DNA from: an uncultured Chlorobiaceae bacterium
Lineage (GTDB): Bacteria > Bacteroidota > Chlorobiia > Chlorobiales > Chlorobiaceae
Length of the DNA stretch: 64,000 bases
Direction of reading: 5' to 3'
NCBI GenBank assembly: GCA_903824295.1
Contig: CAIJWE010000030.1
Location: forward strand, 124,001-188,000
Shown: one piece after another, positions 1 through 64,000 of the stretch
How positions within the stretch are numbered: the first letter of the stretch is position 1
Layout: the number at the start of each line of letters is the position of its first letter
The notes under the pieces: model-generated
Told to the model about the DNA's origin: nothing
The model's input: only the letters and a program-made list of their open reading frames with translations
The model's database searches: none
Made by a program: the position numbers and the translations under genes

Positions 1-840
1 CTCGGTATTGTACCAGTGCACAAATTCGGCCAGCCATAACCTTGCCTCATTCAGATCTTCAAATCGACCAGGATAATTCACCCGGTACTTCATCGTTTTA
101 AACAGCGATTCAATAAACGGGTTGTCATTACTTGTTCTCGGTCGACTATGCGATACATCAACCTTCAACTCTCGGAGTAATGCCATCAGGGTAATGCCTT
201 TCATGGGGCCTCCATTGTCTGCATGCAGAGCCTTTAGCTTGACCTTCCGGCCATTCAGGATGCGCTCAAACAGATCCCTGCTATGACTGCCACTCTCTTC
301 TTCATGAACCGCCCAACCGACAATACTCTTGTCAAAAATGTCGGTAACCACATAGGCATAGAAAAAAAGACCTTTTACACTCCGTGCCATATACGTGATA
401 TCCCATGTGTATACCTGATCCGATGCCGTCGCTACTCTTTCGGGCGGTTTAGCATGCCCTTTCCGTACCCTCAAATTGCTCCGGTGGTGCAGCATATCAC
501 TTTCTTTCAACACCCGGTACACTGTCCGGACCGATGCCAAATAGCAGTTTTCATTGAGCAACAGGGCAACAATCTCATAGGGATTCAGATCCCGAAATCG
601 CGGTGCGTTACATTGCGCAACAATTTCTTTTTTCATCTCAGGCGACAACTTTCTGACAACACGCTTCTTTGATCCTTTGCGTTGATCCTGTAACTCTCCA
701 CGTTTCCACCGTTGCAGGGTTCGCAGAGAAATACCCACAACCTCGCACGCCTTATGATACCTCGCTCCATTGCTATGCGCCTCCTCTATCAAAGGAATAA
801 TCTCCAACCGATGCGCATCAAGGTTAGCCGTCCTTTTGAT
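1..840 (-). CDS. IS3-family transposase OrfB (DDE integrase), partial
   Basis: The frame is open from just after a TGA at 844-846 to the window edge. An N-terminal helix-turn-helix region (ACEVVGISLRTLQRWK) is followed by an rve integrase core. The catalytic triad is visible: D in YTWDITYM, D in LHADNGG, and E in NDNPFIESLFK, with exactly 35 residues between the second D and the E, the IS3 signature. There is no early ATG. Translation may begin at a non-ATG codon (ATC at 840 or a nearby TTG) or depend on frameshifting from OrfA. The reading frame is +1 relative to OrfA, not the -1 usual in this family. The C-terminus lies outside the window. Confidence 0.85.
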   Translation of the reverse strand, partial: MKRTANLDAHRLEIIPLIEEAHSNGARYHKACEVVGISLRTLQRWKRGELQDQRKGSKKRVVRKLSPEMKKEIVAQCNAPRFRDLNPYEIVALLLNENCYLASVRTVYRVLKESDMLHHRSNLRVRKGHAKPPERVATASDQVYTWDITYMARSVKGLFFYAYVVTDIFDKSIVGWAVHEEESGSHSRDLFERILNGRKVKLKALHADNGGPMKGITLMALLRELKVDVSHSRPRTSNDNPFIESLFKTMKYRVNYPGRFEDLNEARLWLAEFVHWYNTE

Positions 841-1309
841 CCGTCATAAGAGCATCGAGCTTTTTTTTTAACAGAAGAAGTGCTGCTGCCTCAGCCAAAG
901 CCTTCTCCTTACGTTGAAGCTCTCTCTCAAGCTCTTGGTTTCTCTTCTTTAAGGCTTTAAGCTCCTGATCCTTTTTGTCGTTTTTCTTCTCAATCATCTC
1001 TCGGAGTTCCTGATCCCAGATCGTTAAGTGTTCTGAATGCAAACCACGTTCTCTGAGAAATCCACCCAGTTGTTCGTTATCAATGCTGGCAGCTTCAAGC
1101 ACCAACTGGTATTTCTCTTTCGGGGTCATGAATCGTGGACTGCTCTCTTGACTGCCGTCTGGTAAGATACCCGATTCACTCTGTTTGATCCAATTCCGAA
1201 TTGTCTGATCATTAATGCCGGTTTCTCGGCTTACCGCCACGATACTTTGCGCATCAGGTGGCAAGACTTTTTTCAGCACACTTACCCTCACTGCTTGGGA
1301 ATATCCCAT
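824..1309 (-). CDS. IS3-family transposase OrfA (HTH/coiled coil)
   Basis: This 161-residue protein has an N-terminal helix-turn-helix (about residues 22-42, VAVSRETGINDQTIRNWIKQ) that would bind the IS ends, and a long charged coiled coil (about 108-155) typical of the OrfA leucine zipper used for multimerisation. An AAGGAGG ribosome binding site lies about eight bases before the ATG, so the start is secure. The 3' end overlaps the open OrfB frame by about 17 bases. OrfA alone is not a transposase; in this family it regulates transposition and supplies the N-terminus of OrfAB. Confidence 0.85.
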   Translation of the reverse strand: MGYSQAVRVSVLKKVLPPDAQSIVAVSRETGINDQTIRNWIKQSESGILPDGSQESSPRFMTPKEKYQLVLEAASIDNEQLGGFLRERGLHSEHLTIWDQELREMIEKKNDKKDQELKALKKRNQELERELQRKEKALAEAAALLLLKKKLDALMTDQKDG

Positions 1310-1320
1310 AATTCGCCTCC

Positions 1321-1347
1321 TTGTTGGACGCGAAATCTATATTAACA
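1321..1347 (-). repeat. Presumed terminal inverted repeat of the IS3 element
   Basis: Read on the minus strand the segment starts TGTTAATATAG and runs to the orfA ribosome binding site. IS3 elements end in TG...CA. The partner repeat is outside the window, so the boundary rests on the TG start and the distance to orfA. Confidence 0.45.
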
Positions 1348-1585
1348 CATAGGGATGCAGTGAAAACATATAGTAAATGATAACAACTGTTAACCTTAAT
1401 ATAAAAAAAACTTTAATCTTTTTTTAAGAATCATCATAAAACGCGTAATACACAACTGTAATACGTATTTTATCGCGCAAAAGAAAAGGGATGTATCGAT
1501 TTATTTTCAATTGTTGTGTTTTAAAGGGCTTGATCATTGACTGGCAAGTGCCAAGCGATCAACAAGAATTGGTTGAGCAATAAAT

Positions 1586-1860
1586 ATGCCAGAACTCAGT
1601 ATCGTTAACGACTTATTGAGCTGCCAGCACCTAAATCTTGACGAAATCCCATGAGCCGGAGCGCAACGGATAATTTCTGTCGCCATGGAGGCAGAAATCC
1701 AGGCATACATGGAGCAGCCTCAGCGGGCTCACCAACAATAACGTTTTATTCCGGCCGATGAAAAGCTGTTCGGGGAACTACCTGTCGGCTATTCATCAGC
1801 ATCCCTTACCTGCATGAAGCATATCTGGTTGGAAGAGCGCAATGCAGTGAAGATGCGTGA
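1586..1860 (+). pseudogene. Eroded transposase remnant, possibly IS256/Mutator family
   Basis: This frame is broken by stops but keeps a stretch reading AGAQRIISVAMEAEIQAYMEQ, preceded by DLLSCQHLNLDEIP. It resembles the N-terminal region of IS256-type transposases (a GA-R-L---A-EAE pattern). No DDE core is recognisable downstream; later codons (DEKLFGELPVGYSS) match nothing I know. The rest of the 1348-1966 gap shows no gene. This is a family-level guess from a short motif. Confidence 0.35.
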
Positions 1861-1966
1861 GCTGAGTTTTCAAACTTGCAGAACGGGCTCTGGTTCTCTG
1901 TAAGCGGTTACGCGGCTACACCCCATGCTATGCGGTATACCTAAAGACTGGGCTTGTGTTTATACT

Positions 1967-2428
1967 TCACGCGGGCTTGGCTGCCTGCCGTGACTGGGCA
2001 GAAAGTTTTCCTCCGTAATGACCAAGCAGCGTCACGACAGGCAGCATTGAAAAAAGGAGTGCCATATAGAGCCAGTGCTCAATGCCTGGGCGACTCATCA
2101 CATCAGGAATGGCAAGCCTGATACCAACAGCAGAGGCACAAAAAAGAAAAAGCAGGCAGGAAAGCCTTATTTTCTTGATAAAAATGGGCGCTTTGGCTGC
2201 ACGATATCTCTTTTTCCAATCATGGATGCCTGAAAAAAAGGAGACTGGAATGGCAAGCATGACGATGACAATCAAGTGCTCGACGGTATGTTCAAAATAA
2301 CTGTTCCCGGTTAAAATGGTCAAGAGCAGATAGAGCACGCCAACCGGAATCAGCCCGTTACTGAAATGGGCTGCAATGGCGTGAAAAAGAACGGTCTTTT
2401 TCATTTCATTGAATAAACGACGACCAAC
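1967..2428 (-). CDS. Integral membrane protein, DUF2231-like
   Basis: This protein of about 153 residues has four hydrophobic segments separated by short charged loops. An early histidine in a FHAIAAHFSNGLIPVG context resembles the first helix of DUF2231-type membrane proteins. I chose the ATG at 2428 because GGGAGA lies nine bases upstream; a longer frame reaches 2470 but lacks a clear ribosome site. The gene stands alone on the minus strand, divergent from the chlorophyll synthase, with about 140 bases between them. Function unknown. Confidence 0.6.
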   Translation of the reverse strand, partial: VGRRLFNEMKKTVLFHAIAAHFSNGLIPVGVLYLLLTILTGNSYFEHTVEHLIVIVMLAIPVSFFSGIHDWKKRYRAAKAPIFIKKIRLSCLLFLFCASAVGIRLAIPDVMSRPGIEHWLYMALLFSMLPVVTLLGHYGGKLSAQSRQAAKPA

Positions 2429-2566
2429 CATAAGAGATATCTCCCTTTTACGATTATGATGTACCGACAAAAAAGAACGTTACTTGATATTAAAAACGTA
2501 AGATCGAGTCCTTCTCTACAGTTTAAAAAAATTCTTCGGGATATTATGCGATAACAGTGCACTTTT

Positions 2567-3646
2567 ATGGCCGATGATTCCTTTCTTCAGTTTTACCTGT
2601 TATTTTCCAAGCTGTCAGCATTTCTCAAACCAAAGTCTGTACGAGTGAGTGATTTTCGTCCCAAAAAGAGTTCAGAGCCTTATCAGTCGGATCATGGCGA
2701 GTTCACAACACCCTTGAGTGTCCGGAAACTGGTTCACGGCCGGCCAATGCCGGTTGAGAACATCTCCAAACTGGCATTGATCATCCGTTTCCTTAAACCA
2801 GTCACCTGGATTCCAGTGATGTGGAGCTTTCTCTGCGGAGCGGTGGCAAGCGGCAATTTTGGATGGAGTGATGTTGCTGGCATGAAATTTTTTCTTGCCA
2901 TGCTGCTGACCGGCCCTCTGGCAAGTGGAACCTGCCAGATGCTCAACGACTATTTTGACCGGGATCTCGATGAAATCAACGAACCAAACCGCCCCATACC
3001 AGGTGGAGCCATCTCGCTCAAAAATGCCACCATCCTGATTGCTCTCTGGTCGATTCTTTCCGTTATCACCGGCTATCTGATTCATCCGCTTATCGGATTT
3101 TACGTGGTCATCGGCATTGTCAATGCGCACCTCTACAGCGCAAACCCCATCAAACTCAAAAAACGGCTCTGGGCGGGCAATATCATTGTTGCCGTCTCCT
3201 ACCTCATCATACCGTGGATAGCCGGAGAGATCGCCTATCATCCCACCGTTACCCTCTCATCGCTTCAGCCTTCGCTGATTGTCGCCGCGCTTTTCACCCT
3301 ATCGAGCACCGGCACCATGACCATCAACGACTTCAAATCAATAGAAGGCGATCGGCAAGTCGGCATCAGAACGCTTCCCGTTGCCTTCGGGGAGACAAAA
3401 GCCGCACTGCTTGCCGCCGTGCTCATCAATACCGGTCAACTCCTTGCATCTGCCTACCTCTTCATGATCGGCCAGAGCATGAATGGCATAATTGTCGGCA
3501 CCTTGGTCATTCCGCAATTTTTCCTGCAGTTTGCTCTTGTGAAATCACCAGCAACGATGGACGTTCGTTATAACGCCATTGCGCAAAACTTTCTGGTTGC
3601 CGGTATGCTGGTCTGCGCCTTTGCCATAAAAGCCGCGAGGCCATAA
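2567..3646 (+). CDS. bchG: (Bacterio)chlorophyll synthase, UbiA prenyltransferase family
   Basis: The enzyme esterifies (bacterio)chlorophyllide with a prenyl diphosphate in the membrane, the last step of chlorophyll synthesis. The core (from about residue 63) carries the first Asp-rich motif NDYFDRDLDEINEPNRPIPG and the second, NDFKSIEGDRQVGIRTL, both diagnostic of the BchG/ChlG branch of UbiA. Seven to nine transmembrane helices are evident. At 359 residues it has about 60 extra hydrophilic N-terminal residues; an internal ATG at 2747 (MPVENISK) would give a usual-length protein. Green sulfur bacteria have several paralogues (BchG, BchK, ChlG). BchK is less likely, but BchG and ChlG cannot be separated here. 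Confidence 0.85.
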   Translation: MADDSFLQFYLLFSKLSAFLKPKSVRVSDFRPKKSSEPYQSDHGEFTTPLSVRKLVHGRPMPVENISKLALIIRFLKPVTWIPVMWSFLCGAVASGNFGWSDVAGMKFFLAMLLTGPLASGTCQMLNDYFDRDLDEINEPNRPIPGGAISLKNATILIALWSILSVITGYLIHPLIGFYVVIGIVNAHLYSANPIKLKKRLWAGNIIVAVSYLIIPWIAGEIAYHPTVTLSSLQPSLIVAALFTLSSTGTMTINDFKSIEGDRQVGIRTLPVAFGETKAALLAAVLINTGQLLASAYLFMIGQSMNGIIVGTLVIPQFFLQFALVKSPATMDVRYNAIAQNFLVAGMLVCAFAIKAARP

Positions 3647-3702
3647 AATTCAGTTACAAAAATAATCAACCACTGTTCCGGAAATAATCCATTTTACTTC
3701 TC

Positions 3703-4347
3703 ATGCGCTTCTGCTACCAGCCTGAAATATCGGTGATATTACCAACCTTCAACCGATCACTACTCCTGATGAACGCCGTTCAGAGCGTCCTTGATCAGGA
3801 TTTTAAACATTGGGAGCTTATCATTGTTGATGACGGAAGTACGGACAACACATTTCAAATAATCAATCCCTTGCTCCATAAGCACGAGAATATCAGATAC
3901 CTGAAACATGGAAATAAAAAGCTCAACATGAGCAGAAATGCGGGTATTCAGGCATCATTTGGCAAGTATGTCACCTTTATCGACAGTGATGACCAATATC
4001 TCAGCAATCACTTGTCAAGCCGATACCTCTACATGCAGGAAAATCAGGATATCGACATAATCGTTGGGGGTGTGTTTACCGATCATGATATTTTTGTCAG
4101 AGATTGCTACAATTTAGAACAGTTGATAAATGTTCAGGATTGCGTTGTTGGCGCAACACTTTTTGGCAAAAGAACTTCGTTTATCACGTTAGAAGGTTTT
4201 AACAATCTTGATTACGCCGGCGAAGCTGAACTATGGAAAAGAGCGGAATCAATTTTTAAAATCAAAAAAATTCAAGACCCGAAAACGTACATTTACATCT
4301 CAACCGAAGGCAGCATTACGAATACGATGCTTGAAACAAAAAAATGA
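3703..4347 (+). CDS. Family 2 glycosyltransferase
   Basis: This 214-residue GT-A fold enzyme transfers a sugar from a nucleotide donor to an unknown acceptor, probably a cell-surface glycan. Visible motifs are ISVILPTFNR near the N-terminus, the nucleotide-binding DDGSTD (about residues 46-51), and the metal-binding DXD-like FIDSDDQY (about 97-104). It is short for the family, lacking a long acceptor domain or membrane anchor, so it is probably cytosolic. The base composition is more AT-rich than the flanking genes, which may indicate transfer. It ends about 30 bases before the next gene. Confidence 0.85.
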   Translation: MRFCYQPEISVILPTFNRSLLLMNAVQSVLDQDFKHWELIIVDDGSTDNTFQIINPLLHKHENIRYLKHGNKKLNMSRNAGIQASFGKYVTFIDSDDQYLSNHLSSRYLYMQENQDIDIIVGGVFTDHDIFVRDCYNLEQLINVQDCVVGATLFGKRTSFITLEGFNNLDYAGEAELWKRAESIFKIKKIQDPKTYIYISTEGSITNTMLETKK

Positions 4348-4377
4348 ATGTATTTCCGACCAGCAACTCTACACATC

Positions 4378-4920
4378 ATGATCTCATCGGTAACCGTCTA
4401 TTGCAGTTCAAGCAACCTTGCGCCCCGCGACTATTTCAGTGCCGCCGCCGACCTTGGTCGTGAATTTGCTGAACGGGGTATCGGACTGGTCTTTGGCGGA
4501 GGACGAGTAGGTCTTATGGGCTGCATTGCCGATGCTGTTATGGAAAACGGCGGTACGGTCAGAGGAATCATTCCACGATTTCTTGAAGAGCGCGAGGTTG
4601 CCCATTACGGCCTGAGTGAACTGCATGTGGTTGAAACCATGCACGAACGGAAAATGAAACTTGCCGAATGGGGAGACGCCTATCTTGTTCTTCCCGGCGG
4701 ATTGGGTACCCTCGATGAGTTGATTGAAGTGATCACCTGGAAACATCTTGGCCACCATCACAAACCGATCATACTGCTTAACCTCAACGGCTTCTGGAAC
4801 CCGCTGCTCCTCTTTTTTGACCGTATTGCCGCCGAAAATATGGTCAGCGAAGAGCATGGCAAATACTATTCGGTTTGCAATACCATCCCGGAAGTACTCG
4901 AACTACTGACATCTCCCTAA
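4378..4920 (+). CDS. LOG family protein (cytokinin riboside 5'-monophosphate phosphoribohydrolase type)
   Basis: LOG proteins (TIGR00730) hydrolyse nucleoside 5'-monophosphates to a base and ribose 5-phosphate. The protein starts ISSVTVYCSSS, followed by VFGGGRVGLMG, then the paired family motifs MHERK and PGGLGTLDE, which form the phosphate and catalytic site. Length is about 180 residues, standard. I chose the ATG at 4378 over an in-frame one at 4348 because homology begins there. Older annotation would call it a lysine decarboxylase, which the motif does not support. It converges with msrA; the two stop codons overlap. Confidence 0.85.
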   Translation: MISSVTVYCSSSNLAPRDYFSAAADLGREFAERGIGLVFGGGRVGLMGCIADAVMENGGTVRGIIPRFLEEREVAHYGLSELHVVETMHERKMKLAEWGDAYLVLPGGLGTLDELIEVITWKHLGHHHKPIILLNLNGFWNPLLLFFDRIAAENMVSEEHGKYYSVCNTIPEVLELLTSP

Positions 4921-5573
4921 AACCGCTTCTGATAGATATGGCAATAGGGCTGATGACCGTTCCGTTCATAATAGTCCTGATGGTACTCCTCCGCGACCCA
5001 GAAAGGCCCGGCTTTTTCAAGAGTGGTCACAACCTTGTATCCTCTGGCCTTCAGCTCGCCAATAAGCTTTTCGGCCACCCTCTTCTGCTCCTCGTCAGTA
5101 TAAAAAACGGCAGACCGGTACTGTGTGCCAATATCAGGCCCCTGCCGGTTAAGCTCAGTCGGATCGTGAATTTCGAAAAAGAGTTTCGCGAGGGTCTCGT
5201 AACTGACCAGTGCCGGATCGAACTCAACCTCTACAGCTTCAGCATGTCCGGTTTTCCCGGTGCAAACCTGTTTGTAGGTTGGGTGGTCTATCACCCCGCC
5301 CGTATACCCCGATTTGGCTGAAAGCACACCTTTCAATCTATTGAAATGGTACTCAACACCCCAGAAGCATCCTCCAGCAAAAATCGCCTTTTGCGTCACG
5401 ATACTCATACTATTCTTATGTTGAAGAGTTGGAAGAGGATTCCCCGTCATGGACGACGAGCCCTTGCCCGCACATCCGCAGAAAAATAGAAGCTGTATGA
5501 GGAAAAAAGACACAATCCTGACACACGGCCTCACCAAAGGACGTTTCACGTTCCTGACAGACAACGGTTGCAC
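4917..5573 (-). CDS. msrA: Peptide methionine sulfoxide reductase MsrA, lipoprotein form
   Basis: It reduces the S-epimer of methionine sulfoxide in damaged proteins. The catalytic motif GCFWGVEYHF sits at about residues 67-76; YTGG, the HAE motif (GHAEAVEVEFDP) and YHQDYYERN follow. The N-terminus has a hydrophobic stretch (about 20-33) ending in FFCGCAG, a weak lipobox, so the enzyme is probably exported and lipid-anchored. It reads from a small hydrophobic ORF just upstream (nine-base gap). A second methionine sulfoxide reductase, MsrB, at 23629-24357 also has a lipobox. Confidence 0.93.
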   Translation of the reverse strand: MQPLSVRNVKRPLVRPCVRIVSFFLIQLLFFCGCAGKGSSSMTGNPLPTLQHKNSMSIVTQKAIFAGGCFWGVEYHFNRLKGVLSAKSGYTGGVIDHPTYKQVCTGKTGHAEAVEVEFDPALVSYETLAKLFFEIHDPTELNRQGPDIGTQYRSAVFYTDEEQKRVAEKLIGELKARGYKVVTTLEKAGPFWVAEEYHQDYYERNGHQPYCHIYQKRF

Positions 5574-5582
5574 CAGATCGGT

Positions 5583-5783
5583 TCAGCCGATCGGAGGTCT
5601 TTCCGAAGGATTGGGGCGTTTCGGAGGAGGTGCCAGAGCTCCTATGGTTTTCGCCACAACCGTACCTGCGGCAAAAAGACCAAGCCCGACCACGGCAATA
5701 CCGCTAAGGCCATGAAGAACGGGCACCGCGACCGGTGCAAGCAAGACTGCAGGGGCGGTTACGCCAATAACTTCTTTAATCAT
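5583..5783 (-). CDS. Small hydrophobic Ala/Gly-rich protein
   Basis: This 66-residue frame is almost entirely hydrophobic (two possible helices) and ends in a proline-rich tail (PPPKRPNPSERPPIG). GGAACG before the ATG is a fair ribosome site. It is co-directional with msrA and ends nine bases before it, suggesting one transcript. I recognise no family. Overlap with nothing else and the membrane-like composition make it more likely real than not. Confidence 0.45.
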   Translation of the reverse strand: MIKEVIGVTAPAVLLAPVAVPVLHGLSGIAVVGLGLFAAGTVVAKTIGALAPPPKRPNPSERPPIG

Positions 5784-5921
5784 CGTTCCTTAATATTTAA
5801 GATCTATGCTATGTATAGACCAATTTAACAAATCAACCATTTCAAAAAAAGAGCCCCGAACAGATCCCCTGAAAAAGAATTTTCCATTTCTCCCTCTCCA
5901 GAAAAAAAACAATGACTGGCG

Positions 5922-5950
5922 TTGCAAAACTGCATCTTAACTCCTATACT
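5922..5950 (+). promoter_or_regulatory. Sigma-70 promoter of tRNA-Val
   Basis: TTGCAA at 5922-5927 and TATACT at 5945-5950 are separated by exactly 17 bases. The -10 box ends 17 bases before the first base of the tRNA. Both boxes are close to consensus. Confidence 0.75.
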
Positions 5951-5967
5951 GTGGCTGACTTGTTTAC

Positions 5968-6041
5968 GGACAATTAGCTCAGTTGGTTAGAGCGTTCGCC
6001 TCACACGCGAGAGGTCAAAGGTTCGAGTCCTTTATTGTCCA
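5968..6041 (+). tRNA. tRNA-Val (CAC)
   Basis: The acceptor arms GGACAAT and ATTGTCC pair perfectly. The D arm (GCTCAGTTGGTTAGAGC), anticodon arm with loop CTCACAC (anticodon CAC) and T arm with GGTTCGAGTCC are all present. The 3' CCA is not encoded. It reads GUG valine codons. Confidence 0.95.
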
Positions 6042-6131
6042 CCCTGCTGTTTTATAACCGCTTACAGTTTTTACTCCGTACACTGGTACCTGCCAGCACA
6101 CCTGCAGGTACCAAAAAGCAACACATCCACC

Positions 6132-6932
6132 TCAGAACTCCTCGATATACAGCTCTCCCGGTTCGTCCGGATGATGCCGTGTGTATCCAAAATCATTCAG
6201 CCACTCAGATACATGAGCAACCATTTCAGGCTTGCCACTGACAAAAAAGTGCGTCCGCTCAGGATCGGGTGTAATATTGAACTCATTTTGCAAAACATCC
6301 TTTTTCAACAGATCCTCAATGCATAATTTATAACCATCCCAACGATCATCAGCATCGGTAAGCGTTGGCACATAAAAAAAGTTGGCAAAACTCTTCTCCA
6401 GAAAGGTTAATTCGCTGTAATAACCAAGATCCCAGCGATGAGCAGCACCCTGTATCACCACCATTTTGCTTTCGGGCCGTTCCACAATATGTGAGCGCAA
6501 AAAGCTGATATAAGGAGCAATTCCAGTCCCTGTGGCAACCATGACAATATCGCTGCCATCAGGTGTTTCATCAAGACGGAAAATACCACTGATCTTTGTG
6601 CCCACATAAAGCCGGTCACCTATATTGAGGTTGAACAACCTTGAGGTCAACTGACCGGACTTGACCTGTGAAATGTAAAACTCAAGCTGTCGGGTCTCGG
6701 TCTTGGCCGAGGCGATGGCGTAAGGGCGCTGGATAAGCTGCTCCTCACCAGCAGGTACCTGCTCCGGCTCTGAATTGGAAGAGCGCTTCTCGAAACCATA
6801 AAGCCCAAGAAGGAGATTCTGTCCTGCTTCAAACTCTTTTCTCGCCTCATCGGTATCAATCCGGAAAATCATCAAATCCGGGGTGATCATAATTTTACCG
6901 ACGACCGTTGCATTATATAATGTTGTATCCAT
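6132..6932 (-). CDS. fpr: Ferredoxin/flavodoxin-NADP reductase-like flavoprotein
   Basis: This 266-residue FAD protein moves electrons between NAD(P)H and a ferredoxin or flavodoxin. An N-terminal FAD beta-barrel contains RPYAIASA (the RxYS-like flavin motif, about residues 69-76). The C-terminal nucleotide domain has MVATGTGIAPYISFLR (about 131-146) and FFVSGKPEMV near the end, as in bacterial Fpr. It is the last gene of the RND efflux cluster on this strand, about 100 bases after the outer-membrane gene, so a shared transcript is possible but not shown. Green sulfur bacteria use a thioredoxin-reductase-type FNR as the main enzyme, so this one is probably auxiliary. Confidence 0.8.
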   Translation of the reverse strand: MDTTLYNATVVGKIMITPDLMIFRIDTDEARKEFEAGQNLLLGLYGFEKRSSNSEPEQVPAGEEQLIQRPYAIASAKTETRQLEFYISQVKSGQLTSRLFNLNIGDRLYVGTKISGIFRLDETPDGSDIVMVATGTGIAPYISFLRSHIVERPESKMVVIQGAAHRWDLGYYSELTFLEKSFANFFYVPTLTDADDRWDGYKLCIEDLLKKDVLQNEFNITPDPERTHFFVSGKPEMVAHVSEWLNDFGYTRHHPDEPGELYIEEF

Positions 6933-7033
6933 ACGCTTTTGAAATTCTTTATACCGAAGTTTAATACGATTTTAAACCTATTTCTTCAATTAAACACGCA
7001 ACTCCCCGAAACAATTCCGTGAAGGCAAACTCT

Positions 7034-8443
7034 TTACCGCCATCCACCCCCAAGTGATCGGTAAAGTTCTGCTTTGGCCGCAAGGTGCTGGCGCCGTATG
7101 TCAGCAAGGGCGAGTTCCGCCTGCAAGGCATTGCTCTGGGAAACAATCACCTCAAGATAGGTGGCCATTCCGCTTCGGAAAAGCAGCCCTGCGTTGGTAA
7201 GTGCTCCCTGAAGCGTTGCAACCCGTTCAGCCGCTATGAGCTCCTGTGACTTTATCTTGTCAAGCGCAACCAGCGCATTGGAGACCTCCCCCACCGCCTT
7301 GAGCAAAGTCTGTTTGAATTCGAGTTCTGACTGATCCCGTTTTATTTTAGACTGTTCATACTTTGCTTTCAACTGACCTCGCTGAAAAATTGGCTGCAAC
7401 ACTGCACCCTGCACCAAACCGAAAATAGAGCCGGGAAGCGTAAACCAGTTGCTTGCCTTAAACGCCTCAACTCCTCCTGCGGCCGTAACCGTCAACGAAG
7501 GATAGAGTGTGGCTTTTGCTTCGCCCATATCAGCATGAGCGCCCCTGACAGCCAGCTCAGCAGCACGAACATCTGGCCTGTTCTGCAGCAAGGCTGAAGG
7601 AATTCCGGATGGAAGATCATCGATTACGTTGATGGTGAAAAGAGCCCTGTCACGCTCAATGGCACCAGGCATTCTGCCGCAGAGAATACTGAGTGCATTT
7701 TCCTGCACTGCTATTTTCTGCTCAATTGCAGGAAGTGACCCCTCTATCGACAGCCTTAAAGCCTCCTGCTGCTGAACGGCAAGAGAGGTAACCTGACCGG
7801 CATCGTACTGAAGCGCGATCATCTTAACCGTCGTATCAGCCAATGCCAGATTTTTTTTGGAACTTGCGAGCTGAACATCAAGCATCAGAAGATTGTAATA
7901 TCCGGAGGCGACATCTGCCACCAGGCGGGTACGCACAGCTTTTGCGGCCTCCTGCGTCTTCAGGTAAGAGGCAAGGGCTGAACGGTTCCTGCTGCGGATT
8001 TTCCCCCAGATATCGACTTCCCATGATGATGTTGCCGAAGCAGAGTAATCGTCAATATTTGTTTTTGCTCCGTTGTCTGAAGGGTTGGTACGGGTATTCT
8101 GGGCACCGACATTAAGGGTTGGCAGAAGTCCAAGCTTTGACGCATTAAGGGTTTGGCGGGCGTAATCAATATTTTTAAGTGCCACCAGCAAATCAATACT
8201 ATTGGCAACAGAGCTGTCAATCAATAGGCAGAGCGTTTTGTCAGCAAAAAAACTGCTATAGGGAAGCATGGCAACAGAACTGTCGGCCAGAGACCCCTTT
8301 GCCGAAATCAACCCGCCACGATAACTCTCAGGAAAAGCCACATCAGGCTTTTTATACTCGTTTGTGACACCACATGCCGAGAGGCTGATGAGCAGCATGA
8401 AGTGCACCGCTCCCTTTAATAAATCTTTTTCCGGTATTCTCAT
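7034..8443 (-). CDS. RND efflux outer-membrane lipoprotein (TolC/OprM/NodT family)
   Basis: This 469-residue outer-membrane channel completes a tripartite pump. The signal peptide ends in the lipobox LSAC (Cys at about residue 24). Two OEP repeats of long helices follow, with the typical N-P-D-V-RAAE element (LLQNRPDVRAAELAVRGA) starting the second repeat and the related TSSWEVDIWGKIRSRN in the first. It lies 29 bases after the RND transporter gene and is co-transcribed with it. Confidence 0.93.
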   Translation of the reverse strand: MRIPEKDLLKGAVHFMLLISLSACGVTNEYKKPDVAFPESYRGGLISAKGSLADSSVAMLPYSSFFADKTLCLLIDSSVANSIDLLVALKNIDYARQTLNASKLGLLPTLNVGAQNTRTNPSDNGAKTNIDDYSASATSSWEVDIWGKIRSRNRSALASYLKTQEAAKAVRTRLVADVASGYYNLLMLDVQLASSKKNLALADTTVKMIALQYDAGQVTSLAVQQQEALRLSIEGSLPAIEQKIAVQENALSILCGRMPGAIERDRALFTINVIDDLPSGIPSALLQNRPDVRAAELAVRGAHADMGEAKATLYPSLTVTAAGGVEAFKASNWFTLPGSIFGLVQGAVLQPIFQRGQLKAKYEQSKIKRDQSELEFKQTLLKAVGEVSNALVALDKIKSQELIAAERVATLQGALTNAGLLFRSGMATYLEVIVSQSNALQAELALADIRRQHLAAKAELYRSLGGGWR

Positions 8444-8472
8444 AGGTCAAGTGTTAATTCAATTCTTACTCG

Positions 8473-11400
8473 TCATGATGGCTGCCGGGCACTCTTGTTT
8501 TCCTTGCTGATGAACTCTTCGAGAAGATCCCCTGCTTCAACGATAACGGTGGCATGGCCGGTAATGCGCTCCTGAAGGTACTGGAAGGTCACAAAGAGTA
8601 CCGGAATCACAAAAATACCGAGCACCATGCCGATAAACATGCCTCCAATGGCCGCCGCGCCGATGGAATGGTTGCCCAAAGCAGCCGGACCGGTCACAAA
8701 CAGGAGCGGAAGCAAACCGGCAACAAAGGCAAGTGAGGTCATAAGAATTGGCCTGAGCCTCGCCTTTGCCCCCTCAATGGCTGCCGCTGAGAGCGAACTC
8801 CCGGCTACCCTCCGCTGCAAGGCGAACTCAACAATCAGAATGGCATTCTTCGCCAGAAGCCCGATCAACATGATGACAGCGACCTGCACATAGATGTTGT
8901 TCTCGACTCCTGCAAGCTTGATGCCGATAAAGACGCCGAGCAACCCTGTCGGGATGGAAAACATCACCGCAAGGGGAAGCAGATAGCTCTCATAGAGCGC
9001 CGCAAGCAGAAAGTAGACAAAGACAACCGAGAGCGTGAAGATAAAGAGCAGCCCGCCGGTGGATTCGAGCTCCTCGCGGCTTTGGCCTTTCCAGTCGTAG
9101 GTGTAACCCAACGGAAGATGGGTTTTGGAAACTGCTTCAACGGCCTTGATGGCCTGGCCGGTACTGAAGCCTGGTTTAACCGTTGCATTGATGGAGACGG
9201 CATTGAACATGTTGAAATGGTCAACCGATTCGGTGCCATAAACCCTTTTTAGAGTAATAATTGATGAGACTGGTACCATGCTGCCACCAGAGTTCTTGAC
9301 AAAGATGCCGTTCAGTGAGGCAGGTTCAGCGCGCTCCCCCGGCTCAGCCTGCATTATCACCCGGTAATACTTGCCGAAACGGTTGAAATCTGAAGCCTGC
9401 ATACTGCCATAATAAACCTGCAAGACAGTCAAAAGCTCCTTGACATTGACCCCGAGCTGACCCGCTTTGATGTTATCGATGACCAGTTCGTACTGAGGAT
9501 TTTTCGCCTTGAACGTGGTAAAGGCAGACCCAATCTCCGGCCGTTTCATCAGTTCACCGATAAAGCCCTGCGCCACATTGCCCAGTTTATCAAGCCTGCC
9601 TCCACTGCGATCCTGCACCACAAATTCAAGGCCGCTGACGGTACTGAAACCGGGAACCGTCGGCTGGGCAAGCGCAAAGAAGGAGCCCTCCCGGCCAGCA
9701 AGTTTCTTTGCTATTGTAGCAAGAATCTTCTTGATATTGCCGTCCGGCCCGCGCTCCCCGGGATCCTTGAGTTGCAGAAAAAGAAGACCCGAAGAGGGCG
9801 ACGAACTTCTCGACAGAACATTGATGCCCGAAATCGCATTCACTCTTTGCACTGACGGTATGGATTTAAGGGTAAGAGCGGCCCTGTCCATAACGGCCCT
9901 GGTCCGGTCAAAAGAGGCGCCCGGCGGCAGGCTGACGGAGACAATCACAAAGCCGTTATCCTCATCAGGAATGAACCCCGTTGGCGTCACCTTGAACATC
10001 CAGAACGAGATGGCAACCAGAAGAGCGAGAAAGGAGAAGGTGATACGCTTGTTGCGGATCAGATAAACAAGAGAGCCGAGATACTTTCGCTTCAGAAACT
10101 CAAACCCTGTGTTGAAGCCGGTAAAAAAGCGCTTGCCGAACCCACCAAACTTGTGCAGCCTCCCCTCTTTTCCCCTGCCATCCTTATCATGCAGATTGGT
10201 CAAAAAGAGTGCGCAGAGGGCAGGGCTCAGGGTAAGGGCATTGACCGCCGAAATCAGAATGGCGATGGCAAGAGTAAAGGCGAACTGCCGGTAGAAAACG
10301 CCAGTCGATCCCTGAAGAAAGCCGACCGGTAGAAAAACCGAAGCCATCACAAGGGTAATGGTGACAATCGCCGTGGTAATCTCCCGCATGGCTGAAACGG
10401 TAGCGACCTTGGCCGGATAGTTTTTCTGCTCCATTTTGGCATGAACCGCCTCGACCACCACAATGGCATCATCTACCACAATCCCGATGGCGAGCACCAG
10501 GCCGAAGAGGGTCAGCACATTAATGGAAAAGCCAAAGAGGTTCATGAAGAAAAAGGTGCCGATAATAGCCACCGGTACAGCAATGGCCGGAATAAGGGTA
10601 GAGCGGAAATCCTGCAGAAAAAGAAAAACAACAAGAAAAACCAGAAGAAAAGCCTCAATCAGCGTGTGCTGAACCTGAATAATCGACTCATCGACCACCT
10701 TTTTGGAGCTGAAGGGAATCGAATAGCTTATACCGGAGGGAAAAGAACCGGAAGCCTTCTCAAGCACCTTGCGCAGCCCCGTTTCAACCTTGTTGGCGTT
10801 TGAACCCGGCGCCTGATAAATCGCCAGCACCACACCCGGTTCGCCGTTTGCCTTGGTATCGACCGTATAGCGATAGGCACCAAACTCGACGCGGGCGATA
10901 TCACCAAGCTTGAGCAACGAACCATCCGGATTGGCACGAATCACCATATTTTCATAGTCACCCGGGTAGGCATTCTTCCCCTTGTACTTCATCACATACT
11001 GCATCGCCTCGGTACTGTTCTCGCCAAACGAGCCCGGAGCCGCCTCAAGGTTCTGGCTCTGAATGGCCGCCGAGACCTCCTGCGGCGTTACCTTGTAGGC
11101 TGCCATCTGCTGCGGACGAAGCCAGATGCGCATGGCATAATCCATGTTACCGTAAACCGAAACCTGCCCGACACCGGGAACGCGTGCCAAATCATCGACA
11201 ATATTGATTTTGGCGTAGTTCTGCAAAAAGATCTGGTCATAGGCTTTTGAACTGCTTGAAATCGTTATCAGCATGATCTGGCTGTTCTGACGCTTGACGG
11301 TCGAAACACCGATCTGGTTGACCTCCGCCGGGAGCCGGCTTGTCGCCTGAGCCACACGGTTCTGCACATTGACCGCCGCCTGGTCAGGGTTTGTGCCCTG

Positions 11401-11685
11401 CTTGAAAAAAACCGCAATGGAGAGCGATCCGTCATTGGCGGAGGTCGAGGTCATGTAGTTCATGTTTTCGACCCCGTTGATCGCCTCCTCAAGCGGAGGC
11501 GCAACAGAACGCCCGACAGTTTCTGCACTGGCACCAGGGTAACTCGCCGACACTGACACGCTCGGAGGCGCAATGTCGGGGAAACGGGTAATCGAAAGCT
11601 GATTTATGCCGACAACACCGAGAATAACCAGAATGATCGATATGACAGTAGCAAGAACAGGCCTCGATATAAAACGTTCAAACAT
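8473..11685 (-). CDS. RND efflux transporter, HAE1 (AcrB-type)
   Basis: This 1070-residue proton-driven inner-membrane pump exports drugs or other hydrophobic compounds. The N-terminus MFERFISRPVLATVISI, the porter-domain PxxxPPxVSVSASYPGA element and GIVVDDAIVVVEAVH with the paired transmembrane aspartates of TM4 are all HAE1 hallmarks. The second half repeats the pattern (MLIGLLAKNAILIVEFA). Twelve transmembrane helices and two large periplasmic loops are expected. The length is normal and the gene intact. It sits between its adaptor and outer-membrane genes; substrates cannot be told from sequence. Confidence 0.95.
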   Translation of the reverse strand: MFERFISRPVLATVISIILVILGVVGINQLSITRFPDIAPPSVSVSASYPGASAETVGRSVAPPLEEAINGVENMNYMTSTSANDGSLSIAVFFKQGTNPDQAAVNVQNRVAQATSRLPAEVNQIGVSTVKRQNSQIMLITISSSSKAYDQIFLQNYAKINIVDDLARVPGVGQVSVYGNMDYAMRIWLRPQQMAAYKVTPQEVSAAIQSQNLEAAPGSFGENSTEAMQYVMKYKGKNAYPGDYENMVIRANPDGSLLKLGDIARVEFGAYRYTVDTKANGEPGVVLAIYQAPGSNANKVETGLRKVLEKASGSFPSGISYSIPFSSKKVVDESIIQVQHTLIEAFLLVFLVVFLFLQDFRSTLIPAIAVPVAIIGTFFFMNLFGFSINVLTLFGLVLAIGIVVDDAIVVVEAVHAKMEQKNYPAKVATVSAMREITTAIVTITLVMASVFLPVGFLQGSTGVFYRQFAFTLAIAILISAVNALTLSPALCALFLTNLHDKDGRGKEGRLHKFGGFGKRFFTGFNTGFEFLKRKYLGSLVYLIRNKRITFSFLALLVAISFWMFKVTPTGFIPDEDNGFVIVSVSLPPGASFDRTRAVMDRAALTLKSIPSVQRVNAISGINVLSRSSSPSSGLLFLQLKDPGERGPDGNIKKILATIAKKLAGREGSFFALAQPTVPGFSTVSGLEFVVQDRSGGRLDKLGNVAQGFIGELMKRPEIGSAFTTFKAKNPQYELVIDNIKAGQLGVNVKELLTVLQVYYGSMQASDFNRFGKYYRVIMQAEPGERAEPASLNGIFVKNSGGSMVPVSSIITLKRVYGTESVDHFNMFNAVSINATVKPGFSTGQAIKAVEAVSKTHLPLGYTYDWKGQSREELESTGGLLFIFTLSVVFVYFLLAALYESYLLPLAVMFSIPTGLLGVFIGIKLAGVENNIYVQVAVIMLIGLLAKNAILIVEFALQRRVAGSSLSAAAIEGAKARLRPILMTSLAFVAGLLPLLFVTGPAALGNHSIGAAAIGGMFIGMVLGIFVIPVLFVTFQYLQERITGHATVIVEAGDLLEEFISKENKSARQPS

Positions 11686-11739
11686 GAATAGGTAGATTTA
11701 GCGCCTTAAGACCGTTACGAAAAACTGTTACTCTCTCTT

Positions 11740-12921
11740 TCACTGCCGTGCATTACCTGCCGCTGGAGCACTCCTGACCGGCTTGATAACCGTACCGTCC
11801 GGCAGTTTTTCAGTACCGGCAGTCACAATAACGTCACCCGGTTTAAGACCTGAGCTCACGATATAATTATTACCACTCTTGCCCGAAACCGTAATCACCT
11901 GCTTGTTCACCTTATTACCCTTACCAAGAAGGAAAACAAAAACCTTGTCCTGCAGTTCAACCGTTGCAGCTTGTGGCACCAGCAGCACATGGTGATAGAG
12001 TGACTCAATAACGACCTTTCCAGTATTGCCAGAACGCAGCAGGCCCCCTGGATTTGGAAAAACCGCCCGGATCCTGACTGAACCAGTTGACTGATCAAAC
12101 TGACCACTTATGGTACTGATCGCTCCCTTTTCGACGAACATGTTCCCGTCTGCCATGATCAGTGAAACCGGAGCAACCTGCTTCACCTTCTCCTGTATGG
12201 TAGCACCGTCATACTGATTACGAAACCGAATGAAATCTATTTCGCTCATGCTGAAATAGGCATAAATCTCGCTGACGTCACTCAAAAGAGTCAGCCACGC
12301 GCTCTGATTTTTACTGACCAGACTGCCAAGCCGTAACGGAATTTTTCCGATGTACCCGCTTACCGGCGCCTTGATGGTTGCATAATCATAATTGACAAAA
12401 GCAGAACGCGCGGCAGCTCTCGACTGCTCCACTACTGCCTTGGCCGCCTGACGGTTTGCCCTGGCGGTTTTGAGCTGAATGTCAGAAATCACATTATTTT
12501 TTACCAGCGGAACAAGTTTTTCCTCGTTGAGCTTTGCAACAAACAGCGAAGCTTCAGCGGCATGTTGAGCCGCCAGTGCGCTGTTGTATTGCTCACGGTA
12601 AACCCGATCATCGATTTTAAAGAGCGGTTGGCCCGCCTTGACAAGGGCTCCCTCATCGACATAGATCGCGCTCAGCGTTCCATCAACCTGCGGCCGAATT
12701 TCCACATTGACTTTTCCTTCAAGCAGAGAGGAATATGCTGTGCGAACCGTTGCATCTCCCAGAGTAACCGTTATCACCGGCAAGGCAGGCGTTCCCTTCT
12801 TTTCACCATCTTTGCCCCCGTTTCCCATACTTCCTCCGCAACCGGAAAACAAGATTGGCATACAAATACCAATAACAACCGGAAGACGGAAAAAACTCTT
12901 TATCAAATTTTTGTTCATCAT
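11740..12921 (-). CDS. RND periplasmic adaptor lipoprotein (membrane fusion protein)
   Basis: This 393-residue adaptor bridges the RND pump and outer-membrane channel. A signal peptide ends in the lipobox FSGC (about residue 28). Next come a lipoyl/barrel-sandwich half (VEIRPQVDGTLSAIYVDEGALV), a helical hairpin, the second lipoyl half (TIKAPVSGYIGKIPLRLG), a beta barrel and a membrane-proximal domain. It begins six bases after the AraC-type gene stops and precedes the transporter by 54 bases, so all four are likely one operon. Confidence 0.93.
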   Translation of the reverse strand: MMNKNLIKSFFRLPVVIGICMPILFSGCGGSMGNGGKDGEKKGTPALPVITVTLGDATVRTAYSSLLEGKVNVEIRPQVDGTLSAIYVDEGALVKAGQPLFKIDDRVYREQYNSALAAQHAAEASLFVAKLNEEKLVPLVKNNVISDIQLKTARANRQAAKAVVEQSRAAARSAFVNYDYATIKAPVSGYIGKIPLRLGSLVSKNQSAWLTLLSDVSEIYAYFSMSEIDFIRFRNQYDGATIQEKVKQVAPVSLIMADGNMFVEKGAISTISGQFDQSTGSVRIRAVFPNPGGLLRSGNTGKVVIESLYHHVLLVPQAATVELQDKVFVFLLGKGNKVNKQVITVSGKSGNNYIVSSGLKPGDVIVTAGTEKLPDGTVIKPVRSAPAAGNARQ

Positions 12922-12927
12922 CTCATT

Positions 12928-13809
12928 TTAATTATCTGCTGAACCGGCCGAAACCGTAGCTACACTACTCTTTTTTGACACCCGCAAGGTATGGCTCCTG
13001 AAATCTGCCGCCATCATACCGGTCTGCACCTTGAAAAACCTGCTGAAATACGCCTGGTCGCTGAACCCGAGCTCAAAAGAGATCTCCTTGAAACTTTTGC
13101 GACCATAGGCAATCTCCCGCTTGGCCTCAAGAATAAGCCGCAGATGTAGAATACGGGTCATGGTAAGATCAAATTTCTTATGAAGAATTTCATTGAGCCG
13201 TTTTGGAGTAATACCGAGTGCTGTTGCATAAAAGGCAACATGACGCTCCTTGCGAAAGTTACTTTCGAGCAATTCAAACAACCGACTCATCCGTTGACCC
13301 GTCTTATCGAGGGAAAACGCGGCATCATGATGCATTCTTGCAAGATGAAAAAGAAAAGCCTTGAGATAGCAACGCAGAATAACCAATTCCCTGCTTCCCC
13401 GGCACTCTTCTACCATAAGCTCAGCCAATTGCATTAACACGCCAGCCTTCCCCTCCCCTATCCTCACGCCACTGTTCATAAAGGGATTGAACAACACCCT
13501 GAGCTGCGGATCCATGATGCGGCTGAACATTTCAAGCGAAAACACCATCACATAACCCGAAGGCGACAATCCTTGATATGCATGCACCTGACCCGGAGCC
13601 AAACAATAAACCAGACCGGACTCAACCGGATAGGGCTCAAAATCGATATAATGAACGCTCTCGACCGACGAAGTGAACCAGATAATTTCAAAAAAATCGT
13701 GACGATGATTATCGCGTGCAAACACAAAACCCGAGTTTTCAATACCAAAGATGTCGAAAAAGGTATTGCCGAGCCGGGCTACCGGTATATCACGAGAGGG
13801 GCTTACCAC
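12928..13809 (-). CDS. AraC-family transcriptional regulator
   Basis: This 293-residue protein has an N-terminal AraC-type cupin sensor domain (metal- or ligand-binding candidates in RDNHRHDFFEIIW) and a C-terminal double helix-turn-helix (about residues 180-275; SFKEISFELGFSDQAYFSRFFKV is the second, split here as a family signature). The annotated start is a GTG with no strong ribosome site, so the N-terminus could shift slightly. Being first in the efflux operon suggests it controls the pump and itself. Confidence 0.9.
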   Translation of the reverse strand: MVSPSRDIPVARLGNTFFDIFGIENSGFVFARDNHRHDFFEIIWFTSSVESVHYIDFEPYPVESGLVYCLAPGQVHAYQGLSPSGYVMVFSLEMFSRIMDPQLRVLFNPFMNSGVRIGEGKAGVLMQLAELMVEECRGSRELVILRCYLKAFLFHLARMHHDAAFSLDKTGQRMSRLFELLESNFRKERHVAFYATALGITPKRLNEILHKKFDLTMTRILHLRLILEAKREIAYGRKSFKEISFELGFSDQAYFSRFFKVQTGMMAADFRSHTLRVSKKSSVATVSAGSADN

Positions 13810-14051
13810 AAGCAGACAAGGGTTTTACTTTTTTGCATCATCACTTCGGGTAACATAAGCTATAGAGGGCTGTATAACGATAGACAATCTTCCGCAATAT
13901 TTGCACTATCTGCACCTTTTATTCTTCACTGCCATCAAAACAGCGTAATCCATCATCCTGAAAACCCATTAGTTTCCCTTATTTTTCATACGGTTAACAG
14001 AAAAATCTTTATGGGAAAAAAAATAGATCATCATAGTTGTCATCACACTTT

Positions 14052-14528
14052 TTAAACCTTACCGGACAATGAGCGCAGTTCAAGTTCCAGCAACCTTTTT
14101 TTCAACCCGAGCCCGCCACGATACCCGACAAGCGCACCATTACTGCCGATAACCCGGTGACAGGGAATCAAAATCGGCACCGGATTTCTGTTGTTGGCCA
14201 TCCCCACCGCTCTGGCCGCAAGAGGATTTCCCATAGCGACAGCAACCTCCCGATAGGTTAGGGTTGCACCATAAGGAATGGTAGAGAGAATTTTCCAGAC
14301 CCGCTGCATAAAGGGCGTCCCCGAAGGAGCAATCGGCACTGAAAAGAGCCGCAGTTGCCCGGCAAGATAAGCATCAATCTGCCGAAAAGCCTCCCTGATC
14401 AATTCCGTTTCGCCAATTTCTGCTTGTTGCGACAGAGTCTCGGAAGCAAAACCGAGGTTGGTTATCGCGCCGCAACACTCCGCTATTGCGACCCTGCCGA
14501 TAAGAGTCTGCTGAAAAGAGATAATCAT
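14052..14528 (-). CDS. ogt: Methylated-DNA-[protein]-cysteine S-methyltransferase
   Basis: It repairs O6-alkylguanine by moving the alkyl group to its own cysteine. The acceptor motif IPCHRVIG is present at about residues 122-129, and the DNA-binding helix segment FMQRVWKILSTIPYGATLTY precedes it. At 158 residues it is Ogt-sized, without the Ada regulatory domain. The gene starts four bases after the preceding membrane-protein gene, suggesting co-transcription. Confidence 0.93.
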   Translation of the reverse strand: MIISFQQTLIGRVAIAECCGAITNLGFASETLSQQAEIGETELIREAFRQIDAYLAGQLRLFSVPIAPSGTPFMQRVWKILSTIPYGATLTYREVAVAMGNPLAARAVGMANNRNPVPILIPCHRVIGSNGALVGYRGGLGLKKRLLELELRSLSGKV

Positions 14529-14532
14529 GGTT

Positions 14533-15420
14533 TTATGCGCCTTTTTCCGGAAAAGCGGCAGATGACAATTTTACGACCTCTTTTGTTTTGAACCCGTTGT
14601 AGGCAAAGGTAATACCAATCGCAAAAACCATTGCTCCAACACCGAGCAAAACATTAAAAAAAGGTGGAGCCGTCAAGGCAAGCCGGACAACCACGGTGGC
14701 AACAGCAAAGCCGGAGTTGCGAAAAAGTATTTCATAACTTGAACTGTAACGGAGAGAAACCAGCACCAGCAGCACATCACTGAAAACAAGAACCGTGTAA
14801 AATATTGCGAAAAAATCAAATATTGGCTTGCCTGACAGATAAAGTGAAAGATCAGTGATACCGATTCCGATAAAAAAGATTAAAAGCAAAAGCGAAACCA
14901 GCTTTTTTGATGCTATAAAGTCCGCTGTCGTAACAGAGCTTTGTGTAATGACGCGATGCTGCTGAAGTTTGTAATAGATGCCCAACAGGAGAAAAATCAG
15001 CAGGCCGCCGCCAGCATTGGAAAGGATATGCAGTACAGGCTTTGATGTCTCCACCCACACCAGCGGTTCGTTAAAGTAGATAAATTCCTCAAACGATTGC
15101 CGAAGCAGAATAAGAGAGAGAATTTCGAACTGCTTGCCAACCGAATCTGAAACCGAGTTTGCAAGACTGAAAACCAACCCGATAACTTCAAGCCCAAGCA
15201 ACATGGAAAAAGCAATATTGATAGCGTAATAGTGGCTTGAAGGAATAATTTCTGCAACTCCTCCCGGCAGCCATCCCTGACGGCAAAGCTCTATCAGAGA
15301 AAGAGCTACGAGGAACGTAATGATCAAAATGTTTGCTGACGTCCGCTTCGTCCGCTTATGCTCCCAAAAATGCTCCAACGCATCAAAAAGGAGATCAACC
15401 CTGCCGAGTAACAATGTCAT
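14533..15420 (-). CDS. Multi-spanning membrane protein of unknown function
   Basis: A 295-residue protein with about eight hydrophobic segments. The N-terminal cytoplasmic part is charged (FWEHKRTKR), followed by membrane helices over most of the length; no catalytic or transport motif is apparent. It is the first gene of a probable two-gene unit with ogt. I do not recognise the family and no link to DNA repair is evident beyond position. Confidence 0.7.
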   Translation of the reverse strand: MTLLLGRVDLLFDALEHFWEHKRTKRTSANILIITFLVALSLIELCRQGWLPGGVAEIIPSSHYYAINIAFSMLLGLEVIGLVFSLANSVSDSVGKQFEILSLILLRQSFEEFIYFNEPLVWVETSKPVLHILSNAGGGLLIFLLLGIYYKLQQHRVITQSSVTTADFIASKKLVSLLLLIFFIGIGITDLSLYLSGKPIFDFFAIFYTVLVFSDVLLVLVSLRYSSSYEILFRNSGFAVATVVVRLALTAPPFFNVLLGVGAMVFAIGITFAYNGFKTKEVVKLSSAAFPEKGA

Positions 15421-15775
15421 AAGATATTCTTGTGTTAGAAGGAGAACTATTCATCCGTTTTACCCGGCCACATCGTCTCCTCAAGGTTGTGCTTTCGCAA
15501 GTTATCACTTGAAACCTGCTTTTTTCAACTCAGGAGAGCGATGTTGCCATTTTTTTACAAACAAGCCACCTTATCGAACATTTGCTCTCATGACGAAATA
15601 ATATTTTTTTACCCTTCTCCCCGCGCATGAAAGGCGATCACAGGATAAATTTACAGCAAAAAGTATATTATGGAAGTGCATACTGTTGGGAGATAATCAT
15701 TGCTTCCGTTTATAACATTCACCGAAGGCAAAGATATTTTTTAAACCCCGAACAAAATACCAGAAGAAGGAGACG
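15421..15775. other. Intergenic region with no recognised gene
   Basis: This 355-base spacer separates the divergent 15420 (minus) and 15776 (plus) genes. A plus-strand frame at 15320-15601 mostly overlaps the minus gene antisense and is not convincing. The region should hold both promoters; AGAAGGAGA just before 15776 is a good ribosome binding site. Confidence 0.6.
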
Positions 15776-16129
15776 ATGAGCAATGCAGCCAAAAGCGTTT
15801 TCATATTCGGAATCTATGAGCTGGTTTTGGGAATCACTCTCATGATCATACCCAACCCCATTCTTGCTGTATTTGGTTTTCCCTGCACCAATGAGGTCTG
15901 GATTCGAGTCACAGGCTTACTTGTTTGCGTCTTCGCCTTCTATGACTTCCAGGCTGCTCGTCATGAACTGATCGACTTCTTTCGTTGGACCATCTATGCC
16001 CGCTCATCCGTCATTCTTTTTTTTACGGCATTTGTCTTGTCGGGCCTCGTTAATCCCATGCTCATCCTCTTTGGGGCAGTCGATCTCCTTGGTGCAATCT
16101 GGACAGCGCTTGCACTCCGAAAAAGGTAG
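15776..16129 (+). CDS. Small integral membrane protein
   Basis: A 117-residue protein with four predicted membrane helices, starting after a strong AGAAGGAGACG ribosome site. The helices are joined by short loops, with an amphipathic segment (FQAARHELIDFFRW) in the middle. It may be a small four-helix protein of the DoxX-like or DUF-type classes, but I cannot place it. The 42-base gap to the next gene suggests co-transcription. Confidence 0.65.
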   Translation: MSNAAKSVFIFGIYELVLGITLMIIPNPILAVFGFPCTNEVWIRVTGLLVCVFAFYDFQAARHELIDFFRWTIYARSSVILFFTAFVLSGLVNPMLILFGAVDLLGAIWTALALRKR

Positions 16130-16171
16130 CCGGCGAGGCGCAAAAGATTTACAACCATACAATCCAAAATA

Positions 16172-16519
16172 ATGACACTTATCTTTGTTTACAACACCGA
16201 CAGCAACCCGATCAGCAGTCTCATCGACTTGGGACACAAAATCCTGAGCCCCGAAACCTACAGTTGCAGTCTCTGCAAACTGACCCATGGGCCATTCACG
16301 GAAATTGATGCATGGAAAGCGTTCCGTACCTCCATAGGCGTTCCCATGGAGTTTCTGCACCGCGACGAATTCGAAAAAAAATACGAGCAGCACTTCGAAT
16401 ACCCTGTTATCCTGAAAAAGGGCACAAGAATGGAGGTGCTTCTGCCTAAAAAGGATATCGATAATCTGGCCGACCTTGATGCACTCATCGCTGCTGTACA
16501 AAAACAGCTTCCAGCATAG
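16172..16519 (+). CDS. Conserved hypothetical protein with a CxxC motif
   Basis: A 115-residue soluble protein starting MTLIFVYNTDSNPIS. A short CSLC motif (about residues 33-36, in TYSCSLCKLTHG) might bind metal or act in redox chemistry. The C-terminal helix is Asp/Leu-rich. The same start and CxxC context recur in hypothetical proteins I have seen, but no function is known to me. It follows the small membrane gene closely and precedes the oxidoreductase-like gene by 249 bases. Confidence 0.65.
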   Translation: MTLIFVYNTDSNPISSLIDLGHKILSPETYSCSLCKLTHGPFTEIDAWKAFRTSIGVPMEFLHRDEFEKKYEQHFEYPVILKKGTRMEVLLPKKDIDNLADLDALIAAVQKQLPA

Positions 16520-16768
16520 CAAAACCCCGAACAGGTATCATTTTTGGCGAATCAAAATAAAATCGCTTAATTAAGGAAAATTGGTTGAGATCCTTAATAA
16601 ATTGCGAATCCCATCTTTTTTCATCAAAACTTTTCAGGGTGTTTGTTGGTTGTAACGAAAACTATAAACCAACATCATGTATCTCTCATAACGGGACAGG
16701 ATGTTTTACTCGTTCCCCCCTTGTAAGTCATTGAAAAAGCATCAACCATAGGTGAAAGGATTTCAATC

Positions 16769-17629
16769 ATGAATGATACACTCACAGAGTTCAATATGCC
16801 CCACATCACCGATGCCGCGTGGTGCCCTGCTTGCGGAAGCCACATGCTGCACAAGGCCGTAACGTTGACCATGCATGAACTCAATATTGAACCGGAAAAC
16901 CTTGTGATGCTCTCTGCAATAGATCAGGCAGACAAAACGCTGCACGATCTGAATGCCATGTTCAAAGAGCTGTACAGCCGTTTGCGTCCTGCCGATCCTG
17001 GCTTGAAGCTGCCGGAGAGGAAACTTGTTGTTATCGTTGAATCTGGTGACGGCAATACGCTGGACGAAGGAGAAAATCATTTTATCCATGCAATCCCGAA
17101 AGGCATTGATGTCACGGTGATTGTCCACAACAACATGGTCTACAACCCTGACAACGCTCAAGCCTCTCTGGCATCGCCGCGCGGCATGAAGAGTTCGACA
17201 AGGGTTAACGGAGTCAAACTCGAGCCTTTCAATCCGCTGGAAGTAGCACTGGCCATGAAAGCTCAGTTCATAGCAAGAGGCTTGGCCGGAGACGTAGAAC
17301 GGACAAAATTGATGATCATGGAGGCGATTGCGTTCAGAGGATTTTCGGTGGTCGAAGTATGCCAACCATGCGTCGTATTCAACAAACTGAATACCTGTCA
17401 GTGGTTCAAGAAAAACATGCACTACCTGCCCAAGAACCACGACACCAGTGACCGCAATGCGGCATTCCGTCTTGCTGCCGGATACGATAAACTGCCTCTG
17501 GGGGTTTTCTTTCGCCATGAAGAGACTGAACTATACGAAGACCAGATGGGTAGCAATACTGCCCAGCTCCATCAGCCGCAGCTACCTCGTAAAAAAAATT
17601 TGCAAATGAAGACTGAGGTTTACCGCTGA
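16769..17629 (+). CDS. Orphan 2-oxoacid:ferredoxin oxidoreductase beta-subunit homologue, divergent
   Basis: This 286-residue protein aligns to the thiamine-diphosphate-binding beta subunit of pyruvate/2-oxoglutarate:ferredoxin oxidoreductases. It retains WCPACGSHM (two cluster cysteines), a ThDP motif from GDGN to HNN with normal spacing, and a late cysteine (VCQPCVVFN). However, the third cluster cysteine, normally in a GIGCS context, is replaced by LSAIDQAD, and GDGD has become GDGN. The usual SPT-type loop is also changed (ASLASPRG). No alpha subunit lies nearby. It may bind ThDP without a normal 4Fe-4S cluster, or be repurposed. A GAAAGGA ribosome site supports the start. Confidence 0.8.
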   Translation: MNDTLTEFNMPHITDAAWCPACGSHMLHKAVTLTMHELNIEPENLVMLSAIDQADKTLHDLNAMFKELYSRLRPADPGLKLPERKLVVIVESGDGNTLDEGENHFIHAIPKGIDVTVIVHNNMVYNPDNAQASLASPRGMKSSTRVNGVKLEPFNPLEVALAMKAQFIARGLAGDVERTKLMIMEAIAFRGFSVVEVCQPCVVFNKLNTCQWFKKNMHYLPKNHDTSDRNAAFRLAAGYDKLPLGVFFRHEETELYEDQMGSNTAQLHQPQLPRKKNLQMKTEVYR

Positions 17630-17664
17630 AGAGCGCTGAAAAAACGAGTGTAAGCTTGGTATTG

Positions 17665-17965
17665 AAGAACTGAACCTGCAAAACCAGCGCCTTTTGAGAG
17701 TCTCGAATCGGTGCTCAAAGGCGGAGAGCAATCCGGCGCATGGCTGGGCCGCAGCGACGCGCCGGAGCTGGAGCGCGGTGAAGCGATCCGGGCGCAAGGG
17801 GCGGTACTGCGGCAGTTGCACGCCTGGCTGAAGAAGAAGGATCCGAGCTTCGGCGGACTGATCCGGGTGCAGAACAAGCGGCAGGAGTTCCTGTGGGTAC
17901 ATCCGCAAGCAGGACTATCAGCAGGATTTGACAAGAATTATTGGATCGAAAAGCCGGACAAGTGA
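17665..17965 (+). pseudogene. GC-rich gene fragment of unknown origin
   Basis: An open frame of about 100 codons starts after a TGA near 17663 and contains LRQLHAWLKKKDPSFGG and RVQNKRQEFLWVHPQ. It is markedly more GC-rich than neighbouring genes, has no good start or ribosome site, and its last residues run into unrelated sequence. It reads like the C-terminal portion of a transferred gene. I do not recognise the family. Confidence 0.35.
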
Positions 17966-18062
17966 CCTGTTGAACCGGAAGCGACCGTTATCGATTCGCC
18001 AAATTTGGCTCTTGCACAAGGAACTGCATATCCCTGCTGATGTATTACTGAATGTCTATTGA
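17964..18062 (+). pseudogene. HigA-type antitoxin remnant (C-terminal fragment)
   Basis: The frame encodes LLNRKRPLSIRQIWLLHKEL and HIPADVLLNVY before a TGA. This is the end of HigA-like XRE antitoxins, which typically finish with NRKRPLS...LHK.LGIPAD.LL. The N-terminal helix-turn-helix and the HigB toxin are missing. The remaining sequence to 18172 shows nothing recognisable. Confidence 0.5.
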
Positions 18063-18172
18063 GATTTTTCTATGCAGTTCAATAGCAAAGAAGAATATGG
18101 AACGATACATGACCTGAACTGAACCAACGGTTCAGGCAGGCGGCTTGCAACCTATGCGTTGTACACCCGGAT

Positions 18173-20044
18173 TCAGGCTTTATTATCGATATACGTCTCT
18201 TTGACCCAAGCCAGAATTTTCTGCTCCTCCGGAGAAATGCGTTCATCAGCACTTGCAGCCTTCTCCATCAGCTTGTAGATACTGTTTCGCATATCCTGAC
18301 CTTCCGGCATTCTGATCGAAAGCCTTCCGCTTGCGGCCATCTTGAAAAGAGGCTTAATATCGGCGCTCTTGAATCCCCATTTTTTTGCCGCTTCAGTCAG
18401 AAAAGTTCTCTCATCGCCATGAAATGCTCCATCAGCAGCAAAAACAATCATGATGTTATTGAGTGCATAATCTTTAACGCTATCAAGTTTATCCAACACA
18501 ACAGGATCGACTTTCGCGATGAAAGCGCCCTTATTCGCGCCATAATATTCGGCAAATTTTGAGCGACTCATCAGTGCACTGACAACCCAGTCGTTCGTTG
18601 TACTATTGAGCAGACTTCCGCAATATGAACACTTGATATCAAGCGTGTTCCTGACAGGGCCACCACAAGCAGGACAATTATGCTGATAGATTGAACCCTT
18701 TCCAGCCCCAGCCTGGTCATCACGGGTCAGAAAGATTACTTCTTCCGCTGTTCTGATTTCCTGATCGACCAGCTCCACCCTGTTGTTTGTAATCAACACT
18801 CTCTGCATCGAGCAGATAATCGCAAAGATGAGTATGTTTTTATTTCCCTTTTTCTGTGCACCAATGAGAGTGACCTTGTTCAGGAAAATACGATTGAAAA
18901 TTTCCTGATTCCTTTCGAACTTTGGTGCAAGCTGCTGGAATAATTCATCTGAAACAAACCTGCGCATTACGGAAGGATCATGCATGACTTGAGCGGTCAT
19001 GATCTGCATGTAGGCATTTGAAGCCTTGTCCTCAACCAGTTGAACGGAAAAATCTCCATAAACAGATACCATCTCATGTATCTTCGTTTCGAGATTACCA
19101 ATCTTGCTTGAAAAAACATCATTTCTGTGGTAATCATCGTTCTGGGTAATTTCAGAAAGTACCCAGTCAAATTCCCCGGAGTTGACCGTTGCGTTACAAT
19201 GGGTACATTTGCAAACCTCACCGATATTCTCCGGCAGAGGTGCGCCGCAATTCGGACAGTTGCTGGAATCATAGATATCTTTTTTGGGTACTCCTCGCTT
19301 ACGGATAAACGACCAGAACTCAATAAAATCATCGAAACCTTCCTCATCCAGCTCATGATTCAGGGCGCAGGCAAACTTATCGTCCATGCTCGCTTCAATT
19401 CCAACATGCATAATATCATACAGGCCGTCCTGTTCGATTTTCTCGACCCAGATATCGCCAATTTTGATATTGCTTACCGGGTTGGTCTGCTGTAAAAGCT
19501 GCATCATCTTGAACTGGGTGTTGAATCGCTGATAGACACCGTCCGTAATGAACCTTCTCATCCGACTGGTATTTTGTTCAGACCAGGACGATTGAACTTC
19601 GATGAAAGCTTTGCGAACTTTCAACAGGAATGCGGATACATCGAAGTCTGGATTCACAGCAAGAAATCCCTTACATCCATCGACTTTTTCAAAAGAGTTT
19701 TTTTTATGGCCGGCCATCGAGGAGAACGTTGTCAGCGCAGCGTTTTTGAAAAATAAAAGAAGCCGGAATCCCACGAAGAGAATCACAAGGAGAATAATGA
19801 CTGTAATAAATGTGGAAAAGCCAAAGGAACCGGATCCCCCGGAGTAGCTATTATGTCCAATGCCCCCACCACCATAGGAATGCCCCCCGCCATGAAATCC
19901 ACCTCCGCTATGCCCCCCGCCATGTCCGCCACCATGACCACCTCCGCCCCCCGCCCGTGCAATAAGCTCCTCACCAATGAAAGGGATACTGAGAACAGCA
20001 ATGTTGATCATGATAAGAAACGAAAAAAAGCGACTGGATCTCAT
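18173..20044 (-). CDS. Membrane protein with two Tim44-like domains, two zinc ribbons and a TerB-like C-terminus
   Basis: The protein is 623 residues. A signal-like N-terminus is followed by a Gly/His-rich low-complexity tract (about 31-80, repeated GGGH units), a transmembrane helix (about 85-107), then two copies of a Tim44-like domain. Each copy ends in a zinc ribbon (CPNCGAPLP...CKCTHC and CPACGGPV...CSYCG). The last 130 residues look TerB-like (DERISPEEQKILAWVK). I placed the start at 20044, where CAGGAGT precedes the ATG; a longer frame reaches 20167. It is downstream of an SPFH-SHOCT gene with a 55-base gap, a pairing that recalls Bacillus YdjG/YdjI membrane-stress proteins. Confidence 0.75.
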   Translation of the reverse strand: MRSSRFFSFLIMINIAVLSIPFIGEELIARAGGGGGHGGGHGGGHSGGGFHGGGHSYGGGGIGHNSYSGGSGSFGFSTFITVIILLVILFVGFRLLLFFKNAALTTFSSMAGHKKNSFEKVDGCKGFLAVNPDFDVSAFLLKVRKAFIEVQSSWSEQNTSRMRRFITDGVYQRFNTQFKMMQLLQQTNPVSNIKIGDIWVEKIEQDGLYDIMHVGIEASMDDKFACALNHELDEEGFDDFIEFWSFIRKRGVPKKDIYDSSNCPNCGAPLPENIGEVCKCTHCNATVNSGEFDWVLSEITQNDDYHRNDVFSSKIGNLETKIHEMVSVYGDFSVQLVEDKASNAYMQIMTAQVMHDPSVMRRFVSDELFQQLAPKFERNQEIFNRIFLNKVTLIGAQKKGNKNILIFAIICSMQRVLITNNRVELVDQEIRTAEEVIFLTRDDQAGAGKGSIYQHNCPACGGPVRNTLDIKCSYCGSLLNSTTNDWVVSALMSRSKFAEYYGANKGAFIAKVDPVVLDKLDSVKDYALNNIMIVFAADGAFHGDERTFLTEAAKKWGFKSADIKPLFKMAASGRLSIRMPEGQDMRNSIYKLMEKAASADERISPEEQKILAWVKETYIDNKA

Positions 20045-20099
20045 AAGTGTTGACTCCTGATAATTGCGTTCAGTCAAAAGTAAATCGCAAATGGTGTGA

Positions 20100-21113
20100 T
20101 TACAGTTGTGAAAGAATCTGCTGCTTTTTCGTGTCGTACTCCTGTTGGGTGATGAGATCGTTGTCAAGCATCTGTTTCAATTTTGAGAGCTTGGCTACAG
20201 GATCTTCGGTTACCGCTGCCGTTTGGGGTACATTCATATTGGTCATCATGCCAGCCATTGCCTGGCCCATTCCAACACCGGCACCAAGACCAACTCCCAT
20301 TCCGGCCACTCCTCCCTGATTCTGGGCCGCATCTCGAAGCGCTGCCAACTGTTGGACTTGAGTATAATTCAACCCGACGGCCTGGGCAGCATGCGCCTCA
20401 GCCTGCATATCGGCAATGCGTTGCACCCGGCGCCTGGTGTCATCATCAAAATCAGTATTTTCGACACGAAAATCCTTAAGCTCGAAACCAAGGGTGAGAA
20501 AGATCGGAGCTACCTTTTCACGCACCCCGTCAGCAATTTCATTTCTGTTGGCATCAATCTCATTATAACCGAACTTCGCTTCAGCAAGAAAATCAGTAAG
20601 TGGCTGGACAAGTCTTGCCACAATGACCAGACGAAGTTCATCAACTCTGAACTCATCTCTCTGACCCATAACATTAATGAAGAAACTTCCTGCATCTGAA
20701 ATACGGAAAGAGAAATTGCCAAAACCCTTCATCCCAACTGGAAACTTGTATTGCGGATCAATATATTTCACGGGACCAGGTGTACCCCAACCCTGGTTCA
20801 GCATCTCGGCAGTCCGAAAAAAATAGATCCCAACCTTGTGCTCACTCTTGAATGCCTGCATGAATTTTGTGATCGTCGTCCAGAACGGGATATTTTGTGT
20901 TTTCAAGTCTGTCATACCCGGTTCAGTAAGAACAGCTTGCGGCTTACCCTCATAAACAAAGATCACGCCTTGACCGGGACCCACAATAAGCTTCGAAGCG
21001 TTTTTGATCTCATCTCCATTATCTGTCCATCGTTGGAAAAGAACATCCGGTGCAGGATTTTTCCATTCAATGACTGATCGTAACTGACCTGTAATTGAAT
21101 TCCATAACGCCAT
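20100..21113 (-). CDS. SPFH-domain protein with C-terminal SHOCT (YdjI / COG4260-like)
   Basis: A 337-residue protein. The SPFH (band 7) domain spans roughly residues 30-240. It is followed by a Gly/Ala/Met-rich linker (about 265-295) and a SHOCT domain (LSKLKQMLDNDLITQQEYDT) at the end. Proteins of this type assemble on membranes; some are annotated virion core protein or membrane protease subunit, neither of which is implied here. There is no transmembrane helix, so membrane attachment would be peripheral. It is the first gene of a probable operon with the zinc-ribbon membrane protein. Confidence 0.8.
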   Translation of the reverse strand: MALWNSITGQLRSVIEWKNPAPDVLFQRWTDNGDEIKNASKLIVGPGQGVIFVYEGKPQAVLTEPGMTDLKTQNIPFWTTITKFMQAFKSEHKVGIYFFRTAEMLNQGWGTPGPVKYIDPQYKFPVGMKGFGNFSFRISDAGSFFINVMGQRDEFRVDELRLVIVARLVQPLTDFLAEAKFGYNEIDANRNEIADGVREKVAPIFLTLGFELKDFRVENTDFDDDTRRRVQRIADMQAEAHAAQAVGLNYTQVQQLAALRDAAQNQGGVAGMGVGLGAGVGMGQAMAGMMTNMNVPQTAAVTEDPVAKLSKLKQMLDNDLITQQEYDTKKQQILSQL

Positions 21114-21666
21114 ATTTCGCTCCCGTTATTACGCCGATTTCGCACCCCTGAAATCAAAAAAATGTCAAGGTGCAAGGCTTTTTTAAAAAAAATGCAACCA
21201 TCCCGCAACATTTTTCATTAACTGAAAAATGGAGGATAAATAAAATCGTGAGATAATTTACAGAATCATCTGAAATTATCACTGTACCTGCGAAGCGAAT
21301 ATGTTCTGGGTGCCAACTTCTTGGCAAACCCCCACAATCTCTTTTCTGACAACCCGCTGTCGAGCCATCTCACAATCCAACGTTCACTGGTTGAACAGTT
21401 CCTTGACTGCATGAAAAATCAGCTTCTGAACGATCTGAAAAGGATTGCCTCTATCGAGCCAATTTCACGAATTATCAGGAAAATGAATGGTGGGAGGAAT
21501 TGTTTACCCAAAATAGCGTTAACGTATAGAAAAGAAACCGTAATGGTTGAAGAAATTGCTGTTCGATGTATACTTTGGCTTTGGTTTTTCTTTTTACTGT
21601 GATACTTTAAAGATATGTTTTTTTGCAGGTTTCCCCTTTTTAACCTTAATAACCCGGAGGATCATC
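21114..21666. other. Intergenic region with weak ORF and imperfect hairpin
   Basis: The spacer separates the divergent SPFH and CsgG-like genes. A frame at 21321-21602 (93 codons) has no ribosome site and no family resemblance I can see; it may be debris. An imperfect inverted repeat lies at 21249-21283 (GTGAGATAATTT pairing with AAATTATCAC). AACCCGGAGG just before 21667 is a strong ribosome site for the next gene. Confidence 0.5.
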
Positions 21667-22386
21667 ATGCGGATTAAAGTTTTTCTGCTGTTTCTGTTTT
21701 TGTTTTCCATTTCTGTTTTTTCTCAAGGATATGCTGTGGTAAAGCCACGAATTGGGGTGTTGAGGTTTACAAACCACACCTCTGCTGGATGGTGGGGAGG
21801 GAGTGTTGGAACAGATCTGCAGGATATGCTCATTGCAGAGCTGGCTGCAACAAACAGTTTTCGTGTACTCGAACGCAAAGAACTCGACGCGGTTATCAGT
21901 GAGCAGGATCTGGGAGCATCCGGAATGGTTAACCCCAGAACAAGATCAAGGCTGGGAAATATTACCGGTGCAAAATATCTGATTGCTGCTACGCTTTCAG
22001 CCTTTGAACAGAATACGAGCGGTGGCGGAGGGGGGATCTCCTTTGGCGGTTTCAGCCTGGGAGGAAACCAGGACAAAGCGTACATGGCTGTCGATCTGAA
22101 AGTCATTGATGTTGAAACCGGCGAAATCTATGACGCCCGCACTGTAGAGGCTACGTCAAAATCCAGTGGTATCAGCATTGGAGTGTCAAGAGGAGGCTTT
22201 AACGGTCATCTTGGCGAGTATAAGAATACACCTGTCGGAAAGGCAATCAGAGCTTGTATTATGGAAATTGTAGAATATCTGGATTGTTCTCTGGTGGAAG
22301 GAAAGGACAGTAGTTGCATGGACGAGTACAGGGCAAAAGAAAGAAACAGAAGAGAGAAGACCAGAGGTTCAATTCAACTGGATTGA
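21667..22386 (+). CDS. CsgG-like exported protein
   Basis: A 239-residue protein with a Sec signal peptide (MRIKVFLLFLFLFSISVFSQ). The CsgG/HfaB-like fold is supported by IGVLRFTNHT, LQDMLIAELAATNSFRVLER, a KYLIAATLSAFEQ strand and a Gly-rich loop (about residues 118-135). Unlike E. coli CsgG there is no lipobox cysteine, and no curli genes (csgA/B/E/F) are present in the window. It may be a periplasmic relative of the CsgG/LpoB-type proteins. The ATG at 21667 follows GGAGG; an upstream in-frame start at 21547 is less likely. Confidence 0.75.
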   Translation: MRIKVFLLFLFLFSISVFSQGYAVVKPRIGVLRFTNHTSAGWWGGSVGTDLQDMLIAELAATNSFRVLERKELDAVISEQDLGASGMVNPRTRSRLGNITGAKYLIAATLSAFEQNTSGGGGGISFGGFSLGGNQDKAYMAVDLKVIDVETGEIYDARTVEATSKSSGISIGVSRGGFNGHLGEYKNTPVGKAIRACIMEIVEYLDCSLVEGKDSSCMDEYRAKERNRREKTRGSIQLD

Positions 22387-22444
22387 CCGTAACGTTAAAG
22401 GATGCTCCCTGCCATCTTCAGAGATTGACAGGGAGCGTTCGATA

Positions 22445-23524
22445 CTATTCATGCAACGCCGGATAGTCGATATATCCCTTTGGTCCGGGGGTATAAAATG
22501 TACCCATATCCGCAGGATTAAGAGCTGCTCCGCTTTTCCAGCGTTCCACAAGGTCAGGATTGGCAATGAAAGAGCGCCCAAAAGCAACAAGATCGCATTT
22601 CCCTCCAGACAAATCACTTTCGGCACGCTCGGCATCGTAACCTCCAGAGAGAATTAATGCGCCCTTGAAGGCATTGCGGAAAGTCGCCTTCATACTCTCG
22701 GGTACGGCTGGAGCCCCCATTGATGAGTGATCTACGAGATGCATATACGCCGGAGCTGCATCATTGAGCTGTTTGGCCAGCCAGGTATACTCCTCCTCCA
22801 TTCGGTCGTAGAGCGGCATATCGTTGAAGACTCCAAACGGGGAGAGCCGGATACCAACACGCTCCCTGCCAATAGCCGCGATCACCGCATCGACAACTTC
22901 CAGCACAAATCGTGCACGGTTTTCAAGCGAACCGCCGTAACGGTCAGTGCGAAGGTTTGAATTCGGACGGATAAACTGTTCGAGGAGATAGCCGTTTGCA
23001 GCATGCAGTTCAACGCCGTCGAACCCTGCCGCGACAGCATTTTTGGCCGCATCGGCATATTCGGCGATAGCCGCCCTGATATCTTCACCGCTCATGGCCT
23101 CCGGGACAGGAAAAGGCTTCAAACCATCAGCATCGGTGTACATCTCTCCGGCTGCTGCAACGGCTGAAGGCGCAACGACACGGGAACCAGCGGGCATATT
23201 CAGCGGATGGGAGATCCGCCCGCAGTGCATGAGTTGCAAAAATATCTTTGCCCCCTTCCTGTGCACCGCTTCAGTAATGGCTCTCCATCCCTCAATCTGG
23301 GCGACGGAGAATATTCCCGGTATGCGCGGATAGCCCAACCCATTCGGCGAAGAGGAAGTGCCCTCGGTAATGATGAGCCCTGCGGTACTGCGCTGTGCGT
23401 AATACTCCACCATAAGCGCGTTAGGAATGTTGCCGGGTGCACGGCTGCGGGTCATTGGTGCCATAACCATACGGTTCTGCAGAACCATTGGGCCAAGAGT
23501 GGTTGGGCTGTAAAGTATCGACAT
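22445..23524 (-). CDS. Old Yellow Enzyme family NADH:flavin oxidoreductase
   Basis: This FMN-dependent enzyme of about 359 residues reduces activated alkenes, nitro compounds or nitrate esters with NAD(P)H. It carries the OYE barrel start LGPMVLQNRMVMAPMTRSRA, the active-site HAANGYLLEQFIRPNSN (His/Asn pair), and RYGGSLENRARF. The C-terminal DLVAFGRSFIANPDLVERW is also typical. I chose the internal ATG at 23524 (MSILYSPTTLG) over the ATG at 23557, because homologues begin there. It is the classical NemA/XenA-like group, soluble. The gene stands alone. Confidence 0.92.
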   Translation of the reverse strand: MSILYSPTTLGPMVLQNRMVMAPMTRSRAPGNIPNALMVEYYAQRSTAGLIITEGTSSSPNGLGYPRIPGIFSVAQIEGWRAITEAVHRKGAKIFLQLMHCGRISHPLNMPAGSRVVAPSAVAAAGEMYTDADGLKPFPVPEAMSGEDIRAAIAEYADAAKNAVAAGFDGVELHAANGYLLEQFIRPNSNLRTDRYGGSLENRARFVLEVVDAVIAAIGRERVGIRLSPFGVFNDMPLYDRMEEEYTWLAKQLNDAAPAYMHLVDHSSMGAPAVPESMKATFRNAFKGALILSGGYDAERAESDLSGGKCDLVAFGRSFIANPDLVERWKSGAALNPADMGTFYTPGPKGYIDYPALHE

Positions 23525-23628
23525 GGTAAGCTCTTCAATAAAATGATTAAACAACAAGTCACATCTTTTGCATTGCGTTGTTCACCAATCAACACATTTA
23601 TGAACTTGAGGGTTCACATCGCAGATAT

Positions 23629-24357
23629 CTATGAGGCTTTATCCGGTTCGAAGTCGAGAACAATGGAGTTCATGCAGAAGCGCTTTCCCGTCGGGGCCGG
23701 TCCGTCATCAAAAACGTGACCGAGGTGTGCCTTGCACCGTCCACAAACAACCTCCGTTCGCGCCATGCCGAATGAGGAGTCTTTACGGTAGAGGACACTG
23801 TTCGGGCGAACCGTTTCAAAAAAACTGGGCCATCCGCAGGTACTGGCAAACTTGGCGTCGGAGCGGAAAAGCCTGTTGCCACATGCAGCACAGGAGTAAG
23901 TTCCCTTTCCCTCATAATCCCAGTATTTCCCTGAAAAGGCAGGCTCGGTCGAGCCGTGGCGTGCAACCTCATAAACTGCGGGTGAGAGCACCTCCTTCCA
24001 GACAGCATCAGAAAGGGTGAGACTTGTGGTATCGGTATGCGAGAAGTAGGGGTTGACGGGATGTTGTTTTTCAGTCATGACAGTAGAGTTTTTGGTTATT
24101 GTCGGGGGCGGGGCGCCGTTGCATGCCGATAGTATGTTCATAAACAACAGAATGAGGAGAACCGTTCGGGCGAGTCGAAGGAAGACTTGATTCACGGCCG
24201 ACGTTGAGACGCCAAGCTGTCGGGCGGTCTCTGCATACGGTAATCTGAGTTCCTGGACAAACTTCACCGAAAGCTCCTTTCTCAATGCCGCACACTCCCC
24301 GCTTTTGCTTCCTGACTGGAGAGCGAGTATTTGGTTCGCAGGGTTTATTGACGGCAT
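23629..24357 (-). CDS. msrB: MsrB methionine sulfoxide reductase, lipoprotein, with HTH-like N-terminal extension
   Basis: The C-terminal 140 residues are MsrB: two zinc CxxC pairs (SCAACGNRLF and VCGRCKAHLGH), HVFDDGP, and the catalytic Cys in RFCMNSIVLDF. Upstream is a lipobox (LSAC, about residue 79) after a hydrophobic run. In the same frame before that is a helix-turn-helix (about 29-58, ETARQLGVSTSAVNQVFLR) resembling the tail of REP-associated tyrosine transposases. The frame overlaps the antiporter gene by 13 bases. A cytosolic HTH followed by an export signal is unlikely to be one product; the true MsrB start may be internal. Confidence 0.85.
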   Translation of the reverse strand: MPSINPANQILALQSGSKSGECAALRKELSVKFVQELRLPYAETARQLGVSTSAVNQVFLRLARTVLLILLFMNILSACNGAPPPTITKNSTVMTEKQHPVNPYFSHTDTTSLTLSDAVWKEVLSPAVYEVARHGSTEPAFSGKYWDYEGKGTYSCAACGNRLFRSDAKFASTCGWPSFFETVRPNSVLYRKDSSFGMARTEVVCGRCKAHLGHVFDDGPAPTGKRFCMNSIVLDFEPDKAS

Positions 24358-26519
24358 CTTTTTTCGCGGACTTTTTTGTAGACTTTTTTCAGGACCTTGT
24401 CAAAGTTGACAAGACTTTTCTGGAAAGGCTGGAGAGGAGTGTTATCGAAAGCCCCTTCGGGGATACCACTCTGTACGGGATAAATGAGAATGAAGCTGTT
24501 TTTCTGGAAATAGCGGTTGAGATAGGATGAAATCCTGGCCATCTTTGAGTGATAAGAGAGGTTGTTTTTCCTGCTCATCACGATAATAAGGTTGTCGTCA
24601 TTTTTTATCTCTTTCGATAAAAGCAGAAACTCATCCCACTCCTTGAAAATCTTGTACTCGGCAGGAGCAATCGTCTCGGAGTAGCTCTTCTTCATGCAGG
24701 CAATGGTAGTGCGGGAGGCATGAATCACCAGTTTGCTCCCCGTGTTTTTTATAATAGCGATGAGACTCTCCATCCAAAGCACAAAACCGCTCTCGCTTTC
24801 CGCCATTTCAGGGATAATAACAATGGTTCGCTTGATGGTGGCGAGGGGCTGAACCGGTTTATAGATAAAAGTGGTGACATTGCAGCGTCCAAGAATGCTC
24901 TCCGATGTACTGCCCAAAAAACTCTCTGTGATGTTTTTTTTGTGATGAAGTCCCAAAATAAGAAGTGTAATTTTCTGCTCCCTGATCACCCCGGCTATGC
25001 CGTTAACCGCATCGCTGTCATAACGAATCAGCGGCGTCAAGGCGTGATCGGTAGAGGATGCGGCAACAACCCCTTTTTCGAGGATCTTGGCGCCACCCCT
25101 TTCTGCTGCATCACCACTTATACTGTTACTCGCGACATGCAGGGCGTAGATACCATTGCGAGATTTATGCGATTTAACGGTTATACCAAGATTGACCAGT
25201 TCATCAACGGTACTGATCTCGTTCATGGGAATCAGTATCCGTTCTTCAGTTGCCGGAAGTCCGAGTTTTGGAACATCGTCAAGTGCCTCGGCCAGCGCAA
25301 TGTTTTGCGCCCCTTTCTCGCCAACGATGGTTGCAAGGGTACAGGTTACCAGAATAAAGAGGATTGTTCCGTTCAGCACGCTTTCGTCGAGCAGCCTGAC
25401 GGGGTCGCCACTGAGGGTATAGCCGATCACAATGTTGTAGCCGATTAAGACTGTTGCAAGAGCCAGTGCTGCATGGGCACTGATCAATCCAAAAATCAGC
25501 CTGCGCTGATCGAGGGAAAAACCAAAGAGTTTCTGTGTAATCCAGGCTGAAAGGTATTTGGCCGCCGTAGCGGCAACAGTGATGACAACAGCAACTTTAA
25601 TGGTTTCATAACCTTTGAAAAAAGCCTGAATATTGATCAACATACCGACGCCGATCAGAAAAAATGGGATAAAGATGGCGTTGCCGACAAACTTGATTCG
25701 GTTCATGAGCGGTGATGTCCGAGGAATGAGCCGATTTAAGGCAAGACCTCCAAGAAAAGCGCCAATAATAGCTTCAACACCGGCAGCTTCGGCCAGAAAA
25801 GCACTGAAAAAGACCAGCGCCAGCACAAAGAGGTACTGTTGCACGCTGTCATCAAAACGTTTGAAAAACCATCTGGCCACAACCGGAAAAAGCAGAATAA
25901 CAATCAGACTAAAGAGCGTTATACCGATAATCAGCCTTATCCAGAAGGCACCCGTCAACTCTCCCCCCGACAATTCAACCACAACCGCAAGCACCAGAAG
26001 AGCAAGAGTATCAGTAATAATGGTACCGCCAATTGCGACATTGACAGCCTTGTTCTTGGCGATGCCGAGCTTGCTGACGACCGGATACAAAATAAGCGTA
26101 TGGGAAGCAAAGATACTGCCGATCAGAATGGAGGAGAGCAGCGAAAACTGAAGAATATAGAGCGCGACAACAATGCCGAGCACAATTGAAATCAGGAAGG
26201 TATAGAGTCCGAAAAAGATACTTTTCGTGCTGTTTTTGCGGAAATCGGCCACATCAATCTCCAGCCCGGCGAGAAACATGATATAGAGCAGCCCCACCGT
26301 TCCAAAGAGGATGATACTGCTGTCACGAAGCATCAGATTCAAACCGTATGGACCAATCACCGCTCCGGCAATAATGAGGGTAATCAGGCTCGGGATTTTC
26401 AGCCGCTTAAAAAGAACCGGTGCAAAGAGAATGATAAAGAGCAACAGTGAAAACTGAAGCACCGGGTTTTTCAATGGCAACGGTATATCTGTCAAGCTCA
26501 TCAACAGCATCATGTACAA
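24345..26519 (-). CDS. Cation:proton antiporter (CPA2/KefB type) with C-terminal USP-like domains
   Basis: A 724-residue protein. About 12 membrane helices (residues 15-400) form the Na_H_exchanger domain; GLEIDVADFRKN and GAFLGGLALNRLIPR are CPA2 motifs. The soluble C-terminal half (about 420-700) looks like one or two universal-stress-protein folds (IPMNEISTVDELVNLGI; LLILGLHHKKN) rather than the RCK/TrkA-N domain of true KefB. It exchanges Na+ or K+ for protons across the inner membrane. The ribosome site is weak and nearby in-frame ATGs are possible. It overlaps the msrB frame. Confidence 0.87.
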   Translation of the reverse strand: MYMMLLMSLTDIPLPLKNPVLQFSLLLFIILFAPVLFKRLKIPSLITLIIAGAVIGPYGLNLMLRDSSIILFGTVGLLYIMFLAGLEIDVADFRKNSTKSIFFGLYTFLISIVLGIVVALYILQFSLLSSILIGSIFASHTLILYPVVSKLGIAKNKAVNVAIGGTIITDTLALLVLAVVVELSGGELTGAFWIRLIIGITLFSLIVILLFPVVARWFFKRFDDSVQQYLFVLALVFFSAFLAEAAGVEAIIGAFLGGLALNRLIPRTSPLMNRIKFVGNAIFIPFFLIGVGMLINIQAFFKGYETIKVAVVITVAATAAKYLSAWITQKLFGFSLDQRRLIFGLISAHAALALATVLIGYNIVIGYTLSGDPVRLLDESVLNGTILFILVTCTLATIVGEKGAQNIALAEALDDVPKLGLPATEERILIPMNEISTVDELVNLGITVKSHKSRNGIYALHVASNSISGDAAERGGAKILEKGVVAASSTDHALTPLIRYDSDAVNGIAGVIREQKITLLILGLHHKKNITESFLGSTSESILGRCNVTTFIYKPVQPLATIKRTIVIIPEMAESESGFVLWMESLIAIIKNTGSKLVIHASRTTIACMKKSYSETIAPAEYKIFKEWDEFLLLSKEIKNDDNLIIVMSRKNNLSYHSKMARISSYLNRYFQKNSFILIYPVQSGIPEGAFDNTPLQPFQKSLVNFDKVLKKVYKKVREKRCRQ

Positions 26520-26793
26520 TCCAGAAGTTCATCACTGACCAGACAAGGAGCCGCCAAGTCAAAACGCGGCGCACTTTTTTGGAAAATTCGTATCTACGGC
26601 TTTCTACTACGTACCGTTACGTCCATATTTATCTGCTTTCTGAAAAAATTTAAAGAACTTACCTATTCTTTCTCACTCTTTCAGGTTCTTTTTCTTTTTC
26701 ATCAGTTCCCTCTCTTTTATAACTCATTTAGAAAATTTACAGTGGTCCGTTACAAAAACGTTTTGCACGAGCATAAAGATCAGAGAACGATGC

Positions 26794-27072
26794 ATGGCGA
26801 GGGGTAAAGTCGCCATTTACCTTGTTTTTTATCATAAGGATTTCAAGCGGGTTTCCCAAAAAACAGGGCCGCAAGCGAACCCGAAGAACAGGGAGGAGTA
26901 TAAACTGATCAAGGCTGAGGCACTGGAAAAAGTGCGCAAGATCGAAAAGGATTTTTAGCAAAACCCTAAAGCGGTGTTCGACAGGAAAGCAGTCTCCGGA
27001 GATAACTTTGTGGAATACACACGGGCGCGAGCTGCAAAAGATCATCGGGCACGGCTGCATTTACAGCATTAA
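26794..27072 (+). pseudogene. N-terminal remnant of a Bacteroidetes/Chlorobi-type tyrosine recombinase
   Basis: The frame reads GKVAIYLVFYHKDF, NPKNREEYKLIKAEALEKVR and, after an internal TAG at 26956, DNFVEYTRARAAK. The NPKN-(x)n-KAEALE element followed by a short FVEY segment is how arm-binding and SAM-like domains of such integrases begin. The catalytic domain is missing and a TAA follows at 27070. Likely a trace of an integrated element. Confidence 0.45.
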
Positions 27073-27074
27073 AA

Positions 27075-27354
27075 CTACTTGGACACAGGGGTCTCTCTCT
27101 CCGGAGTTGTTGTATTTAGTCCAATCATCTATCTCGGCTGTGTAGTGTTGCTCAAAGTTACGCAATCCCGCTACAAAACGGCGGCAGATTACTGGTTCAG
27201 GAATATTATGCCCTCCCTGGCGAACGCGCTACGCTACACGGGCAATGGCCGCTTCGACATTGGGTAACGCCAGAAAATAGAGGCTAACCAAATAGCCTTG
27301 AGCTCGCCGTTGCTGGATATGCATCAAATAACCCAGACCGGATAGGGTAGAAAC
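27075..27354 (-). pseudogene. Zeta-toxin-like ATPase (COG4185) C-terminal remnant
   Basis: Reading minus-strand codons gives STLSGLGYLMHIQ, GYLVSLYFLALPNVEAAIARV, a TAG at 27229-27231, then RVRQGGHNIPEPVICRRF and LRNFEQHYTAEIDDW ending KYNNSG. The GGHNIPE...RRF motif is diagnostic of this family. The TAG stands where homologues have a polar residue such as Gln (CAG to TAG). The Walker A half is gone. Confidence 0.65.
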
Positions 27355-27386
27355 CACGTTTTTTATTGCTCCACCAGCAGATTGCT

Positions 27387-28100
27387 CTGTTGCCTGACGG
27401 TTCCTCGGAGGAGTATCGACCGTTGGACCAACCTTTTCAATTGCTCCAACGGTCGATATAACAAACAGAAAAATTTTTTACCCTACCCAGTACTCATAGC
27501 CGTGAGGCTTTGAAGAATAGGGGCAAAGACCAGCCTTCCCATAATTGGATGACGGCGTACATTGCTCGTTCCCGGAATGCGCAAAAGCCTCTCGCTGCGA
27601 TCGCCTGATTTCACTCAAAGTCCATCTACACATCGAGTCTTGCACAAACCCCTTCGCATGCTGACATAAAATCGAATCAGATTTAAGCCTTTCGACAAGC
27701 AATTTCGCATGATCCTGCGACATAATCAACTCCCGTTAAAGTGAAAAAAGATTAGAATTACCACAAACACACATTAAACTAAAAACGAATAATGAACGTA
27801 TAAAATTTGTTTCATAAAACCATACGTTTTGTATAGAAAAACAGTAACCTTTTTATTTTCCTTGGGCTGAATTTTACCTCACTCTCTCTGTTGCTGATGG
27901 TGTTGCCTCTGATCCAGATTCGTGAGTGCGGCGAGTACCGTTACCGTCATTGTGCGACTTGGTGAAGGGCTCCATGCCATTAAAATCGCCTCCCCGCTGC
28001 TGATTAGTCTTTGTGTTGCCAGGAAGTATTTCAGTCAGAAACAGGTTCACAAACGCATGAAACAGTTGCTCAATCCTCTCTATAAGAAAATAGTCGGCAA
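27387..28100. repeat. Direct repeat, copy 1 (about 0.7 kb)
   Basis: This segment and 28519-29230 share long collinear similarity, offset by about 1.13 kb: CTGTTGCCTGACGGTTCC at the start, a Nif11-like gene, then the proB start region. Mismatches are scattered and the copies have small indels, so the duplication is old. Copy 1 joins the zeta remnant upstream and ends just inside proB. Confidence 0.85.
27478..27723 (-). CDS. Nif11-leader-like small protein, copy 1
   Basis: An 81-residue protein. The N-terminus MSQDHAKLLVERLKSD matches the Nif11 leader family, in which proteins serve as precursors for ribosomally made, modified peptides. The usual GFDCT segment has decayed here to MCRWTLSEIR. 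The C-terminus (CTPSSN...GLCPY...PHGYEYWVG) is nearly identical to copy 2. An ACGGGAGT-like ribosome site precedes the ATG (CGGGAG then about six bases). No GG cleavage site or modification enzyme is nearby. Confidence 0.6.
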   Translation of the reverse strand: MSQDHAKLLVERLKSDSILCQHAKGFVQDSMCRWTLSEIRRSQREAFAHSGNEQCTPSSNYGKAGLCPYSSKPHGYEYWVG

Positions 28101-28131
28101 ATCTTACCATATCCAGAATGCTCTCTCTTGA
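28057..28131 (+). pseudogene. proB 5' fragment (duplicated start)
   Basis: The 24 codons MKQLLNPLYKKIVGK... match the start of the intact proB (MKQLLNPLYKKIVVK) and then diverge to a TGA. It marks the 3' boundary of the duplication, showing that copy 1 was made from the real proB upstream region. Confidence 0.75.
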
Positions 28132-28518
28132 GCGTTCGCGTCTGTTGGGTACCCGTTTTGGAAGCTTTATTCCCCAACAAGATCTCCTGGTATTTAACAG
28201 CATGGTAGACAGGGCGTTCCGGAGCAGAACGCAGGAATACTGTGAGATTATGATTGTGTTGGTACCCCAAAAAAGCCCTCCTCACCTCCGAATACTTTTC
28301 GCATTGATGCCATAATCAGCGATAATCTGAGGCATGTCTGGTTTCTCTTTTACCACTGCAAGCCCAACCTCTAAATGCGGCAATGGTTATGCCTCATCTC
28401 CCCCACCATCAAAGCTTTATAATGACCGCGATAGCCAGCGATGGCTGCATTCTATGAACTTCGGAAAAATGACGTACCAACATGAGCACCTTGTTGAGTA
28501 CATGCGAAATAGCTTTAT
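28101..28518. other. Spacer between the duplicate copies
   Basis: About 420 bases without a convincing gene. Short frames on both strands have neither ribosome sites nor recognisable motifs. It could be debris of whatever separated the copies. Confidence 0.55.
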
Positions 28519-29230
28519 CTGTTGCCTGACGGTTCCCCGGAGGAGTATCGACCTGACCAACCTTTTCTATTGGTCCAACGGTCGATACAACAGACTGGAA
28601 AAACTTTTACCCTACCCAGTACTCATAGCCGTGAGGCTTTGCAAGATAGGGACAAAGACCCTCCTTCCCAAAATTGGATGAAATTGTGCAGTGCTCATTT
28701 TCGCAGTGCATCAAAGCCTCCCACTCCGCCTGCCTGATTTCACTCAAGGTGCAATCAAACCCTGAACTCTGCACAAACCCCCTCACGTACTGACAAAAAG
28801 CCGAGTCCGTTTTAAGCCTTTCGACAAACAACTTCGCTTGCTCCAGTGACATAATCAACTCCCGTTAAAGTAAAAACAAGACCAAAAGCACAACAAAGAC
28901 ACGTCATCACAAAAACGAACAATCTGCGTAAAAAATTAGTTTCATAAAACCACACGTTTTGTATAAAAAAACAGTAAACTTTTTATTTTCCTTGGGCTGA
29001 ATTTTACCTTGCTCTCCATGTCGCTGATGGTGTTGCCTCTGATCCTGATTGGTGAGTGCGGCGAGTACCGTTACCGTCATTGTACGACTTGGTGAAGGGC
29101 TCAATGCCATTAAACTCGCCTCCCCGCTGCTGATTCGTATCTGCGTTTCCGGGGAGTATTTCAGTCAGGAACAGGTTCACAAACGCATGAAACAGTTGCT
29201 CAATCCTCTCTATAAAAAAATTGTCGTTAA
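28519..29230. repeat. Direct repeat, copy 2 (about 0.7 kb)
   Basis: Collinear with 27387-28100. It contains the better-preserved Nif11-like gene and runs into the intact proB. The 28853-29186 stretch between these divergent genes must hold both promoters; an in-frame extension of proB to 29049 exists but is not needed. Confidence 0.85.
28607..28852 (-). CDS. Nif11-leader-like small protein, copy 2
   Basis: An 81-residue protein beginning MSLEQAKLFVERLKTDSAF, followed by SSGFDCTLSEIRQAE: both are Nif11-leader family features (Nif11/TIGR03798 type). The region between them is shorter than usual. The C-terminal third has Cys residues and an aromatic end (ENEHCTISSN, GLCPY, KPHGYEYWVG). The ATG follows GGGAG with six bases spacing; TTG six bases upstream is the alternative. 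It diverges from proB. A precursor peptide or a standalone regulatory protein are both possible. Confidence 0.7.
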   Translation of the reverse strand: MSLEQAKLFVERLKTDSAFCQYVRGFVQSSGFDCTLSEIRQAEWEALMHCENEHCTISSNFGKEGLCPYLAKPHGYEYWVG

Positions 29231-30275
29231 AGTCGGCACCAACGTCATCACCGCCAAAAACGGTGAGCTTGACCTTGCCATTCTTAAGCAGCTCACCACA
29301 CAGATTGCGGAGCTGCAAAAGCAAGGAATTCAGATCATTCTCGTCTCATCCGGTGCTGTCGGTGCCGGACGTTCAGTGGTCAAACTCTCCGGCACCATCG
29401 CGCCTGTTGCGGCCCGGCAGGTGCTTGCCTCAACAGGTCAGATCAAGCTGATCAGCACCTACAATGAGCTTTTTGGAGAGCACGGACTGGTTACCGCCCA
29501 GATACTTGTCACCAAGAGCGATTTCGGCGACCGCCTGCACTACCTCAATATGCAGACCTGCTTCAGCTCCCTCTTGCAGCAGAACATCATCCCTGTTGTC
29601 AATGAAAACGACGCTGTTTCGGTGACCGAGCTGATGTTTACCGACAACGATGAGCTCTCCGGACTTATTGCCTCAATGATGGATGTTGAGGGCTATATCA
29701 TTCTTTCACATGTTGATGGTCTGTTTGACATGAAAACCGGCAACGGTACCATCATTCCGGTTATTGACCCTTCGACCAAACATTTCCACCAGTATATCCA
29801 ACCTGGAAAATCCGAGTTCGGACGAGGAGGAATGCTGACCAAATGCCATATTGCGCAAAAGCTCTCACGCCTCGGCATCACCGTCCATATCGCTAATGGA
29901 CGCACCCCCGGTATTCTTCTCTCAATTCTTGAGGGTGAACAAAACGGGACAAAATTTCTGCCGCAAAAAGCAACCCACGGCCCGAAACGGTGGATTGCCA
30001 ACAGCGAAGGGATGGAAAAGGGGGCGGTCACGGTCAACATGGGCGCTGAAATGGCGCTGGTGGCCGGAGATCGAGCCAACAGCCTGCTGCCAGTCGGTAT
30101 TGAGTCGGTTGCAGGGCCTTTCCTGAAAGGCGATATTATTAAAGTATGTGCCACAGACGGAACCATTATCGGCTACGGCATGGCACAATACAGCTCGGAA
30201 AAAACCCTGGCAATCATGGGACTGAAAGATCAGAAACCCCTGATTCATTACGATTATCTCTATATAACTACCTGA
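29187..30275 (+). CDS. proB: Glutamate 5-kinase
   Basis: First step of proline synthesis: it phosphorylates glutamate using ATP. The amino-acid-kinase domain (residues 12-260) has KIVVKVGTNVIT, ILVSSGAVGAG, PVVNENDAVS and GRGGMLTK; a PUA domain (about 275-355) follows (KGAVTVNMGAEMALV). The product is 362 residues, a normal length, from the ATG at 29187. A longer frame (408 aa from 29049) adds non-homologous residues. proA follows after 12 bases, so the pair is an operon. Confidence 0.95.
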   Translation: MKQLLNPLYKKIVVKVGTNVITAKNGELDLAILKQLTTQIAELQKQGIQIILVSSGAVGAGRSVVKLSGTIAPVAARQVLASTGQIKLISTYNELFGEHGLVTAQILVTKSDFGDRLHYLNMQTCFSSLLQQNIIPVVNENDAVSVTELMFTDNDELSGLIASMMDVEGYIILSHVDGLFDMKTGNGTIIPVIDPSTKHFHQYIQPGKSEFGRGGMLTKCHIAQKLSRLGITVHIANGRTPGILLSILEGEQNGTKFLPQKATHGPKRWIANSEGMEKGAVTVNMGAEMALVAGDRANSLLPVGIESVAGPFLKGDIIKVCATDGTIIGYGMAQYSSEKTLAIMGLKDQKPLIHYDYLYITT

Positions 30276-30287
30276 ATTTGGTTTGAC

Positions 30288-31544
30288 ATGAAGGAAACGA
30301 TAACAAAACAGCTCCAAGCTGTCCAGCAGGCAAGCAGGGAGATCATCACCCTTACCGATGAAGCGATCAATCACTTGCTCTGCGCCCTTGCCGACAGCAT
30401 ACCTGCCCACCGGGATGCCATTCTTGAGGCCAACCAGAAAGATATCGAAAGGATGGATCCGACGGACCCGATGGTTGACCGGTTGCTGCTGAACACATCG
30501 CGCCTTGAGGGCATTGCCGCCGACATCCGTAATGTCGCCTCGCTCCCCTCTCCGCTTGACTCCCTGCTTGAAGAGCGGGTGCTGCCGAACGGCCTCAATC
30601 TGAAAAAAGTAACCGTTCCAATAGGCGTGATCGGCATCATCTACGAAGCAAGGCCGAACGTCACCTTCGACGTTTTTGCACTCTGCCTGAAATCGGGCAA
30701 TGCCACCGTGCTGAAGGGCGGAAGTGACGCCATGTACTCAAACATCGCCATTGTTGAGCTTATCCACTCTATCCTGAAGGAACACGGGATCAACCCCGAT
30801 ACGATCTACCTGCTCCCTGCAGAACGGGAGGCCGCAGCCGTCATGCTGAACGCGGTCGGCTACATCGACATGATCATTCCGAGAGGGAGCCAGAAGCTGA
30901 TTGACTTTGTGCGCAACAACGCCAAAGTTCCCGTCATCGAAACCGGCGCAGGCATTGTACACACCTATTTCGACAAAAGCGGCGATCTTGAGCTTGGAAA
31001 GCAGGTAATCTTCAACGCCAAAACCCGCCGGCCCAGCGTCTGCAACGCCCTCGACACCCTTATCATCCATTTCGACCGTCTGGGCGACCTCCCTGCCCTT
31101 GTTGAGCCACTTCTGGAAAAGCAGGTACTGCTCTTTGCCGATGAAGCAGCTTTCCTTGCGCTGCAGAGCTTCTACCCCGAAGAGCTGCTCCATCGGGCTG
31201 AACCGGAACATTTCGGCACCGAGTTCCTCTCGCTGAAGATGTCGGTAAAAACTGTTGCATCCCTCGAAGAGGCGCTTGAGCATATCGCCCGATACAGTTC
31301 TCGCCACAGCGAAGCGATCATCGCGACTGACCCCGAGACAACGGCAACCTTCCTGAAACGGGTCGATGCCGCGGTGGTCTATGCCAACACCTCAACCGCA
31401 TACACCGACGGTGCACAGTTCGGCCTTGGCGCAGAGATCGGCATCAGCACCCAGAAGCTCCACGCACGAGGACCAATGGCGCTGAAAGAGCTCACCACCT
31501 ACAAATGGATTATTGAGGGGAACGGGCAAGTGAGACCGATGTGA
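30288..31544 (+). CDS. proA: Gamma-glutamyl phosphate reductase
   Basis: Second step of proline synthesis, reducing glutamyl phosphate to glutamate-5-semialdehyde with NADPH. The 418-residue protein shows the ALDH-like fold: [41 protein letters not shown], and the catalytic Cys in [11 protein letters not shown] (about residue 250). [17 protein letters not shown] is at the C-terminus. Downstream of proB by 12 bases. Confidence 0.96.
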
Positions 31545-31625
31545 GGGATTGGGGGATATGCTTGATGGTTTAGAGAAATCTGTATAAATCAGATCGCAAA
31601 TCAAGATATAAAACAGGATAGAATT

Positions 31626-31870
31626 ATGACAACTCAAGCAATGAAAATATGTCAGGCGGCAGAGCAACTATCGCCAATAGAAAGGATTGAAGTTATTGAA
31701 CATCTGTTTTATTCTCTTGACTCTAAAAGTAAAAGAGAGAAAATTGATTCGTCTTGGGCAGAGGAATCAGAACTTAGGCTTTCGGCTTATGAATGAGGTG
31801 AAATGAACGCAATTCCAGCAGAAGAGGTGTTCAGGAAATTGAATGCAGAAAATCCAAATAAATCTCTTCA
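31626..31870 (+). pseudogene. TIGR02574-type addiction-module antitoxin, broken by a nonsense codon
   Basis: The frame starts MTTQAMKICQAAEQLSPIER and continues to DSSWAEESELRLSAYE, where TGA at 31794-31796 interrupts. The next codons read GEMNAIPAEEVFRKLN, the usual end of this family (AYERGE...EEV). A CGA-to-TGA change explains the stop. The cognate RelE-like toxin gene is absent; hicA follows instead. It may encode only a 56-residue product. Confidence 0.65.
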
Positions 31871-31921
31871 TTATCATTTCCCCTCTTGCATTATGATATC
31901 ACATTCAGTATCATAAACCTT

Positions 31922-32146
31922 GTGAGTAAAGTAGATAAAATCCTCCAGCAGATGCAAAACAATCCCCTTAACTGGCGGATTGATAGTCTGAAAACCGTTG
32001 CAAACGCTTACAATATTGAATGGCGACAACGAGGTACAAGTCACGTCGTTTTTGTATGCACTGATGGTCGGACGTTACCTGTCCCTGTTCATCGACCAAT
32101 TAAACCGATATACATAAAGAAATTTGTTGATTTTGTAATGGAGTGA
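31922..32146 (+). CDS. hicA: HicA-type mRNA interferase toxin
   Basis: A 74-residue YcfA/HicA protein, a small double-stranded-RNA-binding fold that cleaves mRNA. It has the family's conserved His in RQRGTSHVVFV and LPVPVHRPIKPIYIKKF. The GTG at 31922 (VSKVDKILQQMQNN) fits the family start; an ATG at 31886 is further upstream and lacks support. It precedes hicB by three bases. Toxicity is inferred from family membership. Confidence 0.82.
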   Translation: MSKVDKILQQMQNNPLNWRIDSLKTVANAYNIEWRQRGTSHVVFVCTDGRTLPVPVHRPIKPIYIKKFVDFVME

Positions 32147-32149
32147 GCT

Positions 32150-32506
32150 ATGAAAGATTTAAGCAAATACCCATTTGAAATTCGTCCTCTTTCAAAAGAA
32201 GAGGGTGGTGGTTATTTGATTTCATTCACAGATTTTTCTGAATGTATTTCAGATGGCGAAACAATCGCGAAAGCAATTGAAAATGGAATGGATGCCTTAC
32301 AGGAAACAATTGCTGCCCTGGAAAGCCTGGAACTGCCTGTTCCAGAACCAGATAGTGGTGGCACGCACAGTGGCAAGTTTATTCAGCGGGTTCCTAAAAG
32401 CATTCATTCCCGTTTGGTTATGAGAGCAAAACAAGAGGGTGTCAGCATGAACTCTCTGGTAACATCCATGCTGGCAGAGAGCTTAGGCAAACGCGAAACG
32501 GTGTAA
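32150..32506 (+). CDS. hicB: HicB-type antitoxin
   Basis: A 118-residue protein. The N-terminal RNase-H-like HicB domain (YPFEIRPLSKEEGGGYLISF, then DFSECISDGET) is followed by an Arc/MetJ-like ribbon-helix-helix (about 80-112; GKFIQRVPKSIHSRLVMRA) that would bind the operon promoter. It lies directly after hicA; the toxin-first order is typical. It should neutralise HicA and repress the pair. Confidence 0.88.
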   Translation: MKDLSKYPFEIRPLSKEEGGGYLISFTDFSECISDGETIAKAIENGMDALQETIAALESLELPVPEPDSGGTHSGKFIQRVPKSIHSRLVMRAKQEGVSMNSLVTSMLAESLGKRETV

Positions 32507-32519
32507 CGAAAAATTAACA

Positions 32520-33212
32520 ATGCTTGAAGCAAAAAACATCAACAAGTCATACACCCTGCCAAGCAAAAAGAGTCTGGAGATTCTCCACAATGTCAATCTC
32601 TCGCTTGGCGAAGGCGAGATGGTGACCGTCATCGGGGCATCAGGCAGCGGCAAAACAACTCTGCTCAACGTGCTCGGCACTCTCGACACTCCCGACAGCG
32701 GCGAAATACTCTTTGACCGGGAACTCCTCTTCAAGGATAAAAAATACACTTTCTCCCAAAAAGCACTGGCAACGTTCCGGAATCAAAAAATCGGCTTTGT
32801 CTTCCAGTTCCACCACCTCCTTTCCGACTTCAACGCGCTTGAAAATGTGGCTATGCCCGAATACATCGCCACCGGCAAACTCCCACCCGCAAAAAAACGG
32901 GCTGGCGAACTGCTTGCAAGCCTCGGGCTTTCGGAGCGATTCGACCACCTCCCTTCGGAACTCTCCGGCGGCGAACAACAGCGCGTCGCCATTGCCCGAG
33001 CCCTGATGAATAACCCGAAGCTGATACTGGCCGACGAACCAAGCGGCAACCTCGACAGCCAGAACAGCCGCATTCTCTATGAACTGATGGCCCGCCTGAG
33101 CAAGGAGCGCCGCACCTCCTTCATCATCGTCACCCACAACGAAGAGTACGCCGCACTCGCCGACCGCTGCCTTCGCATGGAGGGCGGGCAGTTGCATCCA
33201 TGCGGGGGTTGA
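32520..33212 (+). CDS. lolD: Lipoprotein-releasing ABC transporter ATPase LolD
   Basis: A 230-residue ATP-binding subunit that powers LolCE extraction of lipoproteins from the inner membrane. Walker [10 protein letters not shown], signature [15 protein letters not shown], Walker [14 protein letters not shown] and the H-loop VTHNEE are all present. The subfamily is MacB/LolD (phrases [22 protein letters not shown]). No LolC/E permease gene is adjacent. Green sulfur bacteria have an outer membrane, so the role fits. Confidence 0.87.
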
Positions 33213-33274
33213 TTTCAATCGAGTATAAGGATTTAACCATTGATAATTGGAGTGCATTATAAACTGCTGTAACA

Positions 33275-34183
33275 ATGCCAGAACGAACAACGCTGATCGC
33301 CCCGGGAACTTACGCTGCCAACGGGAAACAAACCGCTCCTGAGAAGCGCTTCATTGAGGTTAACGGGTTCAAGGTTCATTACCGGATGGCTGGGAGCGGA
33401 AAGCCGCTCGTTGTGCTGCTGCATGGCAGTTTTCTGAGTCTGCGGTCATGGCGACTGGTGTTTGACAAGCTGGCGGAAAACGCAACCGTTCTGGCGTTCG
33501 ACCGGCCTGCTTTTGGTTTTACCTCACGCCCTCTGCCTTCAAAAACCACAGGGGTCAGTTACACTCCTGAAGCTCAGTGTGATCTGGTTATTGCGCTGAT
33601 GAAAAAGCTTGGTTTCAGCAAAGCGATACTGGTTGGCAATTCAACGGGCGGTACACTGGCGCTTCTCTGTGCGCTCCGCTATCCACAGCATGTTGAGGGA
33701 GTGGTGCTTGCCGGAGCAATGATATACAGCGGCTATGCCACCAGCGAAGTACCTGCCTTCATGAAGCCCGCCATGAAAGCCTTGACCCCGCTCTTTTCGG
33801 GTCTGATGAAATTTCTCATCACCAGACTCTACGACCGCAATATTCGAGGGTTCTGGCACAACAAGGAGCGCCTTGACGATGCTGTTCTGGCCGCGTTCCG
33901 CAGTGACTTGATGCATGGCAACTGGTCGAGAGCCTTCTGGGAGCTTTTTTTGGAGACACATCATCTCCAGTTGGAGAACCGGCTGAAAACCATGTCGCTG
34001 CCATCACTTGTTATTACGGGTGAACATGACTTAACCGTCAAAACAGAGGAGAGCATCCGGCTTGCCCGTGAACTTCCCTGCGCCGAATTGGTGGTTGTGC
34101 CCGATTGCGGACACCTTCCACACGAAGAGCAGCCTGAAGACTTTGTCGTTGCCATAAGGAAATTTCTGAAAAAAGTTGTTTAG
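33275..34183 (+). CDS. Alpha/beta hydrolase
   Basis: A 302-residue alpha/beta-hydrolase-fold protein. The oxyanion HG motif (VVLLHGSFLSLRSW), nucleophile elbow GNSTGGT (Ser at about residue 122), and the late Asp (GEHDLTVK) and His (CGHLPHEE) complete the triad. A cap segment of about 70 residues lies between. Substrate unknown; lipase/esterase-like. Followed by an MFS gene after 20 bases, so a transport-and-hydrolysis pair is possible. Confidence 0.87.
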   Translation: MPERTTLIAPGTYAANGKQTAPEKRFIEVNGFKVHYRMAGSGKPLVVLLHGSFLSLRSWRLVFDKLAENATVLAFDRPAFGFTSRPLPSKTTGVSYTPEAQCDLVIALMKKLGFSKAILVGNSTGGTLALLCALRYPQHVEGVVLAGAMIYSGYATSEVPAFMKPAMKALTPLFSGLMKFLITRLYDRNIRGFWHNKERLDDAVLAAFRSDLMHGNWSRAFWELFLETHHLQLENRLKTMSLPSLVITGEHDLTVKTEESIRLARELPCAELVVVPDCGHLPHEEQPEDFVVAIRKFLKKVV

Positions 34184-34203
34184 TAAAACTCAATAACCGC
34201 CGC

Positions 34204-35517
34204 ATGACCGAAAAAACAACGCTTCATAAAATGGGGCCGATTACCCTGGCGCCTTCGGTGCTTCCCCGCCACGCCTTGACCTATCTCTATGCGGCTTTCT
34301 TTTCTATCGGACTGGTCACCTTTGTCTCAATCGGGCAGGCTTATATCCTCAATGAGCATCTGAAAATTCCCACTTCGCAGCAGGGAACCATCAGCGGCAA
34401 TCTGGTCTTCTGGACAGAAGTTGTTACGCTGCTCTTTTTTGTGCCTGCCGGGGTTCTGATGGACCGAATCGGGCGTAAACCGGTCTACAGCGCCGGTTTT
34501 TTTCTGCTTGCAGTGGCTTATGCGCTCTATCCGCTCTCTCGATCTGTTTTTGATTTAACTCTCTACAGGATGATCTATGCGCTCGGCATTGTTGCGGTGA
34601 CCGGTGCGCTCTCGACGGTAATGATCGACTACCCTGCCGAACGCTCTCGGGGAAAACTGATTGCCATAACGGGCTTTCTTAACGGTCTCGGTATTGTGGT
34701 GCTGAACAGCTTTTTCGGCGGGATGCCGATGCAGCTTGTGGCAAAGGGATTCAGCGGTAGTGATGCCGGACTCTATACGCACCTTGCCATTGCAGGAGTG
34801 GCGCTGGTTTCGGCAGTGGTTGTTGCCTTTGGTCTGAAGGGCGGCACGGAGGTGAGCAAAAAGGATCGTCCTGCTCTTCGCTCTCTTGTTACCAGCGGCA
34901 TCAGGTGTGCAAAAAATCCGAGAATCCTTCTCTCCTACGCGGCAGCCTTTGTTGCCAGGGGTGATCAATCCATTATCGGTACTTTTCTGCCTTTGTGGGG
35001 GACAACTGCAGGAATTGCCATGGGGATGGCACCTGCCGAAGCGGTTAAAAAAGGAATGATGATTTTTATTATTTCACAAGGTGCGGCACTGCTCTGGGCA
35101 CCGGTTATCGGTCCGCTCATCGACCGCTGGAACCGGGTTACTGCGCTGAGCGTCTGCATGGGGCTGGCAAGCATCGGCTACCTTTCGCTGGGGCTCATCG
35201 GCAACCCGCATGAACCCGCATCAATTATCTCTTTTATACTCCTCGGCATAGGGCAAATCAGCGCCTTTCTCGGCTCTCAATCACTCATCGGGCAGGAGGC
35301 TCCCAAAGCAGAGCGGGGATCAGTGATCGGCATGTTCAATATCAGCGGTGCCGTGGGAATCCTTGTCATCACCACGCTTGGAGGAAGGCTCTTCGACTCC
35401 ATGAGCCCCAAGGCGCCGTTCATGGTTGTCGGCGCCATCAATGCACTGGTCATGCTTGCCGGTATCTACGTCCGCCTTAAATTTCCCGGTAAAGCACCCG
35501 TGAGCAAACCACAATAA
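34204..35517 (+). CDS. Major facilitator superfamily transporter
   Basis: A 437-residue protein with 12 predicted helices. The loop between TM2 and TM3 has GVLMDRIGRKPVY, the MFS G-x-x-x-D-R-x-G-R-R/K signature. The second half contains VIGPLIDRWNRVT, the related motif. Family-level substrate cannot be inferred. It follows the hydrolase gene by 20 bases and converges on the aminotransferase gene. Confidence 0.88.
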   Translation: MTEKTTLHKMGPITLAPSVLPRHALTYLYAAFFSIGLVTFVSIGQAYILNEHLKIPTSQQGTISGNLVFWTEVVTLLFFVPAGVLMDRIGRKPVYSAGFFLLAVAYALYPLSRSVFDLTLYRMIYALGIVAVTGALSTVMIDYPAERSRGKLIAITGFLNGLGIVVLNSFFGGMPMQLVAKGFSGSDAGLYTHLAIAGVALVSAVVVAFGLKGGTEVSKKDRPALRSLVTSGIRCAKNPRILLSYAAAFVARGDQSIIGTFLPLWGTTAGIAMGMAPAEAVKKGMMIFIISQGAALLWAPVIGPLIDRWNRVTALSVCMGLASIGYLSLGLIGNPHEPASIISFILLGIGQISAFLGSQSLIGQEAPKAERGSVIGMFNISGAVGILVITTLGGRLFDSMSPKAPFMVVGAINALVMLAGIYVRLKFPGKAPVSKPQ

Positions 35518-35540
35518 AGAGCGAGAAAGCCGCTCTCCGG

Positions 35541-36656
35541 TCAAGTGCGCAGAAGCACGGAACAGATATGGTCGATCTCATCATCCTCAAGATAGGGGTG
35601 CATCGGGAGGGAAAAGATACGGCTGCTCAAATCTTCTGAAACAGGGAAATCTCCCGCCTTATAACCGAGAAAATCGTAAGCTTTCTGGAGGTGAAGGGGA
35701 ATCTTGTAATAGATCATTGTTGGAATTCCCTCCCGCTGCAAGGACTGCATGAGCCGTTCCCGCTCATCGGTGGATGCCGCAAGCACCGAGTATTGTGCCC
35801 ACGCAGAGCGGTAGTGTTCCGGAATGCGGGGAACAACAACCCTGCCATGCAGCCTCTTGCTGTAGAGATCGGCGATGCGCTGGCGTGCCTCAAGCTCCTC
35901 GTCAAAAATGGTGAGCTTTTCGAGCAGCACAGCCGCCTGGATTGAATCAAGCCGTCCGTTGATGCCGATACGTTCGTTGCTGTACTTGTCTACCCCGCTG
36001 CCATGCACCCGTATTGAGCGCAAAAGTGTATCAAGCTCATCGTCGTCGGTAAAAACTGCTCCCCCATCACCATAACAGCCGAGTGGCTTGGCCGGGAAAA
36101 AGGAGGTGGCTCCAACAAGGCCGAAACTGCCCGCCCTGCGCCCATTGAAACTCCCTCCAAAACTCTGGGCTGCATCCTCAAGAATCCAGAGCCTGTAAGC
36201 ATCAGCAACCGCACGGAGGTGGTCATAATCCGCTGGAAGGCCAAAAAGATCAACGGGAATAAGTGCCTTGGGCTTCAATCCCCGCTGAACAGCATCATCA
36301 ACAGCGAAGCCAACAAGATCGGGATCCATATTAAAGGTACCGGGAGCAACATCAACAAAAACAGGAGTTGCTCCCGCCAGGCTGATCACCTCGGCGGTGG
36401 CAACAAAGGTGAAGGGTGTCGTCAGCACAGCATCACCCGGGCCAATACCTTTTGCAAGAAGAGGCATAAGCAGCGCGTCGGTTCCTGATGAGCAAGAGAC
36501 ACAGTGCCGTGAACCGACATAGGAGGCGAGACGCGATTCGAGTTCCGTTACCTCCGGCCCCATGATAAACTGCCCGCGATCCAAAATACCCTCAATGCGA
36601 TGGAGAAGTGCCGTACGTATCCGCTCTTTCTGCGAAAGCAGGTCAATAAACTGCAT
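35541..36656 (-). CDS. DegT/DnrJ/EryC1/StrS-family aminotransferase
   Basis: A 371-residue PLP enzyme that aminates nucleotide-linked keto-sugars, for surface polysaccharide building blocks. The cofactor lysine is in SFFPAKPLGCYGDGGA (about residue 185). CSSGTDALLMPLLA and LEDAAQSFGGSFNGRRAGSF are also typical. Its length is normal. No other sugar-nucleotide genes are adjacent, so the exact sugar (for example a 3- or 4-amino sugar) is unknown. Confidence 0.93.
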   Translation of the reverse strand: MQFIDLLSQKERIRTALLHRIEGILDRGQFIMGPEVTELESRLASYVGSRHCVSCSSGTDALLMPLLAKGIGPGDAVLTTPFTFVATAEVISLAGATPVFVDVAPGTFNMDPDLVGFAVDDAVQRGLKPKALIPVDLFGLPADYDHLRAVADAYRLWILEDAAQSFGGSFNGRRAGSFGLVGATSFFPAKPLGCYGDGGAVFTDDDELDTLLRSIRVHGSGVDKYSNERIGINGRLDSIQAAVLLEKLTIFDEELEARQRIADLYSKRLHGRVVVPRIPEHYRSAWAQYSVLAASTDERERLMQSLQREGIPTMIYYKIPLHLQKAYDFLGYKAGDFPVSEDLSSRIFSLPMHPYLEDDEIDHICSVLLRT

Positions 36657-36798
36657 AACTGATTATTTGATTAAAATTTGGAAGCCCTTTCCGCTAAAAT
36701 ACGGATTCATTTCATTCTTTTACACCATTTATGTATATAAGCCCTTGTAAAAACTGCCTGAGCAGCACAGTAACCTGGAAATTGACAATCAGCCAACG

Positions 36799-38229
36799 AT
36801 GAGTTCCTTCTACTTTCTCGGTATCGGCGGTACCGCAATGGCCTCAGTTGCCGTCGCCCTCTCCCATGCAGGTCATGCCATCAGTGGCTCAGATACACAA
36901 CTCTACCCTCCCATGAGCAGTTATCTTGACGACCACAATATCCGCTACTTCAACGGCTTTTCCGAAACAAACCTGCTGAGCGCCTCGCCGGATTTCGTCG
37001 TTGTCGGCAATGCGATAAGCCGGGGAAATCCGGAACTCGAATACGCCCTTATTCATCATTTTGAGCTGATCTCCATGCCGGAACTGGTACGGCGTCACCT
37101 TATCGGCAAGAACACCTCCATTGTGGTGGCGGGTACCCATGGCAAAACAACCACCACCTCGCTGCTCGCCTGGCTGCTTGAACATGGCGGCCTCAAACCG
37201 GGATTTCTGGTTGGCGGCATCCCTGAAAACTTCTCGATTGGCTGCCGCGCTTCGGGACGAAGCGGAGAGGGCTTTTTTGTCACCGAGGGTGATGAGTACG
37301 ACACCGCCTTTTTCGACAAGCGAAGCAAGTTTTTGCTCTACCGCCCCGATATCGCCATTATCAACAATATTGAATTTGACCACGCCGATATTTTTGACTC
37401 TCTTGAGGATATCAAACGCAGCTTCCGGCTCTTCGTCAATCTCATCCCCGGTAACGGCACACTGCTCGTAAACGGTGATGACAAGGTCGCCCTCGACATT
37501 GCTTCACGGGCATTCTGCCGGGTTGAGCGGTTCGGCATGACCACAGAGTCGGAGTGGAGCGCCCGCAACATAACGGCCGACAGTGAAGCATCGACCTTTG
37601 AGCTGCTCTACCAGGGCGTTCCCCAGGGAACCTTCCGCGTGCCGCTTTTCGGCAACCATAACATCATGAATGCGCTCGCAGCAATCGCTGCTGCAACCCA
37701 CACCGGCCTTTCCCTTGAAGCGATAACACGCGCCATGCCCCTCTTTAAACGCCCGAAACGGCGCATGGAGATTGTGGGCACCTACCCCCGCAACATCACG
37801 CTTGTTGAGGACTTTGCCCATCATCCAACCGCCATCCGGGTAACACTTGAAGCTCTCGGAGAACTCTACGCCGGGCGCAGGATTGTCACCTGTTTTGAAC
37901 CCCGCTCCAATACAACCACCCGGAACATCTTCCAGCAGGAACTTGCCGAGTGCTTCCATCCAGCCTCCATTGTGGTCATGGGAAAGGTACACCGCCCTGA
38001 ACGTTACGCGCCCGAAAAATCGCTCAATACCGTGCGGCTGAAGGAGGAGTTGGAGCAACTGGGAAAAACCGTCTTTCTTGCCGGAAAAGATGACGCAAAC
38101 TATCCTGCCGATATTGTAGAATTTCTGCAACCACTATTAACAGAAGGGGATGTGGTTGTCTTGCTCAGCAACGGAAGTTTCGGCAACCTGAAAAATCTAT
38201 TGACAGAAAGTTTTCAAAAAAATCCCTGA
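36799..38229 (+). CDS. mpl: UDP-N-acetylmuramate:L-alanyl-gamma-D-glutamyl-meso-DAP ligase
   Basis: This Mur-ligase family enzyme attaches recycled tripeptide to UDP-MurNAc. It starts MSSFYFLGIGGTAMASVAV, has SGSDTQLYPPMS (the Mpl-specific YPPMS), the ATP-binding VAGTHGKTTTTSLLAW, and FAHHPTAIRVTLEAL. At 476 residues it is standard. The YPPMS motif distinguishes it from MurC. It implies peptidoglycan recycling. Confidence 0.9.
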   Translation: MSSFYFLGIGGTAMASVAVALSHAGHAISGSDTQLYPPMSSYLDDHNIRYFNGFSETNLLSASPDFVVVGNAISRGNPELEYALIHHFELISMPELVRRHLIGKNTSIVVAGTHGKTTTTSLLAWLLEHGGLKPGFLVGGIPENFSIGCRASGRSGEGFFVTEGDEYDTAFFDKRSKFLLYRPDIAIINNIEFDHADIFDSLEDIKRSFRLFVNLIPGNGTLLVNGDDKVALDIASRAFCRVERFGMTTESEWSARNITADSEASTFELLYQGVPQGTFRVPLFGNHNIMNALAAIAAATHTGLSLEAITRAMPLFKRPKRRMEIVGTYPRNITLVEDFAHHPTAIRVTLEALGELYAGRRIVTCFEPRSNTTTRNIFQQELAECFHPASIVVMGKVHRPERYAPEKSLNTVRLKEELEQLGKTVFLAGKDDANYPADIVEFLQPLLTEGDVVVLLSNGSFGNLKNLLTESFQKNP

Positions 38230-38257
38230 AGAATTCGAGTTTCAAATCATATCTTAG

Positions 38258-39346
<1,089 letters not shown>

Positions 39347-39373
39347 ACAGCACGCTTCAAAACGATGATTATA

Positions 39374-39406
39374 AAAAAGGCGCTCTTCACGGGGCGCTTT
39401 TTTTTG
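39374..39406 (+). terminator. Rho-independent terminator after gap
   Basis: AAAAAGGCGCTC and GGGGCGCTTTTTTTT form a short GC stem with a small loop, flanked by a run of T. It ends the gap transcript. Confidence 0.85.
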
Positions 39407-39474
39407 TATTTTGCCTTTCGACTACTCTACGACAATTTCAGTTCTGTGCTCAACCGAAACCATCCTTTTTTCTC

Positions 39475-39945
39475 ATGACACATACTGCCGCTGCGCCCAT
39501 GAAAGCCATCATCCTTTTCGACAGCAAAACCTCTGGCGGATCAACCGAACAGCTCATCGACTCAATCGGCCAAAAACTTGCTGAAACAGGAGCCTACGTT
39601 GAAAAAGCAAAATGTAAAGCAACAGGCGATTACAGCTTCGTCAAAGAGTTTGACCTGGTCATCATGGGTGCCCCCATTTACTATCTGCTTGTAGCATCAG
39701 AACTGCTTGGCGCACTGCTGCAAAGCAACCTCAAAAGCTGCCTTCAGGGCAAAAAAATAGCACTCTTTCTCACCTGTGGAAGCCCTGAACTGATGGCAAA
39801 CCTGCTCTACCTTCCCCAACTAAAACTCAACCTCATCGGCAGCACCATTATAGCCGAAAAGATCTTTGCCCCCGATCAGCTCTCTGACCAGAAGGTCATC
39901 GCCAGCTATGTTGACGGGCTGAACACCGCGTATCGGTCGTTATAA
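39475..39945 (+). CDS. Flavodoxin-fold protein
   Basis: A 156-residue protein. After a short N-terminal extension, KAIILFDSKTSGGSTEQLIDS resembles the P-loop of flavodoxin-like folds (normally T-x-T-G-x-T). GAPIYYLL and LTCGSPELM could contact FMN. It is a stand-alone flavodoxin-domain protein, perhaps an electron carrier or a quinone/protoporphyrinogen-oxidase-like relative. The start could also be M9 (MKAIILF). Confidence 0.7.
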   Translation: MTHTAAAPMKAIILFDSKTSGGSTEQLIDSIGQKLAETGAYVEKAKCKATGDYSFVKEFDLVIMGAPIYYLLVASELLGALLQSNLKSCLQGKKIALFLTCGSPELMANLLYLPQLKLNLIGSTIIAEKIFAPDQLSDQKVIASYVDGLNTAYRSL

Positions 39946-39981
39946 TCGGGAAAACAAAGCTTGGCGTGAGCTGCCAACGGT

Positions 39982-40902
39982 CTACGGGACGAAAACCAGG
40001 CGGAATCCAATGTCGTGGTTCTGGTTGTCAGGGGAGGTGCAGATGCGACCAGCCGATCGGCAGTACTCGGCGCCGCTGCGCCAGCCCCCGCCACGAAGCA
40101 CGCGGTATGAACCCGTTTCCGGCCCTGCAGGATTGGTAACCGTGCCATTCGCTTTACATTCGTCATAATACGATGCACCATACCAGTCGCTGCACCACTC
40201 ATCAACGTTGCCATGCATGTTGTACAGCCCCCAGGAATTTGGAAAAAAACTGTTTACCGCAACCGTGTTCTGCCGGCAAACCCCTTTCGGATTATTGTTG
40301 TATGGATAGTTGCCGTCATAATTTGCCTGTTTAGTCGTCAGGTTTTCTCCCGTATTGAACGGCGTTCTGCTTCCCGCACGGCAGGCGTACTCCCACTCCG
40401 CTTCGGTTGGCAGATAAAACCTTTTGTCCGTTATTGCCGAGAGCCATTTGCAGTACGCTACGGCGTCATTCCAGCTCGCGTGCACCACCGGATGATTCTC
40501 TTCACTCAGAGGCCGCACCATGCCTGATACGCCATAACGCCAGTTTACTCCCTCCGCCATTTTCGCCTTGCGGTTGCCAATAACGCTGTTATCCGCTTTA
40601 TCAGCATCGGTATGGTATCCTGATGCTTCCACAAATTTTTTGAACTCCGCAACCGTCACCGCATACTTGCCCATATAAAAGTCACTCACGATTACCTGAT
40701 ACTGAGTTCCATCGCTCCCCCAGCTTCGGCGATCAACCTCACCCAAAGGGCTCCCCATCGTAAACTCACCGCCTCGGATCAGCACATAGAAAATATTATT
40801 ATTGCTCTTCCCAATCGCCCTGTAACCGCCCGACAACGTAATTCCTTCACGAATCATCTTTGGTTTCATCTTTTGGCCCTGGATGGATAATAATAATGGC
40901 AT
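39982..40902 (-). CDS. SUMF1/FGE-like protein without the full catalytic cysteine pair
   Basis: A 306-residue protein with the formylglycine-generating-enzyme fold: FTMGSPLGEVDRR, YKWLS-like segment, LPTEAEWEYACRAG, MHGNVDEWCSDWYG and GGGWRSGAEYCRSAGR. True FGE has two catalytic cysteines in the GGSYxC...YC region; here the first position is Ser (WRSGAEYC), so sulfatase activation is unlikely. The N-terminus (about 1-40) is not secreted. A stand-alone gene; no sulfatase or kinase partner is visible. Confidence 0.85.
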   Translation of the reverse strand: MPLLLSIQGQKMKPKMIREGITLSGGYRAIGKSNNNIFYVLIRGGEFTMGSPLGEVDRRSWGSDGTQYQVIVSDFYMGKYAVTVAEFKKFVEASGYHTDADKADNSVIGNRKAKMAEGVNWRYGVSGMVRPLSEENHPVVHASWNDAVAYCKWLSAITDKRFYLPTEAEWEYACRAGSRTPFNTGENLTTKQANYDGNYPYNNNPKGVCRQNTVAVNSFFPNSWGLYNMHGNVDEWCSDWYGASYYDECKANGTVTNPAGPETGSYRVLRGGGWRSGAEYCRSAGRICTSPDNQNHDIGFRLVFVP

Positions 40903-41153
40903 TATGATTTACACGAAATACTGTAAGCTGGGGTGGTGCCAGTCATTCGTTACAACTCAACATGAAATCATGAATGCGAAATACTAATCAAATATCCTTA
41001 CATAAGCAAACAAACACTCACAGAATAATACATTATTATACGTACATCGTAATGTTATGGTACTTTGTACAGATGGGTTAAAACCTTCTTATCAGCAAAT
41101 AAACGAAAGATTTGGGGAGTAAGCGCGGGATCAATAACATGGGTGCAGGAAAC

Positions 41154-41906
41154 CTATGCCATCACAATGTCGGCTATAAAACTGTACCCGACGCCATGAA
41201 TGGTGCGAATCGGAGAGGGTGCACCTTTATCAGTTTTGCTACGAAGGCGGTGCACAAGCGTTTCAAGGGCAGCACCTCCGGAAGTATCATCCGGGTAGCC
41301 AAGGCTTTTGAGAATCAGACTGCGTGGCACCTCATTTTTATGGTGAGAAATGAGGCATTGAAGAAATTTAAACTCCTTTCCGGTAAGCTTGATTTTTGCC
41401 CCGAGCGGCGTCATCAATAACCATTCATTTGTCATGAATGTCCATGGAGTAACGGTAATCTCCCGGATGGTTTTCTGTTCTTTAACAAGAGGAAGTGACG
41501 CTGGAGGCGAATTTTCGATACGAATGAGTAACGCCGTAATAGCCGCAGCAATTTCGCTAAAGTCCACCGGCTTGACTAGGTAGATATCGGCGCCTGAATG
41601 ATAGCCAGAGAGCTTGTCTGCGAGTGTTGCACGGGCTGTCAGCATGATAATGCGAATATCGGTATTGGCTTTCAGATACTCTGAGAGCACCCGGCCGTCC
41701 TGATCAGGAAGACCTATATCGACAATAGCCAGTGCATATTTTGCGGTAGTGATATGTTGATAGAACTCCACCGCTGAGCTGACTCCGATGATATCATAAC
41801 CGTTCATGGCAAGATAGAGCATCAAGCTCTCTCTGAGATCATTGTCATCTTCAATAATGATGATCTTGTGATGCGAAGTGAATGTCGTCTCGTTTTCCAG
41901 ACGCAT
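41154..41906 (-). CDS. OmpR-family response regulator
   Basis: A 250-residue regulator. The receiver domain (residues 13-130) has IIEDDNDLRE, the phospho-acceptor Asp in LAIVDIGLPDQDG (about 57) and the conserved Lys in YLVKPVDFSE. A C-terminal winged helix (about 160-245; VPRSLILKSLGYPDDTSGGAA) binds DNA. It follows the sensor kinase by 13 bases, so they form a two-component operon. Confidence 0.93.
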   Translation of the reverse strand: MRLENETTFTSHHKIIIIEDDNDLRESLMLYLAMNGYDIIGVSSAVEFYQHITTAKYALAIVDIGLPDQDGRVLSEYLKANTDIRIIMLTARATLADKLSGYHSGADIYLVKPVDFSEIAAAITALLIRIENSPPASLPLVKEQKTIREITVTPWTFMTNEWLLMTPLGAKIKLTGKEFKFLQCLISHHKNEVPRSLILKSLGYPDDTSGGAALETLVHRLRSKTDKGAPSPIRTIHGVGYSFIADIVMA

Positions 41907-41919
41907 GGGAGGAGAGCTG

Positions 41920-43956
41920 TTAATTCAGTTGAATGGAAGTTGCATCATCGACAAAAGGAAGGCGCAATGTTGCGACAACACCTTGAGGCTCGCTCTCGAT
42001 CGTTATCGTACCCTGGTACATCTCAACAATCTCACGAACCAGCCAAAGTCCCATTCCGGCACCACCGGTATTGGCACTATTACTGCCTCTCGCATACTTT
42101 TTAAAAAGATCATCACCGATGAAAGGTGAAGCGCTGTTAGCTTGATTGATGACGATAATTGCAACATTCGCACCATCTTTTCGACAATCAACCCGAATCG
42201 GGGAGTTCGGCGGCGAGTATTTTCGGGCATTATCGAGAAGATTGAAAATCGTGACGTTGAGGAACGTTTGATCAGCGAGAACCCTGATACCCTTGATGCC
42301 CTCAGCACGACAATAAAACCGATCCGGCCACAATACAGCGGCATCTGCAAGTTGTTCACATAAGATTTCCGGGAGATCAAGTAACTGATATGCCGCACTG
42401 TTTGCGTCATCAAAAAAGCGGCACTGTTCAAGAGAGGTATCCATGACCTCCATGAGTCTTTTGACCGCCCGCTTCATTTTGTCCATCGCATCAGCCTGAA
42501 TAGTCGTTGACGATTTTTCGTTTAACATAAGAATGTCAAGATTGCCATTGATGATAGCAATAGGAGTGCGATACTCATGAGAGATCAGACTCAAAAAGCG
42601 CCGCTGCTGTTCTGCAATCAATCGCTCAGAAGCAAGCGCTTCCTGCAAAAGCTTCTCTCTTTTACTCAGTTCAGCAATCGTTTCCTTTGCAAGCAAAAGG
42701 GCATCCTTTTCGCCACTCTTGGCCTCATTAGTGACATGAATGAGTGTCTGGTTACAGTCACTGATTGCCTTCGCCAGGCAGGCCATACTTTTTACTTTTT
42801 CTTCTGCCTGTTTTCGTTCGGTGACATCATGAATAACCAAATAGAGCAGTAATTGGCCTTCGACAGGAATACTGCTCGTGTAAACCTCTACTTCGCGCAG
42901 AGAGCCTGTCGCTGTGCGATGTACAGAAGGCAATTTGACATGGTTCGATGATCCGGCCATTCTCATCTGAGCCAAAATCTGAACCATGGGACGCGTATTA
43001 ATCTGCTCTATACTCATCCGACAGAGCTCGTCACGCGACCATCCGTAAAAATTCACGGCAGCCTGGTTGGCATTGACAATAGTTCCTGCATTCGGCTCAA
43101 TACAGAGTATGGGTTCGGAGTGGTTGTCAAAGAATAGGCGGAACTGATCTTCTTTTTTTTGGGCTTCTGCTTCGCTCTCTTTCTGCCTGTTGATGTTCTT
43201 ATGCACGCCGAGCAATCGCAATGGCTTGCCCTCCGGAGTGCGGGATACTATTTTGGTGCTGCAATTTATCCATACCCAATACCCATCTTTATGCCTCATC
43301 CGGAATTCGAGAGCGTAGTCGTCAGCACCTCCATTAAAATACCCCAGGATACCGGCATTTGCATGCCTCAAATCGTCCGGGTGCAGGAGATCCTTCCATG
43401 TCTTGATCGTGAGCGGCTCAAGCTCTTTGAGTGTGTAGCCGATGATACCAGCCCATATCTCATTAACAAATACTTCACCAGTCTCAATAAACCAATCCCA
43501 GATACCCACTTGAGCAGCAACAACAGCCTCTTCCAAAAGCTCTTTGCTGAGATAGAGCTCCTTCTGCGCAAGCTGCGCATCATTGATCTTCTCAATGACC
43601 GCAGTAAAAAACCACTGCTGATGACTCGATACGGTGATATTGCACCACGTATCCGGCGTATTAAAGTGGCATGCAAATGTGTCGGTAATTCCAGTACGGG
43701 CAACCTCAAGATGACGGGTAATGAACTCTTTGCGCCTGTTCTCAATATCAGGTATTATTTCAGATGCCTTGAGTCCGACGAAATTCTTCAGACCGAAAAA
43801 TCTTTTGAAGCTTTCATTCACCTCAAGATGCACAAAATCAACCGGCTCACCGTTTTCATTGAAAACTGCCTGACAATATGCTCCGGCAGAACGTATGGAG
43901 TGTAACTGATGATGTTCCCACCCTCCTTCTTCAGGGGCCTGGTGTGTCGAAAGCAT
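41920..43956 (-). CDS. Cytosolic PAS-domain sensor histidine kinase
   Basis: About 678 residues. Three PAS regions (the second with the PAC motif YALEFRMRHKDGYWVW, the third near LFFDNHSEPILCIEPN) precede a coiled coil, a HisKA domain (LSLISHEYRTPIAIING) and HATPase (LLDNARKYSPP; GGAGMGLWLVREIV). There is no membrane segment, so it senses an intracellular signal, perhaps redox or light. I chose the ATG at 43956 (MLSTHQAPEEGG) with GAGGAT upstream over one at 44013. Confidence 0.9.
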   Translation of the reverse strand: MLSTHQAPEEGGWEHHQLHSIRSAGAYCQAVFNENGEPVDFVHLEVNESFKRFFGLKNFVGLKASEIIPDIENRRKEFITRHLEVARTGITDTFACHFNTPDTWCNITVSSHQQWFFTAVIEKINDAQLAQKELYLSKELLEEAVVAAQVGIWDWFIETGEVFVNEIWAGIIGYTLKELEPLTIKTWKDLLHPDDLRHANAGILGYFNGGADDYALEFRMRHKDGYWVWINCSTKIVSRTPEGKPLRLLGVHKNINRQKESEAEAQKKEDQFRLFFDNHSEPILCIEPNAGTIVNANQAAVNFYGWSRDELCRMSIEQINTRPMVQILAQMRMAGSSNHVKLPSVHRTATGSLREVEVYTSSIPVEGQLLLYLVIHDVTERKQAEEKVKSMACLAKAISDCNQTLIHVTNEAKSGEKDALLLAKETIAELSKREKLLQEALASERLIAEQQRRFLSLISHEYRTPIAIINGNLDILMLNEKSSTTIQADAMDKMKRAVKRLMEVMDTSLEQCRFFDDANSAAYQLLDLPEILCEQLADAAVLWPDRFYCRAEGIKGIRVLADQTFLNVTIFNLLDNARKYSPPNSPIRVDCRKDGANVAIIVINQANSASPFIGDDLFKKYARGSNSANTGGAGMGLWLVREIVEMYQGTITIESEPQGVVATLRLPFVDDATSIQLN

Positions 43957-44015
43957 TGTATCCTCACTTATACTTTTGGTGCATAAAAGAGTTAACAGTG
44001 AAAAAATAACCAAAG

Positions 44016-44087
44016 CAGTTTAATAACAAAAGTATATATCAGATAAAGTTCTTGATTGTTCTGATATATACTTTTGTTATTAAACTG
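44016..44087. repeat. Perfect 28-bp inverted repeat, AT-rich
   Basis: Left arm 44016-44043 (CAGTTTAATAACAAAAG...) and right arm 44060-44087 are exact reverse complements; the loop is 16 bases (44044-44059). It lies in the divergent spacer between the sensor kinase and malic enzyme. It is far longer than a normal terminator and might be a cruciform, a regulator operator or the trace of a small mobile element. Confidence 0.95.
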
Positions 44088-44463
44088 TGATTTTTTGTCA
44101 GGCATTATCCCAAGGGGTGCACCTTTCGCGTTCTTCATCTTTGGCCGCCGCGGTGGTTGCTTGCTCGGTATACGGGAAGCCAGTTTCGGGAGGATACCTA
44201 TTTCGACTTAACAACCTCACGTTGTCGATGGGAACGGTTGCGTCGCCTTTAGTTCTTGCCTTTTCAAAAAGAGCAGGAATAAAGAGCAACGTTTTTATCG
44301 TAAAAGCGCTATATTCAAGAGTTTTTCAGTCACCTTGTCCGCCTGCACTCCTTTCAGGGAATGGTTTGATACGTTTACCCGTGTTCACCGGCACTCCACC
44401 CAGTTCGACAAGCTTATTTTATATCATACTACAGATCATGACCAGGAAGTCATTTTTCAGCAC
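44088..44463. other. Spacer upstream of malic enzyme, no recognised gene
   Basis: The bases 44088-44290 are more GC-rich than the flanking repeat. A minus-strand frame at 44098-44289 (63 codons, starting MLFIPALFEKARTKG) and a plus-strand frame into malic enzyme exist, but neither has a ribosome site or known motif. It may be the remains of an insertion next to the inverted repeat. Confidence 0.5.
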
Positions 44464-45678
44464 ATGGATTATTCAAAACAATCGATAGAATTACATCTCC
44501 GTTCACGCGGCAAAATCGAAATTCGCTCAAAGGTCAGCATCAAAACCAAAGATGATCTCTCTTTGGCTTATACACCGGGTGTAGCCGCTGTCTGCACAGA
44601 GATTGGTCTTAACAAAGAGAAATCTTATACTCTGACCAACCGGGCCAACCAGGTTGCGATTGTCAGTGATGGCACCGCTATTCTGGGTCTTGGTGACCTT
44701 GGCCCAGAGGCTGCAATGCCTGTCATGGAAGGCAAGGCGATCATTTTCAAGGAGTTTGCCGATATTGACGCCATTCCGCTCTGCGTCAACTCAACCGATG
44801 TTGAAGAGATCATCAAATTTTGCAAGATGATTGAACCAAGTTTTGCCGGTATCAATCTTGAAGATATTTCAGCGCCGAGATGTTTTGAAATTTTTGAGCG
44901 CCTTGAAGAGGAGCTCTCCATTCCAGTATTTCACGACGATCAGGACGGTACCGCTATCGTTACTCTGGCGGCCATCATCAATGCCTGCCGCGTTACCGGA
45001 CGCGACATCAAGGATCTCTCTGTTCTCATCAATGGTGCCGGAGCTGCCGGTATAGCCATTGCAAGACTCCTCATTCATGCAAAGGTGAAGGATGTTGTGC
45101 TTGTTGATACGCAGGGCGCCATCTACGAAGGCCGTCCGGGTATGAATGCAATCAAGCAGGGAATTGCTGCAATCAGCAACAAGGCAAAGCATTGTGGCGA
45201 TCTGCAGAGCACGATGGTTGGTACTGATGTTTTTGTCGGCGTCTCGATTGGCAACATTGTCACTGCGGCAATGGTTGAGGGGATGAACCCTTCACCGTTT
45301 ATCTTTGCCATGGCTAATCCTGAACCGGAAATCATGCCTGATCTCGCCTACAAGGCTGGTGCCAGCGTTGTTGGAACGGGTCGCTCGGATCTGCCAAACC
45401 AGGTTAATAATGCCCTTGTTTTCCCTGGTCTCTTCAGGGGACTCTTTACAAGCGGCATTAAAAAAGTGACTCCGGAAATCAAAATGGCTGTGGCAACCTC
45501 AATTGCCTACTCGATTGAGCCCACCCGGAACCATTTGATGCCAACCGCGTTCAACAAGAGTGTTGTACGAAATATTGTTGACGTTATCTCAAATCCTGAT
45601 GAGAAGAGAAACTACGCGAACAACGAACCGGAAGAACTCGATGAGTTGGTTGAGCTGGCCAATGAATTGCTGAAGTAA
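44464..45678 (+). CDS. maeB: Malic enzyme (NAD(P)-dependent)
   Basis: It oxidatively decarboxylates malate to pyruvate. Motifs: LAYTPGVAAVC, the metal-site FHDDQDGTAIV, and the Rossmann INGAGAAGIAIARLL. The 404-residue length suits the short bacterial form without a phosphotransacetylase domain. The start at 44464 (MDYSKQSIELHLRSRG) is chosen because homology begins there; a long frame from 44335 has no support. It feeds pyruvate to anabolism. A terminator follows. Confidence 0.93.
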   Translation: MDYSKQSIELHLRSRGKIEIRSKVSIKTKDDLSLAYTPGVAAVCTEIGLNKEKSYTLTNRANQVAIVSDGTAILGLGDLGPEAAMPVMEGKAIIFKEFADIDAIPLCVNSTDVEEIIKFCKMIEPSFAGINLEDISAPRCFEIFERLEEELSIPVFHDDQDGTAIVTLAAIINACRVTGRDIKDLSVLINGAGAAGIAIARLLIHAKVKDVVLVDTQGAIYEGRPGMNAIKQGIAAISNKAKHCGDLQSTMVGTDVFVGVSIGNIVTAAMVEGMNPSPFIFAMANPEPEIMPDLAYKAGASVVGTGRSDLPNQVNNALVFPGLFRGLFTSGIKKVTPEIKMAVATSIAYSIEPTRNHLMPTAFNKSVVRNIVDVISNPDEKRNYANNEPEELDELVELANELLK

Positions 45679-45692
45679 GGTCTGTTCACATC

Positions 45693-45728
45693 AAAAAAAA
45701 GGCCGGATTGCTACCGGCCTTTTTTTTG
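45693..45728 (+). terminator. Rho-independent terminator after malic enzyme
   Basis: AAGGCCGG and CCGGCCTT pair perfectly across a seven-base loop, followed by a long T run. The A-rich side also makes it work as a terminator for the dnaJ operon from the opposite strand. Confidence 0.93.
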
Positions 45729-45751
45729 TATTGCGCAAGAGGGAAGGCTTA

Positions 45752-46933
45752 TTAGCTGAAGATATCCCGGGCTTTTTCAAAAAAGCCTTTTGCATTCTTG
45801 TCGTTATGGGCAGAGGGTGAAATCGCTGCGGATTTTTTCATCTCCTTCAGAAGATCCCTATCCTGGTGTGAAAGATCTTTCGGAACAAAAACGTTGACTT
45901 TCACATATTGATCACCTCTTGACGATCCTCTCAGATGACCTATTCCGTGACCCGCTATGCGAAGCATGGTCTCCGGCTGCGTTGAAGGAGGGATGGTCAA
46001 CTTGACCGCGCCATCAAGCGTGGGAACGTCTACCTTTGTGCCGAGAACAAGGTCTGGAAAACTGACAGCAAGATTATAGATCACATCATTTCCGTTGCGG
46101 GAGAAGAGCTCGTGCGGAATCTCCTCAAATACCACAATCAGGTCTCCGGCTGCACCACCCCTCGGGCCCGCATTGCCCTGGCCGCGCAGAGGCAGGTAAT
46201 TTCCATCCTCGACTCCTGATGGAACGGTAACCTCGACGGTCACCTCGCCAAGCTTTATCCCTTCTCCGTAACATGACGTACAACGATCCTTGATCATCCG
46301 CCCTTCACCGCCGCAGGTTGGACAAGCGGCAACATTGACAAATTGACCAAACATCGTCTTTGAAACCTGCCGAACCTCTCCGCTGCCGTGGCAGGTTTGA
46401 CAGTTCTCTGTTGCGCCCGATTTGGAGCCGCTGCCGTTACACTCCTTGCAGGTTACCTGCCGTTTGATCTTCAGAGTTTTTTTGACACCCTTTGCAATCT
46501 CCTCAAGGGTCAGCTTGAGACGGATTTTCAGATCGGTACCCGGAATACCTGCCGAGGCGCGTCTTCTGCCTCCTCCACCAAAAGCATCTTCAAAACCGAA
46601 GGGAGAACCTCCTCCCCTGTTCCTGCCGCTGAACATATCATTGAAGGCACTGAAAATATCGTTTAAATCGGCACCACCGCCCGGCTGTCCGCCACCGGAT
46701 GCGGCAGATGAACCAACACCGGCATGGCCGAACTGGTCGTAACGGCGCCGTTTGTCGTCGTTACTCAACACTTCATAAGCTTCGTTCACATCCTTGAAGT
46801 GATCCTCAGCATCCTTGTTGTCGGGATTCTTGTCGGGATGAAACTGCAACGCGAGCTTGCGGTATGCCTTTTTTATCTCGTCCTTGGTAGCCGTACGGCC
46901 CACACCAAGCACCTCGTAATATTCTTTCTTCAT
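45752..46933 (-). CDS. dnaJ: Chaperone protein DnaJ
   Basis: A 393-residue J-domain co-chaperone for DnaK. The J domain includes [15 protein letters not shown]; a Gly/Phe-rich linker (about 78-135) follows, then a zinc domain with four CxxCxGxG repeats ([32 protein letters not shown]). The C-terminal substrate domain begins near 225. It is last in the hrcA-grpE-dnaJ cluster. Confidence 0.96.
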
Positions 46934-46987
46934 AATAAGAGCTGCAAATTTACTTGTATATCGTTCATTGTTAAAAAAGTACCACCC

Positions 46988-47611
46988 CTACCGGGCAACG
47001 ATGACCTTCGCGTGGCGGATCACCTTCTCTCCCAGGAGATAGCCTGTCTGGTACTCTTCGATAATCATCTCCGGCTCTGCTTCAGGGTGATCGACCAGAG
47101 AGATGGCTTCATGGAAATTGACATCAAGCTTCATTCCCTTCGATTCTATTGCCTTGACCCCCTTTTCAGCAAGCCATTTTTCCAGATTTTTTTTGACCAT
47201 CTCCACACCCTCAATGTAGGGACGCGCTTCTCCGGCCTTCTCACTATCGACGGGAGCAAACGCAAGAATGCGTTTAACATCATCAACAACCGGAAGCAGC
47301 CCCCTGATCACATTCTCGAGAGCCCTCGAAGAGGCCATCATTGCCTCGCGCTCCTTCTGCTTGCGGAAATTTTCAAAATCTGCCGCTTTGCGCAACAGCT
47401 CGTCGCGATACTTGCCCACCTGCTCCTTCTGTCGCTCCAGCTCACTCTCAAGTTCGGCTATTCTGGCGGCCACAGCGTCGATTGGCGGTGCTGATTGCTC
47501 CTGCGACCACTCTGCTGTACTGAATACATCGTCCTGAAATTCACCGCTCTGGGTTATCTCTTCTGGAGACTCTTTATGGTTCTCTTGCTGGTCCATTACT
47601 TTCTTTGTCAT
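46988..47611 (-). CDS. grpE: Nucleotide exchange factor GrpE
   Basis: A 207-residue DnaK exchange factor. A long N-terminal coiled coil (about 45-115; [20 protein letters not shown]) is followed by the beta-wing domain ([10 protein letters not shown]-type segment [35 protein letters not shown]). An acidic N-terminus is normal. It starts 14 bases after hrcA and 54 bases before dnaJ. Confidence 0.95.
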
Positions 47612-47625
47612 AAATTACGTTACTT

Positions 47626-48678
47626 TTAGTTAACTCCCGACAGCGTTGTTGAGAGGCTGTCGGCCATATAATTGAGCACACGAACCGCATGTTCATAATC
47701 CATTCTTTTCGGCCCGAGAATTCCAAGTTTTCCAACCATGTTTCCGACATAATAGGGCGCTGAAACAATGGTCAGCTCTTCGGCGTGCCGTTCGCAGTTC
47801 TCCTTGCCAATACTGATGGTAATATCCATGCGCGATGGGCCGCTGTTTTCAACAAGCTTGGCCATGCTGAACTTGTCTTCGATCATGGTAATAAGCTCGC
47901 GAACCTTGTCGGGCTGCTTGAACTCGGGCTGATCAACAATATATTCGGTACCGGAGATGTAGAGCCGTTCAAAAATGGGCGACTCGTCAAACAGTGTACC
48001 GGCAGAGCGGACAATAAGATTTTTCAGGCCACTGTCGCAACTGCAATCCGAGAGACGCCGGGTAATTGATCGACGAATTTCAGCCAATGTCAACCCCGAC
48101 AACCGCTCGTTAAGCATATCGACCACCCCGTCAACCGTCTGGCGCGAGACCTCAAGATCAAGTTCCATGACAATGGTCTTGACAAAGAGCGACTGGATGG
48201 AGAGAATAACCATCATTCTGGTCGAACTCAGCAGCACCATGTCGAGCTTCTCAAAAATCGCATTTGAGAGCGTCGGTGACAACACAACACTCAATTGCCT
48301 TGAAATTGTTCCAAGAACCTTTACGGCTGAGAGCAGAACATCGGAAGAGGTACCCGTTCGATCGATGCTGAGATGACCGATATTTTCTTCAATCCGCTTT
48401 TTCTCCTGCTCATCAAGAGACTGAAAGGTCATGATAAGGTCAACATAGTAGCGATATCCCTTATCCGTCGGAATTCTTCCTGCGGAGGTATGCGGCTGGC
48501 TGATATAGCCTTCACTCTCAAGCTCAGCCATGACATTGCGTATCGTGGCATCCGAAAGGCCAAGATTATAATTTTTGGCAATATACCTCGAGCCGACCGG
48601 AGCAGCAGTCACGACATAAGCCTGGATAATAATACCAAGAACCTGCCGCTCTCGTATATTGAGTTCACGCAAACCCAT
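47626..48678 (-). CDS. hrcA: Heat-inducible transcription repressor HrcA
   Basis: A 350-residue repressor of heat-shock genes. The N-terminal winged helix has [20 protein letters not shown] and [20 protein letters not shown]; the middle and C-terminal domains are typical. I use the ATG at 48678 (a TTG precedes it). It leads the operon with grpE and dnaJ. I do not see a CIRCE operator (TTAGCACTC-N9-GAGTGCTAA) upstream. Confidence 0.95.
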
Positions 48679-48843
48679 CAACGTACACCCATAGCAATTG
48701 CAATTTAGCAGAGAGGAAACAAATCTGTGAATTTATAAAAACTAATCTTCTCCTCACCGGTTGAATCATGATGATAGATAAAGAGCTGTAATATAGCGCC
48801 GCCGTTCTCTTTTCACGAAAAAAAGAGCGATCCCCTTCTTTTT

Positions 48844-49734
48844 TCAGCCAAAAGTACCCGATAAAATCCGGTCATGGCCGGAATAATCCTTTTCGACGCT
48901 GATGCCGCAGAAACCATTATTTACCATCAGTTCCAACACTGCGGCGGCCCCGTCGGCATGAAGTTCAAAAGAGAGCCTTCCTCCCGGAACAAGGAGCTTT
49001 ACTGCTTGGGCGGCAATCGCCTGGTAACACTCCAGCCCGTCGTGCGTGGTCAAAGCAATTTTAGGTTCATACTGCTTCACCTCCCGCTGAAGAGTCTCCC
49101 ACTCAAGCGCTGGAATATAGGGCGGATTGGAGACAATCAAATCATAGGCCGCCTCGGGCAGTTTGGCTGCAAAAGAGTCATTAAAGAGATCGGCCTGAAT
49201 AAACACGACCTGCGACTCTACCCCAAGCGTTGCCGCGTTGATGCGGGCAACCTCAAGAGCGCCGGAAGAGCAATCAACGGCACTCACCCTCAGTTGAGGG
49301 CAGAGCTTCGCCAACGTCAGGGCAATGCAGCCGCTTCCCGTTCCTATATCAAGAATCTTGGCCTTACTGGAGCCCCCTCGACCTGTCATGCCAAGTGAAT
49401 GAAGCACCTGTTCCAGAAGCAGTTCGGTTTCAGGACGTGGAATAAGCACCCGCTCATCAACAAAAAACTGCAACCCGTAAAAGTACTGCTCTCCGGTTAT
49501 GTACTGCAACGGACGACCTTCAATCCGCTGACGGCAAAGTGCCCTGAAGCGGTCAAGCTCATCCTTATATACCGGCCTGTTGTGCTGCAGATAGAGTTCA
49601 AGGCGGCTCTTTGCGAGCACATGACCCAACAGCAATTCCGCACTGATACGAGCCTCATCGACCTTTTTCGTCACAAAATAATCAGTGGTTGTTTTAAGCA
49701 GTTCAACCACCTCCCACTCTTTCACCTCGTCCAT
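48844..49734 (-). CDS. prmC: Peptide chain release factor N5-glutamine methyltransferase
   Basis: It methylates the GGQ glutamine of RF1/RF2. The N-terminal helical domain (LLGHVLAKSRLELYLQ; ERVLIPRPETELL) precedes a SAM-binding domain (ILDIGTGSGCIALTLA) with the catalytic NPPYIPA. Length about 296 residues. It is upstream of hrcA on the same strand with a 165-base gap. The start could be the preceding GTG. Confidence 0.94.
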   Translation of the reverse strand: MDEVKEWEVVELLKTTTDYFVTKKVDEARISAELLLGHVLAKSRLELYLQHNRPVYKDELDRFRALCRQRIEGRPLQYITGEQYFYGLQFFVDERVLIPRPETELLLEQVLHSLGMTGRGGSSKAKILDIGTGSGCIALTLAKLCPQLRVSAVDCSSGALEVARINAATLGVESQVVFIQADLFNDSFAAKLPEAAYDLIVSNPPYIPALEWETLQREVKQYEPKIALTTHDGLECYQAIAAQAVKLLVPGGRLSFELHADGAAAVLELMVNNGFCGISVEKDYSGHDRILSGTFG

Positions 49735-49936
49735 CACACCCCGTCAAGCCAAACGTTCACGCTGCCCCATTCTACATGGAAACAGCAAAAGTCACTAAGG
49801 TACACCATCGCGACCGCTCTTTAAAAAAAAATCCGTTCACCTGGCCATTACAAAGAGTACATTATCTTTCTTAATTGATAACGACCCCCTCACAAAATAA
49901 AAAATCACATAGCCCAAAAACCAAGTCACCGACACG

Positions 49937-50674
49937 ATGAAAAAAGTTCTTCTTGCACTGCTTCTGCTGCTTGTTGCCGCTCAAGTCGCTCCCGCTTCAG
50001 CCGCTTCTAAATTCACCGGCATCATGGCTATGGCACTGACCATGCCGAACGGTTCAGCCAAGGTCACCTACTCGTTTGGAGCAACGGCGCAACGCATGGA
50101 CATGGTCATGCAAATGAACAAAATACCTGATCCGCTCAAAACCACGGTCATTACAAAAGCCTCCCAGCCAGACCAGGCATGCATCATCAACCACCGGGCG
50201 AAAAATTACAGCATCGTCAACCTGAAAACCGCTGCCGAAAATGCATTGCTGCTCGATTTCGACAGCAACTACACCCTTGCAAAGCTCGGAGAGCAAACCA
50301 TAAAAGGGTACCGTTGCCAGCACATCATGCTCACCAGCACAACCGAAAAACTGGAACTCTGGGTAACCCGGGATCTTGGCGATTTCTCGACCTTCCAAAT
50401 CCTGCAATCACAAAATCCGCGACTCTCCAATACACAACTATCAAAAAAACTCAGTACGGAAGGCATTGAAGGATTCCCCGTCAGGATCGTGCAATATAAC
50501 GATAACGGAAAATACATTATGGAAGTTGTTCAAATCTCGACAAAAACAGTTCCCTCTTCACAATTCAGTGTGCCTGCAGGATATCAGGAAGTTGCTGACA
50601 ACCAAAAACCGCTCGGAGCAGAGGAAAAAGCGCATTTGAAAAAGCTTATGGAAAAGATGAAAAAGTTTGATTAG
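49937..50674 (+). CDS. Exported DUF4412-like protein
   Basis: A 245-residue secreted protein. The signal peptide is MKKVLLALLLLLVAAQVAPASAA. The rest is beta-rich (FTGIMAMALTMPNGSAKVTY) and resembles DUF4412 periplasmic proteins, which share folds with outer-membrane lipoprotein-sorting proteins. Lys-rich C-terminus (LKKLMEKMKKFD). It lies 57 bases before proS. No function known. Confidence 0.72.
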   Translation: MKKVLLALLLLLVAAQVAPASAASKFTGIMAMALTMPNGSAKVTYSFGATAQRMDMVMQMNKIPDPLKTTVITKASQPDQACIINHRAKNYSIVNLKTAAENALLLDFDSNYTLAKLGEQTIKGYRCQHIMLTSTTEKLELWVTRDLGDFSTFQILQSQNPRLSNTQLSKKLSTEGIEGFPVRIVQYNDNGKYIMEVVQISTKTVPSSQFSVPAGYQEVADNQKPLGAEEKAHLKKLMEKMKKFD

Positions 50675-50731
50675 CAGGTTGTATATTTTTTCACATTACT
50701 CTTTTTCCGTAACAATCATTTAACAAAAAAA

Positions 50732-52177
50732 GTGGCAGATAAAATCACTTCAAGAAGCGAGGACTATTCCCAGTGGTATATTGACCTTGTACGCTCAGCA
50801 AAACTGGCCGATTATGCCGATGTCAGGGGATGTATGGTCATACGACCAAACGGCTATGCGATATGGGAAAAAATGCAGGCCGCACTCGACCGCATGTTTA
50901 AGGAGACCGGCCATGTCAATGCCTACTTTCCGCTCTTTATTCCCGAAAGCTTCATCGCAAAAGAGGCTGAACATATCGAAGGGTTTGCCCCTGAATGTGC
51001 TGTGGTCACCCACGGCGGTGGCGAAGAGCTGGCCGAAAAGCTCTATATCCGCCCGACATCGGAAACCATCATCTGGTCTTCCTACAAAAAATGGATACAG
51101 TCATACCGCGACCTGCCGATCCTGATCAATCAGTGGGCCAACGTGGTACGCTGGGAGATGAGAACCCGCCTCTTCCTCAGAACCACCGAATTTCTCTGGC
51201 AAGAGGGGCATACCGCTCATGCCAACCCGGAGGAGTCACAGGAAGAGGTGCTGCGTATGATCAACGTCTACAAAACTTTTGCCGAAGAGTACATGGCCAT
51301 GCCGGTCATCATGGGCAAGAAAACCGACAACGAAAAATTTGCCGGTGCGGTCGATACCTGGTGCATTGAGGCGATGATGCAAGACAGCAAAGCGCTCCAG
51401 GCCGGAACATCCCACAACCTCGGACAAAATTTTGCCAAAGCATTCGATTGCCAGTTCCAGACTAAAGAGGGAAAACTTGACTACGTCTGGGCAACAAGCT
51501 GGGGCGTCTCAACAAGACTGATCGGCGCATTGATCATGGCCCACTCGGACGACCGCGGTCTGGTGCTGCCGCCGAAACTTGCCACACGCCAGGTGGTTAT
51601 CATTCCCATTCTCAGGGGCAACAAGGCCGCCGTCATTGAACGGGCCAACGCCATTGCCCACGAACTGAACAAAAACGGCGTAGCGGCTTTTGTTGACAGC
51701 AGTGAACAGAACTCACCCGGATGGAAATTTGCCGAATATGAGCTGCAGGGCATTCCCATCCGTATCGAACTCGGACCGCGCGATATCGAAAACGGTATCT
51801 GCATTGCCGCTCGACGCGACACGCTCGAAAAAACCGAACTGGCGCTCGACGAAACCCTGCCGGATCGCATCAGCGAAATTCTGAACACCATTCAGGAAAG
51901 CATGTTCGATCGTGCGCTCCAGTTCCGCAATGAGCACACTTTTGAAGTGCAGAGTTATGAAGAGTTCAAGGTGGCTGTTGAAAAGGGATTTGTGATCGCC
52001 CACTGGGACGGTACGGCAGAAACTGAAGCAAAAATCAAGGCAGAGACCAAAGCCACCATCAGGGTACTCCCTGAAGAGGCCGACTATATTGCACAATATC
52101 GCATTGACGAACCCGGCACCTGCATCTACTCAGGGCAGCCAGCGGCACGCAAGGTTGTCTTCGCAAAAGCCTACTAA
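50732..52177 (+). CDS. proS: Prolyl-tRNA synthetase (archaeal/eukaryal-type, short form)
   Basis: A 481-residue class II enzyme charging tRNA-Pro. Motif 2 ([14 protein letters not shown]), RPTSETII, motif 3 ([19 protein letters not shown]) and the C-terminal ProRS zinc-like domain ([15 protein letters not shown]) are present. It lacks the bacterial editing insertion, so it is the archaeal-like group. It starts with GTG ([13 protein letters not shown]). Confidence 0.94.
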
Positions 52178-52182
52178 ACTGA

Positions 52183-52227
52183 TACAGCCCTCCCCCGCCT
52201 TTTCTTTGAAGCGCGGGGAGGGCTGTA
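52183..52227 (+). terminator. Hairpin downstream of proS
   Basis: TACAGCCCTCCCC and GGGGAGGGCTGTA form a 13-bp perfect stem with a 19-base loop. No strong U-run follows, so it may act as an mRNA-stabilising or weak terminator structure. Confidence 0.65.
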
Positions 52228-52277
52228 ACTTGCAATAAATGACTATAGAACCCTTATTCCTGCACGATCACCTTACA

Positions 52278-52354
52278 TGTCATTTCGAACGTCAGCGAGA
52301 AATCCGGGTTATCCCGCAGCAAGATTTCTCCTCACTTCGTTCGTCGAAATAACA
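52278..52354. repeat. REP-like imperfect palindrome
   Basis: TGTCATTTCGAACG ... GAGAAATC and GATTTCTC ... CGTTCGTCGAAATAACA pair imperfectly across a central TCCGGGTTATCCCGC. This TGTCATTTCG...CGAAATAACA arrangement recurs as an interspersed repeat in Bacteroidetes/Chlorobi genomes from memory. One copy here, between proS and the peroxiredoxin gene. Confidence 0.65.
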
Positions 52355-52361
52355 AGGGTTA

Positions 52362-52952
52362 TCAGGTCTCCTCGAAAAACTCAATCAAACCCTCTTGTGT
52401 CGGGGCCATCGTTTTATCACCCTTGTTCCAGTTGGCCGGGCAAACCTCACCATGCTCTTCGGTAAACTGCAATGCATCAACCAGCCTGATGACCTCATCA
52501 ATGTTACGGCCAAGAGCAAGATGATTGACGACCTGATGCTGCACCACACCCTCCTTATCGATCAAAAAGAGCCCTCTGAGTGCAATTCCTGCGCCTTCGA
52601 GCAGGACATCATAATCGGCTGCAACGGTCTTGTTGAGATCTGAAAGCAGCGTATAGGTAACGCCCTTGATACCGCCCTGGGTTCTCGGAGTAGTAAGCCA
52701 GGCGAAATGAGAAAATTTGGAATCCACCGAACAGCCAATCAGCTCAACATTGCGGTCACGGAACTCCTGAAGCTTCTCCTGAAAGGCATGCAACTCTGTC
52801 GGACAGACAAAGGTAAAATCAAGCGGATAAAAGAAGAGCACCACATACTTGCCCTTGTAATCAGAAAGCTTGCACGAATCAACAAACTGCGAGCCATTGA
52901 CAACGGCTGCGACATCAAAATCAGGCGCCTTGCGGCCGACGAGTACACTCAT
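52362..52952 (-). CDS. 2-Cys peroxiredoxin (AhpC/Prx1 type)
   Basis: A 196-residue thiol peroxidase. The peroxidatic Cys is in FTFVCPTELHAF (about residue 51) and the resolving Cys is in GEVCPANW near residue 170. PLDFTF and KGKYVVLFFYP are family features. It would detoxify H2O2 and organic peroxides using a thioredoxin-type reductant. AhpF is not adjacent. It fits the other oxidant-defence genes in the window. Confidence 0.95.
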   Translation of the reverse strand: MSVLVGRKAPDFDVAAVVNGSQFVDSCKLSDYKGKYVVLFFYPLDFTFVCPTELHAFQEKLQEFRDRNVELIGCSVDSKFSHFAWLTTPRTQGGIKGVTYTLLSDLNKTVAADYDVLLEGAGIALRGLFLIDKEGVVQHQVVNHLALGRNIDEVIRLVDALQFTEEHGEVCPANWNKGDKTMAPTQEGLIEFFEET

Positions 52953-53095
52953 GATATTTTCTTTTTTTTGGGTTATGGTTATGAGTAAAGAACAAAAACT
53001 GGATTAATTTTGTCCATTATAATACTTTTCATGACCTCTTGCAACAAAATAACACGGTTGCGACAGAGATAGTTGCCGAACTGTTTGCGCAAGGG

Positions 53096-53494
53096 TTACG
53101 TTTCCCAGTCTTCAAGATGCAAGCCGTCCACTCTCGAAAACTCTCTTGTATTGTGTGTTACCAACGTTAAAGAGTGGCTTAAAGCAATGGCTGCAATCTG
53201 AAGATCATAAGGGCCAATCGGGTTACCAGACTTGGCAAGATCAGCGCGGATTCGACCAAAGTGGTGGGCTGCATTACCATCAAATGGAAGTGATAAAAAA
53301 CCATTACTCAATTCGTCAAGCAGAGCCAGATTTTTGTCACGGCGCGGACTCTTGAATGCGCCGCAGAACAGTTCCGCTTTCACAACATCACACAGAAATA
53401 TCTTGTCGGCTGGATACCGCAAGAAACAAGCTTTTACTGGAGATAATTGAGGATTCAAATAACGAATCCAGACGTTAGTGTCGGGTAGCCACAT
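53096..53494 (-). CDS. vapC: PIN-domain toxin, VapC
   Basis: A 132-residue ribonuclease toxin. The PIN acidic residues are present: Asp in LPDTNVWIRYL, Glu in VKAELFCGA, Asp in GPYDLQIAAIAL and Asn/Thr in LVTHNTREFSRV. The start overlaps the antitoxin stop (TAATG), so the two are translationally coupled. Confidence 0.9.
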   Translation of the reverse strand: MWLPDTNVWIRYLNPQLSPVKACFLRYPADKIFLCDVVKAELFCGAFKSPRRDKNLALLDELSNGFLSLPFDGNAAHHFGRIRADLAKSGNPIGPYDLQIAAIALSHSLTLVTHNTREFSRVDGLHLEDWET

Positions 53495-53703
53495 TATTCC
53501 AATTCCAAACGTTCTTCCTGTTCTCCTTGTGGAGATCGTTCAAGCGGCTCCCCTTTCCATGCTCCTGCAGTGTGCTCAAAAAAAGCCGGAGGCCACGCCT
53601 TTGCGCGACGCGTACGTACAAACAACAAAAAGTCCAATACCTCTTGAGCTAATGGCTCCGGAAGGAGTTCGGCTTCGTGTTTCAATTGTTCGATGACAGT
53701 CAT
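53494..53703 (-). CDS. vapB: VapB-type antitoxin (DUF2281-like)
   Basis: A 69-residue protein starting MTVIEQLKHEAELLPEPLAQEV, a short helical DUF2281-type antitoxin N-terminus, followed by a basic RTRRAKAW stretch. Its stop overlaps the vapC ATG. An in-frame ATG at 53715 is the alternative start. Antitoxin precedes toxin, as usual for vapBC. Confidence 0.82.
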   Translation of the reverse strand: MTVIEQLKHEAELLPEPLAQEVLDFLLFVRTRRAKAWPPAFFEHTAGAWKGEPLERSPQGEQEERLELE

Positions 53704-54226
53704 AATGCTCTCCAATAAAGACGATAAAACAACTTTATTTTTGCTCCTGATGGCTGATTCGGAAAAAGGTGCCCGTGCCGATCAAGCCCTGCAACGAAAC
53801 AGAGGTCAACAAGGCTTGTTACACCTCTTCTGTTCTTGTCCGGAACCAAATTACGATAAAGGTACGGATAATTGGAGCAAACCAGCAAAATGAACCACAC
53901 GAGGCACAATCCATGCCGCTAAAGTTAGTCAGATATGGCAGCAGGGGAATGCTTTGAAATGATTGAATTCAAATCGTCAGCTTTGTTTGAATGCTCCGCA
54001 ATTTCAAGGACAGGAGTTAAGCATCTTGATTTGAAAACAGGGTAATACCGTTTTAAGAAAAAAAACATCCCGAAAGCAACCTCCATTAACAGCTATTTTT
54101 CAGAATAAAATAACGACTAATCACGCAGCAACAACATCCTTATTGCCATAATCAGCGGATTAACGGCTTGACTGAATCGACTGCAAAGAATTTTTCAATG
54201 TAATACGAGGTGCAAAGTGGTCGACA
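53704..54226. other. Intergenic region with no recognised gene
   Basis: About 520 bases between vapB and the GyrI-like gene. Short frames are present (for example a run reading VRIIGANQQNEPHEAQSM on the plus strand), but no start, ribosome site or family is convincing. Confidence 0.5.
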
Positions 54227-54838
54227 TCACAGCATCGGCTGCCGGATAATGGTTTTCCATTTTTTCGGATCGGCTTTGCGAATGTCGCTCAGGTAAATTT
54301 CATGATGTTTGCCGGTTCGCTGCCGGTTGCTAACGTCAATGAAGCGGTGAAGCCGCTCAATTGTCGGGACCTCTTCGGAGAAGGGCCCGATGTGCATGAT
54401 TTGTGCGCACTCCCCTTCACTCCATGATGCAAACCGCACCTTTGATATGGCCGCCGGATTCTTCTTCTTTTTCACCTCCGCCAAAGCACGTTCGATTAGG
54501 TCAGAAGTGACAAACGAGGGTTGCATAATCATCGCCCTCCACTTCCAGTTTGATTTATCGTCAGGCGAGAAGGTCGTCATATCATCTGCCCACCAGAGTC
54601 CTTCGAGGGGCATGACTCCATAATCAATGGCGAGTTCCCCCTTCTTGAGCAAGAACTTCACGGTATAGGAGACCGCAAACAGTGCCTCAATTGCCTCAGC
54701 ATAGGCCTGTGAGGTATTGGGGTCGCCCTCACCATCCACCATCAGGAAATTCATGGGAGGAACATCAACCCTAATAACCTCTTTGGCTGAAGCGTGATAA
54801 AGATGCTTCAACTCCTTCTTGAAATCAATTATTTCCAT
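54227..54838 (-). CDS. GyrI-like small-molecule-binding domain protein
   Basis: A 203-residue stand-alone GyrI-like (SOUL/AraC-effector-binding-type) protein. FLMVDGEGDPNTSQAYAEAI and YHASAKEVIRVDVPP at the N-terminus, and MHIGPFSEEVPTIERLHRFI near the middle, are family features. The family includes hydrolases and sequestering proteins for small toxic molecules. No HTH. Function unknown. Confidence 0.82.
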   Translation of the reverse strand: MEIIDFKKELKHLYHASAKEVIRVDVPPMNFLMVDGEGDPNTSQAYAEAIEALFAVSYTVKFLLKKGELAIDYGVMPLEGLWWADDMTTFSPDDKSNWKWRAMIMQPSFVTSDLIERALAEVKKKKNPAAISKVRFASWSEGECAQIMHIGPFSEEVPTIERLHRFIDVSNRQRTGKHHEIYLSDIRKADPKKWKTIIRQPML

Positions 54839-55010
54839 GAAGACTCTTTATGCATCGTTTACGATAATTCGGGCGATTTGCTCACACTCAGAGATGGTCA
54901 AACTTGACGAAAAGTAACCCTTTTTAGCCGTTTACGCATCGACGTTTTCACGCTTTATATGTATCTTGAGCTTATAAAACCCGCTTCCCGCTATAAAATG
55001 ATATCCGACC

Positions 55011-56318
55011 ATGACACTACGCTCATTCTTCGATTTCGACCGGCACGGTACAAGCTACCGGCAGGAAATAATTGCCGGCATCACCACCTTTTTTACGCTT
55101 TCTTACATCATTATTGTTAACCCAGCCATCCTTGCAGCGGCTGGTATTCCCAAAGGGGCCTCAATGACGGCGACCATTCTCACCTCCATCTTTGGCACGT
55201 TGCTGATGGGGATTTACGCCAAACGCCCTTTTGCGGTGGCACCCTACATGGGCGAAAATGCCTTTATTGCCTATACGGTGGTGCAGACGCTCGGCTACTC
55301 GTGGCAGACGGCGATGGCGGCCATCTTTATCGGCGGTGTACTCTTTACCCTCATTACCATCGGGGGGCTGCGCCAATGGCTGGCTGAGGCGATTCCCTCT
55401 TCGCTCAAACACAGCTTTTCAGGGGGAATCGGTCTCTTTCTCGCCTTTCTCGGCCTCGGCGAGATGGGGGTCGTAACGCTCGGTGTGCCCGGTGCACCGG
55501 TACAGCTCGGCAATCTTGCGCAACTCCCGGTACTGTTGAGCCTTGGCGGTCTTTTCCTTACCGCCGTCCTTCTCAGCCAGCGAGTCACCGGCGCAATCCT
55601 TGCCGGGATGATCGTGACAACGGGAGCGTTTCTGCTGACCGGCCTCGTTCCCCTTCCTGCAACAGCCTTCAGTATGCCGCCCTCCATCGAACCGATCTTT
55701 ATGAAAATAGACCTGCAGGGGGCGCTGACCTGGGGCTTTGCCAGCGTCATCATCAGTGTGCTGGTGATGGATTTTGTTGATACGATGGGCACCCTTTTCG
55801 GCTTGTCGTCGAGAGCAAACCTGCTGGATGAAAAGGATAACCTGCCGGAGATTGAAAAGCCGATGCTGGTCGATGCGCTCTCAACCATTGCCGCTTCGCT
55901 CTTCGGAACCACGACGGCGGGCGTTTATATTGAGTCTGCCGCTGGTATTGAGCAGGGCGGAAAAACCGGATTTACCGCGCTTGTTGTGGCTGCACTCTTC
56001 GCTCTGGCCCTCTTTTTTTCACCCGTGCTCACCATTGTGCCGCCCTACGCCGACGGGCCAGCACTGGTGGTGGTCGGCATGTTCATGTTGCAGTCGGTGA
56101 CAAAGATGGATTTCAGCGACTACAGCGAGCTTCTCCCGGCCTTTCTGACGATTGCCCTCATGATCTTCACCTTTAATATCGGCGTCGGCATAACTGCCGG
56201 ATTTATTGCCTATGTTCTTTTGAAACTCTTTACCGGAAGGGTCCGGGAGGTGCGAGGCGGAATGTGGATTCTGGCGGGACTCTCTTTTACCTTCTATCTT
56301 TTCTATCCCTACCATTAA
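55011..56318 (+). CDS. NCS2-family purine permease (AzgA-type)
   Basis: A 435-residue transporter with about 12-14 membrane helices. FFDFDRHGTSYRQEIIAGIT is the AzgA/GhxP start; NPAILAAAG, GENAFIAYTVV and VDTMGTLFGLSSRANL are conserved. It likely imports adenine, guanine or hypoxanthine with protons. The carbon-nitrogen hydrolase follows 14 bases later, so the two may be co-transcribed. Confidence 0.92.
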   Translation: MTLRSFFDFDRHGTSYRQEIIAGITTFFTLSYIIIVNPAILAAAGIPKGASMTATILTSIFGTLLMGIYAKRPFAVAPYMGENAFIAYTVVQTLGYSWQTAMAAIFIGGVLFTLITIGGLRQWLAEAIPSSLKHSFSGGIGLFLAFLGLGEMGVVTLGVPGAPVQLGNLAQLPVLLSLGGLFLTAVLLSQRVTGAILAGMIVTTGAFLLTGLVPLPATAFSMPPSIEPIFMKIDLQGALTWGFASVIISVLVMDFVDTMGTLFGLSSRANLLDEKDNLPEIEKPMLVDALSTIAASLFGTTTAGVYIESAAGIEQGGKTGFTALVVAALFALALFFSPVLTIVPPYADGPALVVVGMFMLQSVTKMDFSDYSELLPAFLTIALMIFTFNIGVGITAGFIAYVLLKLFTGRVREVRGGMWILAGLSFTFYLFYPYH

Positions 56319-56332
56319 ACCCTGAAATAAGG

Positions 56333-57193
56333 ATGTTGAACGCGAAACTGCGCATAGCCCAGATTGATTGTACGCTGGCCAATTTTGATGAAAATCTTGC
56401 ACAACACTGCGCACTGACTGAAGAGGCAATTCGGGACGGGGCTGATGCGATCGCCTTTCCTGAGCTCTCACTCACGGGATACAATGTTCAGGATGCGGCA
56501 CAGGATATTGCCATGCACATTGAGGATGCCCGTTTTGCCCCCCTCTGCGAGCTGAGCAGGAAGATATGCATTCTCTGCGGAGGCATAGAGTTAAGCAACG
56601 ATTACGGCGTCTATAACTCGGCGTTTATGTTTGAGGATGGGGTTGGTCGAAGTGTCCATCGCAAAATTTACCTGCCGACCTATGGCATGTTTGAAGAGCT
56701 GCGCTATTTTTCCGCAGGTCAGCAGATCAAGGCTGTCACGTCAAGAAGGCTTGGCTGCATCGGCGTCGCCATCTGTGAGGATTTCTGGCATGTCTCGGTG
56801 CCTTACCTGCTGGCCCACCAGGGCGCCAAACTGCTCTTTGTGCTGATGTCGAGCCCCCTGCGCATGGCGCCCGGAAGCGGTAATCCGGCAATTGTTACCC
56901 AGTGGCAGACCATTGCATCGACCTACTCTTTTCTTTTCAGCAGCTATGTCGCCTGCATCAACCGGGTGGGCAATGAGGACAGCTTCACCTACTGGGGCAA
57001 CTCCTCTGTGACCGGGCCGGATGGCACCCTCCTCTGCGCCGCTCCACTCTTCAAACACTCGGTGATGGATGCCATGGTAGATGTTTCGGAGGTAAAACGC
57101 GCCCGTCTGCACTCCTCCCATTTTCTCGATGAAGATCTCCGCCTTATCAGCTCCGAACTCAGCGAAATCATAGGGCAGGGACGGCATTTGTGA
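56333..57193 (+). CDS. Carbon-nitrogen hydrolase, NadE-amidase-like, stand-alone
   Basis: A 286-residue nitrilase-superfamily enzyme. The triad is visible: Glu in AFPELSLTGYN, Lys in HRKIYLPTYGMF and Cys in AICEDFWH. The motifs resemble the glutamine-amidase domain of glutamine-dependent NAD synthetase, but no synthetase domain follows. It could supply ammonia to a separate NadE or hydrolyse an unknown amide. The start at 56333 is close to an AAGG ribosome site; a start at 56264 would overlap the permease. Confidence 0.8.
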   Translation: MLNAKLRIAQIDCTLANFDENLAQHCALTEEAIRDGADAIAFPELSLTGYNVQDAAQDIAMHIEDARFAPLCELSRKICILCGGIELSNDYGVYNSAFMFEDGVGRSVHRKIYLPTYGMFEELRYFSAGQQIKAVTSRRLGCIGVAICEDFWHVSVPYLLAHQGAKLLFVLMSSPLRMAPGSGNPAIVTQWQTIASTYSFLFSSYVACINRVGNEDSFTYWGNSSVTGPDGTLLCAAPLFKHSVMDAMVDVSEVKRARLHSSHFLDEDLRLISSELSEIIGQGRHL

Positions 57194-57730
57194 GCAGCAT
57201 TCGATAACAGAGATCCCTCAAGAATTAAGAATAATTACAATGAATAGCTCACCAATCAAAAGCAGAAGCAACTATAAAGCGATCACCCCGGTTGAGAAAA
57301 GAGTTGTCACGAAGGGAGGTATATTCCCGGAATTTTATCGAAGATTACGAAGAGGCTGACGTTCTTGCATATATGGCGGGAGGAGTGATCGTGCAAAGTG
57401 AAGGAGAGGATTGTTGATTTGGCAGATTCTGCTCCCGCCTAAAAAGCTGCGCATTCCTGCCAAGGTATTACCGATAAAATGTTGAGAGAGATGGATGGCT
57501 TATCGCGGTAAAAAAGTCAAATAACATATTCAATTCCGTATTCAGGCAAATCAAACCCCTGACGAGTATAACGATATTTTGCCACAACAGGCACGTTACT
57601 TTAATTCCGCTTACGACAATAAATATGACAAAATCATAAGTATTATTTTGGAATAGGAAGAAATCAAAATTTATTTTAAATTGACGGTGTTTCGTTGTGG
57701 TAAATCAAAATTTATTATCCGTTGAAAATT
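57194..57730. other. Intergenic region with gene debris and AT-rich repeats
   Basis: The first 330 bases carry scattered frames that could be debris (EDYEEADVLAYMAGG) with internal stops. The last 200 bases are AT-rich and hold two direct repeats (57661-57675 and 57702-57716) and the presumed control region of the H-NS-like gene. No intact gene is visible. Confidence 0.5.
57661..57716. repeat. Two direct copies of AAATCAAAATTTATT, 41 bp apart
   Basis: Copies at 57661-57675 and 57702-57716 are identical. The 41-bp spacing is about four helical turns, placing both on the same face of the DNA just upstream of the H-NS-like start at 57731. A TTGACG at 57681-57686 may be a -35 box between them. 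Confidence 0.8.
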
Positions 57731-58036
57731 ATGTCAACACTTACAGAAATCCAAACCCAGATAGCTGAGCTTCAGAAGCAGGCTCAGGAAATCATCAACG
57801 TAGAGCGCAGAGCAGTCATTGATGATATCAAGGTTAAGATGACCACCTATAATATCTCCGTAGAGGAGCTTGAAAGAAAGGGAAAGGCCGTTAAAGCTGG
57901 ACAGAGAACTCCATCTCCTATTAAGTACAGAAAGAGTGAGACCGAATACTGGGTAGGCAGAGGCCCTAAACCGCAATGGGTCAAAGCAATCGAAAGTGAT
58001 GGTGAAAATATTGAATTGTACCGGGTGCCAGAATAA
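57731..58036 (+). CDS. H-NS-family nucleoid protein
   Basis: A 101-residue protein with an N-terminal coiled-coil oligomerisation region (IQTQIAELQKQAQEIINVER) and a C-terminal DNA-binding domain. Its EYWVGRGPKPQWVKA matches the H-NS TW-x-GRG-x-x-PxW element that inserts into the AT minor groove. The start at 57731 (MSTLTEIQ) is preceded by an in-frame TTG. A strong terminator follows. H-NS is typical of Proteobacteria; its presence here suggests transfer or a Chlorobi branch. Confidence 0.83.
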   Translation: MSTLTEIQTQIAELQKQAQEIINVERRAVIDDIKVKMTTYNISVEELERKGKAVKAGQRTPSPIKYRKSETEYWVGRGPKPQWVKAIESDGENIELYRVPE

Positions 58037-58081
58037 ATCACGAACACCCGTTCATTTATCTTTCCCCATATAATTCCAGGC

Positions 58082-58144
58082 AACCTCAAGCAGCAAAATG
58101 AGCGATAAGAGTGATACTTATTCTCGGCTGCTTGAGGTTTTTTT
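58082..58144 (+). terminator. Rho-independent terminator after the H-NS-like gene
   Basis: AACCTCAAGCAGC and GCTGCTTGAGGTT form a perfect 13-bp stem, with an internal short hairpin (ATAAG / CTTAT) in a 32-base loop, followed by seven T. Confidence 0.9.
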
Positions 58145-58147
58145 GGA

Positions 58148-59011
58148 TTATTGCTCCATTGAAAACCCCGGAAGTGTCAAGCTTTTGCGATAGGCTTCAG
58201 GCAGGCAATTCATAGCGGTCAACGCCTCATCTTCTCTTTCAAAAAGCCCGAAAACGGCTGACCCGCTGCCGGAAAGTGATGCAAAAATGCTGCCCGCTTC
58301 AAGTAATGCAGATTTAACCTGGCGAACGACGGGGAAATGATCAAATACCGCAGGCTCAAAATCATTTTCAAAGAGTGCCAAATCCTCCTTTTTTCCGGAA
58401 AGACAAAGTTCTGAAACACATTTTTTCAGGTCAGGAAGTTTGCGATCAAAGCGCGGATAGAAATGCTTGTATGCCCAGACCGTCGCAATATGCTCATCAG
58501 GAAAAACTGTGACGACATAATAAGGAAGGGTGAGAGCGAGGTCATCGAGGTCATCTCCAATACCTCGTGCGTATGCAAGCCCTTTCATGGCAAGAAAATA
58601 GGGCACATCCGCACCAAGTTTCACGGCAAGGGCATGCAGTTCGACTGGAGATGCGTTAATCTGCCAAAACTGATTGAGCACTCTGAGCACCGTGGCTGCG
58701 TCGCTGCTTCCACCGCCAAGCCCTGCTCCAAAAGGCACCTCTTTTTGAAGGTGCATCGACACCCCCTTACTGGTTCCGGCAAACTGCTGCAAGGATTTGG
58801 CGGCCTTGATACAGAGGTTATTGTCGTCCACCGAAAGACCGGGAATAGAGCAGCTCATCGAAATGACTTCGGAATCGCTGAATTCAATGGTGTCATACCA
58901 GTTGATTGGCGCAAAAATAGTCTCAAGAGTGTGGTAGCCATCTTTGCGTTTGCCGGTGATGAGAAGGCCAAGATTGATTTTCGCAAAAGCTTTCAGGGAG
59001 AGGGTATACAT
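58148..59011 (-). CDS. ispE: 4-diphosphocytidyl-2-C-methyl-D-erythritol kinase
   Basis: A 287-residue GHMP kinase of the MEP isoprenoid pathway, needed for the prenyl tails of chlorophylls and quinones. The N-terminal FAKINLGLLITGKRKDGYH and the phosphate-binding PFGAGLGGGSSDAATVLR are diagnostic; the C-terminal GSILASLSGSGSA-like segment (FASLSGSGSAVFG) is normal. It faces the H-NS gene tail-to-tail and diverges from the SPOR gene. Confidence 0.95.
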   Translation of the reverse strand: MYTLSLKAFAKINLGLLITGKRKDGYHTLETIFAPINWYDTIEFSDSEVISMSCSIPGLSVDDNNLCIKAAKSLQQFAGTSKGVSMHLQKEVPFGAGLGGGSSDAATVLRVLNQFWQINASPVELHALAVKLGADVPYFLAMKGLAYARGIGDDLDDLALTLPYYVVTVFPDEHIATVWAYKHFYPRFDRKLPDLKKCVSELCLSGKKEDLALFENDFEPAVFDHFPVVRQVKSALLEAGSIFASLSGSGSAVFGLFEREDEALTAMNCLPEAYRKSLTLPGFSMEQ

Positions 59012-59103
59012 GGAATGCGTTTGATTTTATATGAAAAAATTTGGCATATTCGGAGAAGTGAACATTCCGCAGGAAACACTGAACAAAAACAAATTGAACA
59101 TTC

Positions 59104-59937
59104 ATGCTTTCTGAAAAGAGGTTGTTCCATCTTCGCAAAAACACAGCAACACTCTGTATTGCTCTCTTTGTGACACTCGTCTCTCTGCCCATCCTTTCGG
59201 CAGAAGAGCGCTCCTACGCCCGTGAAATAGAGCAGTACGTGGCTGAAGATAAGGTTTATTTGCTGGAAAATATTCGGCAAAACATCACCCGCCCTTCTGA
59301 AGAAACCGTTGTTGATGCCCTGCTTTCTGAAAGTGGGCCGGAAGCAATAGCGCTTTTTCGGAAGCAGTTGAAAGATTATCCTGATCCTGTGCTTGACAAG
59401 CTCAGCACATCACGAATAGCCGCCTATAGCATGGCACTCAACGGCACCGCTAAACTTGAGAAGCGTTCCAAGCCTCTGGCACCAGAGCAAGAGATGCCTG
59501 CAGATTTACAGGAGAGCACAAGTCAAAAACTTGCGCTTATTGCAGAGAAGAAAACGAGTGACTCGCTGGCTCCCCCGCCAACTGTACCAGAGAAACAAAG
59601 GTGGAAAACCGTAGCGCCCCTGACACTTTTGCAAAAAAAGCCAATACAGAAACCAGTGCGTCTCCCGCCACCTGTGGCTGAAAAATCAAAACAGGAACCT
59701 GCCAGTGCAACGAAGAGCAGTTTTACACTGCAGTTCGGAAGTTTCACAAGCAAAGAGAATGCTGAAGCATTGGCCCAAAAGGTCTCGCTCTACGAAAAAG
59801 CAGTAACCATTCAACAGGGCGAGTTCTATAAAGTGTTTTTGAAAAAAAATTATGAATCAAGAGAAGAGGCTGCTGCTTTGGTAAAAGTGCTGCCGTTTCT
59901 TGCAATTATTGTCCCTGTCAAAGTGGCTCAGCATTGA
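59104..59937 (+). CDS. SPOR-domain exported protein
   Basis: A 277-residue protein. A signal/anchor segment (TATLCIALFVTLVSLPILSA, about residues 15-35) is followed by a charged and proline-rich middle (about 115-200) and a C-terminal SPOR domain (FTLQFGSFTSKENAEALAQK) that binds denuded peptidoglycan at the division septum. It is followed after 19 bases by the sigma-54 activator gene, so they may share a transcript. Confidence 0.82.
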   Translation: MLSEKRLFHLRKNTATLCIALFVTLVSLPILSAEERSYAREIEQYVAEDKVYLLENIRQNITRPSEETVVDALLSESGPEAIALFRKQLKDYPDPVLDKLSTSRIAAYSMALNGTAKLEKRSKPLAPEQEMPADLQESTSQKLALIAEKKTSDSLAPPPTVPEKQRWKTVAPLTLLQKKPIQKPVRLPPPVAEKSKQEPASATKSSFTLQFGSFTSKENAEALAQKVSLYEKAVTIQQGEFYKVFLKKNYESREEAAALVKVLPFLAIIVPVKVAQH

Positions 59938-59956
59938 ACCAAAGAGAAAAAAACTG

Positions 59957-61144
59957 ATGAAGCGAGAGAGCACCATCGTTGGGCAATCTGCACTGATATC
60001 CCAACTCAAGCAACTTGCTCTTCAGGTTGCCGGAACCGATATCACCGTATTGATTATTGGAGAAACCGGATCGGGCAAGGATGTGCTGGCACGCTTTATT
60101 CATGCCAACAGCCTGCGGGCTGAAAGAAGCTTTATTCCTGTCAATTGTGGTGCTATTCCCTCCGGCATTCTCGAATCGGAACTGTTCGGTCATGAAAAAG
60201 GGGCCTTTACCGGAGCGGTGCAAAGCAGAAAAGGGTACTTTGAAAGCGCCGACCGGGGCACCATTTTTCTTGATGAAATCGGCGAAATGCCACTGGAAAC
60301 CCAGGTGAAATTTCTCCGCGTTATTGAGACCGGCGAGTTTCAACGGGTAGGCTCTTCGGAGACGATCTACTCTGATGCACGCATCATTGCTGCGACAAAC
60401 AAAAACATGTACCAGGCCGTTGCTGAAAAAAAATTTCGTGAAGATCTCTTCTACCGCCTGCGCAGTGTTGAAATTCAGATCCCGCCACTGCGGGAGAGGG
60501 GAAAAGATATCCTCCTGCTGGCCGAAACATTTGTTCATGAATTTGAGCAGAAACACAAAATCCTCTTTGAAGGATTCAGCCCCGATGCTGCGGAGATGCT
60601 TATCCGCTACCCCTGGCCGGGCAACGTGCGCGAGCTCAGAAATCTTATAGAGTCGCTGCTTGTACTTGAAAAAGGAGAATACATTACCCCTGAAATCCTT
60701 GAACGCCATCTTGTGCAGCGAAACAGGTATAAAAGCCTGGTTCATGATCCTGTCAGATCTGAAAAAAATGAACTCCAGATCATCTACAGCTCGATTATCC
60801 AGCTTCGCCAGGAGGTGAGCGAGATCCGTCAACTCCTTCAGCTCCTCGTTCAAACCAGAGCTGTCACCCCGCTGCTTCTGCCCGATACATCACTGACAGC
60901 TCCGCCCTTTACAACCGCATCAAAGCCCTCCTTCGGCAAAAACGAAGACTCCATTCGCCCGACAGAAACTCTCCTTTCACTCGACGATATAGAACGGAAG
61001 ACCATAGCCGACACACTTGATGCATGTCATGGAAACAAACGAAAAACCGCCCTTGCTCTTGGGATTACTGAACGAACCCTCTACCGAAAAATCAAGGCCT
61101 ACGGACTGCATGAGCTGCCCGATTCCATAGAGAGAGACTCTTGA
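59957..61144 (+). CDS. Sigma-54-dependent transcriptional activator without receiver domain
   Basis: A 395-residue AAA+ enhancer-binding protein. Walker A GETGSGKDVLARFI, the sigma-54-contacting GAFTGA (ELFGHEKGAFTGAV), Walker B TIFLDEIGEM and the R-finger region are intact. A Fis-type HTH (about 360-390; NKRKTALALGITERTLYRKI) ends it. There is no N-terminal receiver or GAF domain, as in PspF, so activity is probably controlled by another protein. A long linker (about 260-340) separates AAA+ and HTH. Confidence 0.93.
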   Translation: MKRESTIVGQSALISQLKQLALQVAGTDITVLIIGETGSGKDVLARFIHANSLRAERSFIPVNCGAIPSGILESELFGHEKGAFTGAVQSRKGYFESADRGTIFLDEIGEMPLETQVKFLRVIETGEFQRVGSSETIYSDARIIAATNKNMYQAVAEKKFREDLFYRLRSVEIQIPPLRERGKDILLLAETFVHEFEQKHKILFEGFSPDAAEMLIRYPWPGNVRELRNLIESLLVLEKGEYITPEILERHLVQRNRYKSLVHDPVRSEKNELQIIYSSIIQLRQEVSEIRQLLQLLVQTRAVTPLLLPDTSLTAPPFTTASKPSFGKNEDSIRPTETLLSLDDIERKTIADTLDACHGNKRKTALALGITERTLYRKIKAYGLHELPDSIERDS

Positions 61145-62722
61145 TTACAGAGCACTCTTCCCTCCCCGACTCTTTACACCTGCCGCAATAAAAAGGAGCG
61201 CAGAAAGAGCCAAGGCTATTTTCGGGAGAAGATCGGGGTGGGTGGTATAAAAAGTCATGCGACTTTCGAGTGGGACCTCTGCCGTCAAACTCTCCTCCTG
61301 CCACCAGGGCACTTCTGCAATGGTACGACCAAATTTATCGATAACAACCGTCAAGCCGGTATTGGCACACCGCGCCATCGCCCGACGGTTTTCGATACAG
61401 CGCAACCTGCCAATGGCCAGATGCTGGTAGGGACCGTACGATGTTCCGTACCAGCCGTCATTGGTTACAAGGGTCAGAAGCCTTGCTCCTTTGCGAACAA
61501 ACTCCGAAACGAGGGTAGGAAAAATGGACTCATAGCAAATAATATTGGCCAGAAGAACCTTCCCATGCCGTGGAGAGGAGAGTTCCATAATGGAGGCATC
61601 GCGCCCCTTCCCCCACCCCCTGATACCCGACAAGGAAAAGGTCAGATTACCAAGCCAGGGAAAATAGTCGATGTATGGTACCCGCTCAGCAAAGGGAACA
61701 AGACGCATTTTATGATAAATCTGGGGAACACGACGACCCGGTTCAAGCAGCATAGAAGCATTATAGCTCTCATAAGGCTTATTGCGCTCACCGGCAATAT
61801 CAATAAAACCGCTCAGCAGAGCCGTATTCCACACTCGCAACGCAAAATGCAACGACTGCAGATCACCAGCATAGGCCCCCTCAAGAATGGAAAATGGAAT
61901 CGCGGTTTCAGGCCATATCACCAGCTCGGGCCGATTCTCTCGAACAGCCTTGCCGGTCATCCGGTAATATCGCTCCATAATCTCAGTGCTGTTATACGCT
62001 ACCCACTTCTCGTGGGGATTGATATCAGGCTGGACCAGTGTCACCCGGAGATGCAACTCCTTTTCGGAAACCATACCTTCCCGATAGAGAAGCACCGAGG
62101 AGTAGAGCAATGGAGCCGCAACCATCAGTGCCATGACAGCAGCCAAGCCAGTAGCCTCCCTTTTGCTGCCAATCAGGGCGAGCACAACCAGAACATTGAA
62201 CCACACAAGCCAGAAACTGACTCCCCATACTCCGACAAGATCGGCATACTGAATCATGAGGTTCAAATTGGCCTGTGAATTTCCAAAGGTCAGCCATCCA
62301 AGCGACAAATCCTGCTGCATATAGGACCACTCCCATGCAACCCAGAGAAATGGGAGAGAAAAGAGTGCAAAACGGTAGCCCGCCATTTTTTTGAGCGCAA
62401 AAAAAGCAAATAAAGGTACCGTGAGAAAAAATGCCTGCGCAATAATGGTCAACACGCCTCCCGGGAAAGTTGCCAGACTCACCCACCAGAGGCTGATCAG
62501 ACAAAAAAGAAGCATCGAGAGATAGACTCGACGGAAGAGCTCACCCGGCTTTTCCACATTTTGAAGAGAGATGAGCAGCGGAACAAGGGCAACCCATGCT
62601 ACTATTTCAAGGCGAATAAAGGGATAGGATGGAAACGAAAGCCCAAGAAGAGCTCCGCTCAGCAGGGATGGCAGATAACGGGAATGACTCAGTTTGCTAA
62701 TTGTCCGGAATAATTGGCTCAT
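61145..62722 (-). CDS. lnt: Apolipoprotein N-acyltransferase
   Basis: The enzyme adds the third acyl chain to lipoproteins in the inner membrane. Six or more N-terminal helices precede a nitrilase domain with Glu in ELVIWPETAIPF, Lys in IYHKMRLVPFAE and Cys in IICYESIFP. I chose the ATG at 62722 (MSQLFRTISK); a longer frame reaches 62815 and starts with a hydrophobic extension of uncertain reality. Its stop abuts the activator's stop. It serves the several lipoproteins seen in the window. Confidence 0.93.
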   Translation of the reverse strand: MSQLFRTISKLSHSRYLPSLLSGALLGLSFPSYPFIRLEIVAWVALVPLLISLQNVEKPGELFRRVYLSMLLFCLISLWWVSLATFPGGVLTIIAQAFFLTVPLFAFFALKKMAGYRFALFSLPFLWVAWEWSYMQQDLSLGWLTFGNSQANLNLMIQYADLVGVWGVSFWLVWFNVLVVLALIGSKREATGLAAVMALMVAAPLLYSSVLLYREGMVSEKELHLRVTLVQPDINPHEKWVAYNSTEIMERYYRMTGKAVRENRPELVIWPETAIPFSILEGAYAGDLQSLHFALRVWNTALLSGFIDIAGERNKPYESYNASMLLEPGRRVPQIYHKMRLVPFAERVPYIDYFPWLGNLTFSLSGIRGWGKGRDASIMELSSPRHGKVLLANIICYESIFPTLVSEFVRKGARLLTLVTNDGWYGTSYGPYQHLAIGRLRCIENRRAMARCANTGLTVVIDKFGRTIAEVPWWQEESLTAEVPLESRMTFYTTHPDLLPKIALALSALLFIAAGVKSRGGKSAL

Positions 62723-62962
62723 CAAAACAACAAAATGGTTATCAATTGACGCAAAAAAAACAGAAAAGCAGACCCCCGACAGAAAACCGCCAAGAGTAAA
62801 CGCCATTTCCGTCAAACAGATAATGGCTCAAAACATATTTTACTTTATTTATTGATTTTTATTCTTTAAATTTCTAGCAATCTGTTACTTAACAGGAATC
62901 GTTTCTGTGACACTTCCTGAAAATATCCAATTTCAACGCCATTAGAAAAAGGAGAACTCATT

Positions 62963-64000
62963 ATGGCTCTTTTCGGCACAAAAGACACCACCACCGCACA
63001 CTCAGATTATGAGATCGTACTTGAGGGCGGTTCCAGCTCGTGGGGCAAAGTAAAATGTCGGGCGAAGGTTAACGTCCCACCGGCTCTTCCCCTTTTACCG
63101 GCTGACTGTAACATCAAGATTAATGTAAAACCCCTCGACCCGGCAAAAGGTTTCGTAAGGTTTTCAGCAGTTATTGAGTCAATTGTAGACAGCACAAAAA
63201 GCAAGCTGGTTGTAGAGGCTGACATTGCCAATGAGACCAAAGAGAGAAGAATCTGCGTCGGTGAAGGCTCCGTTACCGTAGGAGACTTCTCTCACTCGTT
63301 CTCCTTTGAAGGCTCCGTTGTCAACCTCTTCTACTACCGTTCAGACGCAGTCAAAAGAAATGTACCGAACCCGATCTACATGCAGGGACGTCAGTTCCAT
63401 GATATTATCATGAAAGTGCCGCTCGATAATCCTGATGTTATCGACACATGGGAAGGGACACTGCAGGCGTTGCAGTCAAACGGCGCATTCAATGACTGGA
63501 TTCGTGAGTTCTGGTTTATCGGACCGGCCTTTACGGCTCTGAATGAAGGCGGACAGAGAATTTCAAAAATTGAGGTCAACAGCATTGGCACCCAGAGTGG
63601 TGACAAAGGACCGGTTGGTGTGACGAGATGGCGTTTCTCTCACGGCGGCTCCGGTATTGTTGACTCCATTGCACGCTGGGCAGAGCTCTTCCCTGCAGAC
63701 AAGCTGAACAGGCCTGCATCGGTGGAAGCTGGATTCCGTTCCGACTCACAGGGTATCGAAGTCAAGGTTGATGGCGACTTCCCTGGCGTATCGGTTGATG
63801 CCGGCGGTGGTCTGCGCAGAATTTTGAACCATCCTCTCATTCCGCTTGTACACCACGGCATGGTAGGAAAACTGAACGACTTTACCGTCGATGCACAGTT
63901 GAAAATTGTTCTTCCAAAAGGATACAAGGTCCGTTATGCGGCACCCCAGTTCCGTTCACAGAACCTTGAAGAGTATCGCTGGAGCGGTGGCGCCTATGGC
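62963..64000 (+). CDS. fmoA: Fenna-Matthews-Olson bacteriochlorophyll a protein, partial
   Basis: The trimeric antenna protein passes energy from the chlorosome baseplate to the reaction centre. The start is MALFGTKDTTTAHSDYEIVL, after GGAG. Bacteriochlorophyll-ligating histidines are visible at about residues 111 (FSHSF), 146 (QFHDII), 290 (RILNHPL) and 297-298 (PLVHHGM), counting the initiator Met. 346 codons lie in the window; the last 20 or so are cut off. It diverges from lnt, with about 240 AT-rich bases upstream. Confidence 0.98.
   Translation, partial: MALFGTKDTTTAHSDYEIVLEGGSSSWGKVKCRAKVNVPPALPLLPADCNIKINVKPLDPAKGFVRFSAVIESIVDSTKSKLVVEADIANETKERRICVGEGSVTVGDFSHSFSFEGSVVNLFYYRSDAVKRNVPNPIYMQGRQFHDIIMKVPLDNPDVIDTWEGTLQALQSNGAFNDWIREFWFIGPAFTALNEGGQRISKIEVNSIGTQSGDKGPVGVTRWRFSHGGSGIVDSIARWAELFPADKLNRPASVEAGFRSDSQGIEVKVDGDFPGVSVDAGGGLRRILNHPLIPLVHHGMVGKLNDFTVDAQLKIVLPKGYKVRYAAPQFRSQNLEEYRWSGGAYG

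Follow-up and report, generated by a model that had tools for sequence, protein, structure and literature searches.

An orphan beta-subunit homologue of 2-oxoacid:ferredoxin oxidoreductases in Chlorobiaceae: decay of the ThDP core and a possible new role

The stretch of DNA analysed here (the window; 64,000 nucleotides from an uncultured Chlorobiaceae bacterium) encodes a homologue of the beta subunit of 2-oxoacid:ferredoxin oxidoreductases (OFORs) in which a cysteine of the cluster site is missing, and which is not accompanied by an alpha subunit. The question arises whether such a protein might still be an enzyme and, if not, what it may be retained for.

Affiliation of the protein and the replaced third cysteine

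The gene (Table 1) is a real open frame with an ATG start, and its product contains WCPAC (C19, C22), GDG at residues 93-95, the pair N121/N122 and a late cysteine, C201. These motifs had been named in a sequence-only reading of the locus, and they were borne out by translation of the frame and by its alignment with the beta subunit of Sulfolobus tokodaii OFOR (StOFOR; 5b46). In this alignment, C19, C22 and C201 correspond to Cys12, Cys15 and Cys197, and the third cluster cysteine, Cys46 of GIGC, is replaced by Gln53 within AIDQ; the substitution of the GDGD aspartate, the fourth residue of that motif, was correctly read as asparagine (Asn96). What had been overlooked was the presence of additional cysteines, C198 and C210, and the damage to the ThDP site, with YSR for HGR and NPDNAQASLA standing for GLTKGQASPT. 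The window protein thus deviates from the canonical OFOR cluster site of four cysteines (CPxC, GIGC and the late Cys) by Gln53 at the third of them, and none of the three ThDP motifs HGR, GDGD and GLTKGQ is intact, their places being taken by YSR, GDGN and NPDNAQ.

Table 1. Coordinates, in the window, of the orphan gene, its leader elements and the motifs of its product
Feature	Position	Strand	Basis
Conserved element TTTTTGGYGAATCAAAATAAAATCGCTTAATT of the leader, present once in the genome; may be a promoter or operator	16541..16572	+	leader alignment, genome search
AAAGGA, ribosome-binding-site-like; conserved in most orthologues	16755..16760	+	leader alignment
Orphan OFOR beta-subunit-like gene, 286 aa; probable ThDP-less pseudoenzyme	16769..17629	+	ORF, profile matches, tree, codon models
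CPAC motif (C19, C22), retained in 11/11 orphans	16823..16834	+	alignment
AIDQ (50-53) where GIGC is expected; third-Cys column occupied by Gln53 here and by Gln in every intact relative	16916..16927	+	alignment
YSR (69-71) for HGR of intact relatives; segment deleted in 4 orthologues	16973..16981	+	alignment
GDGN (93-96) for GDGD; degenerate in several orthologues	17045..17056	+	alignment
NNMVYNPDNAQ (121-131) for NNMVYGLTKGQ	17129..17161	+	alignment
CQPC (198-201): C201, ancestral late cluster cysteine; C198, new in 9/11 orphans, 0/95 intact relatives	17360..17371	+	alignment
Cys210, new in 9/11 orphans, 0/95 intact relatives	17396..17398	+	alignment

The protein scored above the cut-off for both PFO_beta_C and TPP_enzyme_C of Pfam. 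With TIGR02177 (PorB_KorB beta) it reached 218.4 bits (E=1.3e-64), which is below the cut-off of 261.9 though clearly indicative of homology, and intact relatives reached 336-371 bits. Its score with NF008821 (PRK11869-type), 257.7 bits, was also below the cut-off of 438; among intact beta subunits the scores were 408.7 (G015, itself below the cut-off), 438.8 (L143) and 488.8 (L100). By descent it belongs to the PRK11869 type, as it is nested in the Chlorobium branch (support of the orphan clade, 100), and it shows the cysteine pattern of this type, with C19, C22, C201 and Gln53. Judged from its sequence, then, it is a beta subunit of the KorB/PorB family, PRK11869-type by descent; since an alpha subunit and an intact ThDP site are missing and the family cut-offs are not reached, it is not filed here as a working OFOR.

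The replacement of the third cysteine, pointed out in the sequence-only reading, is not special to this gene but a hallmark of the already known PRK11869-type subfamily. Seven intact Chlorobium relatives were made into a profile, which detected 198 related loci among named genomes with search patterns that left out the third-Cys position; the best 80 of the 198 (L065-L144) were retained. Among these, the third-Cys column is occupied by Gln (GIGQ) in all 78 complete intact beta subunits, whose invariant cysteines are the same three as in the window protein and no others, so that the loss is indeed common to orthologues, a point that the earlier reading had itself raised. The possibility that the window protein is the sole case devoid of this cysteine was thereby ruled out. 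An alpha gene adjoins the beta gene at every intact locus (truncated by contig ends at a few), and in close relatives it lies directly upstream; in G015 it encodes a gamma-alpha fusion (587 bits to TIGR03710). The subfamily is found in Chlorobiota, Moraniibacteriota, Planctomycetota, Omnitrophota, Elusimicrobiota, Thermodesulfobacteriota, Spirochaetota, Thermotogota, Atribacterota, Lentisphaerota, Aminicenantes, methanogenic archaea and others. All solved relatives that were aligned contain GIGC, no solved structure of a GIGQ-type (PRK11869-type) beta subunit was present among the relatives found, and in the open-access literature no description of the GIGQ replacement was found. HpdF, a subunit of the active 4-hydroxyphenylpyruvate:ferredoxin oxidoreductase, was reported to have three conserved cysteines for the catalytic cluster (PMC13285125, 2026); a subunit with three cysteines can therefore be reconciled with catalysis. 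HpdF is likened to the window protein by this published description only, and it belongs to an active multi-subunit enzyme.

The direct ancestor lineage is represented by the intact PRK11869/NF008821 beta subunits (that of the Chlorobium operon in G015, and L066 of C. ferrooxidans), which are 46-59% identical to the window protein and resemble it in length, WCPxC, QPC and Gln at the third-Cys position, but differ from it by HGR, GDGD, GLTKGQ and the adjacent gamma-alpha fusion (TIGR03710). The beta subunits of StOFOR1 and StOFOR2 (5b48, 5b46), the best solved relatives by both sequence and fold, have the same fold and, unlike the window protein, GIGC (Cys46), four ligands, an intact ThDP site and an alpha partner. 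Canonical Chlorobium KorB, of the same superfamily and with WCPGC, is about 32% identical to the window protein, from which it differs by GIGC and by the presence of its partner KorA. AlphaFold2 models were of modest confidence (mean pLDDT 63 for the window protein and 69 for the intact G015 beta subunit), and the best fold matches of both were StOFOR and other OFOR beta subunits. In the model of the window protein the ThDP loops (68-78, 94-103, 126-152) fell below 50 and most of the C-terminal half was at 82-91; as the intact subunit, modelled without its partner, has low loops too, the contrast between the two models is weak.

Loss of the alpha gene and decay of the ThDP core

The gene is present in 28 of 65 genomes of the window's genus, 17 times as the intact type and 11 times, the window's own genome included, as the orphan type. 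The orphans constitute one branch (SH-aLRT 100) nested among the intact Chlorobium operon genes. All nine intact-beta genomes that were tested for the F3-type alpha contained it. It was absent from each of the eight orphan genomes tested, which comprised the window's own and every other one save G081, G085 and G087. The earlier remark that no alpha subunit is nearby holds more widely: none of the protein's own kind is encoded in the window or in the window's 99.98%-complete genome (G000), whose only alpha-like matches are canonical KorA, PFOR and an IorA-like protein, the best being canonical KorA (38%, on another contig) and the IorA region. Searches for an alpha gene elsewhere in the genome, or for its remnant upstream, found none, and no alpha remnant was seen in the orphan neighbourhoods.

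By proA identity, nine of the 11 nearest relatives of the window's genome carry the orphan gene, and these nine, the window's genome and G020 (partial proA, 93%) make up all 11 orphan genomes. In G077 and G009, two of the 13 closest genomes, the gene is absent without remnant, with the flanking genes in place in G077. Such a distribution, together with the clean absence in these two genomes, fits vertical descent with loss.

Sequence decay in the orphans is concentrated in one region. Among 21 positions that are near-invariant in 95 intact relatives yet lost in most orphans, 19 fall into residues 52-145, one is residue 158 and one is G21, beside the CPxC cysteines. HGR, GDGD and GLTKGQ are degenerate among the orphans, and in four of them (L041, L042, L043 and L048, of G010, G025, G033 and G012) an in-frame deletion of 25 residues has removed the HGR stretch. 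The protein tree does not group all four deletion genomes (G012 stands apart), so either the deletion occurred in parallel or the tree is in error. The C-terminal tails differ between orthologues as well.

Codon maximum likelihood (MG+F3X4, kappa fixed at 1) gave an overall omega of 0.33 for the orphans versus 0.105 for near intact genes, an increase of about threefold. Relaxation was about 8-fold in the ThDP core (residues 45-155; 0.46 versus 0.057) and about 1.6-fold in the C-terminal half (156-262; 0.24 versus 0.147), and the N-terminus gave 0.30 versus 0.119. An omega of 1 was rejected everywhere (2dlnL 194 overall, 39 for the core, 138 for the C-terminal and 31 for the N-terminal part), and pairwise NG86 ratios agreed with these estimates. 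The orphan tree contains about 3.5 substitutions per codon, and no stop is found in the 11 frames, all of which are open, versus tens of stops expected under free drift (a rough estimate from mutation opportunities); therefore, free drift is not credible. A frameshifted gene or pseudogene was likewise ruled out by the open frames, and the absence from G077 and G009 is clean. A separate observation is that an antisense open frame of 251 aa (16763-17518, minus strand) covers most of the orphan gene, and that long antisense frames also lie opposite several of its orthologues; this is probably an effect of codon composition.

In the leader, about 200-230 bases 5' of the start, a 32-bp element shows up to 93% mean pairwise identity, versus 60-70% for most of the leader. 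It occurs in 10 of the 11 orphans, being degraded in G012, and was not found in the intact operons examined. The genes upstream of the orphan vary between genomes, so the element goes with the orphan gene. A structured RNA leader was ruled out, as an Rfam search of the leader gave no family match, and a scan for sigma-70 promoters and terminators produced no more matches than chance.

Several neighbours deserve mention in their own right. A conserved 115-aa protein without Pfam or NCBIfam match is encoded at 16172-16519 (plus strand), and in several Chlorobium genomes its relatives lie close to beta loci, orphan as well as intact. A short open frame without Pfam match (17711-17965, plus strand), perhaps a gene fragment, follows closely on the orphan gene. 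The region 18173-21113 (minus strand) encodes two proteins side by side, one Tim44-like and weakly similar to zinc ribbons, the other an SPFH/Band 7 protein that ends in a SHOCT tail; this pair recurs in G021 and G012.

Cysteines at the old cluster site

The suggestion that the standard cluster was lost and ThDP perhaps retained has to be reversed for this clade: it is the ThDP core that has decayed, and C19, C22 and C201 are retained in all 11 orphans. The newly gained C198, found where intact relatives have Phe or Leu, completes a CPxC plus CQPC arrangement; the position of C210 is usually aromatic in intact relatives. Only G021 and G087 lack C198, and these two still carry GIGQAAK, so the gain of C198 goes with the later decay of that segment. 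C210 is missing from G012 and G021, and a site built from these residues is not universal among the orphans.

C198 and C210 align to residues 194 and 206 of the StOFOR beta subunit, both within loop 194-210; this loop and residues 2-17 are among the four loops surrounding the [4Fe-4S] cluster (PMC5020499). Because the new cysteines take cluster-loop positions, a Cys4 site composed of C19/C22 and C198/C201 is plausible. Motif spacing and loop position are what would point to metal binding by such a site.

Possible roles of the orphan protein

With no alpha partner, HGR or GLTKGQ, the protein should, to judge from sequence, be unable to act as an OFOR. A divergent active enzyme, still binding ThDP and pairing with canonical KorA or another alpha as a substrate variant, could be imagined from the GDG and NN pair retained in the window protein and from the canonical KorA encoded in the genome. 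It is nevertheless highly improbable, given that HGR and GLTKGQ are lost, that GDG too has disappeared in orthologues and the whole HGR segment in four of them, that KorA is already paired with its own KorB, and that the ThDP core is the region of most relaxed selection. Thus, when a distinct enzyme or partner was proposed for this gene, the enzyme was the unlikely part, and a distinct non-catalytic protein or partner is possible. One such partner would be a regulatory decoy, which would have no metal site of its own and would modulate KorAB, PFOR or IOR through a C-terminal half still able to bind an alpha subunit or ferredoxin. The constraint on that half and the other OFORs encoded in the genome speak for it, but the cognate F3-type alpha is gone and the gains of C198 and C210 would be left unexplained, which makes us consider it improbable.

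The main rival to a selected pseudoenzyme is a slowly decaying relic, that is, a beta subunit left jobless by the loss of alpha, under weak residual constraint (for instance against misfolding) and with neutral new cysteines. The lack of the gene, without remnant, in G077 and G009 and the threefold elevated omega indicate that it is dispensable and may be slowly decaying, and the lost ThDP motifs and variable C-terminal tails are also as expected of a relic. On the other hand, all 11 frames are open where free drift would have produced tens of stops by the rough estimate, neutrality is strongly rejected, most so in the C-terminal half, the deletion is in frame in four of four cases, the upstream element is 93% conserved and two cysteine gains are common to nine of the 11 orphans. 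We therefore regard the relic as unlikely, although less so than the other alternatives.

A catalytically dead protein under selection is, on these sequence comparisons, likely, and a non-catalytic pseudoenzyme maintained by selection for a different job is the probable explanation of the orphan. It descends from a PRK11869-type OFOR beta subunit, and sister Chlorobium species still possess the complete operon; the gamma-alpha gene was lost in the ancestor of the species group, after which the motifs of the ThDP core disappeared and, in four genomes, the core was also shortened. To judge from omega, the open frames and the upstream element, selection seems to continue, with the N-terminal CPxC and the C-terminal half as its main targets. 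The most likely candidate for a working part would be a metal or thiol site where the cluster formerly lay (C19/C22 and C198/C201, with C210 nearby), holding either an Fe-S cluster or Zn; that a Cys4 site does serve in this way is a tentative proposal, to which we give somewhat less than even credence. More speculative still is the full scenario, in which an OFOR beta subunit has given rise, within one genus, to a new metal or thiol protein free of ThDP, with the partner lost, the coenzyme domain being deleted and the old cluster site rebuilt as two CxxC pairs, for a redox-sensing, regulatory or electron-carrier role. As a guess, this redox or regulatory protein might be bound to another oxidoreductase or to ferredoxin.

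The orphans and their relatives display, within one genus, stages in the conversion of an enzyme subunit to something different: the complete operon, alpha-less intermediates with GIGQ (G021, G087), orphans with lost motifs and new cysteines, and orphans with the in-frame deletion. For the widespread OFOR subfamily with Gln at the third ligand, the holding of a cluster by three cysteines becomes a testable question. Finally, the annotation '2-oxoacid ferredoxin oxidoreductase subunit beta', when placed on the orphans, would mislead metabolic reconstructions.

Follow-up and report, generated by a model that had tools for sequence, protein, structure and literature searches.

Two small genes lying upstream of proB in the genome of an uncultured Chlorobiaceae bacterium belong to a Nif11-like family which, judged by sequence, is restricted to one Chlorobium-type genus and in which a short C-terminal peptide is nearly fixed. 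The family is no canonical RiPP precursor and appears to have left that role. As the best explanation, put forward tentatively, its members may be small proteins outside the RiPP class that dock, through the C-terminal peptide, on one shared putative partner. The two genes lie in a stretch of 64,000 nucleotides (the window; G000:C30:124001-188000), from a source genome (G000) of 2.85 Mb. Its relatives with names are entered as uncultured Chlorobiaceae and Chlorobium sp.

Profile and neighborhood work located about 62 member loci in 23 of the 65 genomes of the genus. A DNA pattern for the tail, GYE[x]WxG, gave 42 matches in 98 Chlorobiales genomes, compared with 2 control matches, and all 42 are confined to the one genus (23 genomes). 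The ~300 other genomes (394 genomes of the phylum in all) gave 10 scattered matches; this number is similar to the control, and an occurrence of the tail outside the genus was set aside as chance. In most members the last residues ahead of the stop are GYE[HYNF]WxG or LPASEHW. The stop follows the motif directly in every distinct ORF read, and the ORFs are intact in the members collected. The tail consensus is GYE[HYN]WxG-COOH, with the variants GYEFWAG and LPASEHW, and members with variant tails were reached through leader similarity alone: LPASEHW (15 genomes), GYEFWAG, GYQYWSDNGGMFF, and DKQWQG. All but one of the ORFs have a Nif11-like N-terminus. The exception, in genome G057 (L107:10193-10471), is an ORF of up to 92 aa that ends in GYEHWVG without a recognizable Nif11 domain and sits between an mnmA-like gene and the gene of a [2Fe-2S]-type protein; it is an apparent transfer, seen once, of the tail to an unrelated N-terminus. 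For the tail Tyr, TAT is used in 42 of the 42 pattern matches, which are related to one another, whereas it makes up 58% of the Tyr codons in these loci.

In a non-redundant alignment of 23 members, the most conserved blocks are the C-terminal heptapeptide and the first part of the leader. The last seven columns have a mean pairwise identity of 65% and an invariant Trp. M, A6, L13, and D16 are retained in the first third of the leader; beyond this third the leader is poorly conserved, with an identity of about 10-25% in its middle and second half. The tail codons vary synonymously and no DNA is shared beyond the stop codon; selection therefore acts on the peptide. A functional C-terminal peptide, as proposed in an earlier sequence-only reading of this DNA, is thus borne out at the level of the family.

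The own genome of the window contains no family member beyond the window pair, which was produced by a segmental duplication (Table 1). The sequence-only reading had described a duplication of ~0.7 kb at an offset of 1.13 kb, and direct repeats and pairwise alignment both confirm it. Three direct repeats (D1-D3, 27379-28043 against 28511-29173) are spaced by 1129-1132 bp with identities of 91% (43 nt), 79% (the gene, 300 nt), and 86% (the upstream and proB side, 300 nt), and the pairwise alignment carries the repeat on to ~28097/29226, the first proB codons included. Single-copy orthologues in genomes G055 and G066 lie upstream of proB and divergent from it, as copy 2 does. Both copies have 59 flank positions and 5 tail positions in common when set against these orthologues; because of these site patterns, the duplication of the gene and the proB start is placed after the split from the G055 and G066 lineages. 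A simple tandem duplication does not explain the arrangement in full: the ~0.4 kb filler between the copies (28098-28510) matches neither the interior of proB nor the rest of the duplication and holds no clear gene. It is possibly the remnant of a mobile element. A 253 bp segment at 27096-27348 is repeated with 93% identity on another contig of the same genome (G000:C122:32133-32385).

Table 1. Features of the duplicated region upstream of proB (window coordinates)
Feature	Position	Strand	Description
Copy 1 of duplicated segment	27379..28097	.	3' flank, small gene, intergenic region, truncated proB start
Copy 2 of duplicated segment	28511..29226	.	runs into intact proB
Truncated proB start within copy 1	28057..28131	+	MKQLLNPLYKKIV..., then homology ends, stop
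proB (glutamate 5-kinase)	29187..30275	+	divergent from copy 2; ATG at 29187 is the start of the orthologues
Copy 1 small gene	27478..27723	-	81 aa, intact ORF, decaying Nif11-like domain, tail ...KPHGYEYWVG
Copy 2 small gene	28607..28852	-	81 aa, PF07862 over cut-off, tail ...KPHGYEYWVG
Copy 1 C-terminal peptide	27478..27525	-	codons 67-81 and stop
Copy 2 C-terminal peptide	28607..28654	-	codons 67-81 and stop
Hairpin downstream of copy 1	27414..27458	-	without T-run; RNA fold z = -4.5
Hairpin downstream of copy 2	28545..28589	-	without T-run; RNA fold z = -2.2

Each copy encodes a protein with a Nif11-like N-terminus and the tails are near-identical, just as described before; both ORFs have 81 aa from the ATG or 83 aa from an in-frame TTG upstream, and a Shine-Dalgarno-like GGGAG precedes both genes. 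The copy 2 protein scores 24.3 bits with the Pfam Nif11 profile PF07862 over residues 1-23 (cut-off 23.8) and 29.6 bits with TIGR03798, which is under the cut-off of 32.3; the copy 1 protein matches neither profile. The downstream hairpins have a counterpart 3' of the G066 orthologue (z = -3.2 relative to shuffles). A search for sigma-70 promoters gave no more matches than in shuffles. Upstream of the small genes, a conserved block at 27801-27890, with ATACAAAACGTGTGGTTTTATG on the minus strand, contains an imperfect inverted repeat. The block is present in both copies and in the orthologues, and is a possible operator shared with proB.

The two copies have accumulated changes unequally. Codons 1-66 carry 36 private changes in copy 1 and 5 in copy 2. 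Those of copy 1 affect each of the three codon positions (9, 12, and 15), and therefore its Nif11 domain is under little constraint. The GFDCT motif, reported earlier as decayed in copy 1, reads MCRWT there, and the changes extend across all of codons 1-66. By these substitution patterns copy 1 is a decaying duplicate and copy 2 is the conserved orthologue. The comparison of copy 2 with the G055 and G066 orthologues gives a dN/dS of about 0.12-0.14, which marks a gene under purifying selection.

The sequence-only reading had further concluded from the pair that the tail, not the leader, is selected, and had allowed that tails diverging as much as leaders in other strains would speak against this. 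Over its 48 nt the copy 1 tail carries 2 private changes, a lower rate than in the leader (p=0.014). However, copy-1-specific changes are at the same level in tail and flanks (Fisher p=0.76), and the tails of the two copies differ at 4 of 48 nt with a dS of 0.12, compared with 0.05-0.23 for the non-coding flanks. Since the synonymous sites and the non-coding flanks show the same degree of similarity, the tail similarity within the pair needs no special selection, and selection on the tail as deduced from the window pair alone was rejected. When copy 2 is compared with its orthologues, conservation of the leader equals or exceeds that of the tail (leader dN 0.034-0.038, tail dN 0.089), which at that depth goes against the claim. 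Thus, the claim survives for the family, where the tail is a functional peptide, and fails for the window pair, where the tail behaves as the flanks do. The rate of copy-1-specific change is about threefold higher in the leader (0.18) than in the neutral-looking flanks (0.067; p=1e-5), so recent duplication alone is insufficient as an explanation; the excess suggests either faster decay of the leader or homogenization of the flanks by conversion.

An N11P precursor consists of a conserved leader ending in Gly-Gly and then a variable core, and the genome encodes LanM, YcaO, or a peptidase-ABC transporter nearby or elsewhere (PMC2887384). The family departs from this plan in several ways: i) neither copy and none of the 23 non-redundant members has a Gly-Gly cleavage motif (ELSDEELEAVAGG-like); ii) there is no hypervariable core, the C-terminal heptapeptide being near-fixed instead; iii) LanC was found in 0 of 98 Chlorobiales genomes and YcaO in 0 of the 23 tail genomes, by which a LanM or YcaO RiPP is ruled out; and iv) a canonical C39 peptidase-transporter is present in 5 of the 23 tail genomes and not found in the other 18, compared with 14 of 42 other genomes of the genus, while the own genome of the window has two C39 matches, both weak. 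The genome-wide enzyme search consisted of LanC, YcaO, and C39. The earlier remark that no modification enzyme is present now extends genome-wide for LanC and YcaO (0 of 23 tail genomes each), and the term "core-like", also used then for the tail, is not supported in the RiPP sense. With no cleavage motif, none of the usual enzymes tested, and a near-fixed tail, the product is probably a docking protein rather than a natural-product precursor.

The main rival, which is unlikely, retains the tail as a RiPP core: an enzyme elsewhere in the genome, a radical SAM enzyme or one of another class outside the LanC/YcaO/C39 set (P450, ATP-grasp, or RRE proteins among them), would modify the tail, rich in Tyr, His, and Trp, in every paralogue. 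In most cases a Nif11 leader does belong to a RiPP (PMC2887384), and the prochlorosin genes set a precedent for such an arrangement, being scattered while one promiscuous LanM serves all of the dispersed precursors (PMC10783134). The tail is aromatic, and its predicted disorder (see below) fits a modified core equally well. Such a core would, however, have to be fixed rather than variable and lack a Gly-Gly site, and a CxxxCxxC scan of neighbors within four genes yielded only one helicase-sized protein type and one heterodisulfide-reductase-like protein. Canonical Gly-Gly N11P genes are present in sister genomes of the same genus, and the family, in its architecture and in part of its domain, looks descended from Nif11-leader RiPP precursors.

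The tail could also be a C-terminal export, protease, or adaptor signal (a degron or sorting tag) and not a regulatory docking peptide, which we consider improbable. The strictly C-terminal position and the dispersal of the genes over unrelated contexts agree with such a signal, and its occurrence on the G057 protein makes it portable. But portability is seen in that one case only, a general degradation tag is expected on more types of protein, and in this family the N-terminal domain is conserved as well.

The genomic neighbors bear on a further alternative. A long NotI-family protein is encoded in 15 of 15 genomes with LPASEHW members, each time beside the member, and in 2 of the 50 other genomes (p=7e-13, kinship uncorrected); it carries a NotI domain at its C-terminus (PF12183, 1e-54) and is extended at its N-terminus by a long segment. 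The extension (MFINKDLLEFFGSM...) is seen in L113:10879-12510 and its homologues (L108-L122, 15 genomes), and the LPASEHW small gene is often flanked by two NotI-like genes. The LPASEHW members might act in a restriction or nuclease module of the NotI type, with the family as a whole made up of nuclease or defense accessory subunits, a quite improbable reading: although Type I restriction-like genes also lie near a few non-LPASEHW members, no nuclease adjoins the window pair, and none adjoins most of the other subgroups. The NotI proteins are themselves predicted nucleases, and because the LPASEHW loci are for the most part orthologues of one another, the 15 genomes are not independent. In seven genomes the LPASEHW/NotI pair is close to nifH or glycosyl-hydrolase-like genes (names by reading), and a tail member in G062 (L092:301-585) lies beside nifV-like and nifA-like genes. 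A link of these members to nitrogen-fixation regulation is possible.

Other members adjoin hybrid histidine kinases, CheB/CheR-PAS proteins with a winged-helix partner, an NtrC-type regulator, or response regulators. A histidine kinase lies within two genes in 4 of ~22 contexts against ~0.6 expected (p ~0.004), an approximate and post hoc value, the enrichment having been noticed first and tested afterwards; HATPase_c genes number ~9-15 per genome, G000, G038, and G065 excepted. Two different subgroups adjoin, in differing arrangements, orthologues of a single hybrid kinase (73-74% identity). Neither a kinase nor a nuclease was found beside the window pair or the G055 and G066 orthologues, and several other subgroups also lie among housekeeping genes.

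Very improbable is the notion that these are relic RiPP precursors drifting without function, the tail being kept by recent descent or gene conversion: copy 1 decays at all codon positions with a tail no more constrained than non-coding flanks, and copies have been lost in many genomes, but the low dN/dS of the copy 2 orthologues, the intact ORFs, and the persistence of the tail with varied codons across very diverged leaders weigh against it.

The AlphaFold model has three helices (residues 3-49), with a pLDDT of 75-94 for the leader helices, and a disordered tail with a pLDDT below 55. Foldseek found no fold relatives in the PDB; a sequence search found 9zn4, a Nif11 domain protein, with E=0.002 over residues 1-23. 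A plasmid origin was rejected, there being no match in plasmids, as was a phage origin, for which PHROG matches were weak at best. Of the features of a docking-peptide protein, a conserved short motif and predicted disorder are seen, while the folded-domain partner is putative. The invariant Trp in a tail modeled as disordered, the strict C-terminal position, and the G057 transfer fit a short linear motif.

According to the docking explanation, a folded three-helix Nif11-type domain would be followed by a disordered linker of variable length and the near-fixed peptide. The free C-terminal peptide would serve as a short linear motif for docking to a single conserved putative partner, and the Nif11 domain may provide a second contact specific to each paralogue. 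The proteins might have adaptor or regulatory roles, frequently next to two-component or chemotaxis-like sensors, and the LPASEHW subgroup might take such a role beside the NotI-family nuclease. In the window, the duplication copied the gene and the proB start, after which copy 2 was kept and copy 1 began to decay. More doubtful is the broader proposition of a new regulatory class, in which repurposed Nif11 precursors use one tail to couple sensors, CheB/CheR-PAS proteins, and the NotI-family nuclease to a hub found in a single genus.

Nif11 leaders are generally taken to signal RiPP biosynthesis, an arrangement reversed here by a fixed tail with no Gly-Gly, LanC, or YcaO. If confirmed, the docking explanation would describe a route from a peptide precursor to a regulatory or adaptor protein, caution that a Nif11 annotation by itself does not imply a natural product, and offer a defined heptapeptide as bait for the partner.

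The family has in common with the N11P proteins (TIGR03798; PF07862), including prochlorosins, an N-terminal helical Nif11 domain, a short disordered C-terminus, and many dispersed paralogues per genome. It differs from N11P in having no Gly-Gly and in its diverged leader and fixed C-terminus, which is the reverse of N11P; its genomes are without LanC, YcaO, and mostly C39, and copy 2 falls under the TIGR03798 cut-off. The Azotobacter nif cluster also includes a Nif11 domain protein. In Bradyrhizobium, nif11 has an RpoN box (PMC13207237). Some Chlorobium members resemble these diazotroph proteins in combining a Nif11 domain with a link to nitrogen-fixation regulation, being near nifH or nifV/nifA, but most, including those of the window, are far from nif genes. 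The "Group F" Nif11 peptides of marine Synechococcus and Prochlorococcus have an N-terminal MALDQL and a C-terminal GEYH/N, and their function is unknown (PMC10783134). Compared by that paper's description alone, they too are Nif11 peptides that combine the lack of the usual Gly-Gly with a conserved C-terminal peptide. The tail sequence and the phylum are different, and "Group F" is the nearest described parallel to the Chlorobium family.
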